NCBI RefSeq assembly: GCF_016093295.1
Contig: NZ_JAEDAL010000004.1
Coordinates: forward strand, 186,001 to 250,000
Origin: Inhella gelatinilytica
GTDB lineage: Bacteria > Pseudomonadota > Gammaproteobacteria > Burkholderiales > Burkholderiaceae_C
Reading direction: 5' to 3'
DNA length: 64,000 nucleotides
The notes under the pieces: generated by a model
What the model was told of the DNA's origin: nothing
What the model saw: the letters and a program-made list of their open reading frames with translations, nothing else
The model's database searches: none
Translations under genes and position numbers: made by a program
In this document: positions 1-64,000 of the stretch, piece after piece
How the letters are laid out: each line of letters starts with the position of its first letter
Position numbering within the stretch: the first letter of the stretch is position 1

Positions 1-30
1 ACCATCCCGTTGAATCTTTAGGACAGCCGC

Positions 31-1059
31 TCACGCCACAGCATGGAGCGGCTCGCCCCGCACCGCGAACGCCTCGGCATTGGCCAGCGTGGTTTGGGCA
101 ATGGCACTCAAGGCCTCCTCCGTAAAAAACGCCTGATGCGCCGTGATCAGCACGTTGGGAAAAGTCGTCAACCGGGCAAACACATCGTCGGCAATGACTT
201 CGCCGGAATGGTCGTCAAAGAAAAGCTCCGCTTCTTCTTCATACACGTCGATCGCCAACCCGCCCAACTGACCCGACTTGAGCGCAGCGATCGCGGCCGG
301 CGTGTCCACCACCGCGCCACGGGAGGTATTCACGAGGATGGTTCCACGCTGCAGGCGGGCCAAGCTCTGGGCGTTCACCAGATGGTGGGTCTGGGCGGTC
401 AAGGGGCATTGCAACAACACGACCCGGGAGGACGACAGCAGTTCGCCCAGGGTCACATAGCGGACCCCCAAGCCTGGATCGGGCATCGGGTCATGGGCCA
501 CAACGTCGCAGCCCAAGCCCTTGAAAAGGTTCACCACACACCGTCCGATGCGTCCGGTTCCCACCACGCCCACGGTCTTGCCAAACAAATCAAAGCCCAG
601 CAATCCATCCAGCTCAAAGTTGCCCTCTCGTACGCGGGCATGCGCCCGGTGCGTTTTCCGGATCAGGGTCAACAGCAGCGCCAAGGTGTGCTCCGCCACC
701 GCGTGGGGAGAGTACTCGGGCACCCGCGCCACCCGCAGGCCCAGTCGACGTGCGGCGTCCAAATCCACATGATTAAAGCCCGCACACCGCAGCAGCACCA
801 AGCGAACCCCTTGCGCCGCCAACTGCTCCAACACCGCTGCGCTCAGGTCATCGTTCACAAACGCGCAAACCGCGTGACAGCCCGCCGCGGCGGACGCACT
901 GTGAACCTCCAGCCGGGCTTCTAAGAATTCGAAGACAACAGGTGATTTCAGGGCAGTCAGGGCCCCCGAAAAGCTGGTTCGGTCGTAGCGCTTGGTGCTG
1001 AAGAAGGCCACACGGAAGGGTGCGCGCTCGTCGAACTGATGCGGGTAGGCAGAGCTCAT
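31..1059 (-). CDS. D-isomer-specific 2-hydroxyacid dehydrogenase (D-lactate dehydrogenase-like)
   Basis: This 342-residue cytoplasmic enzyme should reduce a 2-keto acid to the D-2-hydroxy acid with NADH. The N-terminal part (RVAFFSTKRYDRTSF) resembles the start of fermentative D-lactate dehydrogenases. The Rossmann loop GVVGTGRIGRCVV lies near residue 165. Further family blocks follow: CPLTAQTHHLVNAQSL, NTSRGAVVDT and, near the C-terminus, LITAHQAFFTEEAL, which carries the catalytic histidine. The length suits the LdhA family. The ATG is preceded by a weak AGG at usual spacing. Downstream is the window edge; upstream, 37 bp away, is the metalloprotease stop. D-lactate dehydrogenase is the best guess, but related specificities such as hydroxypyruvate cannot be excluded. 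Confidence 0.88.
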   Translation of the reverse strand: MSSAYPHQFDERAPFRVAFFSTKRYDRTSFSGALTALKSPVVFEFLEARLEVHSASAAAGCHAVCAFVNDDLSAAVLEQLAAQGVRLVLLRCAGFNHVDLDAARRLGLRVARVPEYSPHAVAEHTLALLLTLIRKTHRAHARVREGNFELDGLLGFDLFGKTVGVVGTGRIGRCVVNLFKGLGCDVVAHDPMPDPGLGVRYVTLGELLSSSRVVLLQCPLTAQTHHLVNAQSLARLQRGTILVNTSRGAVVDTPAAIAALKSGQLGGLAIDVYEEEAELFFDDHSGEVIADDVFARLTTFPNVLITAHQAFFTEEALSAIAQTTLANAEAFAVRGEPLHAVA

Positions 1060-1096
1060 GGCTCAAGCCTACCCTGAGTGGGCGAGGCCTCTCCAA

Positions 1097-3124
1097 TCAA
1101 CGGCTGATGACGTCCGAGCCTTCGACATTGCGTGCGGCGTCGTACTGATAGCCGCTGAGTTGCACGCCGGTGACGGTGACGGAGATGCTGCCCGCCGAGC
1201 GGGTGGTGCCGGACTGGACGAGCGCGACCCCCGTGCTGCCGGTCGTAGCCGTTGCGGTGCCGGAAACCAAGCCCCCCCAACGCACCGAGACGCTCGCCCC
1301 GGCCACGTTTCGCCCCTGCGCATCCACCACTTTGATAGCCGCCTGCGCGCGCCAGCGGTCTTTGCCACTGGTGACGGCGCTCATGGCAATGTCCGCCACC
1401 CCCATCGCGACGACAGATACCGCCGGATCGACTTGAATCGTGACCGCCTGAACCGACGAGAGGCCGCTGTTGTCGGTCACGCGCAGCTGAGCGGCGTAGC
1501 TGCCCGGTGAGGTGTAGGTGTAAGCGGTCGAGACGCCGCTGGCCGTTTGACCGTCGCCATAATTCCAGTCCCACGCGACCACCTGGCCATCCGGATCACT
1601 GGACCCTGCCCCCGAGAAACTGACGGTCAGCGGTGCTGTGCCACGAACAGGGGTGGCACTCGCCACAGCCAGTGGCGCCTGCCCACCGGCGACTGGCGCG
1701 CTGACCGTCAAGCGGTATCGCCCTACGCTGCCGTAGGCCGAGTAACCGTCGACCCCCGGGTCGCCCTTGCCGGTACCGGTCACCAGAACAAAGTAGGTGC
1801 CTCCGGGCACGGTAAGGGTCAGACTGGCATTGAGGGTCTCCAGGGGGGAGGCTTGCGCCAGCAGCGCGCCGCCCGCATCTCGCACTTCGATCAATGCATC
1901 CAGGTTGGCCGACCGAACGACGGGTTGGAGCACCAGCGTGACTTGCCCTGCCCCGGCATTGAAGCGAAAAACATCCACGTCCCCTGCTCGTTCAATGACG
2001 CCCGTTTCATTCCAGGTCGCCACACCGCCACTGTTGACCCCGGTGAGCATCGTGGCTGTGCCAAGAACATTGCCGTGGTCATCTGCACGAAGGGGCGCCC
2101 CATAGGACTCGGCCACCTTGAAATCGTCTTGCAGGTTCGTGGCGGTGCTGTACTCCCCTTTGCTCCACTGAACCAGAGACTTCGCATACCCAACCCCCAT
2201 GATTGGAGCCCACCCCGTGGTGCCAGTTCCGTGGCCCCCGTAATAGCCACCGCCCGCATAGCCATCGTGCTGCAAACCCAAGTTGTGCCCCGCTTCGTGG
2301 GAAATCGCTTCCGCCACGTACTTCTCGTTGCCACTGCCCAACTGGTTGTAAAAAACCAAGGCAGGCTTGTAGACCTCTGTGGTGTCGTCAAAAACGCCCA
2401 GATACGCCACCCCGCCGCAACTGCAGCTGTAGACCCCGTTCGAGTGGGTAATCAGCACGGTGGTTCCAAAGGTCGAGTCTGTGCCGCTCGATCGGCTCAA
2501 GGCCTCAGCTGGCGGGGCTTCGGTGGTGACGTTGACATCAAAGGGGGCGTAATCCTCCGCAACCCGCTGCCAGATGCCCTGGATGCGCTGCAACTCGGTG
2601 GAGTTGAAGCTGTAGGGCAAGCCATCGAGGTCGTAGGGCAATGCCGTGATGCTGCTGGCGCTGCCATTCCAGGCGGTGCCCACCAGCGTCGCCCCTTTGA
2701 AATTCAAGTAGATGGTGCGCTGCGCCCCCGGTCGGCTGTGCAGAAGGAACGTTTGCTCCAGCGGCAAGAGCGTGCCGTCGTGCAAAGTCTTTTGGTCATC
2801 CGGCAAAGCCGCCAATGGGGTTTCGAGGGTGTCCACAGCGAACAGCCGCCCCTGGCGGTCCAGTCGCAGCCGGTTATCACGCCGCAAGAGCGCCGCGAAT
2901 TCCTCGGGCGATTGCCCATACCAAGTCGCGACCTCAGGCAGACGGGCCCCCAGGGCCTCGATGGCCGATTGGCCCTGAACCACAGCCGGCAGTTGCAAGC
3001 TCGGAAAGGCTGCGCGCGCCGGGTGAAGCTTACGCGCCGCGGTTCCCCCTGGCTGCGCTGTGGCCCCCTGTATGACCAGCGCGAGCACCAGCCCCCCCAT
3101 CACCTTGACGCCAAACCGTTTCAT
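1097..3124 (-). CDS. Secreted zinc metalloprotease with PKD domain
   Basis: The product (675 residues) begins with a clear signal peptide (MKRFGVKVMGGLVLALVIQG, cleavage after ATA). The metzincin-type zinc site HEAGHNLGLQHD lies at about residues 272-284, with three zinc-ligand histidines and the catalytic glutamate. It is preceded by a DYAPFDVNVTTE block usual for this class. A pre-peptidase-type beta domain follows (about 380-470), then a PKD domain (about 480-565, SSDPDGQVVAWDWNYGDG), then a C-terminal Ig-like domain. The start was set at the ATG at 3124 because GAGGTGG lies just upstream and the signal peptide follows at once; a longer reading to 3199 lacks both. It probably digests extracellular protein. 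No cognate secretion gene is adjacent. Confidence 0.85.
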   Translation of the reverse strand: MKRFGVKVMGGLVLALVIQGATAQPGGTAARKLHPARAAFPSLQLPAVVQGQSAIEALGARLPEVATWYGQSPEEFAALLRRDNRLRLDRQGRLFAVDTLETPLAALPDDQKTLHDGTLLPLEQTFLLHSRPGAQRTIYLNFKGATLVGTAWNGSASSITALPYDLDGLPYSFNSTELQRIQGIWQRVAEDYAPFDVNVTTEAPPAEALSRSSGTDSTFGTTVLITHSNGVYSCSCGGVAYLGVFDDTTEVYKPALVFYNQLGSGNEKYVAEAISHEAGHNLGLQHDGYAGGGYYGGHGTGTTGWAPIMGVGYAKSLVQWSKGEYSTATNLQDDFKVAESYGAPLRADDHGNVLGTATMLTGVNSGGVATWNETGVIERAGDVDVFRFNAGAGQVTLVLQPVVRSANLDALIEVRDAGGALLAQASPLETLNASLTLTVPGGTYFVLVTGTGKGDPGVDGYSAYGSVGRYRLTVSAPVAGGQAPLAVASATPVRGTAPLTVSFSGAGSSDPDGQVVAWDWNYGDGQTASGVSTAYTYTSPGSYAAQLRVTDNSGLSSVQAVTIQVDPAVSVVAMGVADIAMSAVTSGKDRWRAQAAIKVVDAQGRNVAGASVSVRWGGLVSGTATATTGSTGVALVQSGTTRSAGSISVTVTGVQLSGYQYDAARNVEGSDVISR

Positions 3125-3286
3125 CGCCCACCTCGCACCCAACCCGTAAGAGTTGCGATGCTGCAGGCTTGGCCTGCAACTTTCCCTGCAAAAGTGCAAG
3201 CAAGGGTGACAAACCTGGTGCTCGTCGCGTCGGCCCCGATTCCGAAGCAGCCCGTTCGTCCGCCGCGCGGTGGTCTCAGAGTTCGC

Positions 3287-3721
3287 TCAACCGGCGGGTG
3301 CCAGCGCAGCCAGCACGGCTCGATCAATGCCCGGTAACGCTGCGTGCCAACGCTGCAAAGCGGACTCCGCACGCTCCCGCACGGGGTTGGCCCAAATGGG
3401 GGCCGGAAACTGCGCATCGTCTTCAGCGCGAGCAATGACATGCCAGTGCAGGTGCGGCACCACATTGCCCAGGCTGGCCAGATTGATTTTGATGGGCTGC
3501 AGGTGGGCCAGCAGGGCCTGCTCCACTGCCACCACGGCCTCCATCACCCGCCGACGCTCGTCCGGCGGCAACTGGCTGAACTCCGCCACATGGCGATTCA
3601 GGATCACCCGATAAAACGCCGGATGCGCCGGCGTGTCGGTGACCCGGACGATGCGCAGCAGCGCGTCCTGGTGCACCAAGACTCCGCCCTCTTCCCGGCA
3701 CAACACGCAATGTGGGTTCAT
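3287..3721 (-). CDS. HIT family nucleotide hydrolase
   Basis: A 144-residue protein with the histidine-triad motif HLHWHVIAR at about residues 94-102, the nucleotide-binding and catalytic site of HIT hydrolases. These enzymes split phosphoramidate, AMP-lysine or dinucleoside polyphosphate substrates. The N-terminus NPHCVLCREEGG holds a CxxC pair often seen in this bacterial subgroup. The ATG at 3721 was chosen because GAGGA precedes it at usual spacing. A divergent binding-protein gene begins 80 bp away. The exact substrate cannot be read from the sequence. Confidence 0.9.
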   Translation of the reverse strand: MNPHCVLCREEGGVLVHQDALLRIVRVTDTPAHPAFYRVILNRHVAEFSQLPPDERRRVMEAVVAVEQALLAHLQPIKINLASLGNVVPHLHWHVIARAEDDAQFPAPIWANPVRERAESALQRWHAALPGIDRAVLAALAPAG

Positions 3722-3802
3722 GCTTCCTCTTCGGTTTCGGACACCCAAGCCCCCAATTTGAAGGTGATGCAGCGTGCCCGATTCAAGCTAACGTCAGCAC
3801 CC

Positions 3803-4579
3803 ATGGTAATCAGGCACTGGCTGGGAGCCCTCGCGCTTTGGGCCCTGATGGGGGGCGGCAGCGCGCTGGCTTGCGTCAAATCGGTTCGGTGGCACAACGA
3901 CCCCCCCTACAGCTACCGGGGGGCCGACGGCGAGATCACGGGCCTGCAAGTGGAGCTGGCCCGGGCGGTGTTGCAACGGTTGGGTTGTCGCATGGCCCTG
4001 GTGGACATGCCCTTTGCCCGCGCTTTGACCGAGTTGGAGGCCGGCCGGCTCGACATCTTGCCGGGCGCTTTCCAGCGCCCCGACCGCGAGGCCTTTGCGC
4101 ATTTCTCAACTGTGCTGTTGATGCAATCTCGAAATTTGCTCTTCGCACGCAAGGCGGCTTGGTCTCCCGCCACGCAAATACGAGATTTGGAAGCGTTGGT
4201 TTCAGGCTCTTTCCGCTTGGGCGCACAAATCGGGGTCGTATACGGTGAGCCTTATCAAGCGCTGCTTCAAAAACCTGCGCTCGCAGCCAAGATCCAGTTT
4301 GGTGCGAGTCGCATGGGCCTGTGGCAAATGTTGGCTCGTGGCCGAATCGACGGGCTGATCGCCGACGAGGCCACGGCTGTATATGAGCTGCAGCTTTTGG
4401 GTCTGACGGACCAAGTGGTCGCTACCGACTTGGCGGTCTCCAACGATGGGGCCGGCTCGGCCTTTAGCCGACGCAGTGTGAGCGCCGAATTCGTGCATCG
4501 GTACGACCAGGCGCTGCAGGCCATGCAGCGCGAAGGCAGCTTACAAACGCTGTTGCTGCGATACGGCCTGCGCCCCTGA
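3803..4579 (+). CDS. Periplasmic substrate-binding protein, family 3 type
   Basis: A 258-residue protein with a signal peptide (MVIRHWLGALALWALMGGGS, cleaved near ALA-C). The mature part follows the solute-binding family 3 pattern: a WHNDPPYSYR block, then GEITGLQVELARAVLQRLGC, then ELEAGRLDILPGAF. Members bind amino acids or similar polar solutes. No permease or ATPase gene is adjacent, so it is an orphan here and may act as a sensor or pair with a distant transporter. An in-frame ATG at 3767 would add 12 residues to the signal peptide; neither start has a good ribosome site. It converges with the DUF3683 gene 28 bp downstream. Confidence 0.8.
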   Translation: MVIRHWLGALALWALMGGGSALACVKSVRWHNDPPYSYRGADGEITGLQVELARAVLQRLGCRMALVDMPFARALTELEAGRLDILPGAFQRPDREAFAHFSTVLLMQSRNLLFARKAAWSPATQIRDLEALVSGSFRLGAQIGVVYGEPYQALLQKPALAAKIQFGASRMGLWQMLARGRIDGLIADEATAVYELQLLGLTDQVVATDLAVSNDGAGSAFSRRSVSAEFVHRYDQALQAMQREGSLQTLLLRYGLRP

Positions 4580-4607
4580 GACAAGCGGGTCGAGGAAGCC
4601 CGCGCCC

Positions 4608-7600
4608 TTAGACCAACACCCGCTCAATTCCACCCGCATTGGCTTGAGCCACGTAATCGGGCATCCAATTGGCGCCCAAGATCTTGTTGGCCATCTCCAC
4701 CACGATGTAGTCGGCCTCCAGCAAGCCGTTCTGCAGGTCGTTGCCATAACGGCTCAGGCCCTGCAAGCAACTCGGGCAGCTGGTGAGGATCTTGACGTCA
4801 CCCCCCTGCGGCGCGATTTGCGCGGCGTTCTTGCGCAACTCTTCTTCCTTGCGGAAGCGAATCTGCGTGCTGATGTCCGGCCGGGTCACGCCCAGCGTGC
4901 CCGATTCACCGCAGCAGCGCGCGCTCTGCACCACGTGCTCACCCACGAGGGCCTTGACGGTCTTCAGGGGCTCCTGCTGTTTCATCGGGCTGTGGCAGGG
5001 GTCGTGGTACAGGTAGGAACCACCGGCTTCGAGCTTGATGCCCTTCTCCAGCAGGTATTCGTGGATGTCGACGATGCGGCAGCCCGGGAAGATGTCTTCG
5101 AAGCGATAGCCCTGCAACTGGTCAAAGCAGGTGCCGCAACTCACGACCACCGTCTTGATGTCCAGGTAATTCAGCGTATTGGCCACGCGGTGGAACAGCA
5201 CCCGGTTGTCGGTGATCATCTGCTCGGCCTTTTCGAACTGGCCCGAACCGCGCTGCGGATAGCCGCAGCACAGATAGCCCGGCGGCAGCACGGTTTGCAC
5301 GCCGGCGTGCCAGAGCATGGCTTGCGTGGCCAAGCCGACTTGGCTGAAGAGCCGCTCGGAGCCGCAACCTGGGAAGTAAAAAACCGCCTCAGTGTCCGCG
5401 TTCGTCGTCGCCGGGTTGCGAATGATGGGAACGTAGTTTTTGTCCTCGATGTCCAAGAGCGCACGCGCGGTCTTCTTGGGCAGGCCTCCGGGCAGTTTTT
5501 TGTTGATGAAGTGAATGACCTGCTCGCGGACGGGCGCCACACCGACGGTGCTCGGCGGCGCCGAGGTCTGCTTCTTGGCGAGCTTTTTTAGCACCTCGTG
5601 CGCCATGCGCTGCGCCTTGAAGCCCACGCCCACCATGGCGCTTCGCGCCAGCTTGATAGTCTCGGGGTTGGTGGCGTTGAGCATGAACATCGCCGCGGCG
5701 TTGCCCGGTCGGAAGCTCTTTTGGCCCATCTTGCGCAAGAGGTTGCGCATGTTCATGGACACGTCGCCGAAGTCGATCTTAACCGGGCAGGGCGTGGCGC
5801 ACTTGTGGCACACCGTGCAGTGGTCGGCCACGTCCTCGAACTCTTCCCAGTGCTGCAGGCTGATGCCGCGCCGCGTCTGCTCCTCGTAGAGGAAGGCCTC
5901 GATCAGCAGCGAGGTGGCCAAGATCTTGTTGCGCGGGCTGTAGAGCAAGTTGGCGCGCGGTACATGGGTTGCGCACACGGGCTTGCACTTGCCGCACCGC
6001 AGGCAATCTTTGATCGAGTCGGAGATGGCGCCGATATCCGAGCGCTGCATGATCAGGGACTCATGCCCCATCAGCCCAAAGCTGGGCGTGTAGGCATTGG
6101 TGAGGTCGGCAAAGGGGATTTCTTTGTCTTGCCCAAGACGCAGCAGCTTGCCGCGGTTGAAGCGGCCTTCGGGGTCGATACGGCGCTTGTAGTCGGCAAA
6201 GCCGGCCAGTTCAGCGTCGGTCAGGAACTCCAGCTTGGTAATGCCGATGCCATGTTCGCCGCTGATGACACCGCCCAGCGAACGGGCCAGCTTCATGATG
6301 CGGCCCACCGCTTCATGGGCGGTTTGCAGCATGGTGTAGTTGTCGGAGTTCACCGGGATGTTGGTGTGAACATTCCCGTCACCCGCGTGCATGTGCAAAG
6401 CCACCCACACGCGACCCTTGAGCACCTCTTGGTGGAGGGCCTTGATGCCCTCAATGATGGGCGTGTAGGCCGCCCCGCTGAACAGGTTTTGCAGCGGACG
6501 CAGCACGTCCCGCTTCCAGCTGGCGCGGGCCTGGCCAGCCTGCAATTGCTCGAAGTAGCTGGGCTCCGCCGCGCGGGGCAGGTCCAGCTCGTCGTGCCAG
6601 CGCTGCCACTGATCCCCGACCTGCTGAATCAGGGCTTGCGCTTGAACCACCCGGTCTTCGAGCAATTCCGAGCTGGCGATCTCGCTGGCATCGTCGCTCT
6701 TGCCCAGGGGCAGGCGCGGCTGCGCAAAGAAGGCTTGCAGCTCCTCGATGAGCTCCAGCTTGTTGCGCAAGCTCAGTTCGATGTTGATGCGTTCGATGCC
6801 GAGCGTGTACTCGCCCATGCGCTCGAGCGGGATCACCACGTCCTCGTTGATCTTGAAGGCGTTGGTGTGTTTGGCAATCGCCGCCGTGCGCTTGCGGTCC
6901 AGCCAGAATTTCTTACGCGCATCACTGCTAACGGCCACAAATCCCTCGCCGCTGCGTGCATTGGCGATGCGCACCACCTCTGAAGTGGCCCGCGCGACCT
7001 CGGCCTCGTCGTCGCCCACAATGTCGCCCACCAGCACCATCTTGGGCAGGCCGCCCCGCTTGCTCTTGGTGGCATAACCGACTGCCTTAAGGTAGCGGTC
7101 GTCCAGATGCTCCAGGCCGGCCAAGATGGCCTTGCCTTCTTTGGCGGAGGCGAACAGATAGTCCTTGATCTCCACGATCGAAGGCACGGCCTCCTTGGGA
7201 TTGCCAAAGAATTCCAAACAGACGGTCCGAACCGCTTTGGGCATGCGGTGCACCACCCAGCGCGCACTGGTGATCAGGCCGTCGCAGCCCTCTTTTTGGA
7301 TGCCGGGCAGCCCAGCGAGGAATTTGTCGGTGACGTCTTTGCCCAGGCCTTCCTTGCGGAACAGCCGCCCCGGGATGTCCAAGCGCTCGGTCTTCTCCAG
7401 GGTCTTGCCGCTGGCGTCGAAGTGGCGCAGCTCGAAGCTGGCCGTTTCAACGTCGTGAATCTTGCCGAGGTTGTGGTTCAGACGCACCACTTCCAGCCAC
7501 TTGGCGTCCGGCGTCACCATGCGCCACGAGGCCAGGTTGTCCAGCGCCGTACCCCACAGCACGGCCTTCTTGCCGCCGGCATTCATGGCGATGTTGCCGC

Positions 7601-8492
7601 CGATGCAGCTGGCCTCGGCGCTGGTCGGGTCCACGGCGAACACAAAGCCGTGCTGCTCCGCCAAGTCCGCCACGCGCTGCGTCACCACGCCCGCTTCGCT
7701 GTAGATCGTGGCCACCTCGCGGTCCAGGCCGGGCAGTTGCAGCATCTCGACGCCCTGCAGGGCCTCGAGCTTCTCGGTGTTGATCACGGCGCTTTTCCAC
7801 ACGAGGGGCACGGCGCCACCGGTGTAGCCGGTGCCGCCGCCCCGGGGGATGATGGTCAGGCCCAGCTCGATGCACCCAGCCACCAAGCCGGCCATCTCGG
7901 CCTCGCTGTCGGGGGTCAGCACCACGAAGGGGTACTCGACGCGCCAGTCGGTCGCGTCGGTCACATGGCTGACGCGTGAAAGGCCGTCGAACTTGATGTT
8001 GTCCTTGGCGGTGTGCCGCCCCAAGACTTTGGCCGTGCGCTTGCGCAGGTCCCAGACCTCCCGGAAACGCGTCGCAAAGCGCTGCACGGCTTGGCCCGCA
8101 AGATCCAACAGCTCGCCCACCAGCGCATCCCGCTCCGGATCCTTGGCAGGATCGCGGCGGCGGTCCACCTCGCGCAAGCGGTGGTACAGCGCCTCCACCA
8201 GGGCCTCCCGCCGGCGCGGATTGGCCAGCAAGTCATCTTCCAAATACGGATTGCGCTGAACCACCCAGATGTCACCCAGCACCTCGTAGAGCATGCGCGC
8301 CGAGCGGCCGGTGTTGCGCTGGCCGCGCAACTGCTCGGCAAGCTCCCAGGCGCGAGGGCCCAGCAGGCGCAGCACGATCTCGCGGTCGGAGAACGAGGTG
8401 TAGTTGTAGGGGATCTCCCTCAAACGAACCAACGGTTCGTTGGGGAGCAGCGGGGAATCTAGCGGGGTGGGGGCAAGCGGCGCGGCGGACAT
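4608..8492 (-). CDS. DUF3683 FAD-linked oxidase / Fe-S oxidoreductase fusion
   Basis: A 1294-residue fusion. An N-terminal DUF3683 region (about 20-110) leads into a PCMH-type FAD-binding domain starting near 185, with [21 protein letters not shown]-linked oxidase C-terminal domain follows (about 560-790, including [17 protein letters not shown] and [11 protein letters not shown]). Next are two 4Fe-4S sets, [11 protein letters not shown] near 829 and [12 protein letters not shown] near 891, and two CCG domains near 1045 and 1165. It thus joins a D-lactate/glycolate-oxidase-like flavoprotein to a GlpC/GlcF-like Fe-S partner in one chain. It probably oxidises a 2-hydroxyacid and passes electrons to the respiratory chain. 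The substrate is unknown. Such single-chain versions are common in Burkholderiales. Confidence 0.9.
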
Positions 8493-8638
8493 GGATCAGC
8501 GTCGGGGCCGCTGGATGCGGCGTCGTGGTCCGGCTATTCTCGTGCAGAGCCTTCTCCCGGTGTGATTTGGGGGTAAGGAGTTGCGCCTAGCCTGCGTCTG
8601 GCGCGAAGTGAGCCTGCTCACCAACCCGGAGTGAACCC

Positions 8639-9397
8639 ATGGACTGGCCCTACCCTTTTTGGATCGCACATCGCGGCGCGGGCAAGCAAGCGCCGGAAAA
8701 CACCGCGGGGGCGTTCCGAACCGGCGCGGCGGCCGGCTTTCGAGGCTTTGAATGCGACGTGCAGTTGAGCGCCGATGGGGTTCCTTTTTTGCTCCACGAC
8801 GACACCTTGGAGCGCACCACCAACGGGCAAGGATTGGCTTGCACTCAACCCTGGGCCGTGTTGGCGCAATTGGATGCGGGGAGCTGGCACAGCCCTGCCT
8901 TTGTCGGCGAGCCCCTGGCCAGCCTCGCCCAGCTGAGTGCCAGTGCAGCGGATCTCGGATGGGCCCTGAACTTGGAGCTCAAACCCAGCCCAGGCGAGGC
9001 GGAGCGGGTCGGTGCCGGTGTGGCGCGCTGGCTCTCGGACCACTGGAAAGGGGGCATTCCCCCACTGCTCAGCTCCTTCGACCCCCAGGCCTTGCGCGCC
9101 GCACAAGCCGCGGATCCCCACTGGCCTTTGGCGCTGCTGGTCGAGCGGTGGAGCGCCGAGATTCCGGCACTGGCCCTGTCTCTGCACGTTCGGGCCGTTG
9201 TCAGTCATCACGCCAGCTTGACCGCGGACGGCGTCCGTGCGCTGCACACCGCCGGACTGAAGGCGCTTTGTTACACCGTCAACGAGGAGCCCGACGCCGA
9301 GCGGCTCATCGGCGCTGGCGTGGACGGGCTGATTACCGACCGGCTGGATTTGCCCTTGCATGTGGCCTCGACACGACACCCCCACGCCGGTTTCTGA
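8639..9397 (+). CDS. ugpQ: Glycerophosphodiester phosphodiesterase
   Basis: A 252-residue cytoplasmic GDPD-type TIM barrel that hydrolyses glycerophosphodiesters to glycerol-3-phosphate and an alcohol. Visible landmarks are IAHRGAGKQAPENT (catalytic histidine and substrate arginine), FECDVQLSADGVPFLLHDD (metal-binding Glu and Asp and the second histidine), LNLELKPSPGE, and the C-terminal CYTVNEEPDAERLIGAGVDG. There is no signal peptide, as in UgpQ and unlike periplasmic GlpQ. The ATG follows a GGAGTG ribosome site. No ugp transport genes are nearby, so the symbol is by family only. Confidence 0.88.
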   Translation: MDWPYPFWIAHRGAGKQAPENTAGAFRTGAAAGFRGFECDVQLSADGVPFLLHDDTLERTTNGQGLACTQPWAVLAQLDAGSWHSPAFVGEPLASLAQLSASAADLGWALNLELKPSPGEAERVGAGVARWLSDHWKGGIPPLLSSFDPQALRAAQAADPHWPLALLVERWSAEIPALALSLHVRAVVSHHASLTADGVRALHTAGLKALCYTVNEEPDAERLIGAGVDGLITDRLDLPLHVASTRHPHAGF

Positions 9398-9418
9398 TCC
9401 AACGCAAAGCCTCCAATA

Positions 9419-9435
9419 CCCACAATTGTTGTGGG
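9419..9435. other. 7-bp stem, 3-nt loop inverted repeat downstream of ugpQ
   Basis: CCCACAA and TTGTGGG flank a TTG loop. It begins 22 bp after the ugpQ stop and ends 9 bp before the FNR-like site upstream of ompW. No T-run follows, so it is not a classical terminator. It may stabilise the ugpQ mRNA end or be chance. Confidence 0.3.
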
Positions 9436-9444
9436 GGCGAGGGT

Positions 9445-9458
9445 TTGACCCTAATCAA
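9445..9458. promoter_or_regulatory. FNR/CRP-family box upstream of ompW
   Basis: TTGAC-CCTA-ATCAA differs at one base from the FNR/Anr/Dnr consensus TTGAT-N4-ATCAA. It is centred about 70 bp before the ompW start codon. OmpW is under FNR control in enterobacteria, which makes the match more credible than chance. The assignment is inference from the motif and the neighbour. Confidence 0.5.
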
Positions 9459-9520
9459 CAAGTACTAGTCCTTTCGGGCGTGGAATGCCCCTGTCTTCCC
9501 TTCCTGACAGGAGTTTTTCA

Positions 9521-10126
9521 ATGTCTCGCAAAGTTTCGCTGTCCGCCCTCGCCCTCGCCGCCCTTGCCTTCTCGGCGCAAGCCCAAGACCAAGGCGACTG
9601 GATTGTTCGGGGCCGCGCGTTGCACCTGGACTCGGCCAACAAGGACACCACCCCCTTGGCCCTTTCGGTCAACAACAAGACCTTCCCCGAGCTGGACATC
9701 ACCTATTTCTTCAGCCCCAACGTGGCGGCTGAATTGATCTTGACTTACCCGCAAAAGCACGACATTCGCTCCGCCGGCGCCAAGATCGGCGAATTGAAGC
9801 ATCTGCCACCGACGCTGACGCTGCAGTACCACTTCACCGGCATGGGCTGGCGCCCGTACGTGGGCGTGGGCGTGAACGCGACGCTGTTCTCGGGAGTGGA
9901 GTTCGCCCCCGCCGTTCAGACCGCACTGCAACCCAACATCAAGCGGCACAGCTACGGTCTGGCCGCCAATGTGGGCTTCGATGTCCCGATGGGCGGTGGC
10001 TGGCTGTTCAACGTTGACGTGAAAAAGGTGCAACTGGGCACGGACGTGACGTCCAAGGGCACCAAGGTGGGCGAATTCGAAGTGAACCCGCTCTTGGTCA
10101 GCGTGGGCGTTGGCAAACGCTTCTAA
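9521..10126 (+). CDS. ompW: OmpW family outer-membrane protein
   Basis: The 201-residue product starts with a signal peptide (MSRKVSLSALALAALAFSAQA). It then shows the small beta-barrel pattern of OmpW: GDWIVRGRALHL, LDITYFFSPNVAAELILTYPQKHD, LPPTLTLQYHFTG, YVGVGVNATLFSG, and a terminal phenylalanine in VSVGVGKRF, the outer-membrane assembly signal. OmpW forms a narrow channel for small hydrophobic molecules. The ATG at 9521 was chosen because CAGGAG sits seven bases upstream and the signal peptide begins there; a reading from 9485 lacks both. An FNR-like site lies upstream. Confidence 0.92.
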   Translation: MSRKVSLSALALAALAFSAQAQDQGDWIVRGRALHLDSANKDTTPLALSVNNKTFPELDITYFFSPNVAAELILTYPQKHDIRSAGAKIGELKHLPPTLTLQYHFTGMGWRPYVGVGVNATLFSGVEFAPAVQTALQPNIKRHSYGLAANVGFDVPMGGGWLFNVDVKKVQLGTDVTSKGTKVGEFEVNPLLVSVGVGKRF

Positions 10127-10183
10127 AGCTCAATGAAGATGCCCAATCGCCAAAATTCGGCGACGAGGCTCCACTCCAAATCC

Positions 10184-10220
10184 AATGGCCCGTGGTCGTG
10201 TTTAACCACTCCGGGCCATT
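10184..10220. terminator. Hairpin between convergent ompW and GAF gene
   Basis: AATGGCCCG (10184-10192) pairs with CGGGCCATT (10212-10220), extended inside by TGGT with ACCA. The structure overlaps the end of the GAF gene on the other strand. The T-run is weak, so it is a possible bidirectional terminator only. Confidence 0.45.
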
Positions 10221-10690
10221 TCGCTTTCTACGGCACCAGCCAAATCAGCCAGAACTTGCAAATCCAGTCGAGACAAATCGCGCGGGCGGACATCAATGAG
10301 GCACAAGGTTCCCACCCGCTCGCCAGTCGGCGCATGGACGGGGCGCCCGGCATAAAAGCGAATATTCGGTGGCCCCGTAACCAGTGGGTTGTCATCGAAT
10401 CTTGGATCCTGCAGTGCATTGGGCACCATCAGTGGCTCCTCGCTGAGGATGGCATGCCCGCAAAACGAAACATTCCTTCCGGTCTCGCAGACGGACAAAC
10501 CCTGGGCGGATTTGAACCATTGGCGGTCTGCATCCACGAGACTGACTAGCACGATGGGCACTTTGAAATACTGCCGCGCTATACGCGTCAGACGATCAAA
10601 TCGCTCCTCCGGTGGCGTGTCCAGTAAATTGAGTCGGTGCAAAGCGAGAAGGCGTTGCTTTTCCTCAATTGGAATTCTGGGTTCTTGCAT
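10202..10690 (-). CDS. GAF domain protein
   Basis: A protein of about 162 residues that is essentially one GAF domain. It opens with the linker RLNLLDTPPEERFDRLTRIA, followed by VPIVLVSLVDADRQWFKSAQG, then FCGHAILSEEPLMVPNALQD and IRFYAGRPVHAPTGERVGTLCLID. GAF domains of this subtype are usually joined to GGDEF or kinase modules; here the domain stands alone. The start at 10690 has GAGG at good spacing. ATGs at 10720 and 10777 are also open, the last overlapping the MFS gene by 26 bp. It may be a small ligand or redox sensor; the ligand is unknown. Confidence 0.78.
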   Translation of the reverse strand: MQEPRIPIEEKQRLLALHRLNLLDTPPEERFDRLTRIARQYFKVPIVLVSLVDADRQWFKSAQGLSVCETGRNVSFCGHAILSEEPLMVPNALQDPRFDDNPLVTGPPNIRFYAGRPVHAPTGERVGTLCLIDVRPRDLSRLDLQVLADLAGAVESEMARSG

Positions 10691-10751
10691 GCGATCCTCA
10701 AGACACGTCCGGGTCTGCATATCTTCTTCGAAAAAGCTGCGCGCGACTGGG

Positions 10752-12062
10752 TCAAACGGCAGCCATCGCAGAGTCATGGTCCACCTGCGGTAAGGCGCGA
10801 AGCCTCCGCAGAGTTGGGGAGCGCCAGGCCAGAACTGCAAGTAGCAGTACCCCAAGGCCCGCCGCTCCCAACGCGTGACGAAGCCCCCAATGCTGGCCCA
10901 ACCAGCCCCCCAGCAGGGCGCCGGGCGCACCGGGGATCACCGTCAACCACCGCATGGTGCTGGTCACCCGCCCCAGCATGTCATCCGGCGTGACCGCCTG
11001 GCGCAAGCCGAGGAAGTTGATGAAGATCAGCACCGCCCCCAGCCCAAACAAGCCCAGCATGGTCGCGAAGGCCACTACCCCCCAAGGGCCCGCAGGCGCC
11101 AAAGCCGCCAGCCCCCAACCCACGCCCGTGGTGGCCATGCCCAAAACCAAACACGGGCCAGGGCCCAACTTTTGGCTGATCGCATGGCCTTTCACACTGC
11201 CCAGCACCGTGCCGACGCCCAAGGCCACATAAGTCAGCCCAATCGTGCCCGGACTCAACCCCAGTTCGCGTGAAGCCACCAGGATCTGCACCACCATGGC
11301 GGTGTAGTGACAAAACTGCCAGCCACCGATGGCCCAAGACAGCGTGGGCAGCAGCGAGTTGCCACGCACAAAGCGCAAACCGGTAAAGAGCTCTTCGCTG
11401 AAGCGCCGGCCCCGGTCCACCACCGTTTCGCTGACGTGAATGCCCTTCAGTACCAGGGCCGATCCCGCCAACAGCAAGGCGTCCAAGAGCAAAGCCACGG
11501 GCGGCCCAACCAACTTGATCAGCACCCCCCCCAATGCCGGGCCCGCCACTTCCGGCCCACTGGAGGCCAACGCATTCTTGGCGTGGGCCTCGACCAACCG
11601 GTCGCGCGGGACCACCTGGGTCAATACCACTTGAGCGGCCGTGCCCGCGACCGTATGCACAGTACCGAGCCAGAACGCCACGACGTACAGCCAGGCGATG
11701 GATAACGAGTCCAGGTAAAAGGCCACCGGCACGGTCACCAGTGCGGCCGCCAGACTCAGCTCCCCCACCACATAGACGGGCAACTTGCGCACCCGATCCA
11801 ACCACACGCCACTGGGCAGCGAAAAAAGCACAAAAGGCGCTAGCTCCAGCGCCGTCAGCCACCCCATTTGCTGGGGGCTCGCCTGCAGCAGCAGGGCCGC
11901 CGTCAGGGGCAAAGCCAACATGGTGATTTGCGCCCCAGTCGACGACATCAGCGTCGACATCCAGAGGCGGCGAAAGCCGCGCTCCCGCAATAAATCGTGG
12001 GGGGCTAGGGTCAAGCGCTGACGAATTGCCGCCCGCCACCGCTGCCAAACCGATTGAGTCAT
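10752..12062 (-). CDS. MFS transporter, EntS/MFS_3 type
   Basis: A 436-residue inner-membrane protein with about 12 hydrophobic segments. The start LLRERGFRRLWMSTLMSSTG and the block LPSGVWLDRVRKLPVYVVGE after the second membrane segment are typical of the MFS_3 (EntS-like) exporters of siderophores, drugs or other small molecules. The ATG at 12062 has GGAG six bases upstream; a TTG at 12074 is less likely. The substrate cannot be told. The GAF gene follows directly downstream on the same strand and could be co-transcribed. Confidence 0.82.
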   Translation of the reverse strand: MTQSVWQRWRAAIRQRLTLAPHDLLRERGFRRLWMSTLMSSTGAQITMLALPLTAALLLQASPQQMGWLTALELAPFVLFSLPSGVWLDRVRKLPVYVVGELSLAAALVTVPVAFYLDSLSIAWLYVVAFWLGTVHTVAGTAAQVVLTQVVPRDRLVEAHAKNALASSGPEVAGPALGGVLIKLVGPPVALLLDALLLAGSALVLKGIHVSETVVDRGRRFSEELFTGLRFVRGNSLLPTLSWAIGGWQFCHYTAMVVQILVASRELGLSPGTIGLTYVALGVGTVLGSVKGHAISQKLGPGPCLVLGMATTGVGWGLAALAPAGPWGVVAFATMLGLFGLGAVLIFINFLGLRQAVTPDDMLGRVTSTMRWLTVIPGAPGALLGGWLGQHWGLRHALGAAGLGVLLLAVLAWRSPTLRRLRALPQVDHDSAMAAV

Positions 12063-12202
12063 GGACCACTCCAACTAATTCTTGACGCACGCATCCGTCC
12101 CTTGCCGGTCAGCAAGGGAAGCACGACTTAGGTGGCATCAAGCAGCTTGGTCACGGGCCGCAATCGGTGGTCAAGAAACCATCGATGCTAACGAAACTCA
12201 GA

Positions 12203-12224
12203 CTCCCTGACGATCGTCAGGGAG
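12203..12224. other. Perfect 22-bp palindrome
   Basis: CTCCCTGACGA is followed directly by its reverse complement TCGTCAGGGAG. It lies 17 bp after the gamma-glutamyltransferase stop and about 140 bp upstream of the MFS start. As RNA it would fold into a 9-bp stem with a CGAT loop, but no strong T-run follows on either strand. It could be a weak terminator or a binding site for a dimeric regulator. Confidence 0.5.
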
Positions 12225-12241
12225 AAGCAGTCCAGCATCCA

Positions 12242-13867
12242 TTACCAAGCCACGGCAGAGCCGTCTCGACGCGGGTCGCTGGCCGCCACATAGCCCGCAA
12301 CCCCTGCCGGCTCGCCCGGCTGGAGCCGCGCAATGAACTGACCGGCCCCAAAGTCTTGGTAGCTGTCGTGGATGTCGCCCAACTGATGCCCAGCGGCCGC
12401 CAAACCCTCTAGCGTGCTGCGGGGCCAATGCGGCTCGGCGTTCAGGTGCAGGCCGTCGTTGAAGCGCCAGCGGGGCGCATCACAGGCGGCCTGCGGGTTT
12501 TGGCCATACACCAGCAGGCGCACCAAGGTTTGCAAGTGGCCTTGTGGCTGCATGTTGCCGCCCATGACCCCAAACCCCATGACCGCCTCAGGGCCGCCCG
12601 GGCCCTCGCGGGTCAGAAAACCCGGAATGATGGTGTGAAAGGGACGCTTCCCAGGAGCCACCCGGTTGGGATGCCCCGGCACCAGACTGAAGCAAGCCCC
12701 GCGGTTTTGAAGGCTAATGCCGTACCCGGGCAACACCAGACCGGAGCCAAAACCCATGTAGTTGCTCTGGATGAAGCTGACTTGGAGCCCTTGCGCGTCC
12801 GCGGTGGTCAGATAGATCGTGCCGCCGCGGACCGGATTGCCCGCGCCAAACGCTTGGGCCCGCAGGGGGTCAATCTGGGCCGCCCGATCACGCAGGTAGG
12901 CGTCGTCCAACAAAGCAGCGGTTGAAACCGGCATCGCAGACCGCTCACTGACGTAGGCATAGGTGTCTGCGAAGGCCAATTTCATGGCCTCGATCAGCAG
13001 GTGCTGCGTGCGCCAGTCGTCCACGGGGTGCTCGCCCAAGCCCAGGTGCCGAGCCATCCCCAAAGCCATCAGGGCTGCGATGCCTTGCCCATTGGGCGGG
13101 ATTTCGTGCACCCGATGTCCCTGAAACGCCACGCTGATGGGCTCCACCCACTCGGGCTGGAAGGCGGCCAGATCCGAGGCCCGCAGGGCCCCACCGCCTT
13201 CGCGAGAAAAGGCGTCCAGTGCTGCAGCAATCTCTCCCCGATAAAAAGCGTCGCCGCGCGACTCCGCGATCAAACGCAGACTGCGGGCCGCCGCCGGAAA
13301 AGCAAAGCAATCCCCCACCTGCGGCGCCCGGCCCGCAGGCAAAAAGGCCTGGGCAAACCCCGCGCCCTGCGCCAGCTCCGGAACCTGTGCCGCGCGCGCC
13401 CATTTGTCGGCCACGCCCACCGGGACCGCATAGCCGCGCTCGGCGATGTCGATCGCGGGAGCCATCAGATCGGCAAACGGCAGCCGTCCGAACCGCTGGT
13501 GTAGCGCCACCCAGCCGGCCACGGCGCCGGGCACCGTCACCGCGTCCCACCCCCGAGTCGGCATGGTGGACTGTCCCGCAAAGCGGTCAGGGCTCCACGC
13601 CTGTGGGGCCGGCCCACTGGCATTGAGCCCGTGCAAATGCCGCCCGTCCCACACCAGGGCGAAAGCATCAGACCCCAAACCGTTCGAGCAGGGCTCCACC
13701 AGGGTCATGCAAGCCGCGGTGGCGACCGCGGCATCCACGGCATTGCCGCCTTGGCGCAGGATTTGTAGCCCCGCTTGCGCCGCCAGGGGGTGACTGGTTG
13801 CCACCACTTCACGTCCAAAAACCGGGCTCCGGCGGCTGGGGTACCCTGCACTCCAATCCCAGTTCAT
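12242..13867 (-). CDS. ggt: Gamma-glutamyltransferase family N-terminal nucleophile hydrolase
   Basis: A 541-residue protein of the gamma-glutamyltransferase fold. Landmarks are VVATSHPLAAQAGLQILRQG, GGNAVDAAVATAACMTLVEP, and the autoprocessing region near residue 346, where RGGTIYLTTADAQG supplies the expected catalytic threonine. The glycine-rich oxyanion region NYMGFGSGLVLPGYGISL and VMGFGVMGGNMQPQGH follow. Members cleave gamma-glutamyl bonds of glutathione or related compounds. No signal peptide is seen, so a cytoplasmic enzyme is likely, unlike periplasmic Ggt. The ATG lies 14 bp after the sppA stop, suggesting co-transcription. The substrate may differ from glutathione. Confidence 0.85.
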   Translation of the reverse strand: MNWDWSAGYPSRRSPVFGREVVATSHPLAAQAGLQILRQGGNAVDAAVATAACMTLVEPCSNGLGSDAFALVWDGRHLHGLNASGPAPQAWSPDRFAGQSTMPTRGWDAVTVPGAVAGWVALHQRFGRLPFADLMAPAIDIAERGYAVPVGVADKWARAAQVPELAQGAGFAQAFLPAGRAPQVGDCFAFPAAARSLRLIAESRGDAFYRGEIAAALDAFSREGGGALRASDLAAFQPEWVEPISVAFQGHRVHEIPPNGQGIAALMALGMARHLGLGEHPVDDWRTQHLLIEAMKLAFADTYAYVSERSAMPVSTAALLDDAYLRDRAAQIDPLRAQAFGAGNPVRGGTIYLTTADAQGLQVSFIQSNYMGFGSGLVLPGYGISLQNRGACFSLVPGHPNRVAPGKRPFHTIIPGFLTREGPGGPEAVMGFGVMGGNMQPQGHLQTLVRLLVYGQNPQAACDAPRWRFNDGLHLNAEPHWPRSTLEGLAAAGHQLGDIHDSYQDFGAGQFIARLQPGEPAGVAGYVAASDPRRDGSAVAW

Positions 13868-13881
13868 GGTGCCCCCGGCCT

Positions 13882-14952
13882 TCAGCGCAAAGTCGGACTG
13901 TCGCGCATGGCCCGAACCGCGCCCTCGCCCAGCGCCGCACCGAACCGCTTCACCAACCGTTCGGCCACGTTTTCGTGCGGGGTGTAGTCGATCACGTCCT
14001 CGGCACCCACGACTTCCCGCGCCACATGATCCAAGTTGGCCAGACCGTCCGCCAGCCCCAACTCCACAGCGCGTTGGCCGTTCCACACCAGGCCAGAAAA
14101 CAGCTTCGGGTCCTCCTTCAGCCGGGAGCCGCGTCCATCCCGCACCGCGGCAATGAACTGCTGATGCACCTCATCAATCATGGCCTGCGCCAGGGCCCGC
14201 TCCTGGGGACGCAGGGGCGAATACGGATCCAGAAGCCCCTTGTGCTCGCCAGCGGTGATCAGCCGCCGCTCGATGCCCAATTTGGACATCAGCCCGTCAA
14301 AACCGAAATCGTCGATCAAGACCCCAATGGACCCCACCATGGACGCCTTGTCGACATAGATTTCGTCGGCAGCCGACGCGATGTAATAAGCGGCTGACGC
14401 GCAAAGGTCTTCCACCACGGCATAGACCGGCTTCTTGTGCAACGCTTTGAGTCGGCGAATTTCGTCATAAACGATCCCCGCCTGCACGGGGCTGCCCCCC
14501 GGGGAATTGAACCGCAGCACCACGGCCCGCGCCCCTTGGTCAGCAAAGGCATTCTTTAACGCCGCCACCAGCACTTCGGCCCCCGCTTCGGTTGTCGGGC
14601 CAATTTCGCCATGGACCTCCACCAAAGCGGTATGCGGCGACCCGTGAGTCACGGCAGGGTTCTGCTCGGCCCACAGGGTCAGTAGGAACGCGACCCCCAG
14701 CACCAGCCACAACAAGCGAAATCCGATGCGCCAACGGCGCTCGCGCCGACGTTCATCCAAGAAATCGCGGGCCAACTGCAGCGCCAAGACTTCGTGGCCG
14801 GCGGGCGCATGGGGCGGAGACGGTTCTGTTGGGGTCGCCGGGGTCGCCGGGGTCGCCGAGGTCGCCGAGGTCGCCGGGGCGGATGTTGCTTTGAGCATGT
14901 CGGCCGGCTCCGGCGTGGGGTCTGGCAGCACGGTCGGGTCGTTCGGATTCAT
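13882..14952 (-). CDS. sppA: S49 family signal peptide peptidase
   Basis: A 356-residue inner-membrane protease that degrades cleaved signal peptides. A Pro/Ala/Thr-rich cytoplasmic N-terminus (residues 1-50) is followed by one membrane segment (about 73-92, FRLLWLVLGVAFLLTLW). The Clp-like S49 domain has the nucleophile serine in LCASAAYYIAS near 183 and the lysine in AGEHKGLLDPYSPL near 235. This is the short, single-domain form. Its ATG overlaps the Rieske stop by four bases. The N-terminal tail includes a tandem TSATSATPATPATP stretch encoded by 9-bp DNA repeats. Confidence 0.92.
   Translation of the reverse strand: MNPNDPTVLPDPTPEPADMLKATSAPATSATSATPATPATPTEPSPPHAPAGHEVLALQLARDFLDERRRERRWRIGFRLLWLVLGVAFLLTLWAEQNPAVTHGSPHTALVEVHGEIGPTTEAGAEVLVAALKNAFADQGARAVVLRFNSPGGSPVQAGIVYDEIRRLKALHKKPVYAVVEDLCASAAYYIASAADEIYVDKASMVGSIGVLIDDFGFDGLMSKLGIERRLITAGEHKGLLDPYSPLRPQERALAQAMIDEVHQQFIAAVRDGRGSRLKEDPKLFSGLVWNGQRAVELGLADGLANLDHVAREVVGAEDVIDYTPHENVAERLVKRFGAALGEGAVRAMRDSPTLR
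14833..14877. repeat. Five tandem 9-bp repeats inside sppA
   Basis: Five copies of GGTCGCCGG or GGTCGCCGA run head to tail. They encode an Ala-Thr/Ser/Pro repeat in the N-terminal tail of SppA. Because the unit is a multiple of three, copy-number change would keep the reading frame. Confidence 0.9.
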
Positions 14953-15335
14953 GGAGAAGACGCCGGGGCGTCCGGTAAAGGCTGGAGGGTGTCAGAAGGA
15001 TACCAATGCACCTGGCCGTCCCGCTCGGATACGGCGACGGGAATCAGCCCCATCCGCCCGCAGCGTCCGCCCAAGCAGGCCCCAGTCCTGGGCGAATACA
15101 GCGCGCCGTGAACAGCACAAATCAAGTACTGCCGGCTGTCGTCCCAAAACGCATTCGGCTGCCAATCCAACTCAGTCGGCACATGCCCACAGCGATTGAG
15201 GTAGGCCACCACTTGTCCATCCACGCGCACAGCAAAAGCGCGCTCTTCCAACCCGCAATAGAGCAGTTCCCATTGCACGGCCAATCCCCGCTCCTGCAGG
15301 GCCTCGCTGGCGCAAACCGGCAGGGCTTCAGCCAT
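14949..15335 (-). CDS. Small Rieske [2Fe-2S] protein
   Basis: A 128-residue soluble Rieske ferredoxin-like protein. The cluster ligands are in RCGHVPTELDW (C-x-H) and CAVHGALYSP (C-x2-H), about 17 residues apart. A CLGGRCG segment follows, as in the Rieske family in this operon type. There is no oxygenase catalytic domain, so it is probably an electron carrier. The start codon overlaps the end of the HAD gene by eight bases, and the stop overlaps the sppA start, so the three genes are probably coupled. Confidence 0.88.
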   Translation of the reverse strand: MAEALPVCASEALQERGLAVQWELLYCGLEERAFAVRVDGQVVAYLNRCGHVPTELDWQPNAFWDDSRQYLICAVHGALYSPRTGACLGGRCGRMGLIPVAVSERDGQVHWYPSDTLQPLPDAPASSP

Positions 15336-15987
15336 GCTGGCGCAACCAGGTGGCCAGGGCAGGCACATTGGGCACCACGGCCAACGGCTGCAGGGCCAGC
15401 AATTCGGCGGCAGCGTGGGCGCCAAAGCTCACCGCCAACGCCGCCGTGCCCGCATTAGCGGCCAACTGCAGATCATGGGTCGTGTCGCCAATCATCAAGG
15501 TGCCATGCGCCGGCACCCGCAACTCGTCCATCAACTCGTGCAGCATTTGCGGGTGCGGCTTGCTCGCTGTTTCCTCCGCGGTACGGGTGGCCTCAAACAA
15601 ATCGGTCAGGCCCACTTGTCGCAAGGCTTCGTCCAGCCCCCGGCGGCTTTTTCCAGTCGCCACGGTGAGGCGGTGCCCCCGGCGTTTTAGTTCCAGCAGC
15701 AGGTCGGGCACCCCTTCGAACAGGGTCACCTCGTGCACCGTTGCGAAGTAGTGGCGGCGGTAGGCGTTGGCGAGGTCCCGATAGCGCTCGCGCGGCAAAT
15801 CCGGCACCGCGATCTGCAAGGCCGGCTCCAACCCCAAGCCAATGACATGCTGGGCACGCTCTTTGGGCACCTCCGGCAAGCCAAACTCCCGCGCCGCCGC
15901 CTGGATGCTCTTGACGATGCAGGCCGTGGAGTCAAACAAGGTGCCATCCCAGTCGAAGGCAAGCAACTCAAAACGAAGTGGGGACAT
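15328..15987 (-). CDS. HAD-IA phosphatase (phosphoglycolate phosphatase-like)
   Basis: A 219-residue HAD-superfamily hydrolase. Motif I FDWDGTLFDST carries the nucleophilic aspartate, motif II is VATGKSRRGLDEA, the conserved lysine is in ASKPHPQM, and motif IV is MIGDTTHDLQLAANAGT. The helical cap between motifs I and II is of the phosphoglycolate/beta-phosphoglucomutase type. It sits five bases after the preceding gene, in the rluC chain, a position often held by a HAD phosphatase in Burkholderiales. The natural substrate is not certain. Confidence 0.88.
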   Translation of the reverse strand: MSPLRFELLAFDWDGTLFDSTACIVKSIQAAAREFGLPEVPKERAQHVIGLGLEPALQIAVPDLPRERYRDLANAYRRHYFATVHEVTLFEGVPDLLLELKRRGHRLTVATGKSRRGLDEALRQVGLTDLFEATRTAEETASKPHPQMLHELMDELRVPAHGTLMIGDTTHDLQLAANAGTAALAVSFGAHAAAELLALQPLAVVPNVPALATWLRQHG

Positions 15988-15992
15988 GACAC

Positions 15993-17393
15993 TCACGGTT
16001 TGTACAAACGGTAGGGGAAGCGCTGCCCGGGCGTGTATTGAAGACGGCAACGACCATCACCGTCCAGCCCTCCGGGCGAAATCGCGACGGCGATGGTCCG
16101 CTCGTCCAGGATCAAACCGGCCTCAAGCCATCGCGACGCGAACTCCGGGTAAGCCGTCCCTCTGGAGTTGCAACCCGTAGCGATGCGCAGCAGGTCGGCT
16201 GTTGGGTTGCACACACCGTGGGGTGGCTCAACCTCAAACCGACCTGCCGGCCCGGCGACCCACACGTAAAGGTTGGCGAAGGCCGCCGATGCCAGATGGG
16301 CATCTGACTCGGGGACCCTGTCGGGCTGCGTAAGAGAAATGGCATCACTCAGAAAGCACGCGCGCGCCGCACCGGCCGCACGCGTGAGGCGCGCCCAAGC
16401 GGCCCACTGCGGCCGCCGAATCATGCTCTCGGTCATGATCAGACGCGAATCACGCTGGCCGAACGTCGGCCGCAACACTTCGCCCGCCCGACGCATCAAA
16501 CCCTCCTCCATCAGGCGTCGTTCAATGACAGGCCAGGGCAGATTGGCCTCCATCAGAATCGGCGCGCGGACCACGCGATCGTCCAGGCTGATGCCAGGGA
16601 TGGCAAGGCGACGGCTCAATTCCGACAAATCCTCGTCGGCGCCCGCCTGCCAGAGGTACCGCACCCACTCCAAGCGCTGCGCCGGCGGCAACGCCACAGC
16701 ATCCTGGTCCACCAGCCACCAGAAAACCCCCCGTGCATCGGGCCTGCCGGCCAAGCTGAGCGCATACGCTTCCCGTGCCAAAGAAGGGCTTAGAAATGCG
16801 CGTCGCACACTGGGGGTGATCAACTGCCAAAACGAGGGCGCCTTCGCCGCCTTCTGTCGCAACGACTGCTCCAACGCGCGGACCCAAGCTAGCAGACGTG
16901 GATTACGTTCCGTCCAGGCAAACGTGTCTTGCCCCTCAAAGCAAAAATCGTCTTCGCCCGCCCGGACGGCGCCCTCGAGGTACCAAGGGGGTGGAGGCGG
17001 AGCAGGCGGCAGGGCCTCCTCGTCAGGGTCAACAGAAACAGCCCCAGAACCCGTGGGAATGCTGAATTGGAGCCGCTCCATCTTCACGGAGAGACCCAAG
17101 GCATCGAGCCGCGCGCGTATCGCCGCCTCGCGTCGCAACAAGAGCTTCGGATCAGCGCCCGGCATGTGGCGGACTTGAAACACCAGCTCGCCCTCTTTGG
17201 CGCAGTGCTGCGCCCGAATCGCCAACTGATCCAGTACCTCGACAACCCGGGCATCCAGCTTGGCCTGCCCGGCACCGAAGGGGATCGCGAGCGGCTCGGG
17301 CCCTGAGTACGGGCCGCCGGCCTCGACCGGCGTGCACAGGCAAGCCAAGCCGATCCCGACCCAACACATCAAGAGCCGCACACGCCCAATCAT
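15993..17393 (-). CDS. Secreted protein of unknown function
   Basis: I do not recognise this 466-residue protein. It begins with a signal peptide (MIGRVRLLMCWVGIGLACLC, then TPVEA). A segment near residues 35-105 (IPFGAGQAKLDARVVEVLDQ ... REAAIRARLDALGL) recalls the OmpA-like fold, in which an F-x-x-G-x-A-x-L start and an R-x-x-A-V-R-x-x-L helix are usual. This resemblance is weak. A proline run follows near 125, then a mostly helical region with many Trp and Arg and several cysteines. The start overlaps the rluC stop by four bases. It separates rluC from the HAD gene, which are often adjacent in relatives, so it may be an insertion. Confidence 0.65.
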   Translation of the reverse strand: MIGRVRLLMCWVGIGLACLCTPVEAGGPYSGPEPLAIPFGAGQAKLDARVVEVLDQLAIRAQHCAKEGELVFQVRHMPGADPKLLLRREAAIRARLDALGLSVKMERLQFSIPTGSGAVSVDPDEEALPPAPPPPPWYLEGAVRAGEDDFCFEGQDTFAWTERNPRLLAWVRALEQSLRQKAAKAPSFWQLITPSVRRAFLSPSLAREAYALSLAGRPDARGVFWWLVDQDAVALPPAQRLEWVRYLWQAGADEDLSELSRRLAIPGISLDDRVVRAPILMEANLPWPVIERRLMEEGLMRRAGEVLRPTFGQRDSRLIMTESMIRRPQWAAWARLTRAAGAARACFLSDAISLTQPDRVPESDAHLASAAFANLYVWVAGPAGRFEVEPPHGVCNPTADLLRIATGCNSRGTAYPEFASRWLEAGLILDERTIAVAISPGGLDGDGRCRLQYTPGQRFPYRLYKP

Positions 17394-18415
17394 GGATTTC
17401 CTTGAATCAAGAGCACGCACCCTTGCGGCAAACCGGCCTCGCACACCACCTCGGCCCCACTGGCCGGATGGGTGAACTGCAAGCGCTTGGCGTGCAAAAA
17501 CATGCGCTCAAATCGACGCGGCCCGCGCGCCAGTTCTTTGTTTTTGGCGAAGTCGCCGTATTTGGGATCGCCCACGATGGCGTGCCCGGCTTCGGCCAGG
17601 TGCACCCGAATTTGGTGGGTTCGGCCCGTCTTGATGGTGACGTCCAGCAGGGTCGCCCAGCCCAGGCGCTGCGCCACCTTGACCAGGGTGATGGACCGCT
17701 TGGCCCCGTCGTGATCCGCGGGCACCACGCGCACATGCCGCTCCCCTTTCGCGTCCAGAGTCTTGAGGAGGGCTTGGTCAATCACTTTGAGCTTCTCGGG
17801 CCAGTCGCCCCAGACCAGGGCGGCATAGGTCTTGCCCGTCTCCCGGCCTCGAAACTGGTCCTGCACATGAGTCAGCGCCGAGCGCTTCTTGGCCATCACC
17901 AGCACCCCGCTGGTTTCTTTGTCCAAGCGATGCACCAATTCCAAAAATTTGGCCTGGGGACGCGCCCGGCGCAATTGCTCAATCACGCCAAAACTCACGC
18001 CGGAGCCGCCATGGACCGCGACACCTGCTGGCTTATCCACCACCAGCAGGTGTTCGTCTTCGAAGAGGATCGGAAATTCTCGGGGCGGTACCGCCTCGGC
18101 ATCGCCCCCCTTTTCCGGCAATCGCACAGGGGGAATGCGCACCACATCCCCCACATTCAGACGGGTGTCCGCCTGAGCGCGGCCCTTGTTGACGCGCACC
18201 TCGCCGCCCCGAATCACCCGGTAGACATGGGTCTTGGGAACCCCGCGGATTTCGCGCAACAAGAAGTTATCGAGACGTTGCCCCGCGCTGCCTTCGTCCA
18301 CCACGACGAGACGAACGATCCCTTTGGCGAGAGGGGGCGCCGGTGAAGCTTCGGGTTTTTGCGGGCGGGCCGGAGCGTCGGCGCGTGCTTTGGCTTTTAT
18401 AATGCGGCCGGCCAT
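17390..18415 (-). CDS. rluC: 23S rRNA pseudouridine synthase RluC
   Basis: A 341-residue RluA-family enzyme that converts uridines of 23S rRNA to pseudouridine. After a charged Ala/Pro-rich tail comes an S4 RNA-binding domain (QRLDNFLLREIRGVPKTHVY, then GGEVRVNKGRAQADT). The catalytic motif LVHRLDKETSGVLVMAK holds the essential aspartate. GRTHQIRVHLAEAGHAIVGD follows. RluC is the natural member in this position next to rne. It is divergent from rne, with about 520 bp between them, and heads a five- to six-gene minus-strand chain. Confidence 0.92.
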   Translation of the reverse strand: MAGRIIKAKARADAPARPQKPEASPAPPLAKGIVRLVVVDEGSAGQRLDNFLLREIRGVPKTHVYRVIRGGEVRVNKGRAQADTRLNVGDVVRIPPVRLPEKGGDAEAVPPREFPILFEDEHLLVVDKPAGVAVHGGSGVSFGVIEQLRRARPQAKFLELVHRLDKETSGVLVMAKKRSALTHVQDQFRGRETGKTYAALVWGDWPEKLKVIDQALLKTLDAKGERHVRVVPADHDGAKRSITLVKVAQRLGWATLLDVTIKTGRTHQIRVHLAEAGHAIVGDPKYGDFAKNKELARGPRRFERMFLHAKRLQFTHPASGAEVVCEAGLPQGCVLLIQGNP

Positions 18416-18416
18416 C

Positions 18417-18937
18417 TGCGTGGTAAGTCGTTGATTTGAAAAATTTTATGCGCGGCGCAGAGGGTATTCGTGATGCAACTGGGCTTTTTGCCCTGCAGGC
18501 CTCGCCCCAAGGTGGCGAAGGCGGCTGGGGCAACTGCTCAGGTAGCGCCAAGTGATTGAACCATTCGCAGGGCTTGGGCCCTGCGTTGATCGACAAGGTT
18601 TTTTGCGCCGCAGGTCACCTCATGAGGGTGGGCTGCGCGCACTGTGTGTTCTCCAATTCGCCAGCCCATGCTGCCCCTTCGCCCCTCCCCGGCCTTCAGC
18701 CGCCGCCCCGACCATCGCGCCCCAGTGACGCGCGATTGGGCCGGGCGTTGCCGCTGGGCCGCAGGGCTCGAATGGCCAGGTGGGGCCGCGAGCGGAGTTC
18801 ACTCTCGTGCCAACGCTTCGCGAAGCTGTTCATCAGGCTGATCGCGTCGCCCAGGGCGATTCCTTCCGGTTCATCTCTAAGGCGCGTGCATGGTTGCTGC
18901 CCGTGGGCAGCGCTTTGACCGTGGAGAGAGAACCCGC
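18417..18937 (+). promoter_or_regulatory. Long rne leader / divergent rluC-rne region
   Basis: This 521-bp stretch has no supported gene. It holds GC-rich hairpin-forming segments: a GGGC-ttttt-GCCC stem near 18481, and CGCAGGG (18566-18572) pairing with CCCTGCG (18579-18585) around a CTTGGG loop. In gammaproteobacteria the rne leader is long and structured and allows RNase E to cleave its own mRNA. A similar role is likely here but is inferred from length and position. GGAGAGAG (18922-18929) is the rne ribosome site. Open frames seen here lack ribosome sites and are probably spurious. Confidence 0.6.
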
Positions 18938-21826
18938 ATGAAACGCATGCTGATTAACGCGACGCAGCCCGAAGAGCGTCGCTTGGCCGTTGTGGATGGC
19001 CAAAAGCTGATCGACTTTGAAACCGAAATCGAAGGTCGAGAGCAGCGCAAGGGCAACATCTACAAAGCCGTCGTCACCCGGGTCGAGCCGTCCTTGGAAG
19101 CGTGCTTCGTCGATTACGGCGAAGAGCGGCACGGTTTCTTGCCCTTCAAGGAAATTGCGCGCTCCTACTTCAAGGAGGGGGTCGATGTGCGCAGCGCGCG
19201 CATCAACGACGTCATCAAAGAAGGTCAAGAGCTCCTGGTTCAGGTTGAAAAGGAAGAACGTGGGAACAAGGGCGCAGCCCTGACCACCTTCATCTCGCTC
19301 GCCGGTCGCTATGTGGTCTTGATGCCCAACAATCCGCGCGGCGGTGGCGTGAGCCGCCGCATCGAGGGTGAGGACCGCGAAGAGCTCAAGGAAAACCTGG
19401 AGAGCCTGGACTACCCCAAGGGCATGAGCCTGATCGCCCGCACCGCCGGCATCGGCCGCTCGGCCGCCGAGTTGCAGTGGGATCTGAACTACCTGCTCAA
19501 ACTCTGGAGTGCCATTGACGACGCGGCCAAGGGTGGCAAGGGTGCCTTTCTGATTTACCAGGAAAGCAGCCTGGTTATTCGGGCCATTCGCGATTACTTC
19601 CACGCGGATGTGGGCGAGATCCTGATCGACACCGACGACATCTACGAGCAGGCCAAGCAGTTCATGGCCCACGTGATGCCGGACACCGCCAACCGCGTCA
19701 AACGCTACCGCGACGACGCGCCGCTGTTCAGCCGCTTCCAGATCGAACACCAGATCGAAACGGCGTTCAGCCGCACGGTGACCTTGCCCAGCGGCGGCGC
19801 CATCGTGATCGACCACACCGAAGCCTTGGTTTCGGTGGACGTGAACTCGGCCCGCGCCACGCGCGGCTCGGACATCGAGGAAACCGCGACCCGCACCAAC
19901 CTCGAAGCGGCCGACGAAATCGCCCGTCAGTGCCGCCTGCGCGACTTGGGCGGCCTGATCGTGGTCGACTTCATCGACATGGAGGAAGGCAAGAACCGCC
20001 GCGAGGTCGAGACCCGTCTGCGCGACGCCCTGCGCCACGACCGTGCCCGCGTGCAGTTCAGCTCCATCAGCAAATTCGGCCTGCTGGAACTGAGCCGGCA
20101 GCGCCTGCGCCCGGCACTCAGCGAGGGCAGCCACATCACCTGCCCGCGCTGCAATGGCACGGGCCACATCCGTGACACGGAAAGCTCGGCCCTGCAGATC
20201 CTGCGCATGGTTCAGGAAGAGTCCATGAAGGACAACACCGCCGCAGTGCACGTTCAGGTGCCAGTGGAGGTGACCAGCTTCCTCTTGAACGAGAAGCGCG
20301 CAGAGATCACGAAGATCGAGTTGAAGCAGCGCGTCAACGTGCTGTTGATCCCCAACCCGCATCTGGAAACCCCGAACTACAAGCTGGAGCGCCTGCGCCA
20401 TGACGACCCCCGTCTGGACGCCTTCAAGGCCAGCTACACCATGATCGAGGAGCCCAGCGATGAGGTGGGCATCACCCGTCGTGAGAAGGCCAAGCCTCGC
20501 CAGGAGCCGCTGATCAAAGGGGTTTTGCCCGATCAGCCCGCGCCACTGGCGCCACCGCCCGCTCCGGCGCCCGTGCCCGCGCCAGCCGCCGCCCCGAAAG
20601 CCGCCTCCGGCGGCTTCTTGGGCTGGCTCAAGAGTCTGTTCAGCAGCACCCCGGAACCCACGCCGGCGGTGACGCCCGCTCCTTCCCAGGAGAAGGGCAA
20701 AGAGGAGCGCCGTGCAGGACGTGGCGACCGGGGTCGCCGCAGCGATCGCGGTGACCGGACGGAACGCGGTGAGCGCGCCGACAAGCGCGAGAAGGGCGAG
20801 CGGGGAGACCGCAGTGATCGGGGGGACCGCGGCGAACGCAACCGCGGCGAGGCCAAGCCCACCGAATCGAAACGGGACACCCGCGAAAGCCGCGAGGCGC
20901 GCACCGAGGAGCGCCAAGAAGCGCGCCCGGAGGGGCGCGGTGACGGTCAGCGCCGCCGTCGTGACCGCGGCGAGCGGCGTGAACACAGCGAAGCCCAGGT
21001 GGCCGAGGCCAGTCAACACCTCGCCACGGCCCATCCCAGCGCGGCCGTGCCGACCGTACAAGAACTGCACGAGGCCCCGCCCGCCTACGTGGACAGCCAG
21101 GCGCCGGATCAAGACGAGCGCATCGAACCGCTGCACGGCGAACCGACCTCGTCCAACCTGGCCGATGAGCGCAAAGGCCGCCGCCGCCGCCGGGGTGGCC
21201 GGGGTCGAAGCGACGGGGTCGCGCCCGAAACCACCGAAGCGCCGACCGATTTCGCAGATACCGAACCGGACCGTCTTGCGCCCTCTCCAGCCGTGATCGC
21301 TGCGGACGCCACCCTTGGGCGCGTGGAAGCGGATGAAACGCCGAACGATGATCTCGCCGAAGGTCACCAGTCAGAAGAGGGTCAGCGTCGCCGCCGTCGT
21401 CGCCGGGGTCGCAACGAACCGGTCGAGGCCACTGAGGCCCCGCAACAACTTGAACTGGAAGCGTCCTCGGGCGCGCCCGTTACGCTGGAGAGCGAACCGC
21501 AGGCCGAGCCGCCTCAAGCGGTGGAATCCATCGTCACGGAAACGATGGAGTCCGCACCACCGGCCGCAGAAGCCGCTGCGCCGGCCGCCGCAGCTTATGT
21601 GTTGCCCACCGAAGCGCTACAGCAGTTGGCCGCTGAGGCCGGACTGACCTGGGTTGGATCGGATGCCGACAAGGTCGCAGCCGCGCAAGCGGCCATCGCA
21701 GCCGAGCCCAAGCCGCAGCGCGTTCCCCGCGAACGTCCTCCTGCGGTCGTGGTCGACGCAGGCCCCCTGGTCTTGGTCGAAACCCGCAAGGATCTGAATC
21801 AGGTTCGTCTGCCGTTCGACGCTTAA
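18938..21826 (+). CDS. rne: Ribonuclease E
   Basis: A 962-residue endoribonuclease that starts mRNA decay and processes rRNA and tRNA. The catalytic half has the S1 domain ([20 protein letters not shown]), the magnesium-binding aspartates in [12 protein letters not shown] near 301 and [12 protein letters not shown] near 345, and the Zn-link CPRCNGTGH near 402. The C-terminal half is disordered. It has an amphipathic membrane-targeting segment ([13 protein letters not shown], about 555-567), an Arg/Gly/Asp/Glu-rich RNA-binding stretch (about 585-690) and a conserved end ([17 protein letters not shown]) probably used for degradosome partners. The start was set at 18938 by the GGAGAGAG site and MKRMLIN. 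Confidence 0.97.
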
Positions 21827-21840
21827 TCGTCGAAGCCCGG

Positions 21841-21879
21841 AAAAAAGCCGCCGGCCCTGACGGGCACGGCGGCTTTTTT
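21841..21879. terminator. Bidirectional rho-independent terminator between rne and pdxJ
   Basis: AAAAAAGCCGCCG pairs perfectly with CGGCGGCTTTTTT, and GCCC/GGGC extends the stem towards a TGA loop. Both strands end in six T. It sits 14 bp after rne and 10 bp after pdxJ, which converge on it. Confidence 0.95.
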
Positions 21880-21889
21880 ATTGAGCGAG

Positions 21890-22666
21890 TCAGCGGACCG
21901 CGCGAGCAATGCAGCGCAGGTACTCCCGAACGGTTTCGGCATACCCCAGTTCCAGCGCATCGGCAATCAGCGCGTGTCCAATCGACACCTCTTGAACCCC
22001 CGGCACCGCCCGCAGGAAATCCGTCAAGTTGGTCCGGTTCAGGTCATGCCCCGCGTTGACACCCAACCCTGCGGCCAATGCCGCTTGGGCGGCCATCTTG
22101 TAGCGCTGCAGTTGCGCTGCCTGTTCTGGACCGCCATGTGCCGCCGCGTAGGGCTCGGTATACAACTCGACCCGATCGGCACCCAAACGCGCGGCTTCAA
22201 GCATCGCGTCCGGATTGGGATCCATGAAGAGGCTCACTCTCACACCAAGTTGCCGACATTCGGCCACCAAGGGCGCCAGACGGCCGGCGTCCGCGGGAAG
22301 GGTCCAACCATGATCCGATGTGAATTGGTCCTCGCTATCCGGCACAAACGTAGCCTGATGCGGCCTCAAGGCCCGGACCAAGTTCATCAGGTTCTGCGTC
22401 GGGTTGCCTTCAATGTTGAATTCCGCCTGCGGCCACTGGGCCATCAAGGTGGCCAGTTCGTGGACATCCGACTCCCGAATGTGCCGGGCATCCGGCCGGG
22501 GATGCACGGTGATGCCCTGCGCCCCGGCCTCCAGACACAGTGCAGCCGCCCGCGTGACACTGGGAATGCCCAGGTGGCGCGTATTGCGCAGCAGCGCAAC
22601 TTTGTTGACGTTCACCGACAGCGCGCACAGGGGGCTCGCGTCTGCACCATTCAGTAAGGGGTTCAT
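21890..22666 (-). CDS. pdxJ: Pyridoxine 5'-phosphate synthase
   Basis: A 258-residue TIM-barrel enzyme that joins 1-deoxyxylulose-5-phosphate and 3-amino-2-oxopropyl phosphate to make pyridoxine 5'-phosphate (vitamin B6). Typical blocks are LSVNVNKVALLRNTR, GITVHPRPDARHI, FNIEGNPT, SDHGWTLP, VSLFMDPNPD, RVELYTEPYA, VNAGHDLN and EVSIGHALIADAL. The ATG overlaps the recO stop by four bases. It is the last gene of the block; acpS, which often follows pdxJ, is not present, and a strong terminator comes next. Confidence 0.97.
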   Translation of the reverse strand: MNPLLNGADASPLCALSVNVNKVALLRNTRHLGIPSVTRAAALCLEAGAQGITVHPRPDARHIRESDVHELATLMAQWPQAEFNIEGNPTQNLMNLVRALRPHQATFVPDSEDQFTSDHGWTLPADAGRLAPLVAECRQLGVRVSLFMDPNPDAMLEAARLGADRVELYTEPYAAAHGGPEQAAQLQRYKMAAQAALAAGLGVNAGHDLNRTNLTDFLRAVPGVQEVSIGHALIADALELGYAETVREYLRCIARAVR

Positions 22667-23436
22667 GGGCGGTTTTCCAGAAGATCGTGGGCCTGATGGA
22701 GCACGAAGCGGCTGCGCAGCGCCTGATGCCCCAGATGGTAGTGGAGGACCTCCCGCAAGAGCGCTTTCAGCGTGCTCCGCTTCGGCAGCGTCAGCACCGC
22801 TTCCACCAATGGGTGGAGTCCTCCAGGCAGGGCGTGGGCCATGGCCACCCAGTTCGCGCCGGCCAAGCTGCCGCGCGTCCCCTCCCCTGCGACCAGGCCG
22901 ATTTCGGGGGTCAGGGTGTAACGGCCAGCAGCGTGAAGCGGTTCGAGGTGGACGCTGTCTCGGGTCAAATCGGGCAACCACCCCAGGGCCTGAAGCAATC
23001 GCAATTCGAAGGCCCGAAGCCAAGCATCGGGCGAGTCGCTGGTCTCCGTTGGCAATGCCAAGCCTGCGATCGCTGCGGCGTAGGGCTCAAACACCTCGGG
23101 ATGGGGTTCGCCGCGCGGCAATAGGCGCAACAGCAGCTCATTGAGGTAGTACGCCGCCAACAACCCGTCCCCTTGGGGCATGGGATGGCCGGCCGCCCAC
23201 TCCGCGCTTCTGAGCGTGTGGATGTCCATCAGCTCAGGGCCTTTGGGCTTGGTGAGGTGCAGGTGCACGCGCTGCATGGGCAACAACACCGCCCGAAGCT
23301 GGGAGGTCGGACGTTTGGCGCCTTTGGCCACAACACTGATCCGGCCTTGTTCGCGCGTAAAAACATCCAGAACCAGACTGGACTCACTCCAGTCGTACCG
23401 GTGCAGCACGTAGGCCGTCAGGCCACCCGATTTCAC
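22663..23436 (-). CDS. recO: DNA repair protein RecO
   Basis: A 257-residue protein that loads RecA with RecR in the RecF pathway. The N-terminal OB-fold region has YVLHRYDWSESSLVLDVFTR and GRISVVAKGAKRPTSQLRAVL. The remainder is helical, with YYLNELLLRLLPRGEPHPEV, which is typical of RecO. The four-cysteine zinc site of some RecO proteins is absent. It lies 12 bp downstream of era, in the usual rnc-era-recO-pdxJ order. Confidence 0.93.
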   Translation of the reverse strand: MKSGGLTAYVLHRYDWSESSLVLDVFTREQGRISVVAKGAKRPTSQLRAVLLPMQRVHLHLTKPKGPELMDIHTLRSAEWAAGHPMPQGDGLLAAYYLNELLLRLLPRGEPHPEVFEPYAAAIAGLALPTETSDSPDAWLRAFELRLLQALGWLPDLTRDSVHLEPLHAAGRYTLTPEIGLVAGEGTRGSLAGANWVAMAHALPGGLHPLVEAVLTLPKRSTLKALLREVLHYHLGHQALRSRFVLHQAHDLLENRP

Positions 23437-23448
23437 CTCAGTCGCGTC

Positions 23449-24420
23449 TTACTCGTAGCCATAGGAGCGCAGGTGCTCCTCGCTGTCAGCCCAGCCCGAG
23501 CGCACTTTGACAAAAAGCTCCAAGAACACGCGTGACTCGGTCAGCCGCTCTAGTTCCTGGCGAGCTTCAGTCCCAATGCGCTTGAGACGCTCGCCGCCCT
23601 GGCCAATCACCATGCCTTTGTGGGCTTCGCGTTCCACCACGATCGTCGCTGCAATCCGGCGGCGCGCCGCACCGGGCGCTGCCGGCAGGGCCGGAAGCCC
23701 TGGGGCCAGCGGCTTGCTGTCAGCGACCGGATCCGGAGCCTCTTCTTCCCACCGATCAATGACCACCGTGCAGCTGTAGGGCAACTCGTCGCCCGTCAGG
23801 CGAAACAGTTTCTCACGGATCAACTCTGAGGCCAGAAATCGCTCGCTGCGATCCGTCAGCGCATCCTCTTCAAAAAACCACGGCTGCTCCGGCAAATAGG
23901 GCGAAAGGATGTCGTAGAGCCGGTCCACGTCCGCGGCCTTGCGCGCACTCAACGGCACAAATTCGGCAAAGGCGTGGCGCTCCTGCATGTCTTTGAGCCA
24001 CGGCAGCAGATCGGCCCTGCGGTGGACGGCGTCCAATTTGTTCGCCACCAACACGGCGGGTTTACCGGGCGGAAGCAGCGACAGAACTTTGGCGTCATCC
24101 AAGCCAAATCGCCCAGCCTCGACGACGAGCAGAACCAAATCCACGTCCGCCAACGCGCCCGTCACCGTGCGATTCAAGTTTCGATTCAGCGCATTGCCGT
24201 GGCGCGTCTGGAACCCGGGCGTGTCGACAAAGACAAACTGGGTCTCGCCACGGGTACGCACCCCAGTGATGCGATGCCGCGTGGTTTGCGCTTTCTTAGA
24301 CGTGATCGACACCTTTTGTCCCACCAGGGCATTGAGCAAGGTGGACTTGCCGACGTTCGGTCGCCCGACAATGGCGATGAGCCCACAGCGAGGATTCACA
24401 GGGGTCTGCACGTCGTTCAT
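23449..24420 (-). CDS. era: GTPase Era
   Basis: A 323-residue GTPase that binds 16S rRNA and assists 30S subunit maturation. G1 is [15 protein letters not shown]2 lies in [16 protein letters not shown]3 is [10 protein letters not shown] and G4 is NKLDAV. The C-terminal KH domain has [20 protein letters not shown]. Between the G domain and the KH domain is a Pro/Ala-rich insertion of about 20-25 residues (around [20 protein letters not shown]) not found in E. coli Era. The start codon overlaps the rnc stop by four bases. Confidence 0.97.
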
Positions 24421-25112
24421 GGGGTGTCCTTCGATTGACTGGGCGTTTGGCCTTGGAGTTGGTTCAAGAGTGCCTGCGCTGCCTGTTGTTCAGCCGCTCG
24501 CCGAGAGGTGCCCTTTCCTCGACTCTGCAAGGACAAGACCGAAATGGCGCATTCCACTTCAAAGACCTGCTGGTGCGATTTACCCTGGGCCGAAACGATG
24601 CGATAGGCCGGAATCGGGTGCTTGCGAGCTTGCAGCCATTCCTGCAACGCCGTCTTGGCGTCCTTGGCCCACCGGGTCGCACTCGCATCCTCAAGCAGCG
24701 CGGGGCCGAACAATCGCAAAACCAGCGCTTGGGCGGCATCAAATCCGCCATCCAAATGGACCGCGCCGATCACCGCCTCCAGGGCGTCCGCCAAGATGGC
24801 CGGGCGTTGGGCGCCGCCGCCTCGTGCTTCGCCCTCGCTCACGCGCAGGTGCTGCGGCAGGTTTAAGGCCCGTGCAACCGTCTGCAGGCTTTCTTCTCGC
24901 ACCAAATGGGCGCGCATTCTGGACAGGGCGCCTTCATCCATTTGCTGGCGGCTGGCATACAAGTGCTGCGTAATGGCCAGCCCCAGGACCGCGTCGCCCA
25001 GGAACTCCAGTCGCTCGTTGTGCTGTGCACTGAAGCTGCGATGGGTGAGCGCTCGCTGCAGCAGGCCAACGTCACGAAACGAATACCCAAGCGCCGCTTG
25101 CAACTCCCTCAC
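24417..25112 (-). CDS. rnc: Ribonuclease III
   Basis: A 231-residue double-strand-specific ribonuclease that cuts rRNA precursors and some mRNAs. The catalytic signature [20 protein letters not shown] lies near residues 33-52, and a second acidic block ([17 protein letters not shown]) near 105. A double-stranded RNA-binding domain fills the C-terminus (about 150-222). The start codon is GTG and overlaps the stop of the DUF4845 gene (GTGA), so translation is probably coupled. Confidence 0.97.
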
Positions 25113-25465
25113 TCAGACTGCCCTTGATACTTCATGAGCAAGTAGACCGGTCCGCCGAGTTCGATCTCGCGCTGGAACGCGAAACTGATATGGACTTTGT
25201 CTCCATCCTTGGAGACATCCAATTCACTGGAATTCAATTGAATCGAGTACTCGACTGCCTTGATTCGATCAAATTCGGCACGCGCCGCCGCCACGGTCGG
25301 CGGGTTGTTTCGTGCAATGGTCGTCACGGCCTTCTTCGTGGCTTGGTACTCCAAAAGTGTGGGGGTCACCTTGGCGCCAACAATAAAGAAAAAAGCAACG
25401 ATGACCCCCACCGTCAACATGCCGATCAAGGAAAGGCCGCGCTGGGCCCGGGCTGAATTCCGCAT
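25109..25465 (-). CDS. DUF4845 membrane protein
   Basis: A 118-residue protein of the DUF4845 family. It has a short basic N-terminus with a pilin-like look (RAQRGLSLIGMLTVGVIVAF), one membrane helix and a periplasmic domain. The family regularly lies between lepB and rnc in beta- and gammaproteobacteria. Its function is unknown. Here it begins 37 bp after lepB and overlaps rnc. Confidence 0.88.
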   Translation of the reverse strand: MRNSARAQRGLSLIGMLTVGVIVAFFFIVGAKVTPTLLEYQATKKAVTTIARNNPPTVAAARAEFDRIKAVEYSIQLNSSELDVSKDGDKVHISFAFQREIELGGPVYLLMKYQGQSE

Positions 25466-25502
25466 CGCCTGACTCCGAATGTCCGAGATCTAGAAGCGTA
25501 TC

Positions 25503-26510
25503 TCAGTCGAATCCGCCAATCCGCTTGGGATCGCCCAAATTCATCCAGATGAACACGGCCTTGCCCACAATATTGGCGTCAGGCACAAAACCCCAGAAGC
25601 GGCTGTCGCGTGAATTGTCCCGGTTGTCACCCAGCATGAAGTAGTGCCCCGCCGGCACGGTGCACGTCACGCCATCCAACCCGTATTGGCAATTTTCTGC
25701 GTGAGGGAACGGGCCGTTCGCCGTGTCCATGCGGAAATGCAGCGGCAAACTGCGATTCACGAGCATGTCATGGGGGCGCTCGCCCAGAGACTCACGGTAA
25801 CGAGGGCGCTCTCGCAGGCTGTCCTGGTCGAAATAGGGCCCCAACGCGTCGGTCTTGACTTCTTGACCGTTGATGCTCAGGGTCTGGTTGCGCCAGCTCA
25901 CCACGTCGCCCGGCAGTCCGACCACCCGCTTGATGTAGTCCATGCGCGGGTCTTCCGGGAAGCGAAACACCATCACATCCCCACGCCGGACCGGTTGGTT
26001 GTCCCAAATCTTCTTGTTGATGACGGGCAGGCGCACCCCGTAGTGAAACTTGTTCACCAAGATCAAGTCCCCCACCAAAAGCGTGGGCACCATGGAGCCC
26101 GAGGGGATGCGAAAGGGCTCAAATAAGAAAGAACGCAGCCCAAACACCAGGACGATGACCGGAAACAAGCCTGCCGTCCAATCCAGCCACCAGGGTTGGC
26201 GCAGCACCGCCCTGCGCGCGCCTTCGATGTCCGCGTGGTCGACCTTGATTCCTTCGGCCGACAGCTTGGCGCGCCGCTGAGCGTCCTGTTCGACCAGGGC
26301 GCGGGCCGCGGCTTCTCGCCGGGGCAAGAAATACCAGCGCTCGGCGATCCAATAGAAGAACGTCACCACCGACATCAGGAAGAGCAGCAGCGCAAAATTT
26401 CCCGTCCATTTGTCCAGGTACCAGCCCCCCAAGTAGACGACCAGAACCGCGTACAAAAATGCGGTCAACGCGCTGAGTTGAGGGTGATCTTCGTTGAGCT
26501 CGCTGTTCAT
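25503..26510 (-). CDS. lepB: Signal peptidase I
   Basis: A 335-residue inner-membrane protease that removes Sec and Tat signal peptides. Hydrophobic segments near residues 10-32, 36-55 and 112-130 precede the catalytic domain. The nucleophile serine is in [14 protein letters not shown] and the general-base lysine in [29 protein letters not shown] completes the S26 signature. The start overlaps the lepA stop by four bases. Confidence 0.97.
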
Positions 26511-28315
26511 TCTTCGACCTGCAGAATGGCTAGGAAGGCCTCTTGCGGCACTTCCACAGAGCCGATTTGCTTCATGCGCTTCTTACCCGCTTTCTGCTTT
26601 TCCAGCAGCTTGCGCTTGCGGGTGATGTCGCCGCCATAACACTTAGCCAGCACGTTCTTGCGCAATGCTTTGATGTCCTCGCGGGCGATGATCTTCACCC
26701 CGATGGCCGCTTGAATCGAGACGTCATACATCTGACGCGGAATGATTTCGCGCATCTTCGCGGCCACCTGACGCCCGCGGAACTGGCTCTGGCTGCGGTG
26801 CACGATGATGGCCAGCGCGTCGATCCGGTCGCCGTTGATCAGCATGTCGACCTTCACGACGTCTGAGGCCCGGTATTCCTTGAACTCGTAGTCCATCGAG
26901 GCATAGCCCCGGCTGACAGACTTCAGTTTGTCAAAGAAGTCGAGCACGATTTCCGCGAGGGGCATCTCGTACGTCAGGTGGACCTGGCGGCCGTGATAGC
27001 TCATCTGCACCTGCACGCCCCGCTTCTGATTGGCCAGGGTCATGACGGCGCCCACGTACTCCTGGGGCTGGTACAGGTGCACCGTCACGATGGGCTCCCG
27101 AATCTCGGCGATTTTGCCGGGCTCGGGCATCTTGCTGGGGTTCTCGACTTCAATGACTTCGCCATCGCCCAGCACCACTTCGTACACAACCGACGGTGCG
27201 GTGGTGATGAGGTCCTGGTCAAACTCACGCTCCAGGCGCTCCTGCACGATCTCCATGTGCAGCAAGCCCAAGAACCCGCAGCGGAAACCAAAACCCAGCG
27301 CTTGCGACACCTCGGGTTCGAACCGCAGGGAGGAGTCATTCAAGTGCAACTTTTCCAGGGCGTCACGAAGCTGGTCGTATTCACTCGCTTCGGTCGGGTA
27401 CAGCCCGGCAAAGACCTGGGGCTGGATTTCCTTGAACCCTGGCAGGGCCTCGGTGGCCGGACCGAGGTTGTTGGGCAACTTCTTTTCCAGCGTGATAGTG
27501 TCACCCACCTTGGCGGCGGCCAGTTCCTTGATGCCCGCAATCACGAAACCGACCTCGCCGGCGTTCAGTTGATCGCGTTTCTCGCTCTTGGGCGTGAAGA
27601 CTCCCAACTGGTCCACGGGATAGACCGCGTTGGTGGCCATCATACGGATGCGTTCATCTCGCTTTAGCGTACCGTCCACCACACGGACCAACATCACGAC
27701 GCCCACATAGTTATCGAACCAGGAGTCAATGATCATGGCGCGCAGCGGTGCCTCCAGGACCCCTTTGGGGGGCGGCATTTTGGCGATGACCGCTTCCAGG
27801 ATGTCGTCGATGCCCATGCCCGACTTGGCCGAGCACGGAATGGCATCGGTGGCATCAATACCGATCACATCTTCGATCTCGGCTTTGGCGTTGTCCGGGT
27901 CCGCTTGCGGCAGGTCCATCTTGTTCAACACCGGAACCACTTCCACGCCCAGATCCAAAGCGGTGTAGCAGTTGGCAACGGTCTGCGCTTCAACGCCTTG
28001 GCTCGCATCCACGACCAGCAAGGCCCCTTCGCAGGCACTGAGACTGCGGCTCACCTCGTAGCTGAAGTCAACATGCCCGGGGGTATCGATCAGGTTCAGG
28101 TTGTAGACCTTCCCATCTCGCGCCTTGTAGTGAAGCGCCGCCGTTTGAGCCTTGATGGTGATGCCGCGCTCGCGCTCAATGTCCATCGAATCCAGGACTT
28201 GGGCCTCCATTTCGCGGTCAGCCAAACCCCCGCAACGCTGGATGAGTCGGTCGGCCAGGGTGCTCTTCCCGTGGTCGATGTGGGCAATGATGGAAAAGTT
28301 TCGGATGTGGTCCAT
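26507..28315 (-). CDS. lepA: Elongation factor 4
   Basis: A 602-residue translational GTPase that acts on stalled or pre-translocation ribosomes and in initiation. G motifs are [41 protein letters not shown] and SAKSG. Later domains include [15 protein letters not shown] and the C-terminal [20 protein letters not shown], diagnostic of LepA. The ATG at 28315 fits the conserved [12 protein letters not shown] start; a longer frame to 28399 is not supported. The usual lepA-lepB order is kept. Confidence 0.98.
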
Positions 28316-28413
28316 GGGGTCTCGGTGCCACGCCTCGGTGGGGTTGCTCGGTGCACACAGGCGCAGAGCGCCCCAGCACCGTATCCCGCACGAACACAAG
28401 CCGTGCCGAAGCT

Positions 28414-28446
28414 AAAAAAAAGGCACGTCCAAGGGGCAGACGCGCC
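28414..28446 (-). terminator. Rho-independent terminator downstream of degP
   Basis: On the minus strand GGCGCGTC pairs with GACGTGCC (one G-U pair) around a nine-base loop, followed by eight T. It lies about 155 bp after the degP stop and 100 bp before lepA. The 284-bp degP-lepA gap otherwise has no supported gene. Confidence 0.8.
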
Positions 28447-28599
28447 TTCCAACAAAACGTATGGCAACTGCTTGTTGGGGGACTGATTGTAGCCAAAGCC
28501 CTCGAATTCACCAGCCCCCGCCGCAAAGGGTCATGACCGTTGCAGGCACCCGACAAGCGATGTTGCCCACAACTTATTCACAGATTCCCCTGGAAAATG

Positions 28600-30012
28600 T
28601 CACTTTCCCGGCCGAATCAAGACAAAGCTAGTCACGTCGCCGCGCCGAACCACCAAACTTAGCACTTTGTTCCGGTCGGCCTTGGAGACCAAACTCTGGA
28701 ATTGCTTCACGCTGCTGATTTCGGTGTTTTCGACGGACAGAATGACATCCCCCTCACGCAAACCCGCGCGCGCAGCCGGCCCTTCGGCCCCGTCAATTCG
28801 AATGCCGCCGCGCACCCGCAACTCCTTGCGTTGAGACTCCGTCAGGTCCGAAAGAATCAAGCCCAGCCCCCCTGCTGCGCGGGCCGCTTCCGACGCGTCG
28901 GCCTGCCCACGACCGGGACTCTCTTTGAGCTCTGCAACCGTCACCGACAGATCCTTGCTCGCGCCGCGCCGAAACACCTGGAGTTGAGCCTTGCTGCCTG
29001 GACGCGCGGCCCCAACGAGCCGAGGCAAGTCCGTTGAGCGTTCAATGGTTTTGCCATCGAATTTGAGGATGACGTCGCCGCCCTCGACCCCCGCCTTTTC
29101 AGCCGGGCTGCCAGCCTCCACCGAACTCACCCACGCTCCCTGTGGTTTGGCCAATCCCATGGCATCCGCGACCTCTTTGGTGACGGGCCCAATGGCCACA
29201 CCAATCCGCCCCCGCACCACCTTGCCACTGGCCCGCAATTGATCGGCGACGCGCATCGCCTCGTCAATGGGGATGGCAAAGGAAATTCCCATGAAACCAC
29301 CGGACTGGCTGTAGATCTGCGAATTGATGCCCACCACTTCGCCCCGCATATTGAGCAGCGGCCCGCCCGAATTCCCCGGATTGATGGCGACATCGGTTTG
29401 AATGAAAGGCAAAAACTCACCGGTGTCACGCGCCTTGGCGCTGACGATGCCGGCCGTCACCGTGCTTTCAAAGCCAAAGGGCGACCCAATGGCCAAGACC
29501 CACTCGCCCACTTTGAGGCGATTGACGTCGCCCAACCGAACCGAGGGCAAGCCCTGCGCGTCAATCTTGAGCACCGCCACATCGGTGCGACGGTCCAATC
29601 CACTCACCTTTGCCCTGAATTCGCGCTTGTCGGTGAGGGTCACGATGACCTCGTCCGCCCCTTCCACCACATGCGCATTGGTCAACACCACCCCATCGGC
29701 GGCCAAGATGAAACCCGAACCCACCCCACGTCGTTGGGGCGCCTCGTCATCCTCTCCCCGAGGTTGAGGGCGTCGCCCCCCCGGCAGTCCAAACCGACGC
29801 AAAAACTCCTGCATCTGGGGGTCCATCTCCCCGCCGGGCATTCCCCGCACCCGCTCCGAGGTGCGAATGTTCACCACAGCGGGCCCCACGCGCTCCACCA
29901 GCTCCGTGAAATCTGGCAAATTTGGGTTCTGGGCGTGCGCTGCACCTCCTTGAATCAAACTCAGCGCCACCGCCAGAGTGGCCAAGCCCGTTCGTACTGC
30001 AATCGATTTCAT
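28600..30012 (-). CDS. degP: Periplasmic Do-type serine protease (DegP/MucD)
   Basis: A 470-residue trypsin-like periplasmic protease and chaperone. A signal peptide (MKSIAVRTGLATLAVALSLI ... AHA) is followed by the protease domain. The catalytic triad is visible in TNAHVVEGADEV (His, about 111), RRTDVAVLKID (Asp, about 141) and INPGNSGGPLLN (Ser, about 215). Two PDZ domains follow (about 250-340 and 370-465). A Pro/Gly/Arg-rich loop with RRPQPRGEDDEAPQRRG lies in the LA-loop region. In relatives this gene closes the rpoE-rseA-rseB group and answers envelope stress; here those genes are missing and it follows the small gene after fabF. Confidence 0.95.
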   Translation of the reverse strand: MKSIAVRTGLATLAVALSLIQGGAAHAQNPNLPDFTELVERVGPAVVNIRTSERVRGMPGGEMDPQMQEFLRRFGLPGGRRPQPRGEDDEAPQRRGVGSGFILAADGVVLTNAHVVEGADEVIVTLTDKREFRAKVSGLDRRTDVAVLKIDAQGLPSVRLGDVNRLKVGEWVLAIGSPFGFESTVTAGIVSAKARDTGEFLPFIQTDVAINPGNSGGPLLNMRGEVVGINSQIYSQSGGFMGISFAIPIDEAMRVADQLRASGKVVRGRIGVAIGPVTKEVADAMGLAKPQGAWVSSVEAGSPAEKAGVEGGDVILKFDGKTIERSTDLPRLVGAARPGSKAQLQVFRRGASKDLSVTVAELKESPGRGQADASEAARAAGGLGLILSDLTESQRKELRVRGGIRIDGAEGPAARAGLREGDVILSVENTEISSVKQFQSLVSKADRNKVLSLVVRRGDVTSFVLIRPGK

Positions 30013-30113
30013 GGTGCGTTCAGTTCCCCGTTTAAGTCACGCAGGCAGGATGATGCCAAGGCACCGACCTCAACGGCCAGAAGTCACCCCTGCGTTGACA
30101 AAGCTGCCCGCCG

Positions 30114-30437
30114 CTACTGGGCGCCCAGCCAGTGGCCTCTTCGGGTGCGGGCCAAATGTGCCCGCAAAAGCGCCCAGGCTCGCGGTTGGTGCGCCGCGCG
30201 CAGCCACAAGAATTGATGGCGCCGCCGCGTTGCCCGATGACCGGCCGAACATGGCAGCGACAGCCTCAATCCAATGCAGCGCCCCCATTCCCAGACCACG
30301 TCAACCCGCTCCACAGGGAGCGGATCCGGGCCCACCACGCGCGGCAGCAGTGCCCATCCCGATTCGTCGGCCACCAAGGCCCTCCATTGAGGCTGGCTTA
30401 ACGGCCAGACCACCCCCGGCAGAGCCCGCCGGCTCAT
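30114..30437 (-). CDS. Small Trp/Arg-rich hypothetical protein after fabF
   Basis: A 107-residue reading frame starting three bases after the fabF stop. It has nine or more tryptophans and many arginines (for example WEWGRCIGLRLSLPC and RHQFLWLRAAHQPRAW). Burkholderiales often have a small gene of this sort between fabF and rpoE, sometimes described as YgfX-like, and the R-R-x-x-x-W-L-W and W-x-x-L-R pattern fits its C-terminal part. There is no clear membrane segment, so it could be a shortened form. Coding potential is supported by tight spacing and codon use only. Confidence 0.5.
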   Translation of the reverse strand: MSRRALPGVVWPLSQPQWRALVADESGWALLPRVVGPDPLPVERVDVVWEWGRCIGLRLSLPCSAGHRATRRRHQFLWLRAAHQPRAWALLRAHLARTRRGHWLGAQ

Positions 30438-30440
30438 GGC

Positions 30441-31688
30441 TCAGTCGAATCGCTTGAAGATCAGCGTGCCATTCGTGCCACCAAAACCGAAATTGTTTTT
30501 GGCAGCGATGTCGATCTTCATCTCCCGCGCTTGATTGGCACAATAGTCCAAATCGCAAGCCGGATCGGGATCCTGCAAGTTGATGGTCGGCGGCGCAATC
30601 TGGTCCCGAAGGGCCAGCACAGTGAAGATCGATTCGATCCCGCCTGCCCCCCCCAGCAAATGCCCGGTCATCGACTTGGTGGAACTCACCACCATTTTCT
30701 TGGCATGGTCTCCAAAGGCCAGTTTGATGGCATTGGTTTCATTGGCATCGCCCAGCGGAGTGGAGGTGCCATGCGCATTCATGTAATCCACCGCATCCGC
30801 GTTCAGGCCGGCGTCGCGCAACGCCGCCTGCATGGTGCGGCGTGGGCCATCGACGTTGGGGGCCGTCATGTGATACGCATCCGCTCCCATGCCAAAGCCG
30901 ATGAGCTCCGCATAGATCTTGGCGCCCCGGGCTTGTGCGTGCTCCATGCTTTCGAGCACCATCACGCCGGCCCCCTCACCCAGAACAAACCCATCGCGCC
31001 CCTTGTCCCAGGGACGCGAGGCCGCGGCCGGGTCATCGTTGCGGGTTGACAGCGCCCGGGCCGCCGCAAAGCCACCGATCCCCAGGGGCGACACCGTGGA
31101 TTCGGCGCCACCCGCCACCATCGCATCCGCGTCGCCCATCTGGATCAGACGGGCCGCCATGCCAATGCTGTGCAAACCCGTCGTGCAGGCCGTCACCACC
31201 GACAAGTTGGGGCCCTTGAATCCCAATTGAATCGACAGGTGCCCCGAAATCATGTTGATGATTGAGGCTGGCACAAAAAACGGCGAGATTCGACGAGGCC
31301 CTCGGCTGATCGCTTCAGCCTTGGTTTCCTCAATCATCGGCAAGCCACCAATGCCGGATCCCACCATCACGCCGATGCGCTCGGATTGCGCCTCGGTCAG
31401 GGCCTCGCCAGTGAGCAGACCTGAGTCCCTCACGGCCTGGATGCCCGCGGCCAAACCGTAATGGATAAAGGTATCCATCGTGCGGGCTTCTTTGGCAGTG
31501 ATGTAGTCCTCAATGCTGAAGCCCTTCACTTCTCCTGCGAATTGGCAGGCCAAGTTACTGGCATCAAATCGAGTGACGGTGGCGATCCCGGAGCGGCCGG
31601 CCAAAATATTGGCCCACGAGTCTGCAACGGTGTTTCCCACCGGTGTGATCAGGCCCAGTCCAGTGACGACAACGCGACGACGGCTCAT
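30441..31688 (-). CDS. fabF: 3-oxoacyl-[acyl-carrier-protein] synthase II
   Basis: A 415-residue condensing enzyme that elongates acyl-ACP with malonyl-ACP in fatty-acid synthesis. The catalytic cysteine is in [13 protein letters not shown], the histidines are in [11 protein letters not shown] and [10 protein letters not shown], and the lysine is in STKSMTGH. The C-terminal [14 protein letters not shown] loop is present. The ATG at 31688 ([10 protein letters not shown]) is preferred to a TTG nine bases upstream. The gene follows acpP after an 87-bp spacer with two tetraloop hairpins. Confidence 0.97.
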
Positions 31689-31717
31689 GCGATTCAACTG
31701 AAGTGCAAATGGTCAAA

Positions 31718-31758
31718 GGGGCCTTGCGGCCCCATCGAAAGCGCAACCGAAGTTGCGC
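31718..31758 (-). promoter_or_regulatory. Two tetraloop hairpins in the acpP-fabF spacer
   Basis: On the minus strand GCGCAAC-TTCG-GTTGCGC (31758-31741) is followed seven bases later by GGGGCC-GCAA-GGCCCC (31733-31718) and then TTT. These are a perfect UUCG-type and a perfect GNRA-type hairpin just after the acpP stop. They probably act as an attenuator or a 3'-end stabiliser, giving more acpP than fabF mRNA. Confidence 0.7.
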
Positions 31759-31775
31759 ACAGCGCAGCCCAAAGA

Positions 31776-32105
<330 letters not shown>

Positions 32106-32840
32106 TCAACACATGTACATGCCGCCGTTGACGTGCAGTTCACTGCCCGTCACATAGCCACCGCCAGGACCAGCCAAGAAGGCCACAGCCGCCGCCACTT
32201 CCTTGGCTTCGCCCAGTCGCGCCAACGGAATCTGCGACAGAAGCGCCTGTTGCTGCGCCTCAGGCAGCGCCGAAGTCATGTCGGTCGCAATGAAGCCAGG
32301 AGCCACGCAGTTCACCGTGATGCCACGGCTGCCGACTTCCCGAGCCAAAGCGCGACTCATGCCCGCCAAGCCGGCTTTAGCCGCCGCATAGTTGGCTTGC
32401 CCCGGGTTGCCGGAGGCACCCACAACGGACGTGATGCTGATGATGCGGCCGTGGCGCTGTTTCATCATGGGCTTGATCGCCAAACGACAGAGCCGAAAAA
32501 CGGCCTTCAGATTGGTATCAAGCACCGCGTCCCAATCTTCGTCCTTCAGACGCAGCGCCAAATTGTCCTTGGTGATGCCCGCGTTGTTGACGAGCACATG
32601 GAGGCCGCCTTCGTCTTTGATCAGGCTCTCAACCAGCGCTTCACAGGCCGCCGCATCGTTCACATTGAGAGCCACCCCACGGCCGCCCGTCGCAGCCAGG
32701 GATGTGGTGATCCGCTCGGCCCCTTCGACGGTGGTCGCCGTCCCGATCACATGATGACCCTGCTCGGCCAATGCCTGGGCGATGGCCGCACCGATGCCAC
32801 GACTGGCACCGGTTACGAGGGCAATTGTCTTGGTACTCAT
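32106..32840 (-). CDS. fabG: 3-oxoacyl-[acyl-carrier-protein] reductase
   Basis: A 244-residue short-chain dehydrogenase that reduces 3-oxoacyl-ACP with NADPH. It has the cofactor loop TGASRGIGAA, the NNAG block, the catalytic serine in SITSVVGASGNPGQ, and YAAAKAG with the active-site tyrosine and lysine. The ATG at 32840 is chosen since AAGGGG lies six bases upstream; the ATG at 32846 would be too close to that site. It lies 17 bp after fabD. Confidence 0.96.
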   Translation of the reverse strand: MSTKTIALVTGASRGIGAAIAQALAEQGHHVIGTATTVEGAERITTSLAATGGRGVALNVNDAAACEALVESLIKDEGGLHVLVNNAGITKDNLALRLKDEDWDAVLDTNLKAVFRLCRLAIKPMMKQRHGRIISITSVVGASGNPGQANYAAAKAGLAGMSRALAREVGSRGITVNCVAPGFIATDMTSALPEAQQQALLSQIPLARLGEAKEVAAAVAFLAGPGGGYVTGSELHVNGGMYMC

Positions 32841-32857
32841 GGTCATCCCCTTGATCC

Positions 32858-33799
32858 TCAGCCCAACAAGGCCCGTGCCTCAGCCAGACTGGCGGGATCT
32901 TGAACGACCGCGGTCACAAGCGCACTATCAATGCGCTTCACCATCCCCGAAAGGACTTTGCCAGGGCCGCACTCAATCACATGATTCAGGCCACGCGCCT
33001 TGAGGGCCTGAACCACCTCGACCCAGCGGACGGGCTGGTATGCTTGTCGCACCAAGGCTTCTCGAATAGCCTTGCTTTCCGTGGGCGTCTGAACGTCTAC
33101 GTTATTGACCACAGGGAAGGCCGCCTTCTTCAGCTTCATTCCTTTGAGGGCTTCTTGTAGACGTTCCGCAGCCGGCTTCATCAGGCTGCTGTGGAACGGC
33201 GCCGAAACCGGCAAGGGCAGCGCGCGTTTCGCACCTGAGGCCTTGAGCATCTCGCAAGCGCGCTCGACGCCACCTTTGGTACCTGCGATAACAGTTTGGA
33301 GCGGTTCATTGAAGTTAACCGCTTCAACAACCTGCCCACTGAATTGAGCAGCAAGCGCGCAACCAGCTTTAACCGCCCCCTCATTCAAACCCAAAATGGC
33401 CGCCATGCCACCTTGCCCCACGGGCACTGCCTCTTGCATCGCCTCAGCGCGCAGGCGAACCAAGGGCAATGCTTGCCCCAAGGTCAGGACACCTGCTGCC
33501 ACCAGCGCACTGTATTCACCCAGACTGTGACCTGCCACGGCGCTCGGAAGCAATCCGGTCTCTTGAACCCAGGCGCGGTAGCACGCCACGCCCGCTGTCA
33601 GCATCACGGGCTGCGTGTTAGTCGTCAAATCGAGTTGATCTTTGGGCCCCTCGGCAATCAATCGGCCCATATCCTGCCCCAAGGCTTCGCTCGCCTCGGC
33701 AAGGACCGCGCGCACGGCCGGATGGTCGCCCCAAGCATTCAACATGCCTACAGCCTGGGAACCCTGGCCCGGAAAAACGAAAGCAAACGATGCGGTCAT
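32858..33799 (-). CDS. fabD: Malonyl-CoA:ACP transacylase
   Basis: A 313-residue enzyme that moves malonyl from CoA to ACP. FVFPGQGSQAVGM opens the fold, the nucleophile serine is in VAGHSLGEYSAL, the substrate arginine is in VRLRAEAMQ, the second histidine is in VSAPFHSSLM, and ECGPGKVLSGM closes it. The ATG at 33799 has GGAG upstream; a TTG at 33811 is less likely. It lies 40 bp after fabH. Confidence 0.97.
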   Translation of the reverse strand: MTASFAFVFPGQGSQAVGMLNAWGDHPAVRAVLAEASEALGQDMGRLIAEGPKDQLDLTTNTQPVMLTAGVACYRAWVQETGLLPSAVAGHSLGEYSALVAAGVLTLGQALPLVRLRAEAMQEAVPVGQGGMAAILGLNEGAVKAGCALAAQFSGQVVEAVNFNEPLQTVIAGTKGGVERACEMLKASGAKRALPLPVSAPFHSSLMKPAAERLQEALKGMKLKKAAFPVVNNVDVQTPTESKAIREALVRQAYQPVRWVEVVQALKARGLNHVIECGPGKVLSGMVKRIDSALVTAVVQDPASLAEARALLG

Positions 33800-33839
33800 C
33801 AATGACTCCAATGTCCTATAGGTTCGTGTAATGTCGTAA

Positions 33840-34820
33840 TCAGTACGTCAACAGGGCGGCGCCCCACGTGAAGCCGCCGCCCACCCCTTCGAGCAGCAAT
33901 TTTTGCCCCCGTTGAATGCGCCCTGACCGGATAGCCCCGTCCAGTGCCAATGGCACAGACGCAGCCGATGTATTGCCATGCTCATGAACGGTCACGATCA
34001 TTCGCTCCTCGGGGAGTCCGAGTTTTTTGGCCGTGCCCTTCATGATGCGCAGATTGGCTTGGTGAGGTATCAGCCAATCAATCTGACCCGCTGCGACCTG
34101 GGCTCGCTCCATGACTTCGCGGGCGACTTTGTCCAGCGCCGTGACCGCAAGTTTGAAAACAGCCTGACCGTCCATGCGGACCACCGGATGACCCACCACA
34201 TGCCCCCCCTGCACCGTGCCCGGAACACAGAGAACTTCGGCTTGCGCCCCGTCAGCATGCAGGGCAGTGGCCAGGATGCCCGGTGTGTCGGAAGCCCCCA
34301 GCACGACGGCGCCAGCACCATCGCCAAAGAGCACACACGTGGTGCGATCTTTGAAGTCCAGCAAGCGAGAAAACACTTCCGCCCCAACCACCAGGGCGTG
34401 CCGGGCCTGTCCCGCCCGGATCATGGCATCCGCCACCGACAAGGCGTACAAAAAGCCCGAACACACGGCCTGCACATCGAACGCCGCGCAACCAGCGACA
34501 CCCAGCTTGGCCTGTAGCAAACACGCTGTGGAAGGGAAGACCATGTCTGGCGTGGTGGTCGCGACGATGATCAGGTCCAAATCCTCGGCTGCAAGGCCCG
34601 CCGCGGCAATCGCGGCTTGCGCCGCCGGCAGGGCCAAGTCGCTGGTGGACTGACCTGACTCGGCAAAGTAACGAGCTTGAATGCCTGTGCGCTCGGTAAT
34701 CCATTCGTCCGAGGTTTCAACCCCGTCGGCCGCCAACTGAGCGACCAGCTGGACATTGGACACACGACGGGCGGGCAAATGACTGCCCGTGCCCAAGACC
34801 CTAGAGAAATTCGGATTCAT
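33840..34820 (-). CDS. fabH: 3-oxoacyl-[acyl-carrier-protein] synthase III
   Basis: A 326-residue enzyme that starts fatty-acid synthesis by joining acetyl-CoA and malonyl-ACP. The catalytic cysteine is in [13 protein letters not shown], the histidine in [12 protein letters not shown] and the asparagine in [12 protein letters not shown]. The ATG at 34820 is used; a GTG at 34832 overlapping the plsX stop (GTGA) is also possible and would add four residues. Neither start has a strong ribosome site. Confidence 0.97.
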
Positions 34821-34828
34821 ATTGAAAC

Positions 34829-35884
34829 TCACGCTGGCTGGGCGGCACTCGCGGGTAAGTTGGAGACAGCAGCGGTCACGCGACTCTGAACACCCGACAG
34901 GAGCTGGTGGCGAGCGGCCTCATAGGCCCGCTCCAAGGCGCGTTCAAACGCGTAAGCATCGGCCGAACCGTGGCTCTTAAAAACCAAGCCCCGCAGACCC
35001 AGCAAAGCGGCCCCGTTGAAGCGCCGGTGATCCACGCGCTGTTTGAACCGCTTCAGCACGGGCAACGCCACCACCGCCGCCGCTTTTGAGAGCCAACCCG
35101 CGGAAAACTCCGCCTTGAGCTGCTCGCCGACCATGCTGGCCAGACCTTCCGCAGCTTTCAGCGCCACGTTACCGACAAAACCATCGCAGACCACGATGTC
35201 CGTCGTACCCTTAAAAATGTCGTTGCCCTCCACGTTGCCGTGGAAGTTCACCAAACCGGCCTCATGCGCACCGCGGAGCAGTTCGCCCGTTTTCTTGATC
35301 ACTTCGCTGCCTTTGATCACCTCCTCACCCACATTGAGAAGGCCCACCGTGGGGCTGGGGTTTTCGGTCACCGCCGTGACCAAGGCCGAACCCATGATCG
35401 CGAACTGCAGCAAGTGATCAGGGCCGCAATCGACATTGGCCCCCAGGTCCAAGACCGTGGTGCCCGTGCCCTTGCGATTGGGCAGCACGGTGGCAATGGC
35501 CGGGCGATCAATGCCCTCCATCGTCTTCAAGACGAAACGGGCCACCGCCATCAGCGCCCCGGTATTGCCCGACGAGACGCAGGCATCGGCCGCGGCGGGT
35601 ATTCCGTCCGCAGCTTTCAGTTGGTTGATGGCGACACGAAGCGAAGAGTCTTTCTTCCTGCGCAGGGCGACCTCAACGGGATCATCCATGGCAACAACTT
35701 CGTTGGCCTCGATCACCGTGCACCGCGGCCAATGCCGCGCCACACCCACCGTCTCGGGCCGACCCACCAACAGCAGTTCCGCGTGGGGATGACTGCTCAG
35801 AAAGGCTTGGCAGGCCGGCAAGGTCGCTGCCGGCCCCAAATCGCCGCCCATGCAGTCCACCGCAATGCGCACACGCTGCAGCAT
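34829..35884 (-). CDS. plsX: Phosphate acyltransferase PlsX
   Basis: A 351-residue enzyme that makes acyl-phosphate from acyl-ACP for phospholipid synthesis. The N-terminal [18 protein letters not shown] motif and [32 protein letters not shown] and the C-terminal [18 protein letters not shown] are characteristic. The ATG at 35884 has GAGGA eight bases upstream; the first possible codon of the frame (35890) is TTG. It follows rpmF in the usual order. Confidence 0.97.
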
Positions 35885-35917
35885 CCGCAAATCCTCACCA
35901 AGAAAACCAAAGCAGAA

Positions 35918-35949
35918 CGCCCGGCGCCCCCTCGCAGGGACGTCGGGCG
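35918..35949 (-). terminator. GC-rich hairpin between rpmF and plsX
   Basis: CGCCCG pairs with CGGGCG, with an inner CCCT/AGGG stem, in the 126-bp rpmF-plsX gap. On the minus strand TTCTGCTTTGGTTTTC follows, so it could terminate part of the rpmF transcripts. No T-run is uninterrupted, so this is tentative. Confidence 0.35.
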
Positions 35950-36010
35950 CAGCAACGATCGATCCCGGGAGCAGAAATCACAAACGCGTGACCTCGCCCC
36001 CCAAACGGAA

Positions 36011-36196
36011 TCAGGCCGCGTCAGCCTTGGTCTTCAGAACCTTACGGCCCCGGTAAAAACCGTTCGGGCTGATGTGGTGACGCAGGTGGACTTCACCGGT
36101 CGTCGGCTCGATGGCCGTACCCGGGTTCACCAAGGCGTTATGCGAGCGGTGCATGCCGCGCTTGGACGGCGACTTCTTGTTTTGTTGAACAGCCAT
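36011..36196 (-). CDS. rpmF: 50S ribosomal protein L32
   Basis: A 61-residue basic ribosomal protein with the invariant start [20 protein letters not shown] and the C-terminal [18 protein letters not shown]. The ATG at 36196 has GGAG at good spacing. It follows the yceD-like gene after 161 bp, the conserved yceD-rpmF-plsX arrangement. Confidence 0.98.
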
Positions 36197-36357
36197 GATT
36201 GCTCCAATGCTGTGCGGCGGGCCGAAAAACGGCTCATCCGATGAGCGCCGTGGATTGCTACAACCCACAAAGCGACGAACCTGCCAGCACCCAAAGACAG
36301 AAGCGGCAGCGACAAAAGTCTTCCATTCTAGCCCGAATTCAGACCCCAGGGAAGCCC

Positions 36358-36924
36358 CTAGTCCTGCTTCTTGAGAACCGCGAGGGCCGCGAAGGGGTTG
36401 GGGCGCTCGTCCTGGGAGGGCTCCTCTCCAGACACCCCTTCGGGCTCGCTGGCGAATTCAGGCGCCGAGCAAGCCTCGTGTAGGGGCACAAGCGGAAGCG
36501 CCAGCAGCAACTCGTCCTCAATGAGTTCTCTTGCATCGAAGGTTCGGCTAAGGACCAGCAGATCCTCATCGCTGTCCAAGTCTTCGGACTCGGCCGACGC
36601 CTCATCCCGAACGAAACGAAACGAGCGGTCGACGGACACAGTCCTCTCAACGGCCTGCAAACAGCGCTGACACTCCAGCCGATAGCCCGTCGACACCGAC
36701 AAATGCAACCACACCTCGGGCGGGGACCCCAAACGCTCCCGTCGCTCGCCCCGCAATGACCAGTCAATCGCCGGCAGGCGCTCAGCCTCCTCGACCGGGC
36801 ACCACTGACTCTCCAACCACCGGGGTAAATCTGAGGCCACCCAGCGACCATGCAATTCGGCGCCCTCACGCGCGAACGCGCCCACATCCAGGCGATCCGG
36901 CTTCCAATTCAATTCAGCACGCAT
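36358..36924 (-). CDS. yceD: DUF177 (YceD) family protein
   Basis: A 188-residue acidic protein of the DUF177/YceD family, which accompanies rpmF in most bacteria and is linked to 23S rRNA and ribosome assembly. The motif [21 protein letters not shown] carries the C-x2-C pair typical of the family, and [17 protein letters not shown] the second conserved block with its late cysteine. The ATG at 36924 is the first ATG; the longer frame opens with GTG. It is divergent from maf, with 33 bp between the start codons. Confidence 0.92.
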
Positions 36925-36957
36925 GTCGAGAGTGTACGAAGGGACAATCCGCCCACC

Positions 36958-37545
36958 ATGCAACACCCCCTGATCTTGGCCTCCACTTCACGCTATCGAC
37001 GTGAACTCTTGGAGCGACTGCATCTGCCCTTTTCGGTCCACCCACCCCACACGGACGAAACACCCAGGGACCATGAGTCCCCCGCCGAACTCGCGGTACG
37101 GCTGGCCATCGCCAAGGCCCGCGCCGTGGCTCAGGCCCACCCGGAGGCCTGGGTCATTGGATCGGACCAAGTTGCCGATCTAAACGGCGAACCCATCGGA
37201 AAGCCCGGAGATTTAGAGCGTGCCCAGCGACAGCTAGAACGGCTGAGCGGCCAAACCGTGGTGTTTCAAACAGGCTTGGCCCTGGTGAACCATGCCCGAC
37301 AGTGGCAGCAGTCCGTCAGGGTGCCCGTTCGGGTTCGCTTTCGAACCCTGACTCCAGACGCCATTGCTCGCTATCTCGCGTTGGAGCCCGCCATCGATTG
37401 CGCCGGCAGCGCCAAGAGTGAGGGCTTGGGTATTGCTTTGCTGGAGACCATTGAATCTGACGACCCCACCGCCCTGATTGGATTGCCCCTCATCGCCTTG
37501 ACACGACTGCTGCGCGAGGCAGGGTTGGACCCCTTGTCAACATGA
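36958..37545 (+). CDS. Maf-like nucleoside triphosphate pyrophosphatase (YceF type)
   Basis: A 195-residue Maf-family house-cleaning enzyme. The N-terminal LILASTSRYRRELLERLHLPF has the S-x-x-R motif. VIGSDQVADLNGEPIGKPGD follows; the Q in SDQV marks the YceF/m7GTP subtype rather than the dTTP subtype. The C-terminal CAGSAKSEGLGIALLE is also present. It hydrolyses modified or non-standard NTPs, probably m7GTP. The stop overlaps the next gene by four bases. Confidence 0.92.
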   Translation: MQHPLILASTSRYRRELLERLHLPFSVHPPHTDETPRDHESPAELAVRLAIAKARAVAQAHPEAWVIGSDQVADLNGEPIGKPGDLERAQRQLERLSGQTVVFQTGLALVNHARQWQQSVRVPVRVRFRTLTPDAIARYLALEPAIDCAGSAKSEGLGIALLETIESDDPTALIGLPLIALTRLLREAGLDPLST

Positions 37546-38327
37546 AAACCACGTCGCCCCCCGGGCGCCTCGTCCTGGTCCCGAACACCCTCGACTTCGG
37601 TGTCGAGTCCGTCCTCGGCTTGGACGCAGCGCTCCCTCCCCTCGTTTGGCGTGAAGCAGCCCAACTCCGGTACTGGGTGGTGGAGAACGCCAAGTCAGCG
37701 CGCGCCTTTCTCAAGCGAATCGATGCCGTCCAGCCCCTCTCGGTTCCGCTGCAGCAACTGTCGATCGTCGAACTACCGCGACCCAACAAGGGCGGCAAAA
37801 CCGCCCCATCGCAGACCCTAGCGAGCGAGGTGTGGGCTTCTTTGCTGGCCCCCGCTCGCGCCGGGCATGACCTGGGCCTGCTGTCAGAGGCTGGTCTGCC
37901 TGCCGTGGCCGACCCGGGGAGTGGATTGGTCGCGCAAGCGCATCGCGAGCGCCTCCCGGTTCACAGTTTGGCCGGGCCCAGCAGTTTGCTCCTGGCGTTG
38001 GCAGCCAGTGGGCTACAAGGGCAACAATTCGCTTTTGTGGGCTATCTGCCCCAAGATGCGGCAGCACGCACGGCGCGCATCCGCGAATTGGAACAGCGGT
38101 CGCGCAAAGAGCAACAAACGCAAATCGCCATCGAAACGCCCTATCGAAACCGGGTGTTGCTGGACGCCCTGCTGCAAGCGCTGCACCCGGAAACCCGGCT
38201 GTCTGTCAGCATGGCACTGACTACGCCATCGGCTTCCACCCATTGCGCAACCGTGGCCCACTGGCGCCGTGAGCCCCGCGAGTTACCCACCGATCAGCCG
38301 GCGGTGTTTTCCTGGCTGGCCGGTTGA
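37542..38327 (+). CDS. SAM-dependent methyltransferase, tetrapyrrole methylase family (RsmI-like)
   Basis: A 261-residue protein related to RsmI, the 16S rRNA C1402 2'-O-methyltransferase. LLSEAGLPAVADPGSGLVAQ and HSLAGPSSLLLALAASGLQG are the SAM-binding blocks, and FVGYLPQ follows. It is shorter and more diverged than RsmI, and lacks the usual N-terminal P-I-G-N-L motif, so the substrate is uncertain. It overlaps maf by four bases and converges with rhlE, overlapping its end by 34 bp. Confidence 0.82.
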   Translation: MKTTSPPGRLVLVPNTLDFGVESVLGLDAALPPLVWREAAQLRYWVVENAKSARAFLKRIDAVQPLSVPLQQLSIVELPRPNKGGKTAPSQTLASEVWASLLAPARAGHDLGLLSEAGLPAVADPGSGLVAQAHRERLPVHSLAGPSSLLLALAASGLQGQQFAFVGYLPQDAAARTARIRELEQRSRKEQQTQIAIETPYRNRVLLDALLQALHPETRLSVSMALTTPSASTHCATVAHWRREPRELPTDQPAVFSWLAG

Positions 38328-39760
38328 TCGACCACCACCGGCGGCGCAAACAAAGCCGCCACTTGGCGTTTGGGCTTGATGTAACGCGACAAGCCGCCGG
38401 CCTTTACGGCGGGTTTGACCGCTGCACGCTCCCAGGCGGGCACCTCGCCCCCCTCTTTTTCCTCGTAGGGGCGGTCAAAGAAGGGGTCGCGGGGCGACGC
38501 GGGCACAGCGCGACGCGGCGCCGCTTCAACACTGCGCGCTTCTCCCCAGCGCTCAAAACGTGGCTCCCCGCGGCTGTCGGCTCGGCGAGCCCGCCCTTCT
38601 TCTTCAACGGCAACGGATTGCGGCTCAATCTTGCGTTTGATCAGCTTTTCAATATCCGCTACCAGGCGTGAATCGCTGGGGGATACAAACGTGATGGCGA
38701 CCCCCGAGGCGCCGGCGCGACCGGTTCGTCCGATCCGGTGCACATAGTCCTCGGCATTGAAGGGCACATCGAAATTGAAGACCAGCGGCAGCTCCGCGAT
38801 ATCAAGCCCTCGCCCTGCGACATCGGTGGCGACGAGCAGGTCCACCTCGCCCGCCTTAAAAGCCGCCAAGGTTTTCAGTCGCTCATCTTGGCTCTTGTCG
38901 CCATGCAGGGCACTGGCCTTAAGCCCTTCGCGCTCCAGCGCCCGCGTCAACCGCGCAGCGCCCAGCTTGCTGTTCATGAACACGATAGCCTGCTTCTGCC
39001 CCTGTTCACGCCACAACTGCTTCAAGAGCGCCCGCTTGGCATCATCACCCACAGCGTAGAACCGCTGGTCCACGGTCGAAGCGGTGGCGTTGGGCCGCGC
39101 CACTTCCACGAGTTCAGGGTTTTGCAAATAGCTGCCAGCGAGCCGCTTGATTTCGGGCGAGAACGTCGCCGAAAACAGCAAGGTCTGCCGATTTTTGGGC
39201 AAGTAGCTGAGGATACGTTCCAAGTCCGGCAGGAAGCCGATATCCAGCATCCGGTCCGCCTCATCCAGCACCACGTATTCCACCTGGTGCAAGGCGCAGT
39301 TCTTCCCCTCAATGTGGTCCAAGAGTCGACCTGGGGTGGCGATGAGCACCTCCACCCCACCGCGCAACTGGGCCGCCTGCGGCTTGATATCAACCCCGCC
39401 GAAAACGCACGCCACCCGCAATTGGGTGTGCTTGGCATAGGCCAATACGTTTTGCGCCACTTGGTCCGCCAACTCCCGGGTCGGCGCCAACACCACGGCG
39501 CGAACGGGGTGTCGCGCGGGCGACATGCTGCTGTTCTCGTGCTTGAGCATGCGCTGTAGCAACGGTATGGAGAACGCCGCCGTTTTGCCCGTTCCCGTTT
39601 GGGCGGCCCCCATGACATCTCGGCCGGACAACACGATCGGGATCGCCTTGGCCTGAATGGGGGTCATCGCGGTGTAGCCAGAGTCCGCCACGGCACGCAG
39701 CAACTTGGCATCCAGTGGCAGCGTGTCAAATCGCGGCGCTTGGGGGGTTTCTTGGGTCAT
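38294..39760 (-). CDS. rhlE: DEAD-box RNA helicase RhlE
   Basis: A 488-residue ATP-dependent RNA helicase for ribosome assembly or RNA decay. The Q motif (MTPIQAKAIPIVLSG), Walker A AAQTGTGKTAAF, VLDEADRMLDIGFLPD, SATFSPE, VATDVAGRGLDI and HRIGRTGRAG are all present. The C-terminal tail (about 385-488) is basic and low-complexity. The ATG at 39760 is preferred to an upstream open frame from 39817. Symbol by similarity. Confidence 0.93.
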   Translation of the reverse strand: MTQETPQAPRFDTLPLDAKLLRAVADSGYTAMTPIQAKAIPIVLSGRDVMGAAQTGTGKTAAFSIPLLQRMLKHENSSMSPARHPVRAVVLAPTRELADQVAQNVLAYAKHTQLRVACVFGGVDIKPQAAQLRGGVEVLIATPGRLLDHIEGKNCALHQVEYVVLDEADRMLDIGFLPDLERILSYLPKNRQTLLFSATFSPEIKRLAGSYLQNPELVEVARPNATASTVDQRFYAVGDDAKRALLKQLWREQGQKQAIVFMNSKLGAARLTRALEREGLKASALHGDKSQDERLKTLAAFKAGEVDLLVATDVAGRGLDIAELPLVFNFDVPFNAEDYVHRIGRTGRAGASGVAITFVSPSDSRLVADIEKLIKRKIEPQSVAVEEEGRARRADSRGEPRFERWGEARSVEAAPRRAVPASPRDPFFDRPYEEKEGGEVPAWERAAVKPAVKAGGLSRYIKPKRQVAALFAPPVVVDQPASQENTAG

Positions 39761-39835
39761 ATCCGTGTATTGTCGCCGCCTTGCACATGGGGTTACCTCG
39801 TAAATGACCGTAAACATGTGTTGCCGGTCACAAAT

Positions 39836-39851
39836 CGGCTGAAACCAGCCG
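39836..39851 (+). promoter_or_regulatory. Hairpin before the first glycosyltransferase
   Basis: CGGCTG-AAAC-CAGCCG ends 13 bases before the start codon at 39865, where a ribosome would bind. The 104-bp gap between the rhlE start and this gene has no recognisable promoter hexamers. The hairpin may limit translation or be chance. Confidence 0.3.
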
Positions 39852-39864
39852 GTAAACTGAGCTC

Positions 39865-40947
39865 ATGACTCGGCCCCAAACAACCGAAACGGCACCGCAG
39901 ATGCCGCGCCGAGCGGGATCGGATCCGTCCTTAACGGTGGCGGGTTTGGTGGCGCCCTGGGAGGAATTTCGGCGCGTCATTCCGCTGGTTTCGCTGAAAT
40001 CGCTGCTGCATCGCACGCACCCGCCCCTTCCCAAAGTGGCGGTGTTGATGTGCACCATGCAGGCCCAGCGTTTTCTGGCCGAACAACTGAATTCCATCGC
40101 CACGCAAACCCACCCCAGTTGGTCGATTTGGGCGTCGGACGATGGCTCCGATGACTTCACCCACGACATCCTCGCGTACTACCAGTCGCATTGGGGTGAA
40201 GAGCGCATCTCCATCCATGAGGGTCCGGCCGAAGGGTCAACGGCCAACTTCCTGGCCCTCACCTGCCGGGCCGACATTGACGCCGACTATTTCGCCTACG
40301 CCGATCAAGACGACATTTGGGAAGCCGACAAACTCGAGCGGGCCGTCGCCTGGCTGCAGACCATTCCGGCGCACATTCCTGCGCTGTATGGTTCGCGCAC
40401 CCAACTGGTGGATGCGCGCAACCAGCACATTGGGTACTCGCCCCTTTTTCAGAAAGAGCCGAGTTTCCGCAACGCTTTGGTGCAGAGCATTGCGGGCGGC
40501 AACACCATGGTTTTCAATCGCGCAGCCCGTGACCTGCTGCGGCGGGCGGGCGAGTCTGTTGAAGCTGTAACCCATGACTGGTGGGCCTACATGCTCATCA
40601 GTGGCTGCGGCGGTTTGGTGCATTACGACCCCCACCCCACGGTGCGGTACCGCCAGCATGACACCAATCAGTTCGGAGCCAATGTGAGCGTTCGCGCCCA
40701 GGCGCGCCGCGTGAATCAGTTGCTCCACGGGCGATTCCGCAATTGGATCGACGCCAACCTGAGCGCGCTGGACAAGGTCCGGCACCTCATCACGCCCGAG
40801 AACCGCAAGGTATTGGACGAATTCAAATCGCTGCGCAAGCGATGGGTGGGTGCGCGCTTGGTACGACTGCGGCGCAGTGGAATTCACCGGCAAACTTGGG
40901 TGGGCAACGTCGGCATCGCCCTGGCCGCCCTGATTCGCCGGCTGTGA
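39865..40947 (+). CDS. GT2 family glycosyltransferase
   Basis: A 360-residue glycosyltransferase of family 2. After about 50 unusual N-terminal residues, VAVLMCTMQAQRFLAEQLNS starts the GT-A fold. The sugar-nucleotide blocks ASDDGSDDFT and YADQDDIWEADK follow, and a later HDWWAYMLISGCGG holds the usual acceptor-side residues. It resembles rhamnosyltransferases used in O-antigen or capsule assembly. It probably acts on the cytoplasmic face of the inner membrane. It is the first gene of a three-gene plus-strand group, overlapping the next by four bases. Confidence 0.88.
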   Translation: MTRPQTTETAPQMPRRAGSDPSLTVAGLVAPWEEFRRVIPLVSLKSLLHRTHPPLPKVAVLMCTMQAQRFLAEQLNSIATQTHPSWSIWASDDGSDDFTHDILAYYQSHWGEERISIHEGPAEGSTANFLALTCRADIDADYFAYADQDDIWEADKLERAVAWLQTIPAHIPALYGSRTQLVDARNQHIGYSPLFQKEPSFRNALVQSIAGGNTMVFNRAARDLLRRAGESVEAVTHDWWAYMLISGCGGLVHYDPHPTVRYRQHDTNQFGANVSVRAQARRVNQLLHGRFRNWIDANLSALDKVRHLITPENRKVLDEFKSLRKRWVGARLVRLRRSGIHRQTWVGNVGIALAALIRRL

Positions 40948-41876
40948 CCCATTCGCCCGCGAGTTGGGCTGCACGGTGCGCGGCAGTGGTGGTCTTTTTC
41001 AAGTCCGACCGTTTCCCCGTCGCTCTCATCGAATCGCTTCACTCTCACATGGGCTCGGTGGTGATTGTCAACAATCACCCGCAAGGCCACTGGCCCGCGG
41101 ATCTGCGCCTACCCCCTGACGTCGTGCGACTCGACAACCAAAACCAAGGCGGCTTGGCGGGTGCCTACAACCGGGCGCTCCGTTGGTTGGATGAACACGC
41201 TGCGGATCGATGGCCATTTGTCCTGTTCGTCGACGACGACTCCCAGCCGCAGAGCCTTGAGGCGTTTCTCGGCGACCCCAATACCTTGGCGGCATTTCGC
41301 AACGACGACTGCGGCGCCATCGCGCCGGCTTACCGAGAGCGTCAGACCGGCCTTCGGGGCCAGTATGTGCAGCCCCTACATGGGGTGTCCGTGCGGTTTT
41401 GGCCTCGCGAGTTTGCCGACCTCCGGCCGGTGAGCTTCCTGATCAACTCCATGAGTTGTTGGAAACGCGAGGTCCTGCATCGACTGGGGCCATTTGACGA
41501 AACTCTGGCGGTGGACCACATCGACACGGACATGTGTTTGCGCGCCCAACGCGCGGGACTGCGCCTGCTGGTCGACGGTTCGCATGAGTTCCTTCATCGC
41601 ATCGGTGAGCGACGGGCCTACCGCTTTTTGGGTCGCACGTTTCAAACCGGTGGGCACGATCCCGATCGGCGATTCCAAATTGGCCGCAACACGGTGTGGT
41701 TGATTCGCCGCCACGGATGGCAGTTCCCCTCGTTTGCGGTCCTGGCCCTGAGTCGATTGGCCTATGAAACGCTGGGCATTCTCAAGGCCGAGGCGCAAAA
41801 AGGAGCGAAGCTGGCCGCACTGTGGCGGGGCATCGGGGTTGGTCTTTGGCGGCGGCCTCGCGCCCGTCCAGGGTAA
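40944..41876 (+). CDS. GT2 family glycosyltransferase (rhamnosyltransferase-like)
   Basis: A 310-residue GT2 enzyme starting with GTG in a GTGA overlap with the preceding gene. Blocks are AAVVVFFKSDRFPVALIESL, VVIVNNHPQG, NQGGLAGAYNRALRWL and the metal-binding LFVDDDSQPQ. The acceptor region has DHIDTDMCLRAQRAGLRLL. It resembles RfbF-type rhamnosyltransferases. The frame continues upstream as open, but nothing there resembles a protein and the overlap start is the natural choice. Confidence 0.86.
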   Translation: MTHSPASWAARCAAVVVFFKSDRFPVALIESLHSHMGSVVIVNNHPQGHWPADLRLPPDVVRLDNQNQGGLAGAYNRALRWLDEHAADRWPFVLFVDDDSQPQSLEAFLGDPNTLAAFRNDDCGAIAPAYRERQTGLRGQYVQPLHGVSVRFWPREFADLRPVSFLINSMSCWKREVLHRLGPFDETLAVDHIDTDMCLRAQRAGLRLLVDGSHEFLHRIGERRAYRFLGRTFQTGGHDPDRRFQIGRNTVWLIRRHGWQFPSFAVLALSRLAYETLGILKAEAQKGAKLAALWRGIGVGLWRRPRARPG

Positions 41877-41882
41877 GGCGGC

Positions 41883-43046
41883 GTGGCGGCGCTACTGGCC
41901 TGGTCGCTGTGGGGCTCGGTGACCCTGAAATGGATGGCCGCCCTGGCACTGGCGATGGGGGCCCTGCTCCACCCCCGCACCGATCGGGTCCGTCGGCCCT
42001 GGACGCAGTCGGGGGGGGCGCGCTGGGCGTTGGTACTGCTGGTGTGGATGCTGATTTCGATGGCCTGGAGCGCCGCGTCCGTCACCGCCGCACTGCGCGA
42101 GTGGGCCCACTACCTGCCGCTGCTCCTGCCGGCCCTGCTGGCTGATCGCCTGTCCCCGCAGTGGGCTTCTCGGTTGCGCGCCCATTTCGTGGTGAGCGCG
42201 GCCCTCGTGGGGCTCGCCACCGCCGTGGCCGGGCCGCTGACCGCGCTGTTGGGCGCTCAGCCCGGAGGCACCATGCTTTTAAGCAGCACGGTGATGTCCG
42301 AGGGCAACCAGCGCATTGCCACGTCCCTGCTCTTGGCGCTGGGGTCCGTCTGGGCCCTGCAGATTGCGGCCACCTCGAGCGGCACCCGCCGCGTGGCGTG
42401 GGCCCTGGCGGGCCTTGGCTCGGCTTGGGGCTTGCTGAATCAGGACCGCCGCTCCGGCATGGTGGCGCTGGCGGTCTTGTTGGTCATTTGGGCGATCAGC
42501 GAAGGTTCCCTCCCTCGGCGCCTCATGAAGTTCAGTGGCTTGCTGCTCTTGTTTGGGTCGATTTGGGTGAGTTCAAGCCAGGTGCAAGGCCGTTTTCAGG
42601 AGGGGTGGCACGAACTCGAAAACGCCGACTCTCCCCGGGCGGTCGACACCAGCTGGGGTCAGCGGGCGGCCCTCACCGAGGGCAGCCTGCACATGGCGCA
42701 AGCGCGCCCCCTCGCAGGATGGGGGTTGGGGAGCTGGGAGGTGTGGTGGCGGGGCCAGGCTCCCCCAAACAGCCCACTGGCCCGACTTCGAACCGCCCAC
42801 AACGAGTACCTGCAAGTGCTGACGCAACAAGGCCTGGTGGGTCTGACCTTGCTTCTGGCTTGGGGGGTGGCCATGGCACGGGCGACTACCACCGCTTGTG
42901 CGGTTCCGCAGGCCCGAGCCGCTCTGGTCTTGTTGGCGGTCGGTGCCCTCTTCAACGCGGTCCTTCGAGACAGCGTCTTTGGGCTCCCGCTGCTGATCGT
43001 GCTCGGGGTCAGCCTGTCTCAGCCCCCAGCCAAGGCCGCCCAGTAA
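41883..43046 (+). CDS. O-antigen ligase / polymerase-like membrane protein
   Basis: A 387-residue protein with about ten hydrophobic segments and the Wzy_C (O-antigen ligase) loop. RPLAGWGLGSWEVWWRG and RTAHNEYLQVLTQQGLVGL carry the conserved glycine block and the H-N-x-x-L motif in the large periplasmic loop. It could ligate glycan to a lipid A core or to protein, or polymerise repeat units; the sequence alone cannot decide. The start is GTG, six bases after the previous stop, with AAGG upstream. It converges with the GT4 gene and overlaps it by 28 bp. Confidence 0.82.
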   Translation: MAALLAWSLWGSVTLKWMAALALAMGALLHPRTDRVRRPWTQSGGARWALVLLVWMLISMAWSAASVTAALREWAHYLPLLLPALLADRLSPQWASRLRAHFVVSAALVGLATAVAGPLTALLGAQPGGTMLLSSTVMSEGNQRIATSLLLALGSVWALQIAATSSGTRRVAWALAGLGSAWGLLNQDRRSGMVALAVLLVIWAISEGSLPRRLMKFSGLLLLFGSIWVSSSQVQGRFQEGWHELENADSPRAVDTSWGQRAALTEGSLHMAQARPLAGWGLGSWEVWWRGQAPPNSPLARLRTAHNEYLQVLTQQGLVGLTLLLAWGVAMARATTTACAVPQARAALVLLAVGALFNAVLRDSVFGLPLLIVLGVSLSQPPAKAAQ

Positions 43047-44266
43047 AGGCTTTCGGTCAAGAAGGCCTCTTCTTCGATGCGCAGTGGGGGCTGGATGCGA
43101 TGGGCCCAGTCGGTCACGCGGTCGGGCGATTTCACCAGGTCCGCCAGCGCCCCTTCCCAAGCCTCCACAGAGCCCATCGGCACCGTACACCCGGCGCCCG
43201 TGGCCCGCACGCGGTCGGCCGGTGCGCCTTGGTCAGAGACCAAGGCCGGAAGCCCCGCCGCAAACCCTTCGTGCAAGGCCAGAGAAAACGTTTCCGGCAC
43301 CAAGGAGGGCAGCAACAACACATGCGCTTGACCCAGCAGTCGCAGGACGTCGTCGGACGGTTGCTGTCCGTGCCACGTCACCCGCGGATCGGCCTGCATC
43401 GCTTGGCGGATCCGCTGCTGATACACCGGATCCCCGTGCAGTCCCCCCGCAACGTCCACGGTGATCGGCCACTTGGGGTGCTGGGCCAGGGCTTGCAGAA
43501 CCACGTGCAGCCCCTTGATCTCGATCAGCGAGCCGATGAACAGCAATCGAAGACTCGGGGCCGGCGGTGGGCGCTTCGCCCCAAGGTCCAGGAACCGGAG
43601 CCCATCCACGCCATGCGGGATCACATGAAGGGGCAAATCCGGGAGCTCGGCCCGATAGCGCTGCGCCACAAACTCCGACGGTGCGATGCAAGCCGATGTT
43701 GACCGAAGCCATGTAGCCGCTTGGTTCAGACGCCGGGCTAGCGCCTCCGGGGCCCAACCCAGCGCCGAACAGCGCTGCCGACAGGCCACGCCCTGCTGAG
43801 GCCCCGCGCACAGGTCGCCCACCTGATCCACGAGGTTGGTGCGCAAGCACAGAGGGTGAAAGTCCGTCAGGCTGGCCACCAGGGGCACCCCGGCCGCCAA
43901 AGCCGCGGCAATGGCCGTGCCCATGCGCATGCTGTGCATCACGTGCACCACGTCAAACTCACGTTGCTGCATCCACTGGACCAACGCGTCACGCAGGGCT
44001 CCATTCACCTCAAACGTGGTTTCCGCCTGGAGGGAGAGCTGCGCCCGGTCCAGGTAGCAGACGGGCACACCCTCCACCCAACTCACCCAGGTCCCCGGCA
44101 GCGGGCCGGGCTGTGCCCCTTTCAACTGCCGCGGGTCCAGGGTGCAGGTTAAGACGTCGACGCGATGCCCGGCCCGCTGGGCCATGCGGGCCAGATTCAG
44201 CGTCACGCGCTCCGTTCCGCTTGCAAACTCTGGAAAGAACTGATGAACGATGTACAGCAGACGCAT
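43019..44266 (-). CDS. GT4 family glycosyltransferase
   Basis: A 415-residue retaining glycosyltransferase. The N-terminal domain has LLYIVHQFFPEFASGTERVT, and the C-terminal domain has LLFIGSLIEIKGLHVVLQAL and PETFSLALHEGFAAGLPALV, which contains the E-x7-E motif. Cysteine pairs (CLRTNLVDQVGDLCAG, ACRQRCSAL) lie in the acceptor domain. The ATG overlaps the preceding stop as TGATG, so the two are coupled. It is the last gene of the long minus-strand chain. Confidence 0.9.
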   Translation of the reverse strand: MRLLYIVHQFFPEFASGTERVTLNLARMAQRAGHRVDVLTCTLDPRQLKGAQPGPLPGTWVSWVEGVPVCYLDRAQLSLQAETTFEVNGALRDALVQWMQQREFDVVHVMHSMRMGTAIAAALAAGVPLVASLTDFHPLCLRTNLVDQVGDLCAGPQQGVACRQRCSALGWAPEALARRLNQAATWLRSTSACIAPSEFVAQRYRAELPDLPLHVIPHGVDGLRFLDLGAKRPPPAPSLRLLFIGSLIEIKGLHVVLQALAQHPKWPITVDVAGGLHGDPVYQQRIRQAMQADPRVTWHGQQPSDDVLRLLGQAHVLLLPSLVPETFSLALHEGFAAGLPALVSDQGAPADRVRATGAGCTVPMGSVEAWEGALADLVKSPDRVTDWAHRIQPPLRIEEEAFLTESLYWAALAGG

Positions 44267-46911
44267 CACACCCCCGCCTTCAATTCCGCCAAGACGGCGG
44301 CAGCCCACTGGCGTTCAGCATCGGATTCGGCCCGCCCTCTTCGATCCAGCCAGCAGTACGCCATCAAGGTTCCCAAGGCCTGCGCAAAGATCTTGACCAC
44401 CGCCGCGTCCACTTCGGTCTTCAGTGCAGGGTTGAAGTGGGTGTGCACGCCGCACAAGTAGGCATCAAAGTGCTCCACACGTGCCGCGAGCGCCCGACCA
44501 AACGGCTCCTCTTCGCGGTCACCGCCTGACTCCGCTGGATGGTCAATCAGCAAGCGCCCAACAAAAGCGTCCAAGCGCCCATCGCCAGTTGCACCCGCAG
44601 CCGACGACGGGGCAGGGGACTCCCGCAAACGCGACACCCAGGTGCCCAACCACCTGGCAGTTGGCGTGCCCTCGGGAACGTCGGCCAGACTGGCTCTCAG
44701 ATCGCTGAGCCAGGTGCTGGCCAGGGCCACCTGTCCAGTCTGGGCCCGAATCGACCGAATGCGGGGATGGTGGAAGTCGGAAAAGAGATCCACCAAGAAC
44801 ACCACATCCACCAGCGACCGCTTGAGGTAGTAATAAGCGGGGCGGTTGTGCGAGTGGATGACCCGCAGCGACGACAACATGGCGATGCGGTGGCCGTCGC
44901 GGATCAAGCGCATGCCCAGATCCAAGTCTTCCGCGTAATCGCCCCGGTACCCGTAAGACTGGAACAACGCGCGCGGGATCAGGCACGCCACATCGCTGAG
45001 TTGCCCCTGGGAGCGCAAGTTCATGTGGTCCTCACCACTGAACTGCCCGACCCGGTCTTGCACGTCACAGCCAAGAAAGCGGTAGTGCGTGTGGATCATG
45101 CTGTCGTAAATGATGTCGCTGTCACTGCGCGGTGTTTCGGCACACGAGACCGCAACCACCCCCTGAGGCGACAGACGCTCCAGCGATCGAACCAAACCCG
45201 CCAACCACCGGTCGCCAATGGGAAAGGCGTCCTGCACCATAAAGAGCAGGAAGTCGCCCGTGGCGTGGGCTGCACCAACGTTGCGAGAGTGGCTGTGGCT
45301 GAACTCGCTGGGCAAGATTTCCACCACCTTCGCCCCAAGGGCGCGCAGAGCTTCGGGTGACCCATCCCGAGAGCCGCTGTCCACGATCACCACCTCTACC
45401 GACCGCAGCCCTTGCTGCGCCAGCAGCTTGCGCGCCAAAGCTTTGAGTTCAGCCCCTCCGTTCAGCACGGGAATCACGACCGACACGCTAGCGTCCACAT
45501 CCGTCCAGTCGCGCACTAGGTCCGGCGGTAGCGGGCGCTGGGGCCCTTGGCGACGCACCCGCTCGACTTGATCGAACGGGTTGCCTTGCAGTGGCGCCTC
45601 ATCTTGGGCCATCCAGCGCCAGCGCTGCGGCAGTCGGCGCGCGTAGTGCGGCAACCGGCGCAGCACACCCCAGACCCCGTGGTGACGCACATGCTGCCGA
45701 GTGAGTAGCCCCGAGTTGCGCGCAAAGCGCACCAGCGCCCTGGATCGGCGAAGCGCGGCCGACTGCAGCACGCGCCAGTGGGTCACAGCCGCGCGCAGCG
45801 GTGCCGTTAACCGCCACGAGGTCGAACTCAGAACCCCCTGCAGCTGCGCTTGCAGCAGCGATAGGTCGGCCAAGAGATGCAATCGGACCGCTTCCAGTTT
45901 GGTCAACTCCTGACGCGTGGCCTCGAATGCTCGCAACTCGTCCAGGAGCGTTTCACGGGCCACCACCAGTTGCTGTTCGCTGTCACGGGCCTCGTCCAAC
46001 GCTCGGGCCAGCACCTGTTGTTCGGCACGCAAAGCGTCAACGTACCTGTGCCGGTCGTCAAGGGCTTCTCTGAAAGCATTGACCTCCGCTCTAAGAGCAC
46101 GCAACTCCAACTTCAGATTCTTCGACTCCGTGGCGCCAATCGACACCGCGTCTTGAAGCAGCTGCATTTCGTGGGCTGTCTGCGCGTGCATTTGGATCCA
46201 CCGCGCCAGCCGCTCCGGTGTCACCCGCTTGACTTGTCGCGCACCAAAGGCGTCCAGCCACCGCTGCCGCTGGTCACTCGGCGCCGAATGGCCCGAGCCG
46301 GCCGCAGGGCTCAAACAGTACACCGCCGTCATTTGCGGCACGGCCACCAGTGGCCCGCGCTCAACCAACTGGCACCAGAAGTCCCAATCCTCAAAACACA
46401 CCAATCCCTCATCGAACCGGAGCGCGGGATCTTCCACAGCCTGACGGCGCACCAGCACGGAGTGAATGGCCAGGCGGTTTGTCAGCAGCAGGGCGTCGGC
46501 ATCCACCGAATCCGGGGCGAGGCATTGCCCGCCCTCGGCGCCCCCGGCTTGCTCGATCCGTGCGCCGGTGTGGACGGCCACGGCTTCAGGATGCTGAAGC
46601 AGAGCCGTCTGCAGTGCAGCCAAATGCCCCGGCTCCAACCAGTCGTCATCGTCCAAGAAGAGAAAAGCGTCGGCCTGCGTAGCGCGCAGCAATTGGTTGG
46701 CCGCCTGCGCCCGGGGCAACACCCCCGCCAGGGGCAGCACCTCACACCGGGGATCTGTGCCCGACACGCCCAGCACCGCCCCATCCAAGGGCAAGCCCTG
46801 CGCTGGCTGGATCAACACCCGCAGTTCGACCCCATCTTGCGCCAGCGCCGAGGCCACAGCCCGCCCCAAAGTGGGACGGCCCATCGTGCGAACCAAAACA
46901 TCAATCTTCAT
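44266..46911 (-). CDS. Two-domain GT2 glycosyltransferase with central coiled coil
   Basis: An 881-residue protein with two catalytic GT2 modules. The first (about 1-220) has VLVRTMGRPTLGRAVASALA and LFLDDDDWLEPGHLA. A long heptad-like helical region follows (about 235-355), ending in SSTSWRLTAPLRAAV, a motif often found in large surface-glycan glycosyltransferases. The second GT2 module (from about 475) has VSVVIPVLNGGAELKAL, VDSGSRDG, and FMVQDAFPIGDRWL in place of a plain D-x-D. It may add two sugars in sequence, with the coiled coil setting chain length or assembly. It overlaps the acyltransferase-3 gene by 11 bp. Confidence 0.86.
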   Translation of the reverse strand: MKIDVLVRTMGRPTLGRAVASALAQDGVELRVLIQPAQGLPLDGAVLGVSGTDPRCEVLPLAGVLPRAQAANQLLRATQADAFLFLDDDDWLEPGHLAALQTALLQHPEAVAVHTGARIEQAGGAEGGQCLAPDSVDADALLLTNRLAIHSVLVRRQAVEDPALRFDEGLVCFEDWDFWCQLVERGPLVAVPQMTAVYCLSPAAGSGHSAPSDQRQRWLDAFGARQVKRVTPERLARWIQMHAQTAHEMQLLQDAVSIGATESKNLKLELRALRAEVNAFREALDDRHRYVDALRAEQQVLARALDEARDSEQQLVVARETLLDELRAFEATRQELTKLEAVRLHLLADLSLLQAQLQGVLSSTSWRLTAPLRAAVTHWRVLQSAALRRSRALVRFARNSGLLTRQHVRHHGVWGVLRRLPHYARRLPQRWRWMAQDEAPLQGNPFDQVERVRRQGPQRPLPPDLVRDWTDVDASVSVVIPVLNGGAELKALARKLLAQQGLRSVEVVIVDSGSRDGSPEALRALGAKVVEILPSEFSHSHSRNVGAAHATGDFLLFMVQDAFPIGDRWLAGLVRSLERLSPQGVVAVSCAETPRSDSDIIYDSMIHTHYRFLGCDVQDRVGQFSGEDHMNLRSQGQLSDVACLIPRALFQSYGYRGDYAEDLDLGMRLIRDGHRIAMLSSLRVIHSHNRPAYYYLKRSLVDVVFLVDLFSDFHHPRIRSIRAQTGQVALASTWLSDLRASLADVPEGTPTARWLGTWVSRLRESPAPSSAAGATGDGRLDAFVGRLLIDHPAESGGDREEEPFGRALAARVEHFDAYLCGVHTHFNPALKTEVDAAVVKIFAQALGTLMAYCWLDRRGRAESDAERQWAAAVLAELKAGV

Positions 46912-47983
46912 GTCTGCTCTTTGAACCCTGGGCCGACCGGTCCGCCCACTGCTGCGCTTTGGCTCGTCCCCAGGCCCGCGCCGGGCGCTCAATCCCCCAG
47001 TGGGCGACCCAGGCACTAAGGAGCGTCAGCGCAACACAAACCGCCAGCCCCACGACCGTATGCTCCGGAAAGTGGGGCAAGACGTGCGCGGGCCAAAGGT
47101 TGTGTAACAAGTACACCCCGTAGCTCAGCGAACCGGCCCCCAGCATTGCTGCCCGCCACCGAGGGTTCACCCTCGCCGGTCCGGCCATGCAGGCTGCTAG
47201 GGCCACGGCGTAAATCATCGCCGCCCACATCCCTGTTTTGCCCCGTGCCCAGGTCATGGCATGCAACGCCCCCTCGCCGCCCGCCGAACCCATCGCAAAC
47301 GCTAGCCAACCCCACAGCGCCAGCGCCACAAGGCCCATCGCCCACCGCAAGCGCCCCGATCGAGGCGTCTGCGTCCATTGCCAGGCCATCGCCCCGGCCA
47401 AGAATTCCACGGCAATGCCGGGAAGGTGAACCCACAAACGCAGCGCCGCATTGACGCCCTCGCTGGGCAGGGCCTCCCCAATCAGCCAGCGTCCGATAAA
47501 TGCCATTACAAAAAGTACGCGCACGGGCCCTTTCAGCCTCGCGATCAGCGGAATGAAAAGGTAAAACTCCACCTCCGGCGGCAAGCTCCAGAACGCGGGG
47601 TTCAGTGCAGTCGCCGTAGCGTGGTTTTCCCAGGTGTGCAGAAAGAGCAGGTGCTTGAGCACGAGGCCCCCGCTGATCTCCCCGGTCGGGGCCGCCCAGG
47701 CGTACAGCGCAACGGCCACAAAGTACAACGGCACGATGCGCATGCAGCGGCGCAAGGCATATCCCTTGAGATCCAGCGGCGCCCCCCAAACATAGCGGCC
47801 AAACACAAAGCCGCTCAGCACAAAAAACAGATTGACTCCGGTTTGGAGCACCAGCAGGTTTTGGACACTCGGGCCCAAGGCCTGCGGAAGGTAATGCATC
47901 CCGACGACCATCCACGCCGCCAAGGCCCGCAGCCCCTCAATGCGCGCGTCCTCATTCGGCGCGCAGGCCCCCACGGCCATCAT
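46901..47983 (-). CDS. Acyltransferase family 3 membrane protein (OafA/YrhL type)
   Basis: A 360-residue inner-membrane protein with about ten hydrophobic segments. The N-terminal IEGLRALAAWMVVGMHYLPQ has the R-x-x-A-x7-H pattern of family-3 acyltransferases. NLFFVLSGFVFGRYVW and RRCMRIVPLYFVAVALYA are also typical. Members add acetyl or similar groups to O-antigen, capsule or lipid A. The start at 47983 overlaps the preceding stop (ATGA). A longer frame to 48190 lacks support. Confidence 0.87.
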   Translation of the reverse strand: MMAVGACAPNEDARIEGLRALAAWMVVGMHYLPQALGPSVQNLLVLQTGVNLFFVLSGFVFGRYVWGAPLDLKGYALRRCMRIVPLYFVAVALYAWAAPTGEISGGLVLKHLLFLHTWENHATATALNPAFWSLPPEVEFYLFIPLIARLKGPVRVLFVMAFIGRWLIGEALPSEGVNAALRLWVHLPGIAVEFLAGAMAWQWTQTPRSGRLRWAMGLVALALWGWLAFAMGSAGGEGALHAMTWARGKTGMWAAMIYAVALAACMAGPARVNPRWRAAMLGAGSLSYGVYLLHNLWPAHVLPHFPEHTVVGLAVCVALTLLSAWVAHWGIERPARAWGRAKAQQWADRSAQGSKSRHED

Positions 47984-49023
47984 GGTCGCATCAGCGGAGC
48001 CACCCGCTCCTGCCACGCTCCAATGCGGCGCAGCCATCGCGTACCCCGCGACGCAACCGGGCGGGCTTGCATGAAATGCTCCAGTCGCTCGGCGATCTCG
48101 ATCGGCGTGCCCGAGACCTCTGGGTCCAGAGCGGGCAAGTTGAGCCACCACGCCCAACCCTGCCAAAACCAGGGCTCCTCCCGCAACCACCCCTCAAGCA
48201 CCGCCCCGTAGGCCCGGACCACCGCTGGGGTATCGATCGCCGTCAGGCGAACCATCCGCACCGTATGTCCGCCCTCAAGATCGCTCACCATGATGGCGGC
48301 CCAGATGGGCGCCCCTGCACTCAAGGCCAAGTCGATCAGCGCAGTGGCCACGGGCAACTCCCGCCCGAAAATGGAAACACCCACGGACTGAGGACTGCCC
48401 AAGGGAACATCCGAAACGCTCACCACCGCATGGCCACGTTCAAAGGCGTGCCGGCAGTCGCGAACCAAGCCCCTTAGGTTGTCGGTAAACACATAGCGCC
48501 CGCCGCCAAAGCGGGCTTCACTGCCGCCGTTGATCAAGCGCACATAACGCCCGGTCCAGGGCTGATACGGTGACCCCTCTTCGGGCCCCGCCACTCCCCA
48601 GACCGGCACACCGGAATCCCCCAGAAATGCACCCAACCGGTTGTGGTGCTGGGAATGAGCGCTGAGTACCAACCCCCCTTGAGCCACGAGTTCCCCCAAC
48701 AGGCCACGACTCGTGCAGTGCACGCTCTGGGTCCACTCCGGGGGCAAGTGGGCATAGTTGTGCAAGTCCAGGCCCCATGCACCTTGGTTGGCCAACCAAC
48801 GGTCCAGGGCTTGCTGCGCCTGAGCATCCGTCAGCTTTAAGGCCCATTGCATGCTGGCGCCCAAGGCAGCCCAATCGCGCTCACTGGGGGAAAACGCGCC
48901 CGCCACCCAACGTGCTGCACGAGGGTGTAAGGCGACGGGCGTCCAGCGAAAGAAACGCTCTGCCCAAACGAAAAAACGCTTACAACGCCTCGCATGCTCG
49001 AGGGTAACCGGATCCAAGCTCAT
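47980..49023 (-). CDS. LpxL-like lysophospholipid/lipid A acyltransferase family protein (probable)
   Basis: A 347-residue protein, not recognised with certainty. Its layout recalls the LpxL/HtrB late acyltransferases: a segment GGLVLSAHSQHHNRLGAFLG stands where those enzymes have the histidine of the H-x4-D motif, and VSIFGRELPVATALIDLALS plus AGAPIWAAIM resembles the usual F-F-G ... LA ... GA-x-v-p region. The aspartate of H-x4-D is replaced by asparagine or shifted. The basic N-terminus (RRCKRFFVWAERFFRW) may attach it to the membrane. It overlaps both neighbours by four bases, in a glycan and lipid modification setting. Confidence 0.55.
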   Translation of the reverse strand: MSLDPVTLEHARRCKRFFVWAERFFRWTPVALHPRAARWVAGAFSPSERDWAALGASMQWALKLTDAQAQQALDRWLANQGAWGLDLHNYAHLPPEWTQSVHCTSRGLLGELVAQGGLVLSAHSQHHNRLGAFLGDSGVPVWGVAGPEEGSPYQPWTGRYVRLINGGSEARFGGGRYVFTDNLRGLVRDCRHAFERGHAVVSVSDVPLGSPQSVGVSIFGRELPVATALIDLALSAGAPIWAAIMVSDLEGGHTVRMVRLTAIDTPAVVRAYGAVLEGWLREEPWFWQGWAWWLNLPALDPEVSGTPIEIAERLEHFMQARPVASRGTRWLRRIGAWQERVAPLMRP

Positions 49024-50225
49024 GCCCCTCCGGCCTCTACTGTCCAGGTGCGCGGAAGGTGAACCACCCCTTGCTCCAAATGGGTCTGCTTGACCTCAAA
49101 CCGCACCACATGTTCGGCAGCGGATCGCACCTGAATGCCCCGCTCGCACATGAGGTAGGCCGAGACGTAGTAGCGCCCTTTGAGTAAGCCCACCTGCGGG
49201 AAGCACAGCCGCACGCGCCCTGCACCGCCGTCATCGCGCACCAAATTCTGAGCATCCAACCAGCTACCCGCGCTCATGATCGACCGCCCTTCAGCATCCT
49301 GAACAACGACTCCCAAAACCGGGCAGGCATCATTGGGATCGCTCGCGAATTCCACTGCAATCACCAGTTCATCTTCGCCACTGCGCAAGACCCTTTCGTC
49401 CGACTCAACCCGTACTGACTTCAAGGCAGTTCGACCGGTGTCAAAGCGGTTTTCCTGCAGTGCCGATTCGCCGAGTTCCCCTTGCACGCCAAGGTGAGCC
49501 CGGTAGCGCACGATTGCTTCGGCGGACGGACCATCAAAGGCGATGCGGCCGCGGTTCAGCCACACTGCCCGAGGGCACAACGCCTCCACCTGGAAAAGCG
49601 CGTGAGAGCAAAACAGAATCGTGGCACCCGCCTCACGCAACGCCATGATGCGTTTGAACGACTTGCGGGCGAACGCCTCATCGCCCACGGCCAGAGCTTC
49701 GTCGATCACCAATATGTCGGGCTGAACGGAAGTCGCCAGGGCAAAGGCCAAGCGCACGAACATGCCGCTGGAATAACTGCGGACGGGCTGGTCCACAAAA
49801 TCTCCAATCTCTGCAAAGGCCAGGATGTCGGGCAACTTGGCCTCAGTCTCCTGCGGGGAAAGCCCCAGCAGCGGCGCACAAAAGCGCACGTTCTCGCGCC
49901 CCGTCAGCTCAGGGTTAAAGCCGGCCCCAAGTTCCAGGATGGCCGCAATGCGCCCTTGCACCCGCACTTCGCCCGCGCTGGGTTGCAGCACGCCGCACAC
50001 CAATTGCAGCAGGGTGGATTTACCCGCCCCGTTGCTGCCGATCAACCCCACCAACTCGCCACGACGGATGGACAAGTCCACGCCCACGAGCGCCTCGTGA
50101 ACCGGCCCTTGATCCACCGTGCCGCGCAACTGGCGCCACAGGCGCGCCCAGGGGCGGCTCTCGGTGGCATATCGCTTGGCCACGCCCCGTAGCTCAATCA
50201 CCCCATCATCGGATTGCGAGGTCAT
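49020..50225 (-). CDS. wzt: Polysaccharide ABC exporter ATP-binding protein (Wzt type)
   Basis: A 401-residue ATPase of the O-antigen/teichoic-acid exporter class. Walker A GLIGSNGAGKSTLL lies near 62, the signature YSSGMFVRLAFALA near 150, and Walker B ILVIDEALAVGDEAF near 173. After about residue 250 comes a C-terminal beta domain, as in Wzt proteins that recognise the non-reducing end of the finished glycan before export. The start at 50225 overlaps the permease stop (ATGA). The frame remains open upstream, but that part is the permease in another frame. Confidence 0.92.
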   Translation of the reverse strand: MTSQSDDGVIELRGVAKRYATESRPWARLWRQLRGTVDQGPVHEALVGVDLSIRRGELVGLIGSNGAGKSTLLQLVCGVLQPSAGEVRVQGRIAAILELGAGFNPELTGRENVRFCAPLLGLSPQETEAKLPDILAFAEIGDFVDQPVRSYSSGMFVRLAFALATSVQPDILVIDEALAVGDEAFARKSFKRIMALREAGATILFCSHALFQVEALCPRAVWLNRGRIAFDGPSAEAIVRYRAHLGVQGELGESALQENRFDTGRTALKSVRVESDERVLRSGEDELVIAVEFASDPNDACPVLGVVVQDAEGRSIMSAGSWLDAQNLVRDDGGAGRVRLCFPQVGLLKGRYYVSAYLMCERGIQVRSAAEHVVRFEVKQTHLEQGVVHLPRTWTVEAGGA

Positions 50226-51013
50226 ACCAAATCCGCAAAGCCCGGTTGCAATCGAACAAACACCCAGCGGCCCAGGGTCAAGATCAGCAGTGTCCCCAGA
50301 AGCGAGCCAGCCAGGAATCCCCAGTCCACGGCCTGTCCGAACCACGCCCAGCGCGCCAGTTCTATGGGGCCGGCCATCGGATTCAGCACCAACAGCCCTT
50401 GCAGCGCTGGCGGTGCGGCGTCCAGGGGATAAAAAACCGGCGACACGAACAGCAGACCGCCCAGAGCGACAGGCACCATCTGTTGCAGATCCCGCAGGTA
50501 GCAGGCGCAAGCTGAAAGCGCCCACACCCCGCCCAGGGCCAGCAGCCCCCACCAGGCCACGGCCAGCGGCGCCGCCCAAACATTCACGGAGGGCCGCCCC
50601 CCCAGCAGCACCCAGACCCCCGCCATGCTCACCCACTGCAGCACCAGGATGCCTAAGGCGGCCAGGATGACGGAGGTGCCTAGCAAGGGCAAAGGAAAGA
50701 TCACCCGCTTGACCAGCGACGCATGCTCCTGGATCAGGCGCGTGGCGCGGCTGAATACCTCGCTCCAAGCGCTGAACATCAAGAGACCCACGGAGAGGCG
50801 CACGGCATAGTCCAGCGGCAGGCCGGTACTGTCCCCCAGGCCGGGCCAACGGGCCTTGAAGACGCCCGTGAACACCAGCGCGTAGACCGCCACCATCAGC
50901 AGCGGCGCGATGAGGATCCAGGCCACACCGAGGACGGAGCCCCGAAAGCGGGCCTGCAAGTCCTTGCGCGCCAGCGGCCAGGCCAGGTCACGGGTCGTGC
51001 GCCACCAATTCAT
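50222..51013 (-). CDS. wzm: Polysaccharide ABC exporter permease (Wzm type)
   Basis: A 263-residue inner-membrane protein of the ABC-2 class with six hydrophobic segments. The N-terminal LARKDLQARFRGSVLGVAWI and the C-terminal VFVRLQPGFADLV are usual in Wzm/KpsM/RfbA permeases. With the next gene it should form a transporter moving undecaprenyl-linked glycan across the inner membrane. It lies six bases after the cyclophilin lipoprotein gene. Confidence 0.92.
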   Translation of the reverse strand: MNWWRTTRDLAWPLARKDLQARFRGSVLGVAWILIAPLLMVAVYALVFTGVFKARWPGLGDSTGLPLDYAVRLSVGLLMFSAWSEVFSRATRLIQEHASLVKRVIFPLPLLGTSVILAALGILVLQWVSMAGVWVLLGGRPSVNVWAAPLAVAWWGLLALGGVWALSACACYLRDLQQMVPVALGGLLFVSPVFYPLDAAPPALQGLLVLNPMAGPIELARWAWFGQAVDWGFLAGSLLGTLLILTLGRWVFVRLQPGFADLV

Positions 51014-51019
51014 CTGGGC

Positions 51020-51913
51020 TCAGCGAGACTGGCTGGCGAAGGTGATGGTCACATCGACCTTGGGGACGTTCTGCAGCGTGGTCACATTGCCCTCGATCGT
51101 GACATTGCGGGGCCCCGTTTCCACGGCGCCGATCGTGTCCACCACGTCAAGACCCGTCACCACCTTGCCAAACACCGCGTAGCCCGGCAGGGCCTCGCTT
51201 TGGAAATCAAAGTCCGGGTTGTCGCGCATGTTGATGAAGAACTGCGAGGTGGCGGTGTCCGTGCCGGCCAGACGCGCCATGGCAATCGTGCCCTGCAGGT
51301 TCTTGAGCCCGTTGTTGGACTCGTTCTTGATCGGCTCCTTAACCACGGTGATGGGCACCAGGGCCGTGCCAGTTCTGAACCCGCCCGCCTGGATCACTCC
51401 AAAGGCTGGATCCACCCGGTGGAACACCACGTTGCGGTAAAAGCCCTCGGCCACGTAATCGAGGAAGTTGTTCACCGACAACGGCGCCTTGATCGGATCC
51501 AGCTCCAGCACCATCGTGCCCTTGTTCGTGATCAACGTGACTTGGGGCGTCGGCACGTCCAGCGTCAACGTGCCCAGGCGCTTGCCAGCGGCGTTCTCCA
51601 CCGTCACCAAGAGGGCACCGAGCTTGTCCACCTTGCAGGTGAAGGAGCGGCTGAACTGCGTTCCGCCCGTGGAGGCGGTGACGGCGCCACAGCCCTCGGG
51701 CACCACGACCTTGAGCCCATCGGTCAAGCCCCCCCCCGTCACCGACACCGTCATGGTTCGGCGGTAGCCCACCGTCGTGGCCGAGATTGAGGACACGGTT
51801 TCCTGGTTCTCCTTGTCGGCCAGGGCCCCGCCCCCGCCTCCACAGCCCACCAGGCTCAAGCCCAGGCCCAAGGTCAGCCCCCAGGACCACGCGCGTTGCA
51901 GATTCGTCTTCAT
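51020..51913 (-). CDS. Cyclophilin-type peptidyl-prolyl isomerase lipoprotein
   Basis: A 297-residue protein. The signal sequence ends in a lipobox (SLVGC, cysteine near residue 24) followed by five glycines, so it should be a lipoprotein. Residues about 30-125 form an extra beta-rich domain. The cyclophilin domain (about 125-297) has VFHRVDPAFGVIQAGGF with the catalytic arginine, and TATSQFFINMRDN and VFGKVVTGLDVVDTI. It probably folds exported proteins in the periplasm. It overlaps the tolC-like gene by four bases and has AAGGA seven bases before the ATG. Confidence 0.9.
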   Translation of the reverse strand: MKTNLQRAWSWGLTLGLGLSLVGCGGGGGALADKENQETVSSISATTVGYRRTMTVSVTGGGLTDGLKVVVPEGCGAVTASTGGTQFSRSFTCKVDKLGALLVTVENAAGKRLGTLTLDVPTPQVTLITNKGTMVLELDPIKAPLSVNNFLDYVAEGFYRNVVFHRVDPAFGVIQAGGFRTGTALVPITVVKEPIKNESNNGLKNLQGTIAMARLAGTDTATSQFFINMRDNPDFDFQSEALPGYAVFGKVVTGLDVVDTIGAVETGPRNVTIEGNVTTLQNVPKVDVTITFASQSR

Positions 51914-53298
51914 GGTTTGTCCTTTTCTTGCGCAGCCGCGGCCTCCACCGGCGCGCCCGCCATTCCTAACCAGCGCTCGACCTCTTGAGCCACCTCAGCC
52001 GGCACCGTGCCGCTGAGCAGTTGCAACCGGGCGCGGGCCAGCACACCGTCAAGCTGTGCCTGCAGCAATTCCTTGCGCGCGTTGAAAAGACGGCTCTGCG
52101 CCTCCAACACATCCGCCGTGGTGCGCACGCCGGCCTGCAAGCCGCGCTGCACGCCCTCGACCATCAATTCGGCCGCGCGCACGGCGTCTTGGTAGAGGCC
52201 CACCCGCTCACGCCCGTTCAGCGCCGCCCAATATTGGCGCTCCACTTCAACCTGAGCCGTGCGGCGCTCGGCCTCCAGCTCGGCCTGGACTTTTAGCAGG
52301 TCGGACTGCGCGGCTTGAACCCCAGCATGGACGCCCCCGCCGTTGTAGATCGGCACGCTGAGCTGCAGGCCGTAGCTGCGCAGGCGGTTGCTTTGATTCA
52401 GGTTGCTGACCGACTCGTTGCTGCTGGTCTGCGCGCTGGCCACCAGGTCCAGGCGTGGGTAGTAGCCCGCCTGCTGGCGTTCCACCCCCATGCGCGCCAC
52501 TTCCACGTTTTTCTCGCGCGCCTGGATGGCGGCATGGAAGCGCAGCGCATGGGATTGCCATTCGCTCAAGTCCGTCGGGTCCAACGGCATCAGCTGCCAG
52601 CTGGCGGACACCTTGGGCACCTCGTCCACCTCGGTGCCCGTCAGGCGCACCAAGCCAGCGCGCGCCACCCGCACCTGGTCGCGGGCCTCGCTCACGCGGG
52701 CCTGCACCAGAGCGTGCTGAGCGCGGGCGTCGGCCAGTTCGATGCGCGAGCCCTCGCCCCGCTGCAGGCGCTGCTCGGCACGGCTGACCTGCTCCTCAAT
52801 CCAGCGCTGCTGAGCCTGGGCCTGGGTCAGCGCCTCCTCGGCCAGCAGGCGCTGCAGGTAGGCCACGGCCAGTCGGTCCAGCAGTTCATTGCCGCGCACG
52901 CGGTAGAGCGCGTCGGCCGCATCGGCCTGGCGCATGGCCTGCTTGTAGCGGGTGATGGCGTCGGCATTGAACAGCGGCGCCCGCAGCTGCAGCGCGTTTT
53001 GCGGGGCGATGTAGTCCACCGTCACCGTCACCGGCTGGTTGAGCGCGTTGGAGAAGTCGCGCTCCCCTTGGGTGCGCATCCGGTTGGAGCTCCAGGACAG
53101 CGTGGGCAGCAAGCCCGCACGCGCCACGCCCACGCCGTGGTGGGCGGAGTTGCGTTCGTGCCGCGCCGCCTCGAACTGGGCGTCGTGGCTCACCGCGGCG
53201 TCAAAGGCGCGCGCAAAGCCCAGCACCTCCGCGGTGGCACCCGCGCCCAGGCAAGCCAGGCTCAGCGCCAGGACCGTTTTACGCAAAGAGCCAGCCAT
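51910..53298 (-). CDS. TolC family outer-membrane channel protein
   Basis: A 462-residue protein with signal peptide (MAGSLRKTVLALSLACLGAG ... A). It has the duplicated TolC pattern of helices: AFDAAVSHDAQFEAARHERN in repeat 1, FNADAITRYKQAMRQADAAD, and LVASAQTSSNESVSN ... VPIYNGGGVHAGVQAAQSD in repeat 2. It should form the outer-membrane tunnel for the adjacent type I secretion system. The ATG at 53298 has AGGAGG at ideal spacing; a GTG two codons upstream overlaps the hlyD-like stop. Confidence 0.92.
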   Translation of the reverse strand: MAGSLRKTVLALSLACLGAGATAEVLGFARAFDAAVSHDAQFEAARHERNSAHHGVGVARAGLLPTLSWSSNRMRTQGERDFSNALNQPVTVTVDYIAPQNALQLRAPLFNADAITRYKQAMRQADAADALYRVRGNELLDRLAVAYLQRLLAEEALTQAQAQQRWIEEQVSRAEQRLQRGEGSRIELADARAQHALVQARVSEARDQVRVARAGLVRLTGTEVDEVPKVSASWQLMPLDPTDLSEWQSHALRFHAAIQAREKNVEVARMGVERQQAGYYPRLDLVASAQTSSNESVSNLNQSNRLRSYGLQLSVPIYNGGGVHAGVQAAQSDLLKVQAELEAERRTAQVEVERQYWAALNGRERVGLYQDAVRAAELMVEGVQRGLQAGVRTTADVLEAQSRLFNARKELLQAQLDGVLARARLQLLSGTVPAEVAQEVERWLGMAGAPVEAAAAQEKDKP

Positions 53299-53300
53299 AC

Positions 53301-54668
53301 TCACTCCTCCTTCATGGCCGCTGCGATCCGCTTGGTCAGCGGGTGCAGCAGGTAGGTCAGCAGCGAGCGCTCGCCGGTGCGGATCAGCACCTCGGCCGGC
53401 ATGCCGGGCTGCAGCTGGCGATGGCCCAGGGTCTTCAGGCCCTCAGGCGTCAGCTCCACGCGGGCGGCGTAATAGGTCTGCACCATCGAGCCCACCTGCT
53501 CCGTCACCGCATCGCCGGCCAAGCTCTTGAGCTTGGCATCCACCACCAGTTGGGGCGAATTGGCAAAGCCCGAGAAGCGCACCTCGGTGGCATCGCCCAC
53601 GCGCACGCGGTCGATCACGTGGGGCGGCACCTTGACGTCCAGGATCAGCGTCTCGCCTGCGGGCACCACGTCCATCAGGCGCTGGCCGGGCGACACCACA
53701 CCGCCCACGCCGCCCAACTGCAGGCCCACGATCTGACCGTCCATGGGGGCCACGATCTGGGTGCGCTTGAGTTCACCACGAATCGCGACCAGCTTTTCCT
53801 GGTTGGCCTGAACTTCGCGGCGCACATCGGTCAGCTGGGCCGAAGTCTCTTTCAGGTATTCCTGACGGCGCATCGCCATGCGCTGGCGCGTCTCGGCAAT
53901 GCCGTTGAGTGCCCGTTGAATGTTGGCCTGCACGTCCGCCATGCCAGCACGCAGCTCGGCTTGCGACTGCTCCAGCTGCAAGGCCTGGTTGCGCGGTGCA
54001 AAGCCGTCGGCTGCCAGGCTCTTGACGTTGTTCAGCTGCTCGCTCTGGTAGCGCGCTTGGGCCTGGCGCCCCTCCAGCACGCCCCGCAGGCCGGTGACCT
54101 GGGCTTGCAGACCGCCGATGGCCTCTTCGCCCGCGGCCATCTCGGCCTGTTGGGCGGCCCGCCGCGCGTCGAACAGCTGCTGCTGCGCCATCATGTGCGG
54201 CTTGGCCGGCCCGTCAGCCGCGGCCAGCACATCGGGGTGGAAGCTGATGCGCCCCGCCCCGCTGAGTTCCGCCAGCAAGCGGCTTTCCATCGCGCGCTGG
54301 GCCAGGTAGGCCTGCTGGATGGTTTCGTAGCCGGCGCGGGTGGTGGCATCGTCCAGCACCACCAGCACGTCGCCCGCCTTGACGGGCTGTGCATCGTGGA
54401 CGCGCAGCTCCTTGATCACCCCACCCTGCAAGTGCTGAATGGGCTTGCGCCGCGACTCCACGGCCACCGTACCCTGTGCCGAGACCCCTTCGTCCAGCGG
54501 GGCCCAGGCGGCCCAAGCCAGGAAGGCGCCAAAGCCCACCACCAGCACCCAGAACCCCAGGCGGATGGGACCGCGGGTGTCAGACAGCAGGGCCACGTCG
54601 GTGACGTCCACCGCCTCGCCGCTGTTGTTGCGGGGCGTGCCCGCCGTCGTCCCTTGGGAAGCGTTCAT
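53301..54668 (-). CDS. HlyD family type I secretion membrane-fusion protein
   Basis: A 455-residue periplasmic adaptor. A single N-terminal membrane helix (about 36-56, LGFWVLVVGFGAFLAWAAWA) is followed by a biotinyl-lipoyl-like half (VIKELRVHDAQPVKAGDVLV), a long helical hairpin (about 110-290), and the second lipoyl half (IVAPMDGQIVGLQLGGVGGV). The end KVPPHVIDRVRVGDATEVRF is typical of HlyD/PrtE. It bridges the ABC transporter and TolC. The ATG at 54668 was preferred; an ATG at 54674 and a TTG at 54686 are possible. It lies 47 bp after the ABC gene. Confidence 0.93.
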   Translation of the reverse strand: MNASQGTTAGTPRNNSGEAVDVTDVALLSDTRGPIRLGFWVLVVGFGAFLAWAAWAPLDEGVSAQGTVAVESRRKPIQHLQGGVIKELRVHDAQPVKAGDVLVVLDDATTRAGYETIQQAYLAQRAMESRLLAELSGAGRISFHPDVLAAADGPAKPHMMAQQQLFDARRAAQQAEMAAGEEAIGGLQAQVTGLRGVLEGRQAQARYQSEQLNNVKSLAADGFAPRNQALQLEQSQAELRAGMADVQANIQRALNGIAETRQRMAMRRQEYLKETSAQLTDVRREVQANQEKLVAIRGELKRTQIVAPMDGQIVGLQLGGVGGVVSPGQRLMDVVPAGETLILDVKVPPHVIDRVRVGDATEVRFSGFANSPQLVVDAKLKSLAGDAVTEQVGSMVQTYYAARVELTPEGLKTLGHRQLQPGMPAEVLIRTGERSLLTYLLHPLTKRIAAAMKEE

Positions 54669-54715
54669 GCTCATCTCTCGTTTCAACTCGTCAATTCGTT
54701 GTGTTCGGCGGTGGC

Positions 54716-56476
54716 TCAGCCGGCAGCGGGCTTGAGCGCGCCGGGGCCGGCCAAGGTGTTCGCAAAACCCGCGGGTGCCGCGGGCGGGGCGGTTTGCACC
54801 TTCACTTCGGCGATCTGGGCGATCTGCCCGGCCTGTAGCACCAGCACCCGGTCACAGGCGACCAAGACCTTTTGCTGGTGCACGATCATGAACACCGTGC
54901 TGCCGCCGGCCTTCAGGTCGCGCACGGCGCGAATCAGTGCGGTCTCACCCACGTCGTCCAGGTTGGCATTGGGCTCGTCCAGCACCACCAGGCGGGGGTT
55001 GCCGTACAGCGCCCGGGCCAAGCCGATGCGCTGGCGCTGCCCACCTGAAAGCAGGCCGCCCGCCTCGCCCATGGGCGTGTCATAGCCCTTGGGGAAGCGC
55101 AGCACCATCTCGTGGATGCCAGTGCGCTGGGCCGCCTCGATGACCTTCATCGGGTCCATCTGCGCAAAGCGGGCAATGTTTTCGGCGATCGTGCCCTCGA
55201 ACAGCTCGATGTCCTGGGGCAGGTAGCCGACATGGGGGCCCAAGGCCTCGCGCGACCAGCTCTCGATGGGCTGGCCATCCAGCAGCACCGTGCCCTGGGT
55301 CTCCGGCCAGATGCCCAACAGGCAACGCGCCAGCGTGGACTTGCCCGCGCCCGAAGGGCCGACGATGCCCACCACCTCGCCGGCCTTGAAGTCGGCAGTC
55401 AGGCCTTTGAGGATGGGCTCCTTGCGCGCGGGGGCAGTGGCCACGAGGTCACGCAGGCTGATTTGGCCTTGCACGGTTTGACCGGCATGCTCGTCGCCGC
55501 GGGGTGGGTGGGTCACCAGCAGCGCATCCAGGCGGTGATAAGACTGGCGAGCATCAATGAACTGCTTCCAGGTCGCCACCAAGGTGCCGATGGGGCGCAT
55601 GGCGTTAGAGGCCAGGGCATTCGAGGCCACCATGGCGCCCACACCGATTTCGCCTTTCACGGCCAGCCAGGCTCCCAGGCCCAGCATCAGCGACTGCTGG
55701 GTGTACTGGATGAACTTGACCGTGGCCTGGATGCGGTGCTGCAGGTGCATGGCATCACCCTGCTGGGCCAACTGCGCTTCATAACCAGCCTGCCACTGGC
55801 GGCGCAGGTTGCCCTGCATGCCCAGGGCCTCAATGGTCTCGGCGTTGCGCAGCTTGCCCACCAAGAAGCTGGTGGAGCCGCTGGTCGCATCGTTCGCCGC
55901 CTCGACGCGCTGCGCCGAAATGCGGTGCGACCAGACCGCCACAAGGGCCAGCACGATACAGGCCACCACCGCACCCCAGCCCAGCAGCGGGTGCATCAAA
56001 AAGAGGACGCCGATGTAGATCAAGGCCCAGGGCGTGTCGAAGAACGCGAAGACCCCGTTGCCGGTGAGGTACTGACGCAGCATCACCAAGTCGCCGAAGG
56101 CCTGCAGCGGTTTGGCCGAGGAGCCGCCCAGCCGCGCTTCGAAGCTTGCGTCGAACACCCGGGTGTTGAGGAACTGGTCGAAGCGCACGCCAGCGCGCAC
56201 CAGCAGGCGCGAGCGCACCCACTCGGAGAAGGCCATGACGGCGAAGAACAGCACCGTCACCAAGGTCAAGGCAATCAGTGTCCAGCCACTGCCCGACAAC
56301 ATGACGCGGTCGAACACCTGCAGCATGTACAGCGTGGGCGTCAGCATCAGCACGTTCACGAACAGGCTGAACACCGCCACCCAGATCAGTTCCTTGCGGA
56401 AGCCCTGCAGGCTGCGGCGCAACACCCCAGTGCCGCCGTCCGTTGCCTTCATTTCACTCATCCCCGATTCCTTCAT
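54716..56476 (-). CDS. Type I secretion ABC transporter, permease-ATPase (second copy)
   Basis: A 586-residue PrtD-type half-transporter with five to six membrane segments (about 25-300) and an ATPase domain. Walker A is GPSGAGKSTLARCLLG, the Q-loop GYLPQDIELFEGT, the signature LLSGGQRQRIGLARAL, Walker B LVVLDEPNANLDD, and the switch histidine lies in FMIVHQ. No C39 peptidase domain is present, so substrates would carry a C-terminal secretion signal. The start overlaps the preceding gene as ATGA; an ATG at 56461 has a better ribosome site (AAGGA). It is a diverged paralogue of its upstream neighbour. Confidence 0.92.
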   Translation of the reverse strand: MKESGMSEMKATDGGTGVLRRSLQGFRKELIWVAVFSLFVNVLMLTPTLYMLQVFDRVMLSGSGWTLIALTLVTVLFFAVMAFSEWVRSRLLVRAGVRFDQFLNTRVFDASFEARLGGSSAKPLQAFGDLVMLRQYLTGNGVFAFFDTPWALIYIGVLFLMHPLLGWGAVVACIVLALVAVWSHRISAQRVEAANDATSGSTSFLVGKLRNAETIEALGMQGNLRRQWQAGYEAQLAQQGDAMHLQHRIQATVKFIQYTQQSLMLGLGAWLAVKGEIGVGAMVASNALASNAMRPIGTLVATWKQFIDARQSYHRLDALLVTHPPRGDEHAGQTVQGQISLRDLVATAPARKEPILKGLTADFKAGEVVGIVGPSGAGKSTLARCLLGIWPETQGTVLLDGQPIESWSREALGPHVGYLPQDIELFEGTIAENIARFAQMDPMKVIEAAQRTGIHEMVLRFPKGYDTPMGEAGGLLSGGQRQRIGLARALYGNPRLVVLDEPNANLDDVGETALIRAVRDLKAGGSTVFMIVHQQKVLVACDRVLVLQAGQIAQIAEVKVQTAPPAAPAGFANTLAGPGALKPAAG

Positions 56477-58269
56477 GCTGCGCCCCCGACCTTGATGGGC
56501 ATCGCCATGGCGGCCCCAGGCTTGGGTGCCGCTTGGGCGGCTTGGGCCGCACCTTGTTGCGCGGCCTTGTTCAACTGCGCCATCACCTCGTCTCGCGGGC
56601 CGAAGGCCGCCACCTGGCCGTCGCGCAGGATCAGCAGCTTGTCGCAGGCTGGCAGCACGGCCGTGCGGTGGGTGATCACCACCACCGTGGCCTTGCGGGC
56701 CTTGAGCGTCAGCAGCAACTGCACCAGGGCCTTTTCGCCGGCCTCGTCCAGGCTGGCGTTGGGTTCATCCATGACGATGAAGCTCGGGTCACCATAGATT
56801 GCCCGGGCCAGGGCCACGCGCTGGCGTTGGCCACCCGACAGCACGGCGCCGTCTTCACCCAGCTTGGTTTCCCAGCCCTCGGGCAGGCTCTGAACCCATT
56901 CGGTCAAGCCGACCTGGGCCGCGGCCCGCTCGACCTTCTCCAGGTCCACCTTGCCGAAGCGGGCGATGTTCTCGGCCAGCGTGCCGTCAAACAGTTCCAC
57001 GCCCTGCGGCACATAGCCCAGGTGGGGCCCCAGCTTCTCCTTCGGCCAACCGTACACGTCGGCCCCATCCAGGCGCACCGTGCCCGAGAGCGTGGGCCAC
57101 AGGCCCACCATCAGGCGCGCCAAGGTAGTCTTGCCGCTGGCCGACGGGCCGATCACCGCCACCACCTCGCCAGGGCTGACCGCGAAGCTGGCGCCACGGA
57201 TGATGGGCAGTTGCGAACCCGGGGCCGCAGCCAACACGCCTTCGACGCTCAGCTGGCCCTTGGGCGGCGGCAACTCCATGCCCTCCTGGCCTTCAGGCAC
57301 GGCGGCCAAAAGGCTGTCTAGGCGCCTCCAGGAATCGCGGGCATTGACCACTAGGCGCCACTGGCCCACGAGCTGAGTCAAGGGCGTCAGCACCCGACCA
57401 CCGAGGATGGAGGCCACCAGCATCATGCCGCCCCCCCCCGCCAAGTCGCCCTGCAAAGTAAGCCAGCACGAGGCCCCCAGCAGCAGCGAGCCCTGCAGGC
57501 CCTGCAGCATCTTGGACACCGCCGTGTTCAGGCCGGCGCGGTCAGAGGCCGCAGCTTGGTTGCCCAGCATGCCCTCCTGGCGCTTGAGCCAGCGCAACCG
57601 GATGGCGCCCAGCATGCCCATGCTCTCGATCACCTGGGCATTGCGCAGGCTGGCGCCGGCGTAGCCCTGCGCCTCGATCGAGGCCTTGTTCGCCTCCATC
57701 AGCATGGGCATGGTGTAGCGCTCGGTCAACCAGGCAATCACACCCAACAGCGCCGCGCCCAATGCTGCCAGCACCCCCAGCCAAGGACTGATGGCCGCTA
57801 CCAGGACCAGGAACACCAGCGAAGCCGGCAGGTCAAACAGCGCCGTCACCACCGGCGTGGCCGCCGCGTCGCGCAGCGTGCGCAGGTCGGAGAACACCTG
57901 CACGCTGCCGCCCGGCTGCTTGCGCAGTTGCTGGCGGAAGGCGGCATCAAACAAGCGCAGGCGTAGCCGCGCGTCCAGGTTCAGGCCCACCTGCTGCAAC
58001 AGCCGCAGACGTACCACATCCAACAACTCCATGACCACGTAGGCCGCCACCACCATCACGGTCAGCATCAGCAAGGTGGTTTCGTTGCGGCTGTTCAGCA
58101 CACGGTCGTAGACCTCCAGCATGTACCAGGTGGGCGCCAGGAACAGCAGGCTGGTGACCAGGCTGTAGCCCGCCACCCGCGCCAGCAGGGGCGATTGGGC
58201 GCGCAGGCCTTCGCGGAGTTCAGACACGGGCGCTTGGCCCGGCTGGGGCATTCGAGGGGGTGCAGACAT
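56473..58269 (-). CDS. Type I secretion ABC transporter, permease-ATPase (first copy)
   Basis: A 598-residue PrtD-type half-transporter. Membrane segments fill about residues 25-300. The ATPase has Walker A GPSASGKTTLARLMVG, Q-loop GYVPQGVELFDGT, signature LSGGQRQRVALARAI, Walker B FIVMDEPNASLDE and the switch histidine in VVVITHR. The C-terminus is an Ala/Gln-rich tail (AAQQGAAQAAQAAPKPG). Both ATPase sites of the pair look complete, so the two proteins could form a heterodimer or two homodimers. The gene starts 15 bp after the TnpB-like gene. Confidence 0.93.
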   Translation of the reverse strand: MSAPPRMPQPGQAPVSELREGLRAQSPLLARVAGYSLVTSLLFLAPTWYMLEVYDRVLNSRNETTLLMLTVMVVAAYVVMELLDVVRLRLLQQVGLNLDARLRLRLFDAAFRQQLRKQPGGSVQVFSDLRTLRDAAATPVVTALFDLPASLVFLVLVAAISPWLGVLAALGAALLGVIAWLTERYTMPMLMEANKASIEAQGYAGASLRNAQVIESMGMLGAIRLRWLKRQEGMLGNQAAASDRAGLNTAVSKMLQGLQGSLLLGASCWLTLQGDLAGGGGMMLVASILGGRVLTPLTQLVGQWRLVVNARDSWRRLDSLLAAVPEGQEGMELPPPKGQLSVEGVLAAAPGSQLPIIRGASFAVSPGEVVAVIGPSASGKTTLARLMVGLWPTLSGTVRLDGADVYGWPKEKLGPHLGYVPQGVELFDGTLAENIARFGKVDLEKVERAAAQVGLTEWVQSLPEGWETKLGEDGAVLSGGQRQRVALARAIYGDPSFIVMDEPNASLDEAGEKALVQLLLTLKARKATVVVITHRTAVLPACDKLLILRDGQVAAFGPRDEVMAQLNKAAQQGAAQAAQAAPKPGAAMAMPIKVGGAA

Positions 58270-58284
58270 TCGGGTTCAGTCCAG

Positions 58285-58956
58285 TCAATCGTGAGGGGCG
58301 GCGCGTGGCGCCTCCCCCATCCGGGCCGGCGCTAGGCGCGGCGCATTTGGGTCGTCGGGGGTCACCAGCAGGTATTCAGGCCACTGGGGGCCATTGGCAT
58401 CAGCTTCGAGCGCCTCCGCCGCGTGCTCGTCCTCGCCTTGGGAAAAGGCAAAACTCAGCTCGAAGCCCTCGCCGCGACGCGCCAACACCACCTCGCGCAG
58501 GCGGCCCTCGTGCAGCAACGCCTCCACGTCCGAGTCCATACGCACGTCAAATCGCATGCGTCCATCCAGAGTGAACAGCGACAACACACCCTCTTTCAGG
58601 CTCAGGGTGTGGCGATCGAAGTACACGGGCGAGGAGTCCGCAAACTGCAACAGTGGTAAGGCGCGCTCACCCAAGCGCTGCACATTGAAGGGGCTGGCGC
58701 GGTGTTGGTACACCAAACGTGCCGAGCGGCTCACCGAGTAGATGGCGTTGCACACCATTTGCGAGCCCAGCTCCGGAAACTGCTCGCGCAGCTGCTTGTA
58801 GGCCATGTGGTGTAAGGCGACGCGGTTCCAGCAGCGCGTTTCGCGCACCTTGGGCGCCAGCGCATTGCAGGCCCGCGCAAACGCCTGCTGCAACGCCACC
58901 AGCCGTTGGCGCTGGGCGTCGTTCAGGTGCAGGGCGATGGACGCGCGGGATTTCAT
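58285..58956 (-). CDS. TnpB (IS605 OrfB)-like N-terminal protein without RuvC nuclease
   Basis: A 223-residue protein resembling the non-catalytic front part of TnpB. A helical region (about 7-83) has LNDAQRQRLVALQQAFARAC, NRVALHHMAYKQLREQFPEL and SQMVCNAIYSVSRSARLVY. It is followed by the beta-rich wedge-like segment (about 108-172) with YFDRHTLSLKEGVLSLFTLD and LREVVLARRGEGFELSFAFS. In full TnpB the RuvC domain and a zinc ribbon come next. Here the protein ends with about 50 acidic and proline-rich residues, with no D-x-G motif and no CxxC pair. The frame is intact and codon use matches its neighbours. I infer a domesticated nucleic-acid-binding regulator. The similarity is by eye only. Confidence 0.72.
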   Translation of the reverse strand: MKSRASIALHLNDAQRQRLVALQQAFARACNALAPKVRETRCWNRVALHHMAYKQLREQFPELGSQMVCNAIYSVSRSARLVYQHRASPFNVQRLGERALPLLQFADSSPVYFDRHTLSLKEGVLSLFTLDGRMRFDVRMDSDVEALLHEGRLREVVLARRGEGFELSFAFSQGEDEHAAEALEADANGPQWPEYLLVTPDDPNAPRLAPARMGEAPRAAPHD

Positions 58957-59004
58957 ATAGGACGGCAGTATAGCGCATCCTATATGAATGTTGTCCTATA
59001 TGAA
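58952..59004. promoter_or_regulatory. Three-copy TCCTATATGAA motif around the TnpB-like gene start
   Basis: On the plus strand TTCATATAGGAC (58952-58963), ATCCTATATGAA (58977-58988) and GTCCTATATGAA (58993-59004) share an 11-bp core. Copies 1 and 2 form a perfect 11-bp inverted repeat with a 15-bp spacer; copies 2 and 3 are direct repeats 16 bp apart. A minus-strand TATACT (58972-58967), a possible -10 element, lies between copies 1 and 2. Copy 1 covers the ATG of the TnpB-like gene, and copy 3 covers the stop of the upstream glycosyltransferase. This AT-rich cluster in GC-rich surroundings looks like an operator. Confidence 0.7.
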
Positions 59005-60414
59005 GTTTTGCCGCACCTCCGGCCAGAAGCGCATCACGCCACACAGTTCGATGTCGATCGCCCCCACATTGGTGAAATCCCCCCGGGTCTGCGCCAAGCG
59101 CTGCAAAAAACGCTGGGTGCGCTCCGGGTGCGCGGACAAGGCCTGCAGCGCCTGCAAGGTGGCCGCAAACGTAGGGGCGCTGCGATCGTGCAGGTCCAGG
59201 AACCAGCGCTGGGCGGTGTCAATCGCCTCCAAGGCCGCTGGGGCCGTCAAGGCCGGGGGCAAGCGCATCTGCCAGCGCTCGACTCCAGCGCCCGCCGGCG
59301 GTGAGCCCTCGGGAAGGCGTTCCCAGTCCGGATCCCACTGACCCGCCACGAGGGCCAGAAAGCGCTCCGCATGGGCCTGGTAGCGCCCAAAGGCCTGCGG
59401 CACCCGGCCCTGGCGGCCCTCGACCGCGGCGAGCAAGTCAGCGCCCGAGAGGTGGCCCAGCGAGTGGTCGTGGTGGGTGTCGAACACCAGACCCGGGTGG
59501 TAGTGGACCGGCACCAGCGCCTCGCCTGGCACCAACTCCGGAGCCGCTGCGTGTTGGCCCCCGATGACGGGAATGCCGGCGAATGAGGCCTCGATCAGCA
59601 CCCGGCCCAGGGTCTCCAGGTTGGAGGTGCTGGGGAACAGCATCACGTCCATGCGCCCCAGCACGCCCCAGACTGCGGCGTTGGGAAGCGCGCCACAGTG
59701 CTCGAAGGCACTGGGCGTGACGCCCTGCTCCGCCAAGGCCGCACGCACCCGCTCGGGGTGACAGGAGGCCGAGTGCACGTCGCCGCAGGCCAGCAGGAGG
59801 TGCCGGCCCGGCTGACGGCGCTCCAGCGCGATCAGCAGCTGAACCAGGTCGGGAAAGTTCTTGTCTTCCGAGAGCCGGCCCAGGTAGCCCAGCACCTGGC
59901 GACCCAGCGGGTCGGGCACGCGCGCCGGCGGTGAAGCGGGGAAGCCCACCGTCAAGGGGTAGCACAGCGGCAGCGGGTGCCCCGCCAGATGCGGGAAAAA
60001 ATGACGGTACAGCGACTGCGTGTAGACGCTCGCCACCATCAGCACGTCGCCCTCGCGCAGCAGTGGCGCGCACAGGTGCTCCTGCAACAGATAGCTGCTC
60101 CACATGGCGGTGCGCACGTCTCGGATCACCCTGTAGCGCAAGCCCAGCCGCTCGCGCAGCGCCAGGTAGTAGTGCGCGTGCGGGCCCACATTGGCCACCA
60201 CGCAGTCCACGTCCGCCAAGGCTTCGGCGGCGTGGTCGTCGCTTCGCAGCAACGCCAGCAGGTCGTGGAAGCGCACGTCCAGCCCCACCGCTGCGGGTGA
60301 GCGCAACAGGGCTGCGATGTTCTCGTGCGCCAGGTTGACGCCGTCCTTCTGCGGCAGCAGCGGATCGGTGCGGTAGTCATGCAGCGCCACCCGAGGCCGG
60401 GCCACTGCCCTCAT
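58996..60414 (-). CDS. GT4-like glycosyltransferase
   Basis: A 472-residue protein with the GT-B fold of family 4. The C-terminal half has VLGYLGRLSEDKNFPDLVQL near 175 and PSTSNLETLGRVLIEASFAG near 262, with the E-x7-E pair in ETLGRVLIEA. The N-terminal half (DYRTDPLLPQKDGVNLAHEN) and the last 110 residues are not familiar. The ATG at 60414 overlaps the preceding stop by four bases; the longer frame to 60615 is the neighbour in another frame. The acceptor is unknown. Its final codons carry one copy of the operator-like repeat. Confidence 0.78.
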   Translation of the reverse strand: MRAVARPRVALHDYRTDPLLPQKDGVNLAHENIAALLRSPAAVGLDVRFHDLLALLRSDDHAAEALADVDCVVANVGPHAHYYLALRERLGLRYRVIRDVRTAMWSSYLLQEHLCAPLLREGDVLMVASVYTQSLYRHFFPHLAGHPLPLCYPLTVGFPASPPARVPDPLGRQVLGYLGRLSEDKNFPDLVQLLIALERRQPGRHLLLACGDVHSASCHPERVRAALAEQGVTPSAFEHCGALPNAAVWGVLGRMDVMLFPSTSNLETLGRVLIEASFAGIPVIGGQHAAAPELVPGEALVPVHYHPGLVFDTHHDHSLGHLSGADLLAAVEGRQGRVPQAFGRYQAHAERFLALVAGQWDPDWERLPEGSPPAGAGVERWQMRLPPALTAPAALEAIDTAQRWFLDLHDRSAPTFAATLQALQALSAHPERTQRFLQRLAQTRGDFTNVGAIDIELCGVMRFWPEVRQNFI

Positions 60415-61988
60415 GGCATGGCCTCGGCTTGGCGGGCCGCTCTCAACTGCGCCATCAAGCGGCTGCCAAAGGCCGCCAGGTCCAAGCGCTCGCCCTCGGC
60501 CCAGGGGCCGGGAAGGTTGAGCCCGTAAGCCGGGTTGAGCACCTCCGTGCCATGGGCCACATGCCCGCCGGAGCGAAAAAACGGCAAGGGCCCGAGGCGC
60601 CCCAGCAGCGGGCACTCGGCCCGGTCGGTCGGCGTCTCACCGGCCCAACAAACGATCAAGTCGGGCGGTAGCTCGGGGTGCTCGTGCGGGGCCCGGCGCG
60701 TGCGCTGCAAACGCTGCACCAGGGGCTGGCCCGTGCGACCGTCGCGCAAGCCGCGCAGGCCCTGCTCCAGTTGCGCCAAGGTGGCGTCATAGTCGGCCGG
60801 CGCGACCTGGCCATTTGCCTCGCGGCCCTGCACATTCAAGCGCACATAACCATCGGACACCGAGGGCAAGGCAAAGACTTTCATCTGGGGCCACAGCGGC
60901 TGGTACCAGCGTGCCGGGTTCCAGCTCAGGGCCTCGCCCTGGGCCTCCAAATCTTGGGGCGAGCTCAGATGGGCCCGGCCCCAGGGCGAGCACTGGCCCC
61001 AAATCACTTCCTTCCAATGCCGGTCAGCCGGCCAGACCGGCGGCGCCCCGGCGGGCTCCCCGCCCACCAGCGCCACCCGACCCGGAAAGTTCCAACGCAG
61101 CAGCCACTCGGGCAAAAAGGCCATGGTCGGCAGGTCCATGGTGTTGGCCACCGTATGGTCCAGTGTCAGCACCGCCAGCGGCTGCCCGGGCGCCAAGGCC
61201 GCGCGAACCTGGCCAATGCTCGCGTCAATGGCCTGCATCACCCTCATCACCGCCCCCCGCTCGGCATCTGCCGCGTCCGCAGCCGGGTGCGGGCGCTGCC
61301 AGTGCCAGAGGGCGTGGTTGGCACTGTGGCCTTCGACGATGGCCGCCAGCACCAAATCCCAGGGCCCGCGCTGCAGCAGGTCCAGCAGGATGGCCGTGCG
61401 CCGTTGCACCGCCTCCACCAGGTTGGACGCAAAGCGTGCCGTGCCCACCGGGTCGTACAGGTTGGGCATGCGGTAGCTGCGCTCGGGCGCGCCGGTGCGC
61501 GGGTCTCGCACGGCCATCGAGGTCACCAGCTTGGGGTCGGCGCCATGGCGCTGCAGCATCTCGTCCATCAGCCCGGGCGGGTCCGACAGCGCCGCCGCCG
61601 CATTGAGCTCACTGCCCCAACCGCTGAGCTGCAGCCCCGGCAAGCCCGGCACCAGCGGGCCGAGCAGGTCAAAGGTGCAGACGCGCAGATCGGCCTGGGC
61701 GTAAAACGGCGGCTGCAGCGTCGCGGCGCCGCGCTGAGGGGACTCGTTGAAGTAGGCGTAGCGCGCCGGGTCGAAGCTCGAACCGCAGTGCGGTTGGTCG
61801 GTACCGGTGAGGAAGATTTCCCAGCAGCGCTCGTTGCGGAATTGCTTCTGATGGACCAGGGTCAGCGTCTGGCCTGCCTCTTGAATGCGGCGCAGCTGGG
61901 GCAGATGCCCCGCTGCCAGCGCCTCGTTCAGCAGCTCGGTGTTGAAGCCGTCCAGGCACAGGACGACCGGCCCCGCCGTGGCGCTCAT
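60411..61988 (-). CDS. Alkaline phosphatase superfamily protein with altered active site
   Basis: A 525-residue protein that resembles the nucleotide pyrophosphatase/phosphodiesterase branch of the alkaline phosphatase superfamily. VVLCLDGFNTELLNEALAAG gives the first metal aspartate, FLTGTDQPHCG matches the usual L-T-G-x-x-P-x-x-H-G block, EGHSANHALWHW sits where D-x-x-x-H is expected, and LDHTVANTMD where S-D-H-G is expected. By eye the usual nucleophile Thr or Ser is replaced, so activity is uncertain. No signal peptide is seen. GGAG seven bases upstream supports the ATG at 61988. It overlaps both neighbours by four bases. Confidence 0.7.
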   Translation of the reverse strand: MSATAGPVVLCLDGFNTELLNEALAAGHLPQLRRIQEAGQTLTLVHQKQFRNERCWEIFLTGTDQPHCGSSFDPARYAYFNESPQRGAATLQPPFYAQADLRVCTFDLLGPLVPGLPGLQLSGWGSELNAAAALSDPPGLMDEMLQRHGADPKLVTSMAVRDPRTGAPERSYRMPNLYDPVGTARFASNLVEAVQRRTAILLDLLQRGPWDLVLAAIVEGHSANHALWHWQRPHPAADAADAERGAVMRVMQAIDASIGQVRAALAPGQPLAVLTLDHTVANTMDLPTMAFLPEWLLRWNFPGRVALVGGEPAGAPPVWPADRHWKEVIWGQCSPWGRAHLSSPQDLEAQGEALSWNPARWYQPLWPQMKVFALPSVSDGYVRLNVQGREANGQVAPADYDATLAQLEQGLRGLRDGRTGQPLVQRLQRTRRAPHEHPELPPDLIVCWAGETPTDRAECPLLGRLGPLPFFRSGGHVAHGTEVLNPAYGLNLPGPWAEGERLDLAAFGSRLMAQLRAARQAEAMP

Positions 61989-63862
61989 AGTCGGCTCCCT
62001 TGCGTCCACTGCAGGGCCTGCACACGCGCCGCATGGGGCTGCGCCAGGGTGCAGGCCTGGTGCCAGCGGGCGCGGTCCGCACCGGTCAGTCCGGCGGCAG
62101 CATCTGGCAGCAAGAGCGTCTGCAACCAGGGCGTGGGCAGGCCGCGGCCCAGCACCTCGGCATCACTCAACACCAGCACGGCCGCCTGCAGCGCCGGGTG
62201 CTGCAGCAGCACCTGGGCTTGCTCCCAAGCGTCACTGCCCGCCCCCGTCGCCGGCGCCGGCCGCGGCCAACCCAGGCGCTGCCCCGCGCTCCAGGCGTGG
62301 CCGGGCGCCGACCAAGCCGTGCAGCCCAGCGTTTGCGCCAGCGCCTGGAGGTGGCGCGCCGTCGGCCAAGCCAGGGCCTGCGGCCACAGCAGCACGTGCA
62401 CCTGGACGCGCTGCGCCGGCGGCACCCAGGCGGCCAGCAGGTCCCGGTAGAGGCCAGGGGTGTCGCGGTAGCCCAGCTGCGGCTGGGCATTCACCTCGCA
62501 GATCACCGCTTCCTGGGCGTGCCAGGGCTGGGCGATGTCGGCGGCAATCAGGTCGATGCCCGCCAGGTCCAGGCGCAGCGCTGCGGCGGCCCGCACAGCC
62601 AGGCTCACGTTGTCCGGGTGCACCGCCGAAAGCGGCACCAGGGCATGCGTACCGCCGGTGGAGATGTTGGCCTTGCGGCGCAGGCGCACTGCTTGACCGG
62701 CAGCCAAGACCGTGTCCGGCGCCAAGCCCTGCTCGGCCAGCAAGTCCAGGGCTTCGGCATCCAGGCTGACGCGCGGCGTCCCGCTGCGGCGGAACGCACG
62801 CAGGTTCTCGGTCGTTTGGCCCAGGCGCTCGACCAGGACCGCCACCGTGTCCTCTCCCGTGCCGACGATTTGGGCCGGGCGCCGGTGCATCACCTTGATC
62901 AGCTGGCCCTGCACCACGGTGAGCCGGTAGTCCTCGCCCCGGCAATGGCGCTCGATCAGGATCTCGGCCGAATGCTGGCGCGCCTCGCGGTAGTGCGCGC
63001 GCACCTGGGCTTCGGTGGCCAGCTCGGTGAACACCCCGCGGCCCTGATCCTGGTCATTGGGTTTGACCACGATGGGCCAGCCCAACTGCCCGGCCGCCTG
63101 CACGGCCTCGGCCTCGTCGCGGACCAGCCGGTGCTGCGGCGCAGGCAGGCCTGCCCGGCGCAGCACCGTGGCCGTGTGCAGCTTGCTGCGCGCCAGCGAC
63201 ACGCCCAGCGACGGCGTGCGGTCGGTGATTGTGCTGCTCAACCAGCGCGCACCTGCCCCCAGGCCGAAGGCATGGACGCCGCTCACCAGCAAGCCGGCCT
63301 CCAACTTCAGCTCGCGGGCTGCGGCCAAAAAATGCAGCACATTGGTGCCGCCCACGCCGCAGGGGCGCAGCGCCTGGCGCAACGCCTGCAAGGCCGGCGC
63401 CCACACCTCGGGGCCGGTCTTGGGCGCGTCCAGCACCGTGCCCAGCTGGCGCAAGGCCCAAGCCAAGCTGTGCTCAAAGGCGACGGTATGGCCCACGGGC
63501 AAAACCCAGGTCCATGCCGCGCCGTCGGCTGCATCCGCCGCAGCGGCCTCCGCCAAAACGGTTTGACAGGGACCGAACACGGGCACGCCCTGCTCGCGCT
63601 GCACGGCCGCCATCCAGCGGTGCAGCCACGCCAGCACCCAGGGTTGGGCGGCCGGCGCGGGCGGTGTGGCCTCCGGGTGCGGGTCCGAGACTTCGACCTC
63701 CAGCCAGTCGGTGAGCGCTTGCACCGCCGCGGGCGTGCAACCCTCGGGCAGACGCAGGCGCAGCTCGGCCACGGCCACGCGTTGGTGCACGCCATGGCCG
63801 CTGCCATCCAGCACGCGCAGCGGGCCCCGCCAGCGCAAGCCTGTGAACCCCCGAGCCGTCAT
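61985..63862 (-). CDS. ATP-grasp ligase resembling cyanophycin synthetase, without Mur-ligase domain
   Basis: A 625-residue protein. The ATP-grasp part (about 215-465) follows the cyanophycin synthetase (CphA) pattern: SLGVSLARSKLHTATVLRRA near 222, VVKPNDQDQGRGVF near 265, ERHCRGEDYRLTVV, AQIVGTGEDTVAVLVERLGQ, KANISTGGTHALVPL near 398 and CEVNAQPQLGY near 454. The N-terminal 200 residues are also faintly CphA-like (VLPVGHTVAFEHSLAWALRQ). CphA then has a Mur-ligase half; here the last 160 residues show no P-loop and no known domain. It may form amide bonds using ATP and amino acids or a carboxylated acceptor. The ATG overlaps the preceding stop. Confidence 0.78.
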   Translation of the reverse strand: MTARGFTGLRWRGPLRVLDGSGHGVHQRVAVAELRLRLPEGCTPAAVQALTDWLEVEVSDPHPEATPPAPAAQPWVLAWLHRWMAAVQREQGVPVFGPCQTVLAEAAAADAADGAAWTWVLPVGHTVAFEHSLAWALRQLGTVLDAPKTGPEVWAPALQALRQALRPCGVGGTNVLHFLAAARELKLEAGLLVSGVHAFGLGAGARWLSSTITDRTPSLGVSLARSKLHTATVLRRAGLPAPQHRLVRDEAEAVQAAGQLGWPIVVKPNDQDQGRGVFTELATEAQVRAHYREARQHSAEILIERHCRGEDYRLTVVQGQLIKVMHRRPAQIVGTGEDTVAVLVERLGQTTENLRAFRRSGTPRVSLDAEALDLLAEQGLAPDTVLAAGQAVRLRRKANISTGGTHALVPLSAVHPDNVSLAVRAAAALRLDLAGIDLIAADIAQPWHAQEAVICEVNAQPQLGYRDTPGLYRDLLAAWVPPAQRVQVHVLLWPQALAWPTARHLQALAQTLGCTAWSAPGHAWSAGQRLGWPRPAPATGAGSDAWEQAQVLLQHPALQAAVLVLSDAEVLGRGLPTPWLQTLLLPDAAAGLTGADRARWHQACTLAQPHAARVQALQWTQGSRL

Positions 63863-64000
63863 GCGGACGCCCCTTCCGACTGCTGCCGGGCGGCAGCGGC
63901 CACCCACTGTTCAAACGCCCGCGCCCCGCCTTGCGCCGGCTGCGGGTCCTCGCCCAAGGCCTGGGCCAGTTGGGCCAATTCCGTCATCTCGCCAGCAAAG
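63859..64000 (-). CDS. C-terminal end of an unidentified protein (cut by window edge)
   Basis: The minus strand is open from the right edge to a TGA that overlaps the ATP-grasp start by four bases (ATGA). The 46 visible residues (FAGEMTELAQLAQALGEDPQ ... AFEQWVAAAARQQSEGASA) are helical and Ala/Gln-rich. They are too few to identify. The coupled overlap shows it is another member of the same operon. Confidence 0.7.
   Translation of the reverse strand, partial: FAGEMTELAQLAQALGEDPQPAQGGARAFEQWVAAAARQQSEGASA

What the first reader, a model, noticed from the sequence alone, without database searches (positions are those of the whole stretch)
58285..58956. TnpB-derived protein lacking the RuvC nuclease, placed directly before a type I secretion operon
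The sequence shows an intact 223-residue frame with the helical and wedge-like blocks of IS605 TnpB (YFDRHTLSLKEGVLSLFTLD, LREVVLARRGEGFELSFAFS) but no RuvC D-x-G motif and no zinc ribbon. It is known that nuclease-dead TnpB homologues have been recruited as transcription regulators near transport and flagellin genes; those keep an inactive RuvC. A form reduced to the N-terminal half, embedded by short gaps in an export operon, would be a further type of domestication. A regulatory or RNA-binding role is inference.
Basis: partly seen in the sequence, partly recalled or inferred. Interest (0 to 1): 0.85.

Follow-up and report, generated by a model that had tools for sequence, protein, structure and literature searches.

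The report
Guide-free repressor from TnpB half
A gene-scissors protein from a jumping gene appears to have lost its cutting half and become an ordinary DNA-binding switch for a bacterial protein-export operon, which would be a new way of taming an RNA-guided nuclease.

Summary
The 223-residue ORF is real: it is the REC lobe (WED+REC) of an IS605-type TnpB, without RuvC. Two AlphaFold models match TnpB/Cas12f; full-length nuclease relatives share its core. It is not a decayed copy: 44 short homologues sit on one side of a tree branch (99/96), eight pairs show purifying selection, and in 43 of 43 loci an exporter ABC gene follows directly.

An 11-bp site, TTCATATAGGA, occurs exactly in 35 of 43 upstream regions (38 with at most one mismatch; 25 as an inverted pair). 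In the window's genome all three exact copies are in this promoter. 21 of 21 ABC relatives without the gene lack it. In two reordered operons it sits before the new first gene.

Some full-length relatives carry it over their own start codon (4 of 13 exact). Its first five bases, TTCAT, equal the insertion target of three related elements.

Best reading: a protein-only, TAM-reading autorepressor. Binding, guide-independence and repression are inferred. No guide RNA was found in limited searches.

The parts
58285..58956 (-). TnpB REC-lobe protein (WED+REC, about residues 1-172) with an acidic tail; proposed autorepressor of the operon
58952..58962 (+). Operator copy 1, TTCATATAGGA; on the gene strand TCCTATATGAA, containing the start codon
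58967..58972 (-). -10-like hexamer TATACT, 16 to 11 bases before the start codon, between the operator copies
   Evidence: family-wide position
58978..58988 (-). Operator copy 2, TTCATATAGGA
58994..59004 (-). Operator copy 3, TTCATATAGGA, 16 bp from copy 2, overlapping the stop codon of the upstream gene
56473..58269 (-). Type I secretion ABC transporter 1, directly downstream
54716..56476 (-). Type I secretion ABC transporter 2
53301..54686 (-). HlyD-family membrane fusion protein
51910..53304 (-). TolC-like outer membrane protein (OEP)

Best explanation
A tnpB gene was captured, apparently once, in front of a dual-ABC type I secretion operon and lost its RuvC half. What remains is the REC lobe (WED + REC), which in TnpB forms the cleft that reads the TAM in double-stranded DNA. 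The protein now acts as a protein-only repressor. It binds the 11-bp site TTCATATAGGA (TAM TTCAT plus six further bases), typically upstream of the -10 box and over the transcription start, and so shuts off its own operon, including the exporter. Shown by computation: TnpB-lobe likeness, RuvC absence, one tree group, purifying selection, constant operon position, conserved operator, operator/gene co-occurrence, the same site at start codons of some full-length relatives, and TTCAT as insertion target of three related elements. Inferred: that TTCAT is the TAM, that the protein itself binds the site without RNA, that binding represses, and that some unknown signal (possibly through the acidic tail) relieves it.
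For: Fold and homology. Operon: 43 of 43 loci have an ABC relative whose inferred start lies within 56 bases of the gene's end. Operator: 35 of 43 exact and 38 of 43 with at most 1 mismatch within 300 bp upstream; 32 of 43 with two or more non-overlapping sites, 25 of 43 as an inverted pair, 28 of 43 with a site over the start codon; 74 sites in 13,044 bp upstream against 4 in 596,562 bp elsewhere in the same loci, those 4 being the L112/L114 operon promoters. Own genome: 3 exact copies, all here; 4 more with one mismatch elsewhere. Exact site in 38 of 45 gene-bearing genomes and 4 of 35 controls. ABC relatives: 0 of 21 without the gene have the site or its TTCATATATGAA variant within 1.5 kb upstream; of 9 with the gene, 7 have the 11-mer (two of them one copy), 1 only the variant, 1 neither. 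L112/L114: the paired sites sit before an OEP (TolC-like) gene that precedes the short gene. Promoter: -10-like hexamer (4 or more of 6) at -17 to -12 in 36 of 43 against 2-8 of 42 at five control offsets. Full-length relatives: site over the start codon exact in 4 of 13 and within 1 mismatch in 7 of 13; transposon guides change with insertion place, so reading of this fixed site should be guide-independent (inference). Target TTCAT: G054 6 of 7 copies (the seventh lacks the left end), G490 3 of 3, G544 3 of 3. The WED/REC cleft binds the TAM duplex in ISDra2 TnpB (PMC10097598, passages). dN/dS 0.075-0.237 in 8 pairs.
Against: No binding, expression or structural experiment exists. 5 of 43 loci lack a site with at most 1 mismatch within 300 bp (L059, L061, L111, L112, L114); L112/L114 have it further up, L111 has none in the DNA held. 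Some members carry the variant TTCATATATGAA (L062, L110, L123) or a weaker form (L061, L059). 7 of 45 gene-bearing genomes have no exact site. Most of the 21 exporters without the gene are more distant relatives (27-49% identity); only L131 and L137 are as close (56-58%) as the gene-bearing ones. Single-copy relatives show NTCAT rather than strictly TTCAT (by eye), and G054/G544, which give clean TTCAT flanks, lie further off in the tree and do not show the start-codon site. TTCAT at an end of an 11-mer has roughly a 2 in 1024 chance. TAM-contacting residues of ISDra2 were not mapped onto this family. Gene and start-codon site could be inherited together for another reason. An activator role is not excluded.
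Confidence: 0.72

Rival explanations
1. A RuvC-less, still RNA-guided TldR-type repressor: a small RNA made elsewhere supplies a short guide reading ATAGGA next to the TAM TTCAT.
For: The operator has the length of a TAM (5) plus 6 bases, and fliC-TldR works with guides as short as 6 nt and has a 6-nt seed (PMC13418256, passages).
Against: The RuvC domain, which with WED binds the wRNA scaffold (PMC10097598, passages), is missing. No Rfam match in the window. One scaffold-end plus seed pattern, GTTTAC-ATAGGA with up to 2 mismatches, gives 26 matches in the own genome against 29 for its reversed control. Upstream DNA (-600 to -55) shows almost no shared sequence: 3 hits in 903 pairs, two of them near-identical kin. 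A seed would be free to drift with its guide, yet the 11-mer is exact in 35 of 43 loci of several families, and it already sits in transposon-type copies whose guides must differ. These searches cannot exclude an RNA made elsewhere.
Confidence: 0.1
2. The protein is an accessory part of the exporter (substrate chaperone or ATPase partner), and another regulator reads the promoter site.
For: Strict adjacency and frequent start/stop overlap with the ABC gene; conserved C-terminal PEYVxVE-type tail.
Against: The site follows the TnpB-lobe gene, not the exporter: 0 of 21 exporters without the gene have it, and it occurs at tnpB start codons in viral contigs. The segments most alike between short and full-length proteins are in the REC helices.
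Confidence: 0.09
3. The site acts in the mRNA (leader or start-codon element) and the protein binds RNA to control translation.
For: One copy overlaps the start codon in 28 of 43 loci.
Against: The -10-like box lies 12-17 bases before the start codon in 36 of 43, leaving nearly no leader; further copies lie upstream of the inferred start, and orientation and spacing vary; in L112/L114 both copies lie before the OEP gene.
Confidence: 0.05
4. A decayed transposon fragment without function.
For: N-terminal half of TnpB only.
Against: 44 short members on one side of a branch, from several families and one further order, dN/dS 0.075-0.237 in 8 pairs, constant synteny.
Confidence: 0.01

Closest known systems
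IS200/IS605 TnpB (ISDra2 TnpB, PDB 8exa/8bf8)
   Same: Same strand-helices-barrel order as its WED-REC lobe; full-length relatives of the window protein share 28-39% identity and the WNRVALHH/GSQMVC core
   Different: No RuvC, no TNB/zinc ribbon, no adjacent guide found; chromosomal operon gene, one copy per genome except G387, which has a second, partial copy
TldR (TnpB-like nuclease-dead repressors)
   Same: TnpB-derived, domesticated, regulating transcription next to non-transposon genes such as flagellin (PMC13418256, passages)
   Different: TldRs keep gRNA and DNA binding with an inactivated nuclease domain; here RuvC is absent, no guide was found, and the proposed target is fixed and in its own promoter
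Cas12f / dCas12f
   Same: Highest Foldseek matches (9n9c, 9i8y)
   Different: RNA-guided, with RuvC; the shared part is the REC lobe only
Classical autorepressors of transport operons (TetR/MarR type; recalled)
   Same: Usually first gene of the operon, operators around the -10 box, own-promoter control
   Different: Unrelated fold; asymmetric 11-bp site in variable orientation and spacing rather than one fixed palindrome

Membership tests
TnpB | WED + REC lobe | tested here: met
TnpB | RuvC with D/E/D residues and zinc ribbon (TNB) | tested here: not met
   Absent in the 36 short members aligned; OrfB_IS605 and Cas12f1-like_TNB found in 4 of 4 full-length relatives scanned, and seen in the alignment (L154 is cut by its contig end)
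TnpB | Transposon ends and wRNA at the right end | tested here: not met
   The gene runs into or nearly into the ABC gene, leaving no room for a right end
TldR | RuvC present but inactivated | tested here: not met
   RuvC wholly missing
TldR | Adjacent guide RNA cassette | tested here: inconclusive
   None seen; one guide pattern sought genome-wide, at background; an RNA made elsewhere cannot be excluded
TldR | Represses transcription at a TAM-flanked site | not testable with these tools
   Site anatomy fits; no experiment
Type I secretion operon | ABC exporter + HlyD-type MFP + TolC-type OMP | tested here: met
   in the window; by clustering ABC in 23 of 23, MFP in 20 and OMP in 20 of 23 loci
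Self-regulating transcription factor | Conserved operator in own promoter, co-occurring with the gene | tested here: met
Self-regulating transcription factor | Protein binds the operator | not testable with these tools
   Needs gel shift or footprint

The most novel reading that the evidence does not exclude
The TAM-reading lobe of an RNA-guided nuclease works by itself as a conventional, guide-free transcription factor. This ability is older than the domestication: transposon-type tnpB genes of this group already carry the same TAM-based operator over their own start codon and autoregulate through it, so TnpB has a second, RNA-independent DNA-binding mode from which a host repressor could be made simply by losing the nuclease.
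Probability: 0.6. Interest if true: 0.92.

Novelty: new variant of a known kind. Interest (0 to 1): 0.82.

Why it matters
The TnpB domestications known to me (Cas12, TldR) keep the guide RNA. Here the nuclease and apparently the guide are gone, and TAM recognition alone seems to have become sequence-specific gene control. This gives a testable route from RNA-guided enzyme to ordinary repressor, a small natural DNA-binding module with a defined 11-bp site, a predicted control point for type I secretion in this group of bacteria, and a hint that transposon TnpBs regulate themselves without a guide.

Tried and rejected
Sequence searches of the ORF alone and of the 36-row profile against PDB sequences gave nothing relevant; Pfam and NCBIfam of all 36 members gave only weak scattered hits. 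A guide RNA was sought in Rfam, as one scaffold-plus-seed pattern and as shared upstream DNA: nothing. A regulon was sought: among 45 gene-bearing genomes, exact sites away from the gene occur in G232 (2), G241 (1) and G386 (1), and G387 has one beside its second, partial copy; 4 of 35 control genomes have one site each, so no regulon is indicated. Plasmids hold only one relative, a Methylomarinovum transposase. Weak profile hits G775, G545 and G581 are short frames that look like the REC helices only (two of the three typed into Pfam, no family) and were set aside. In one search, of 40 matching genomes 37 have strong hits; G152, G089 and G031 are weak or partial and were dropped. Of 47 short homologues known, 43 loci were used for the counts and L123 only for the tree; G196, G260 and G352 were not fetched. 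L160 was dropped as identical to L158; L172-L175, L178, L179 and L181-L183 re-fetch earlier contigs. The start-codon count covers 13 full-length relatives; L065, L101, L105 and L108, also in the tree, were not in it and show no such site. The second model has full-length TnpB rows in its alignment, which could favour a TnpB-like fold; the first does not and gives the same match.

Literature: searches of the held PMC library (listings only) showed no RuvC-less TnpB regulator and no TnpB link to type I secretion; passages were seen of PMC13418256, PMC10097598 and PMC9956272. The main TldR paper (Nature 2024) and the TnpB/Cas12 survey (PNAS 2023) are not held and were not read.

Full report
OBSERVATION. 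The ORF 58285-58956 (-) is intact (223 aa, ATG). It lies 39 bases after a glycosyltransferase-like gene (58996-60615) and 15 bases before a type I ABC transporter gene, followed by a second ABC, an HlyD-like protein and a TolC-like protein.

WHAT IT IS. Family libraries barely see it. Whole-genome search finds two sets of relatives. First, short homologues, mostly about 200-235 aa: 37 of 399 sampled genomes of the same family have strong hits, plus 3 weak ones; 9 of 399 in the order sample, the own genome and G115 of the first sample included; 1 other strong hit, G1080, in the class sample of 369. Second, full-length or cut TnpB: G446, G490 (contig-end fragments), G054, G544, G622 (cut) and viral-contig copies; four scanned carry OrfB_IS605 and Cas12f1-like_TNB domains. 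The 15-row alignment shows near-identity of NRVALHH and LGSQMVC between short and full-length proteins. AlphaFold models (pLDDT 76.5 from 4 short sequences; 82.8 from 15 sequences) show a strand, three long helices, then a beta domain, the order of the ISDra2 WED-REC lobe (WED 1-12 and 117-176, REC 13-116; PMC10097598, passages). Foldseek has Cas12/TnpB/Fanzor-type structures in ranks 1-19 and 1-36, with moderate TM-scores. Short proteins form one side of a branch against 17 full-length or cut ones (99/96, all 200 bootstrap trees), which fits one origin. Eight pairs give dN/dS 0.075-0.237.

OPERON. By clustering, ABC relatives occur in 23 of 23 loci, MFP in 20 and OMP in 20 (missing ones are partly antisense ORF miscalls or contig ends). 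In 43 of 43 loci an ABC relative's inferred start lies within 56 bases of the gene's end, often with overlapping stop and start codons. Large proteins with two or more RTX-type motifs lie upstream in 8 of 23 loci; of six of these scanned, four match the RTX repeat, one DUF4214 and one nothing: plausible export substrates. No window ORF over 200 aa had two such motifs.

OPERATOR. TTCATATAGGA occurs three times at 58952-59004 and nowhere else exactly in the 3.52-Mb genome; 4 one-mismatch sites lie elsewhere, against 1 for the reversed control. Across 43 loci, 35 have it exactly and 38 within one mismatch in the 300 bp upstream, 32 with two or more non-overlapping sites, 25 as an inverted pair, 28 with a site over the start codon; 74 matches in 13,044 bp against 4 in 596,562 bp elsewhere. 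Those 4 lie in L112 and L114, where an OEP gene precedes the short gene and the paired sites sit before it: the site tracks the operon promoter. (In L112 about 0.6 kb separates the OEP gene from the short gene; L111 has the same OEP-first order but no site.) A -10-like hexamer lies 12-17 bases before the start codon in 36 of 43, against 2-8 of 42 at five control offsets. Orientation and spacing vary (inverted; direct at 12-16 or 31 bp; back to back), which suits a monomer reading an asymmetric site. Exporter relatives without the gene lack the site (0 of 21, most of them more distant). Exact sites: 38 of 45 gene-bearing genomes and 4 of 35 controls, with few sites away from the gene, so control looks local.

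ANCESTRY OF THE SITE. Before looking I noted that TTCAT might be the parental TAM (note). Left flanks of multi-copy elements read TTCAT: G054 6 of 7 copies, G490 3 of 3, G544 3 of 3. Single-copy relatives, read by eye, show TTCAT in L156 and L177 and other first bases before TCAT in L100, L154, L157, L158, L161 and L176; L155, L159, L162 and L180 are undetermined. Full-length relatives carry TCCTATATGAA over their own start codon exactly in 4 of 13, within one mismatch in 7 of 13; 2 of the 13 had no comparable start, L100 has 3 mismatches and L102 eight. Because a transposon's guide comes from flanking DNA and changes with each insertion, recognition of a fixed site at the tnpB start should not need the guide. 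This is inference from established TnpB biology, not shown here.

MECHANISM. The lobe that is kept is the one that grips the TAM duplex; the wRNA scaffold is bound by WED and the lost RuvC (PMC10097598, passages). I therefore favour direct reading of TTCATATAGGA by the protein and repression by occluding the promoter. The closest rival keeps RNA: fliC-TldR works with guides as short as 6 nt (PMC13418256, passages), and the operator has the length of a TAM plus six bases. Against it are the missing RuvC, no guide found in limited searches, and an 11-mer exact in 35 of 43 loci. What relieves repression is unknown; the acidic tail (mean charge -7 over 44 short proteins) ending in a PEYVxVE-type motif is a candidate sensor, purely a guess.

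NOVELTY. TnpB-derived repressors exist (TldR), but the RuvC remnant is absent here and no guide RNA was found. Nothing like a RuvC-less TnpB regulator appeared in the listings of nine searches of the held library; two highly relevant papers could not be read. I file it as a new variant of TnpB domestication. If guide-free binding is shown it would be a new kind.

Noticed in passing
L115 (G775), L116 (G545), L117 (G581): Frames matching only the REC-helix part of the profile (search E 5.6e-7 to 7.9e-4); from their likely starts about 80-86 residues. No Pfam family for the two scanned; perhaps a still smaller derivative or chance helical likeness.
   Followed up: partly
L171 (G387:C13:38581-38943): A second, partial copy (profile positions 4-117) with its own TTCATATAGGA site, apart from the copy at G387:C13:14462, with a frame resembling S-adenosylmethionine synthetase nearby (by eye).
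   Followed up: partly
L169, L170 (G232): Two TTCATATAGGA sites away from the gene in similar surroundings (followed by C[GA]AGGGCTAC), perhaps a repeat element.
   Followed up: no
L045 and L053, upstream of the gene: A 104-bp upstream stretch about 80% identical between two genera, not explained by the operator.
   Followed up: no
window 51020-51913: Cyclophilin-type prolyl isomerase gene after the TolC-like gene; clustered with genes in the same place in L053 and L059, perhaps an export foldase.
   Followed up: no
window 60411-62009 and 61985-63907: A 532-aa protein without a Pfam match at E 0.001 and a RimK-like ATP-grasp protein upstream on the same strand, possibly a peptide-modifying cluster.
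   Followed up: no
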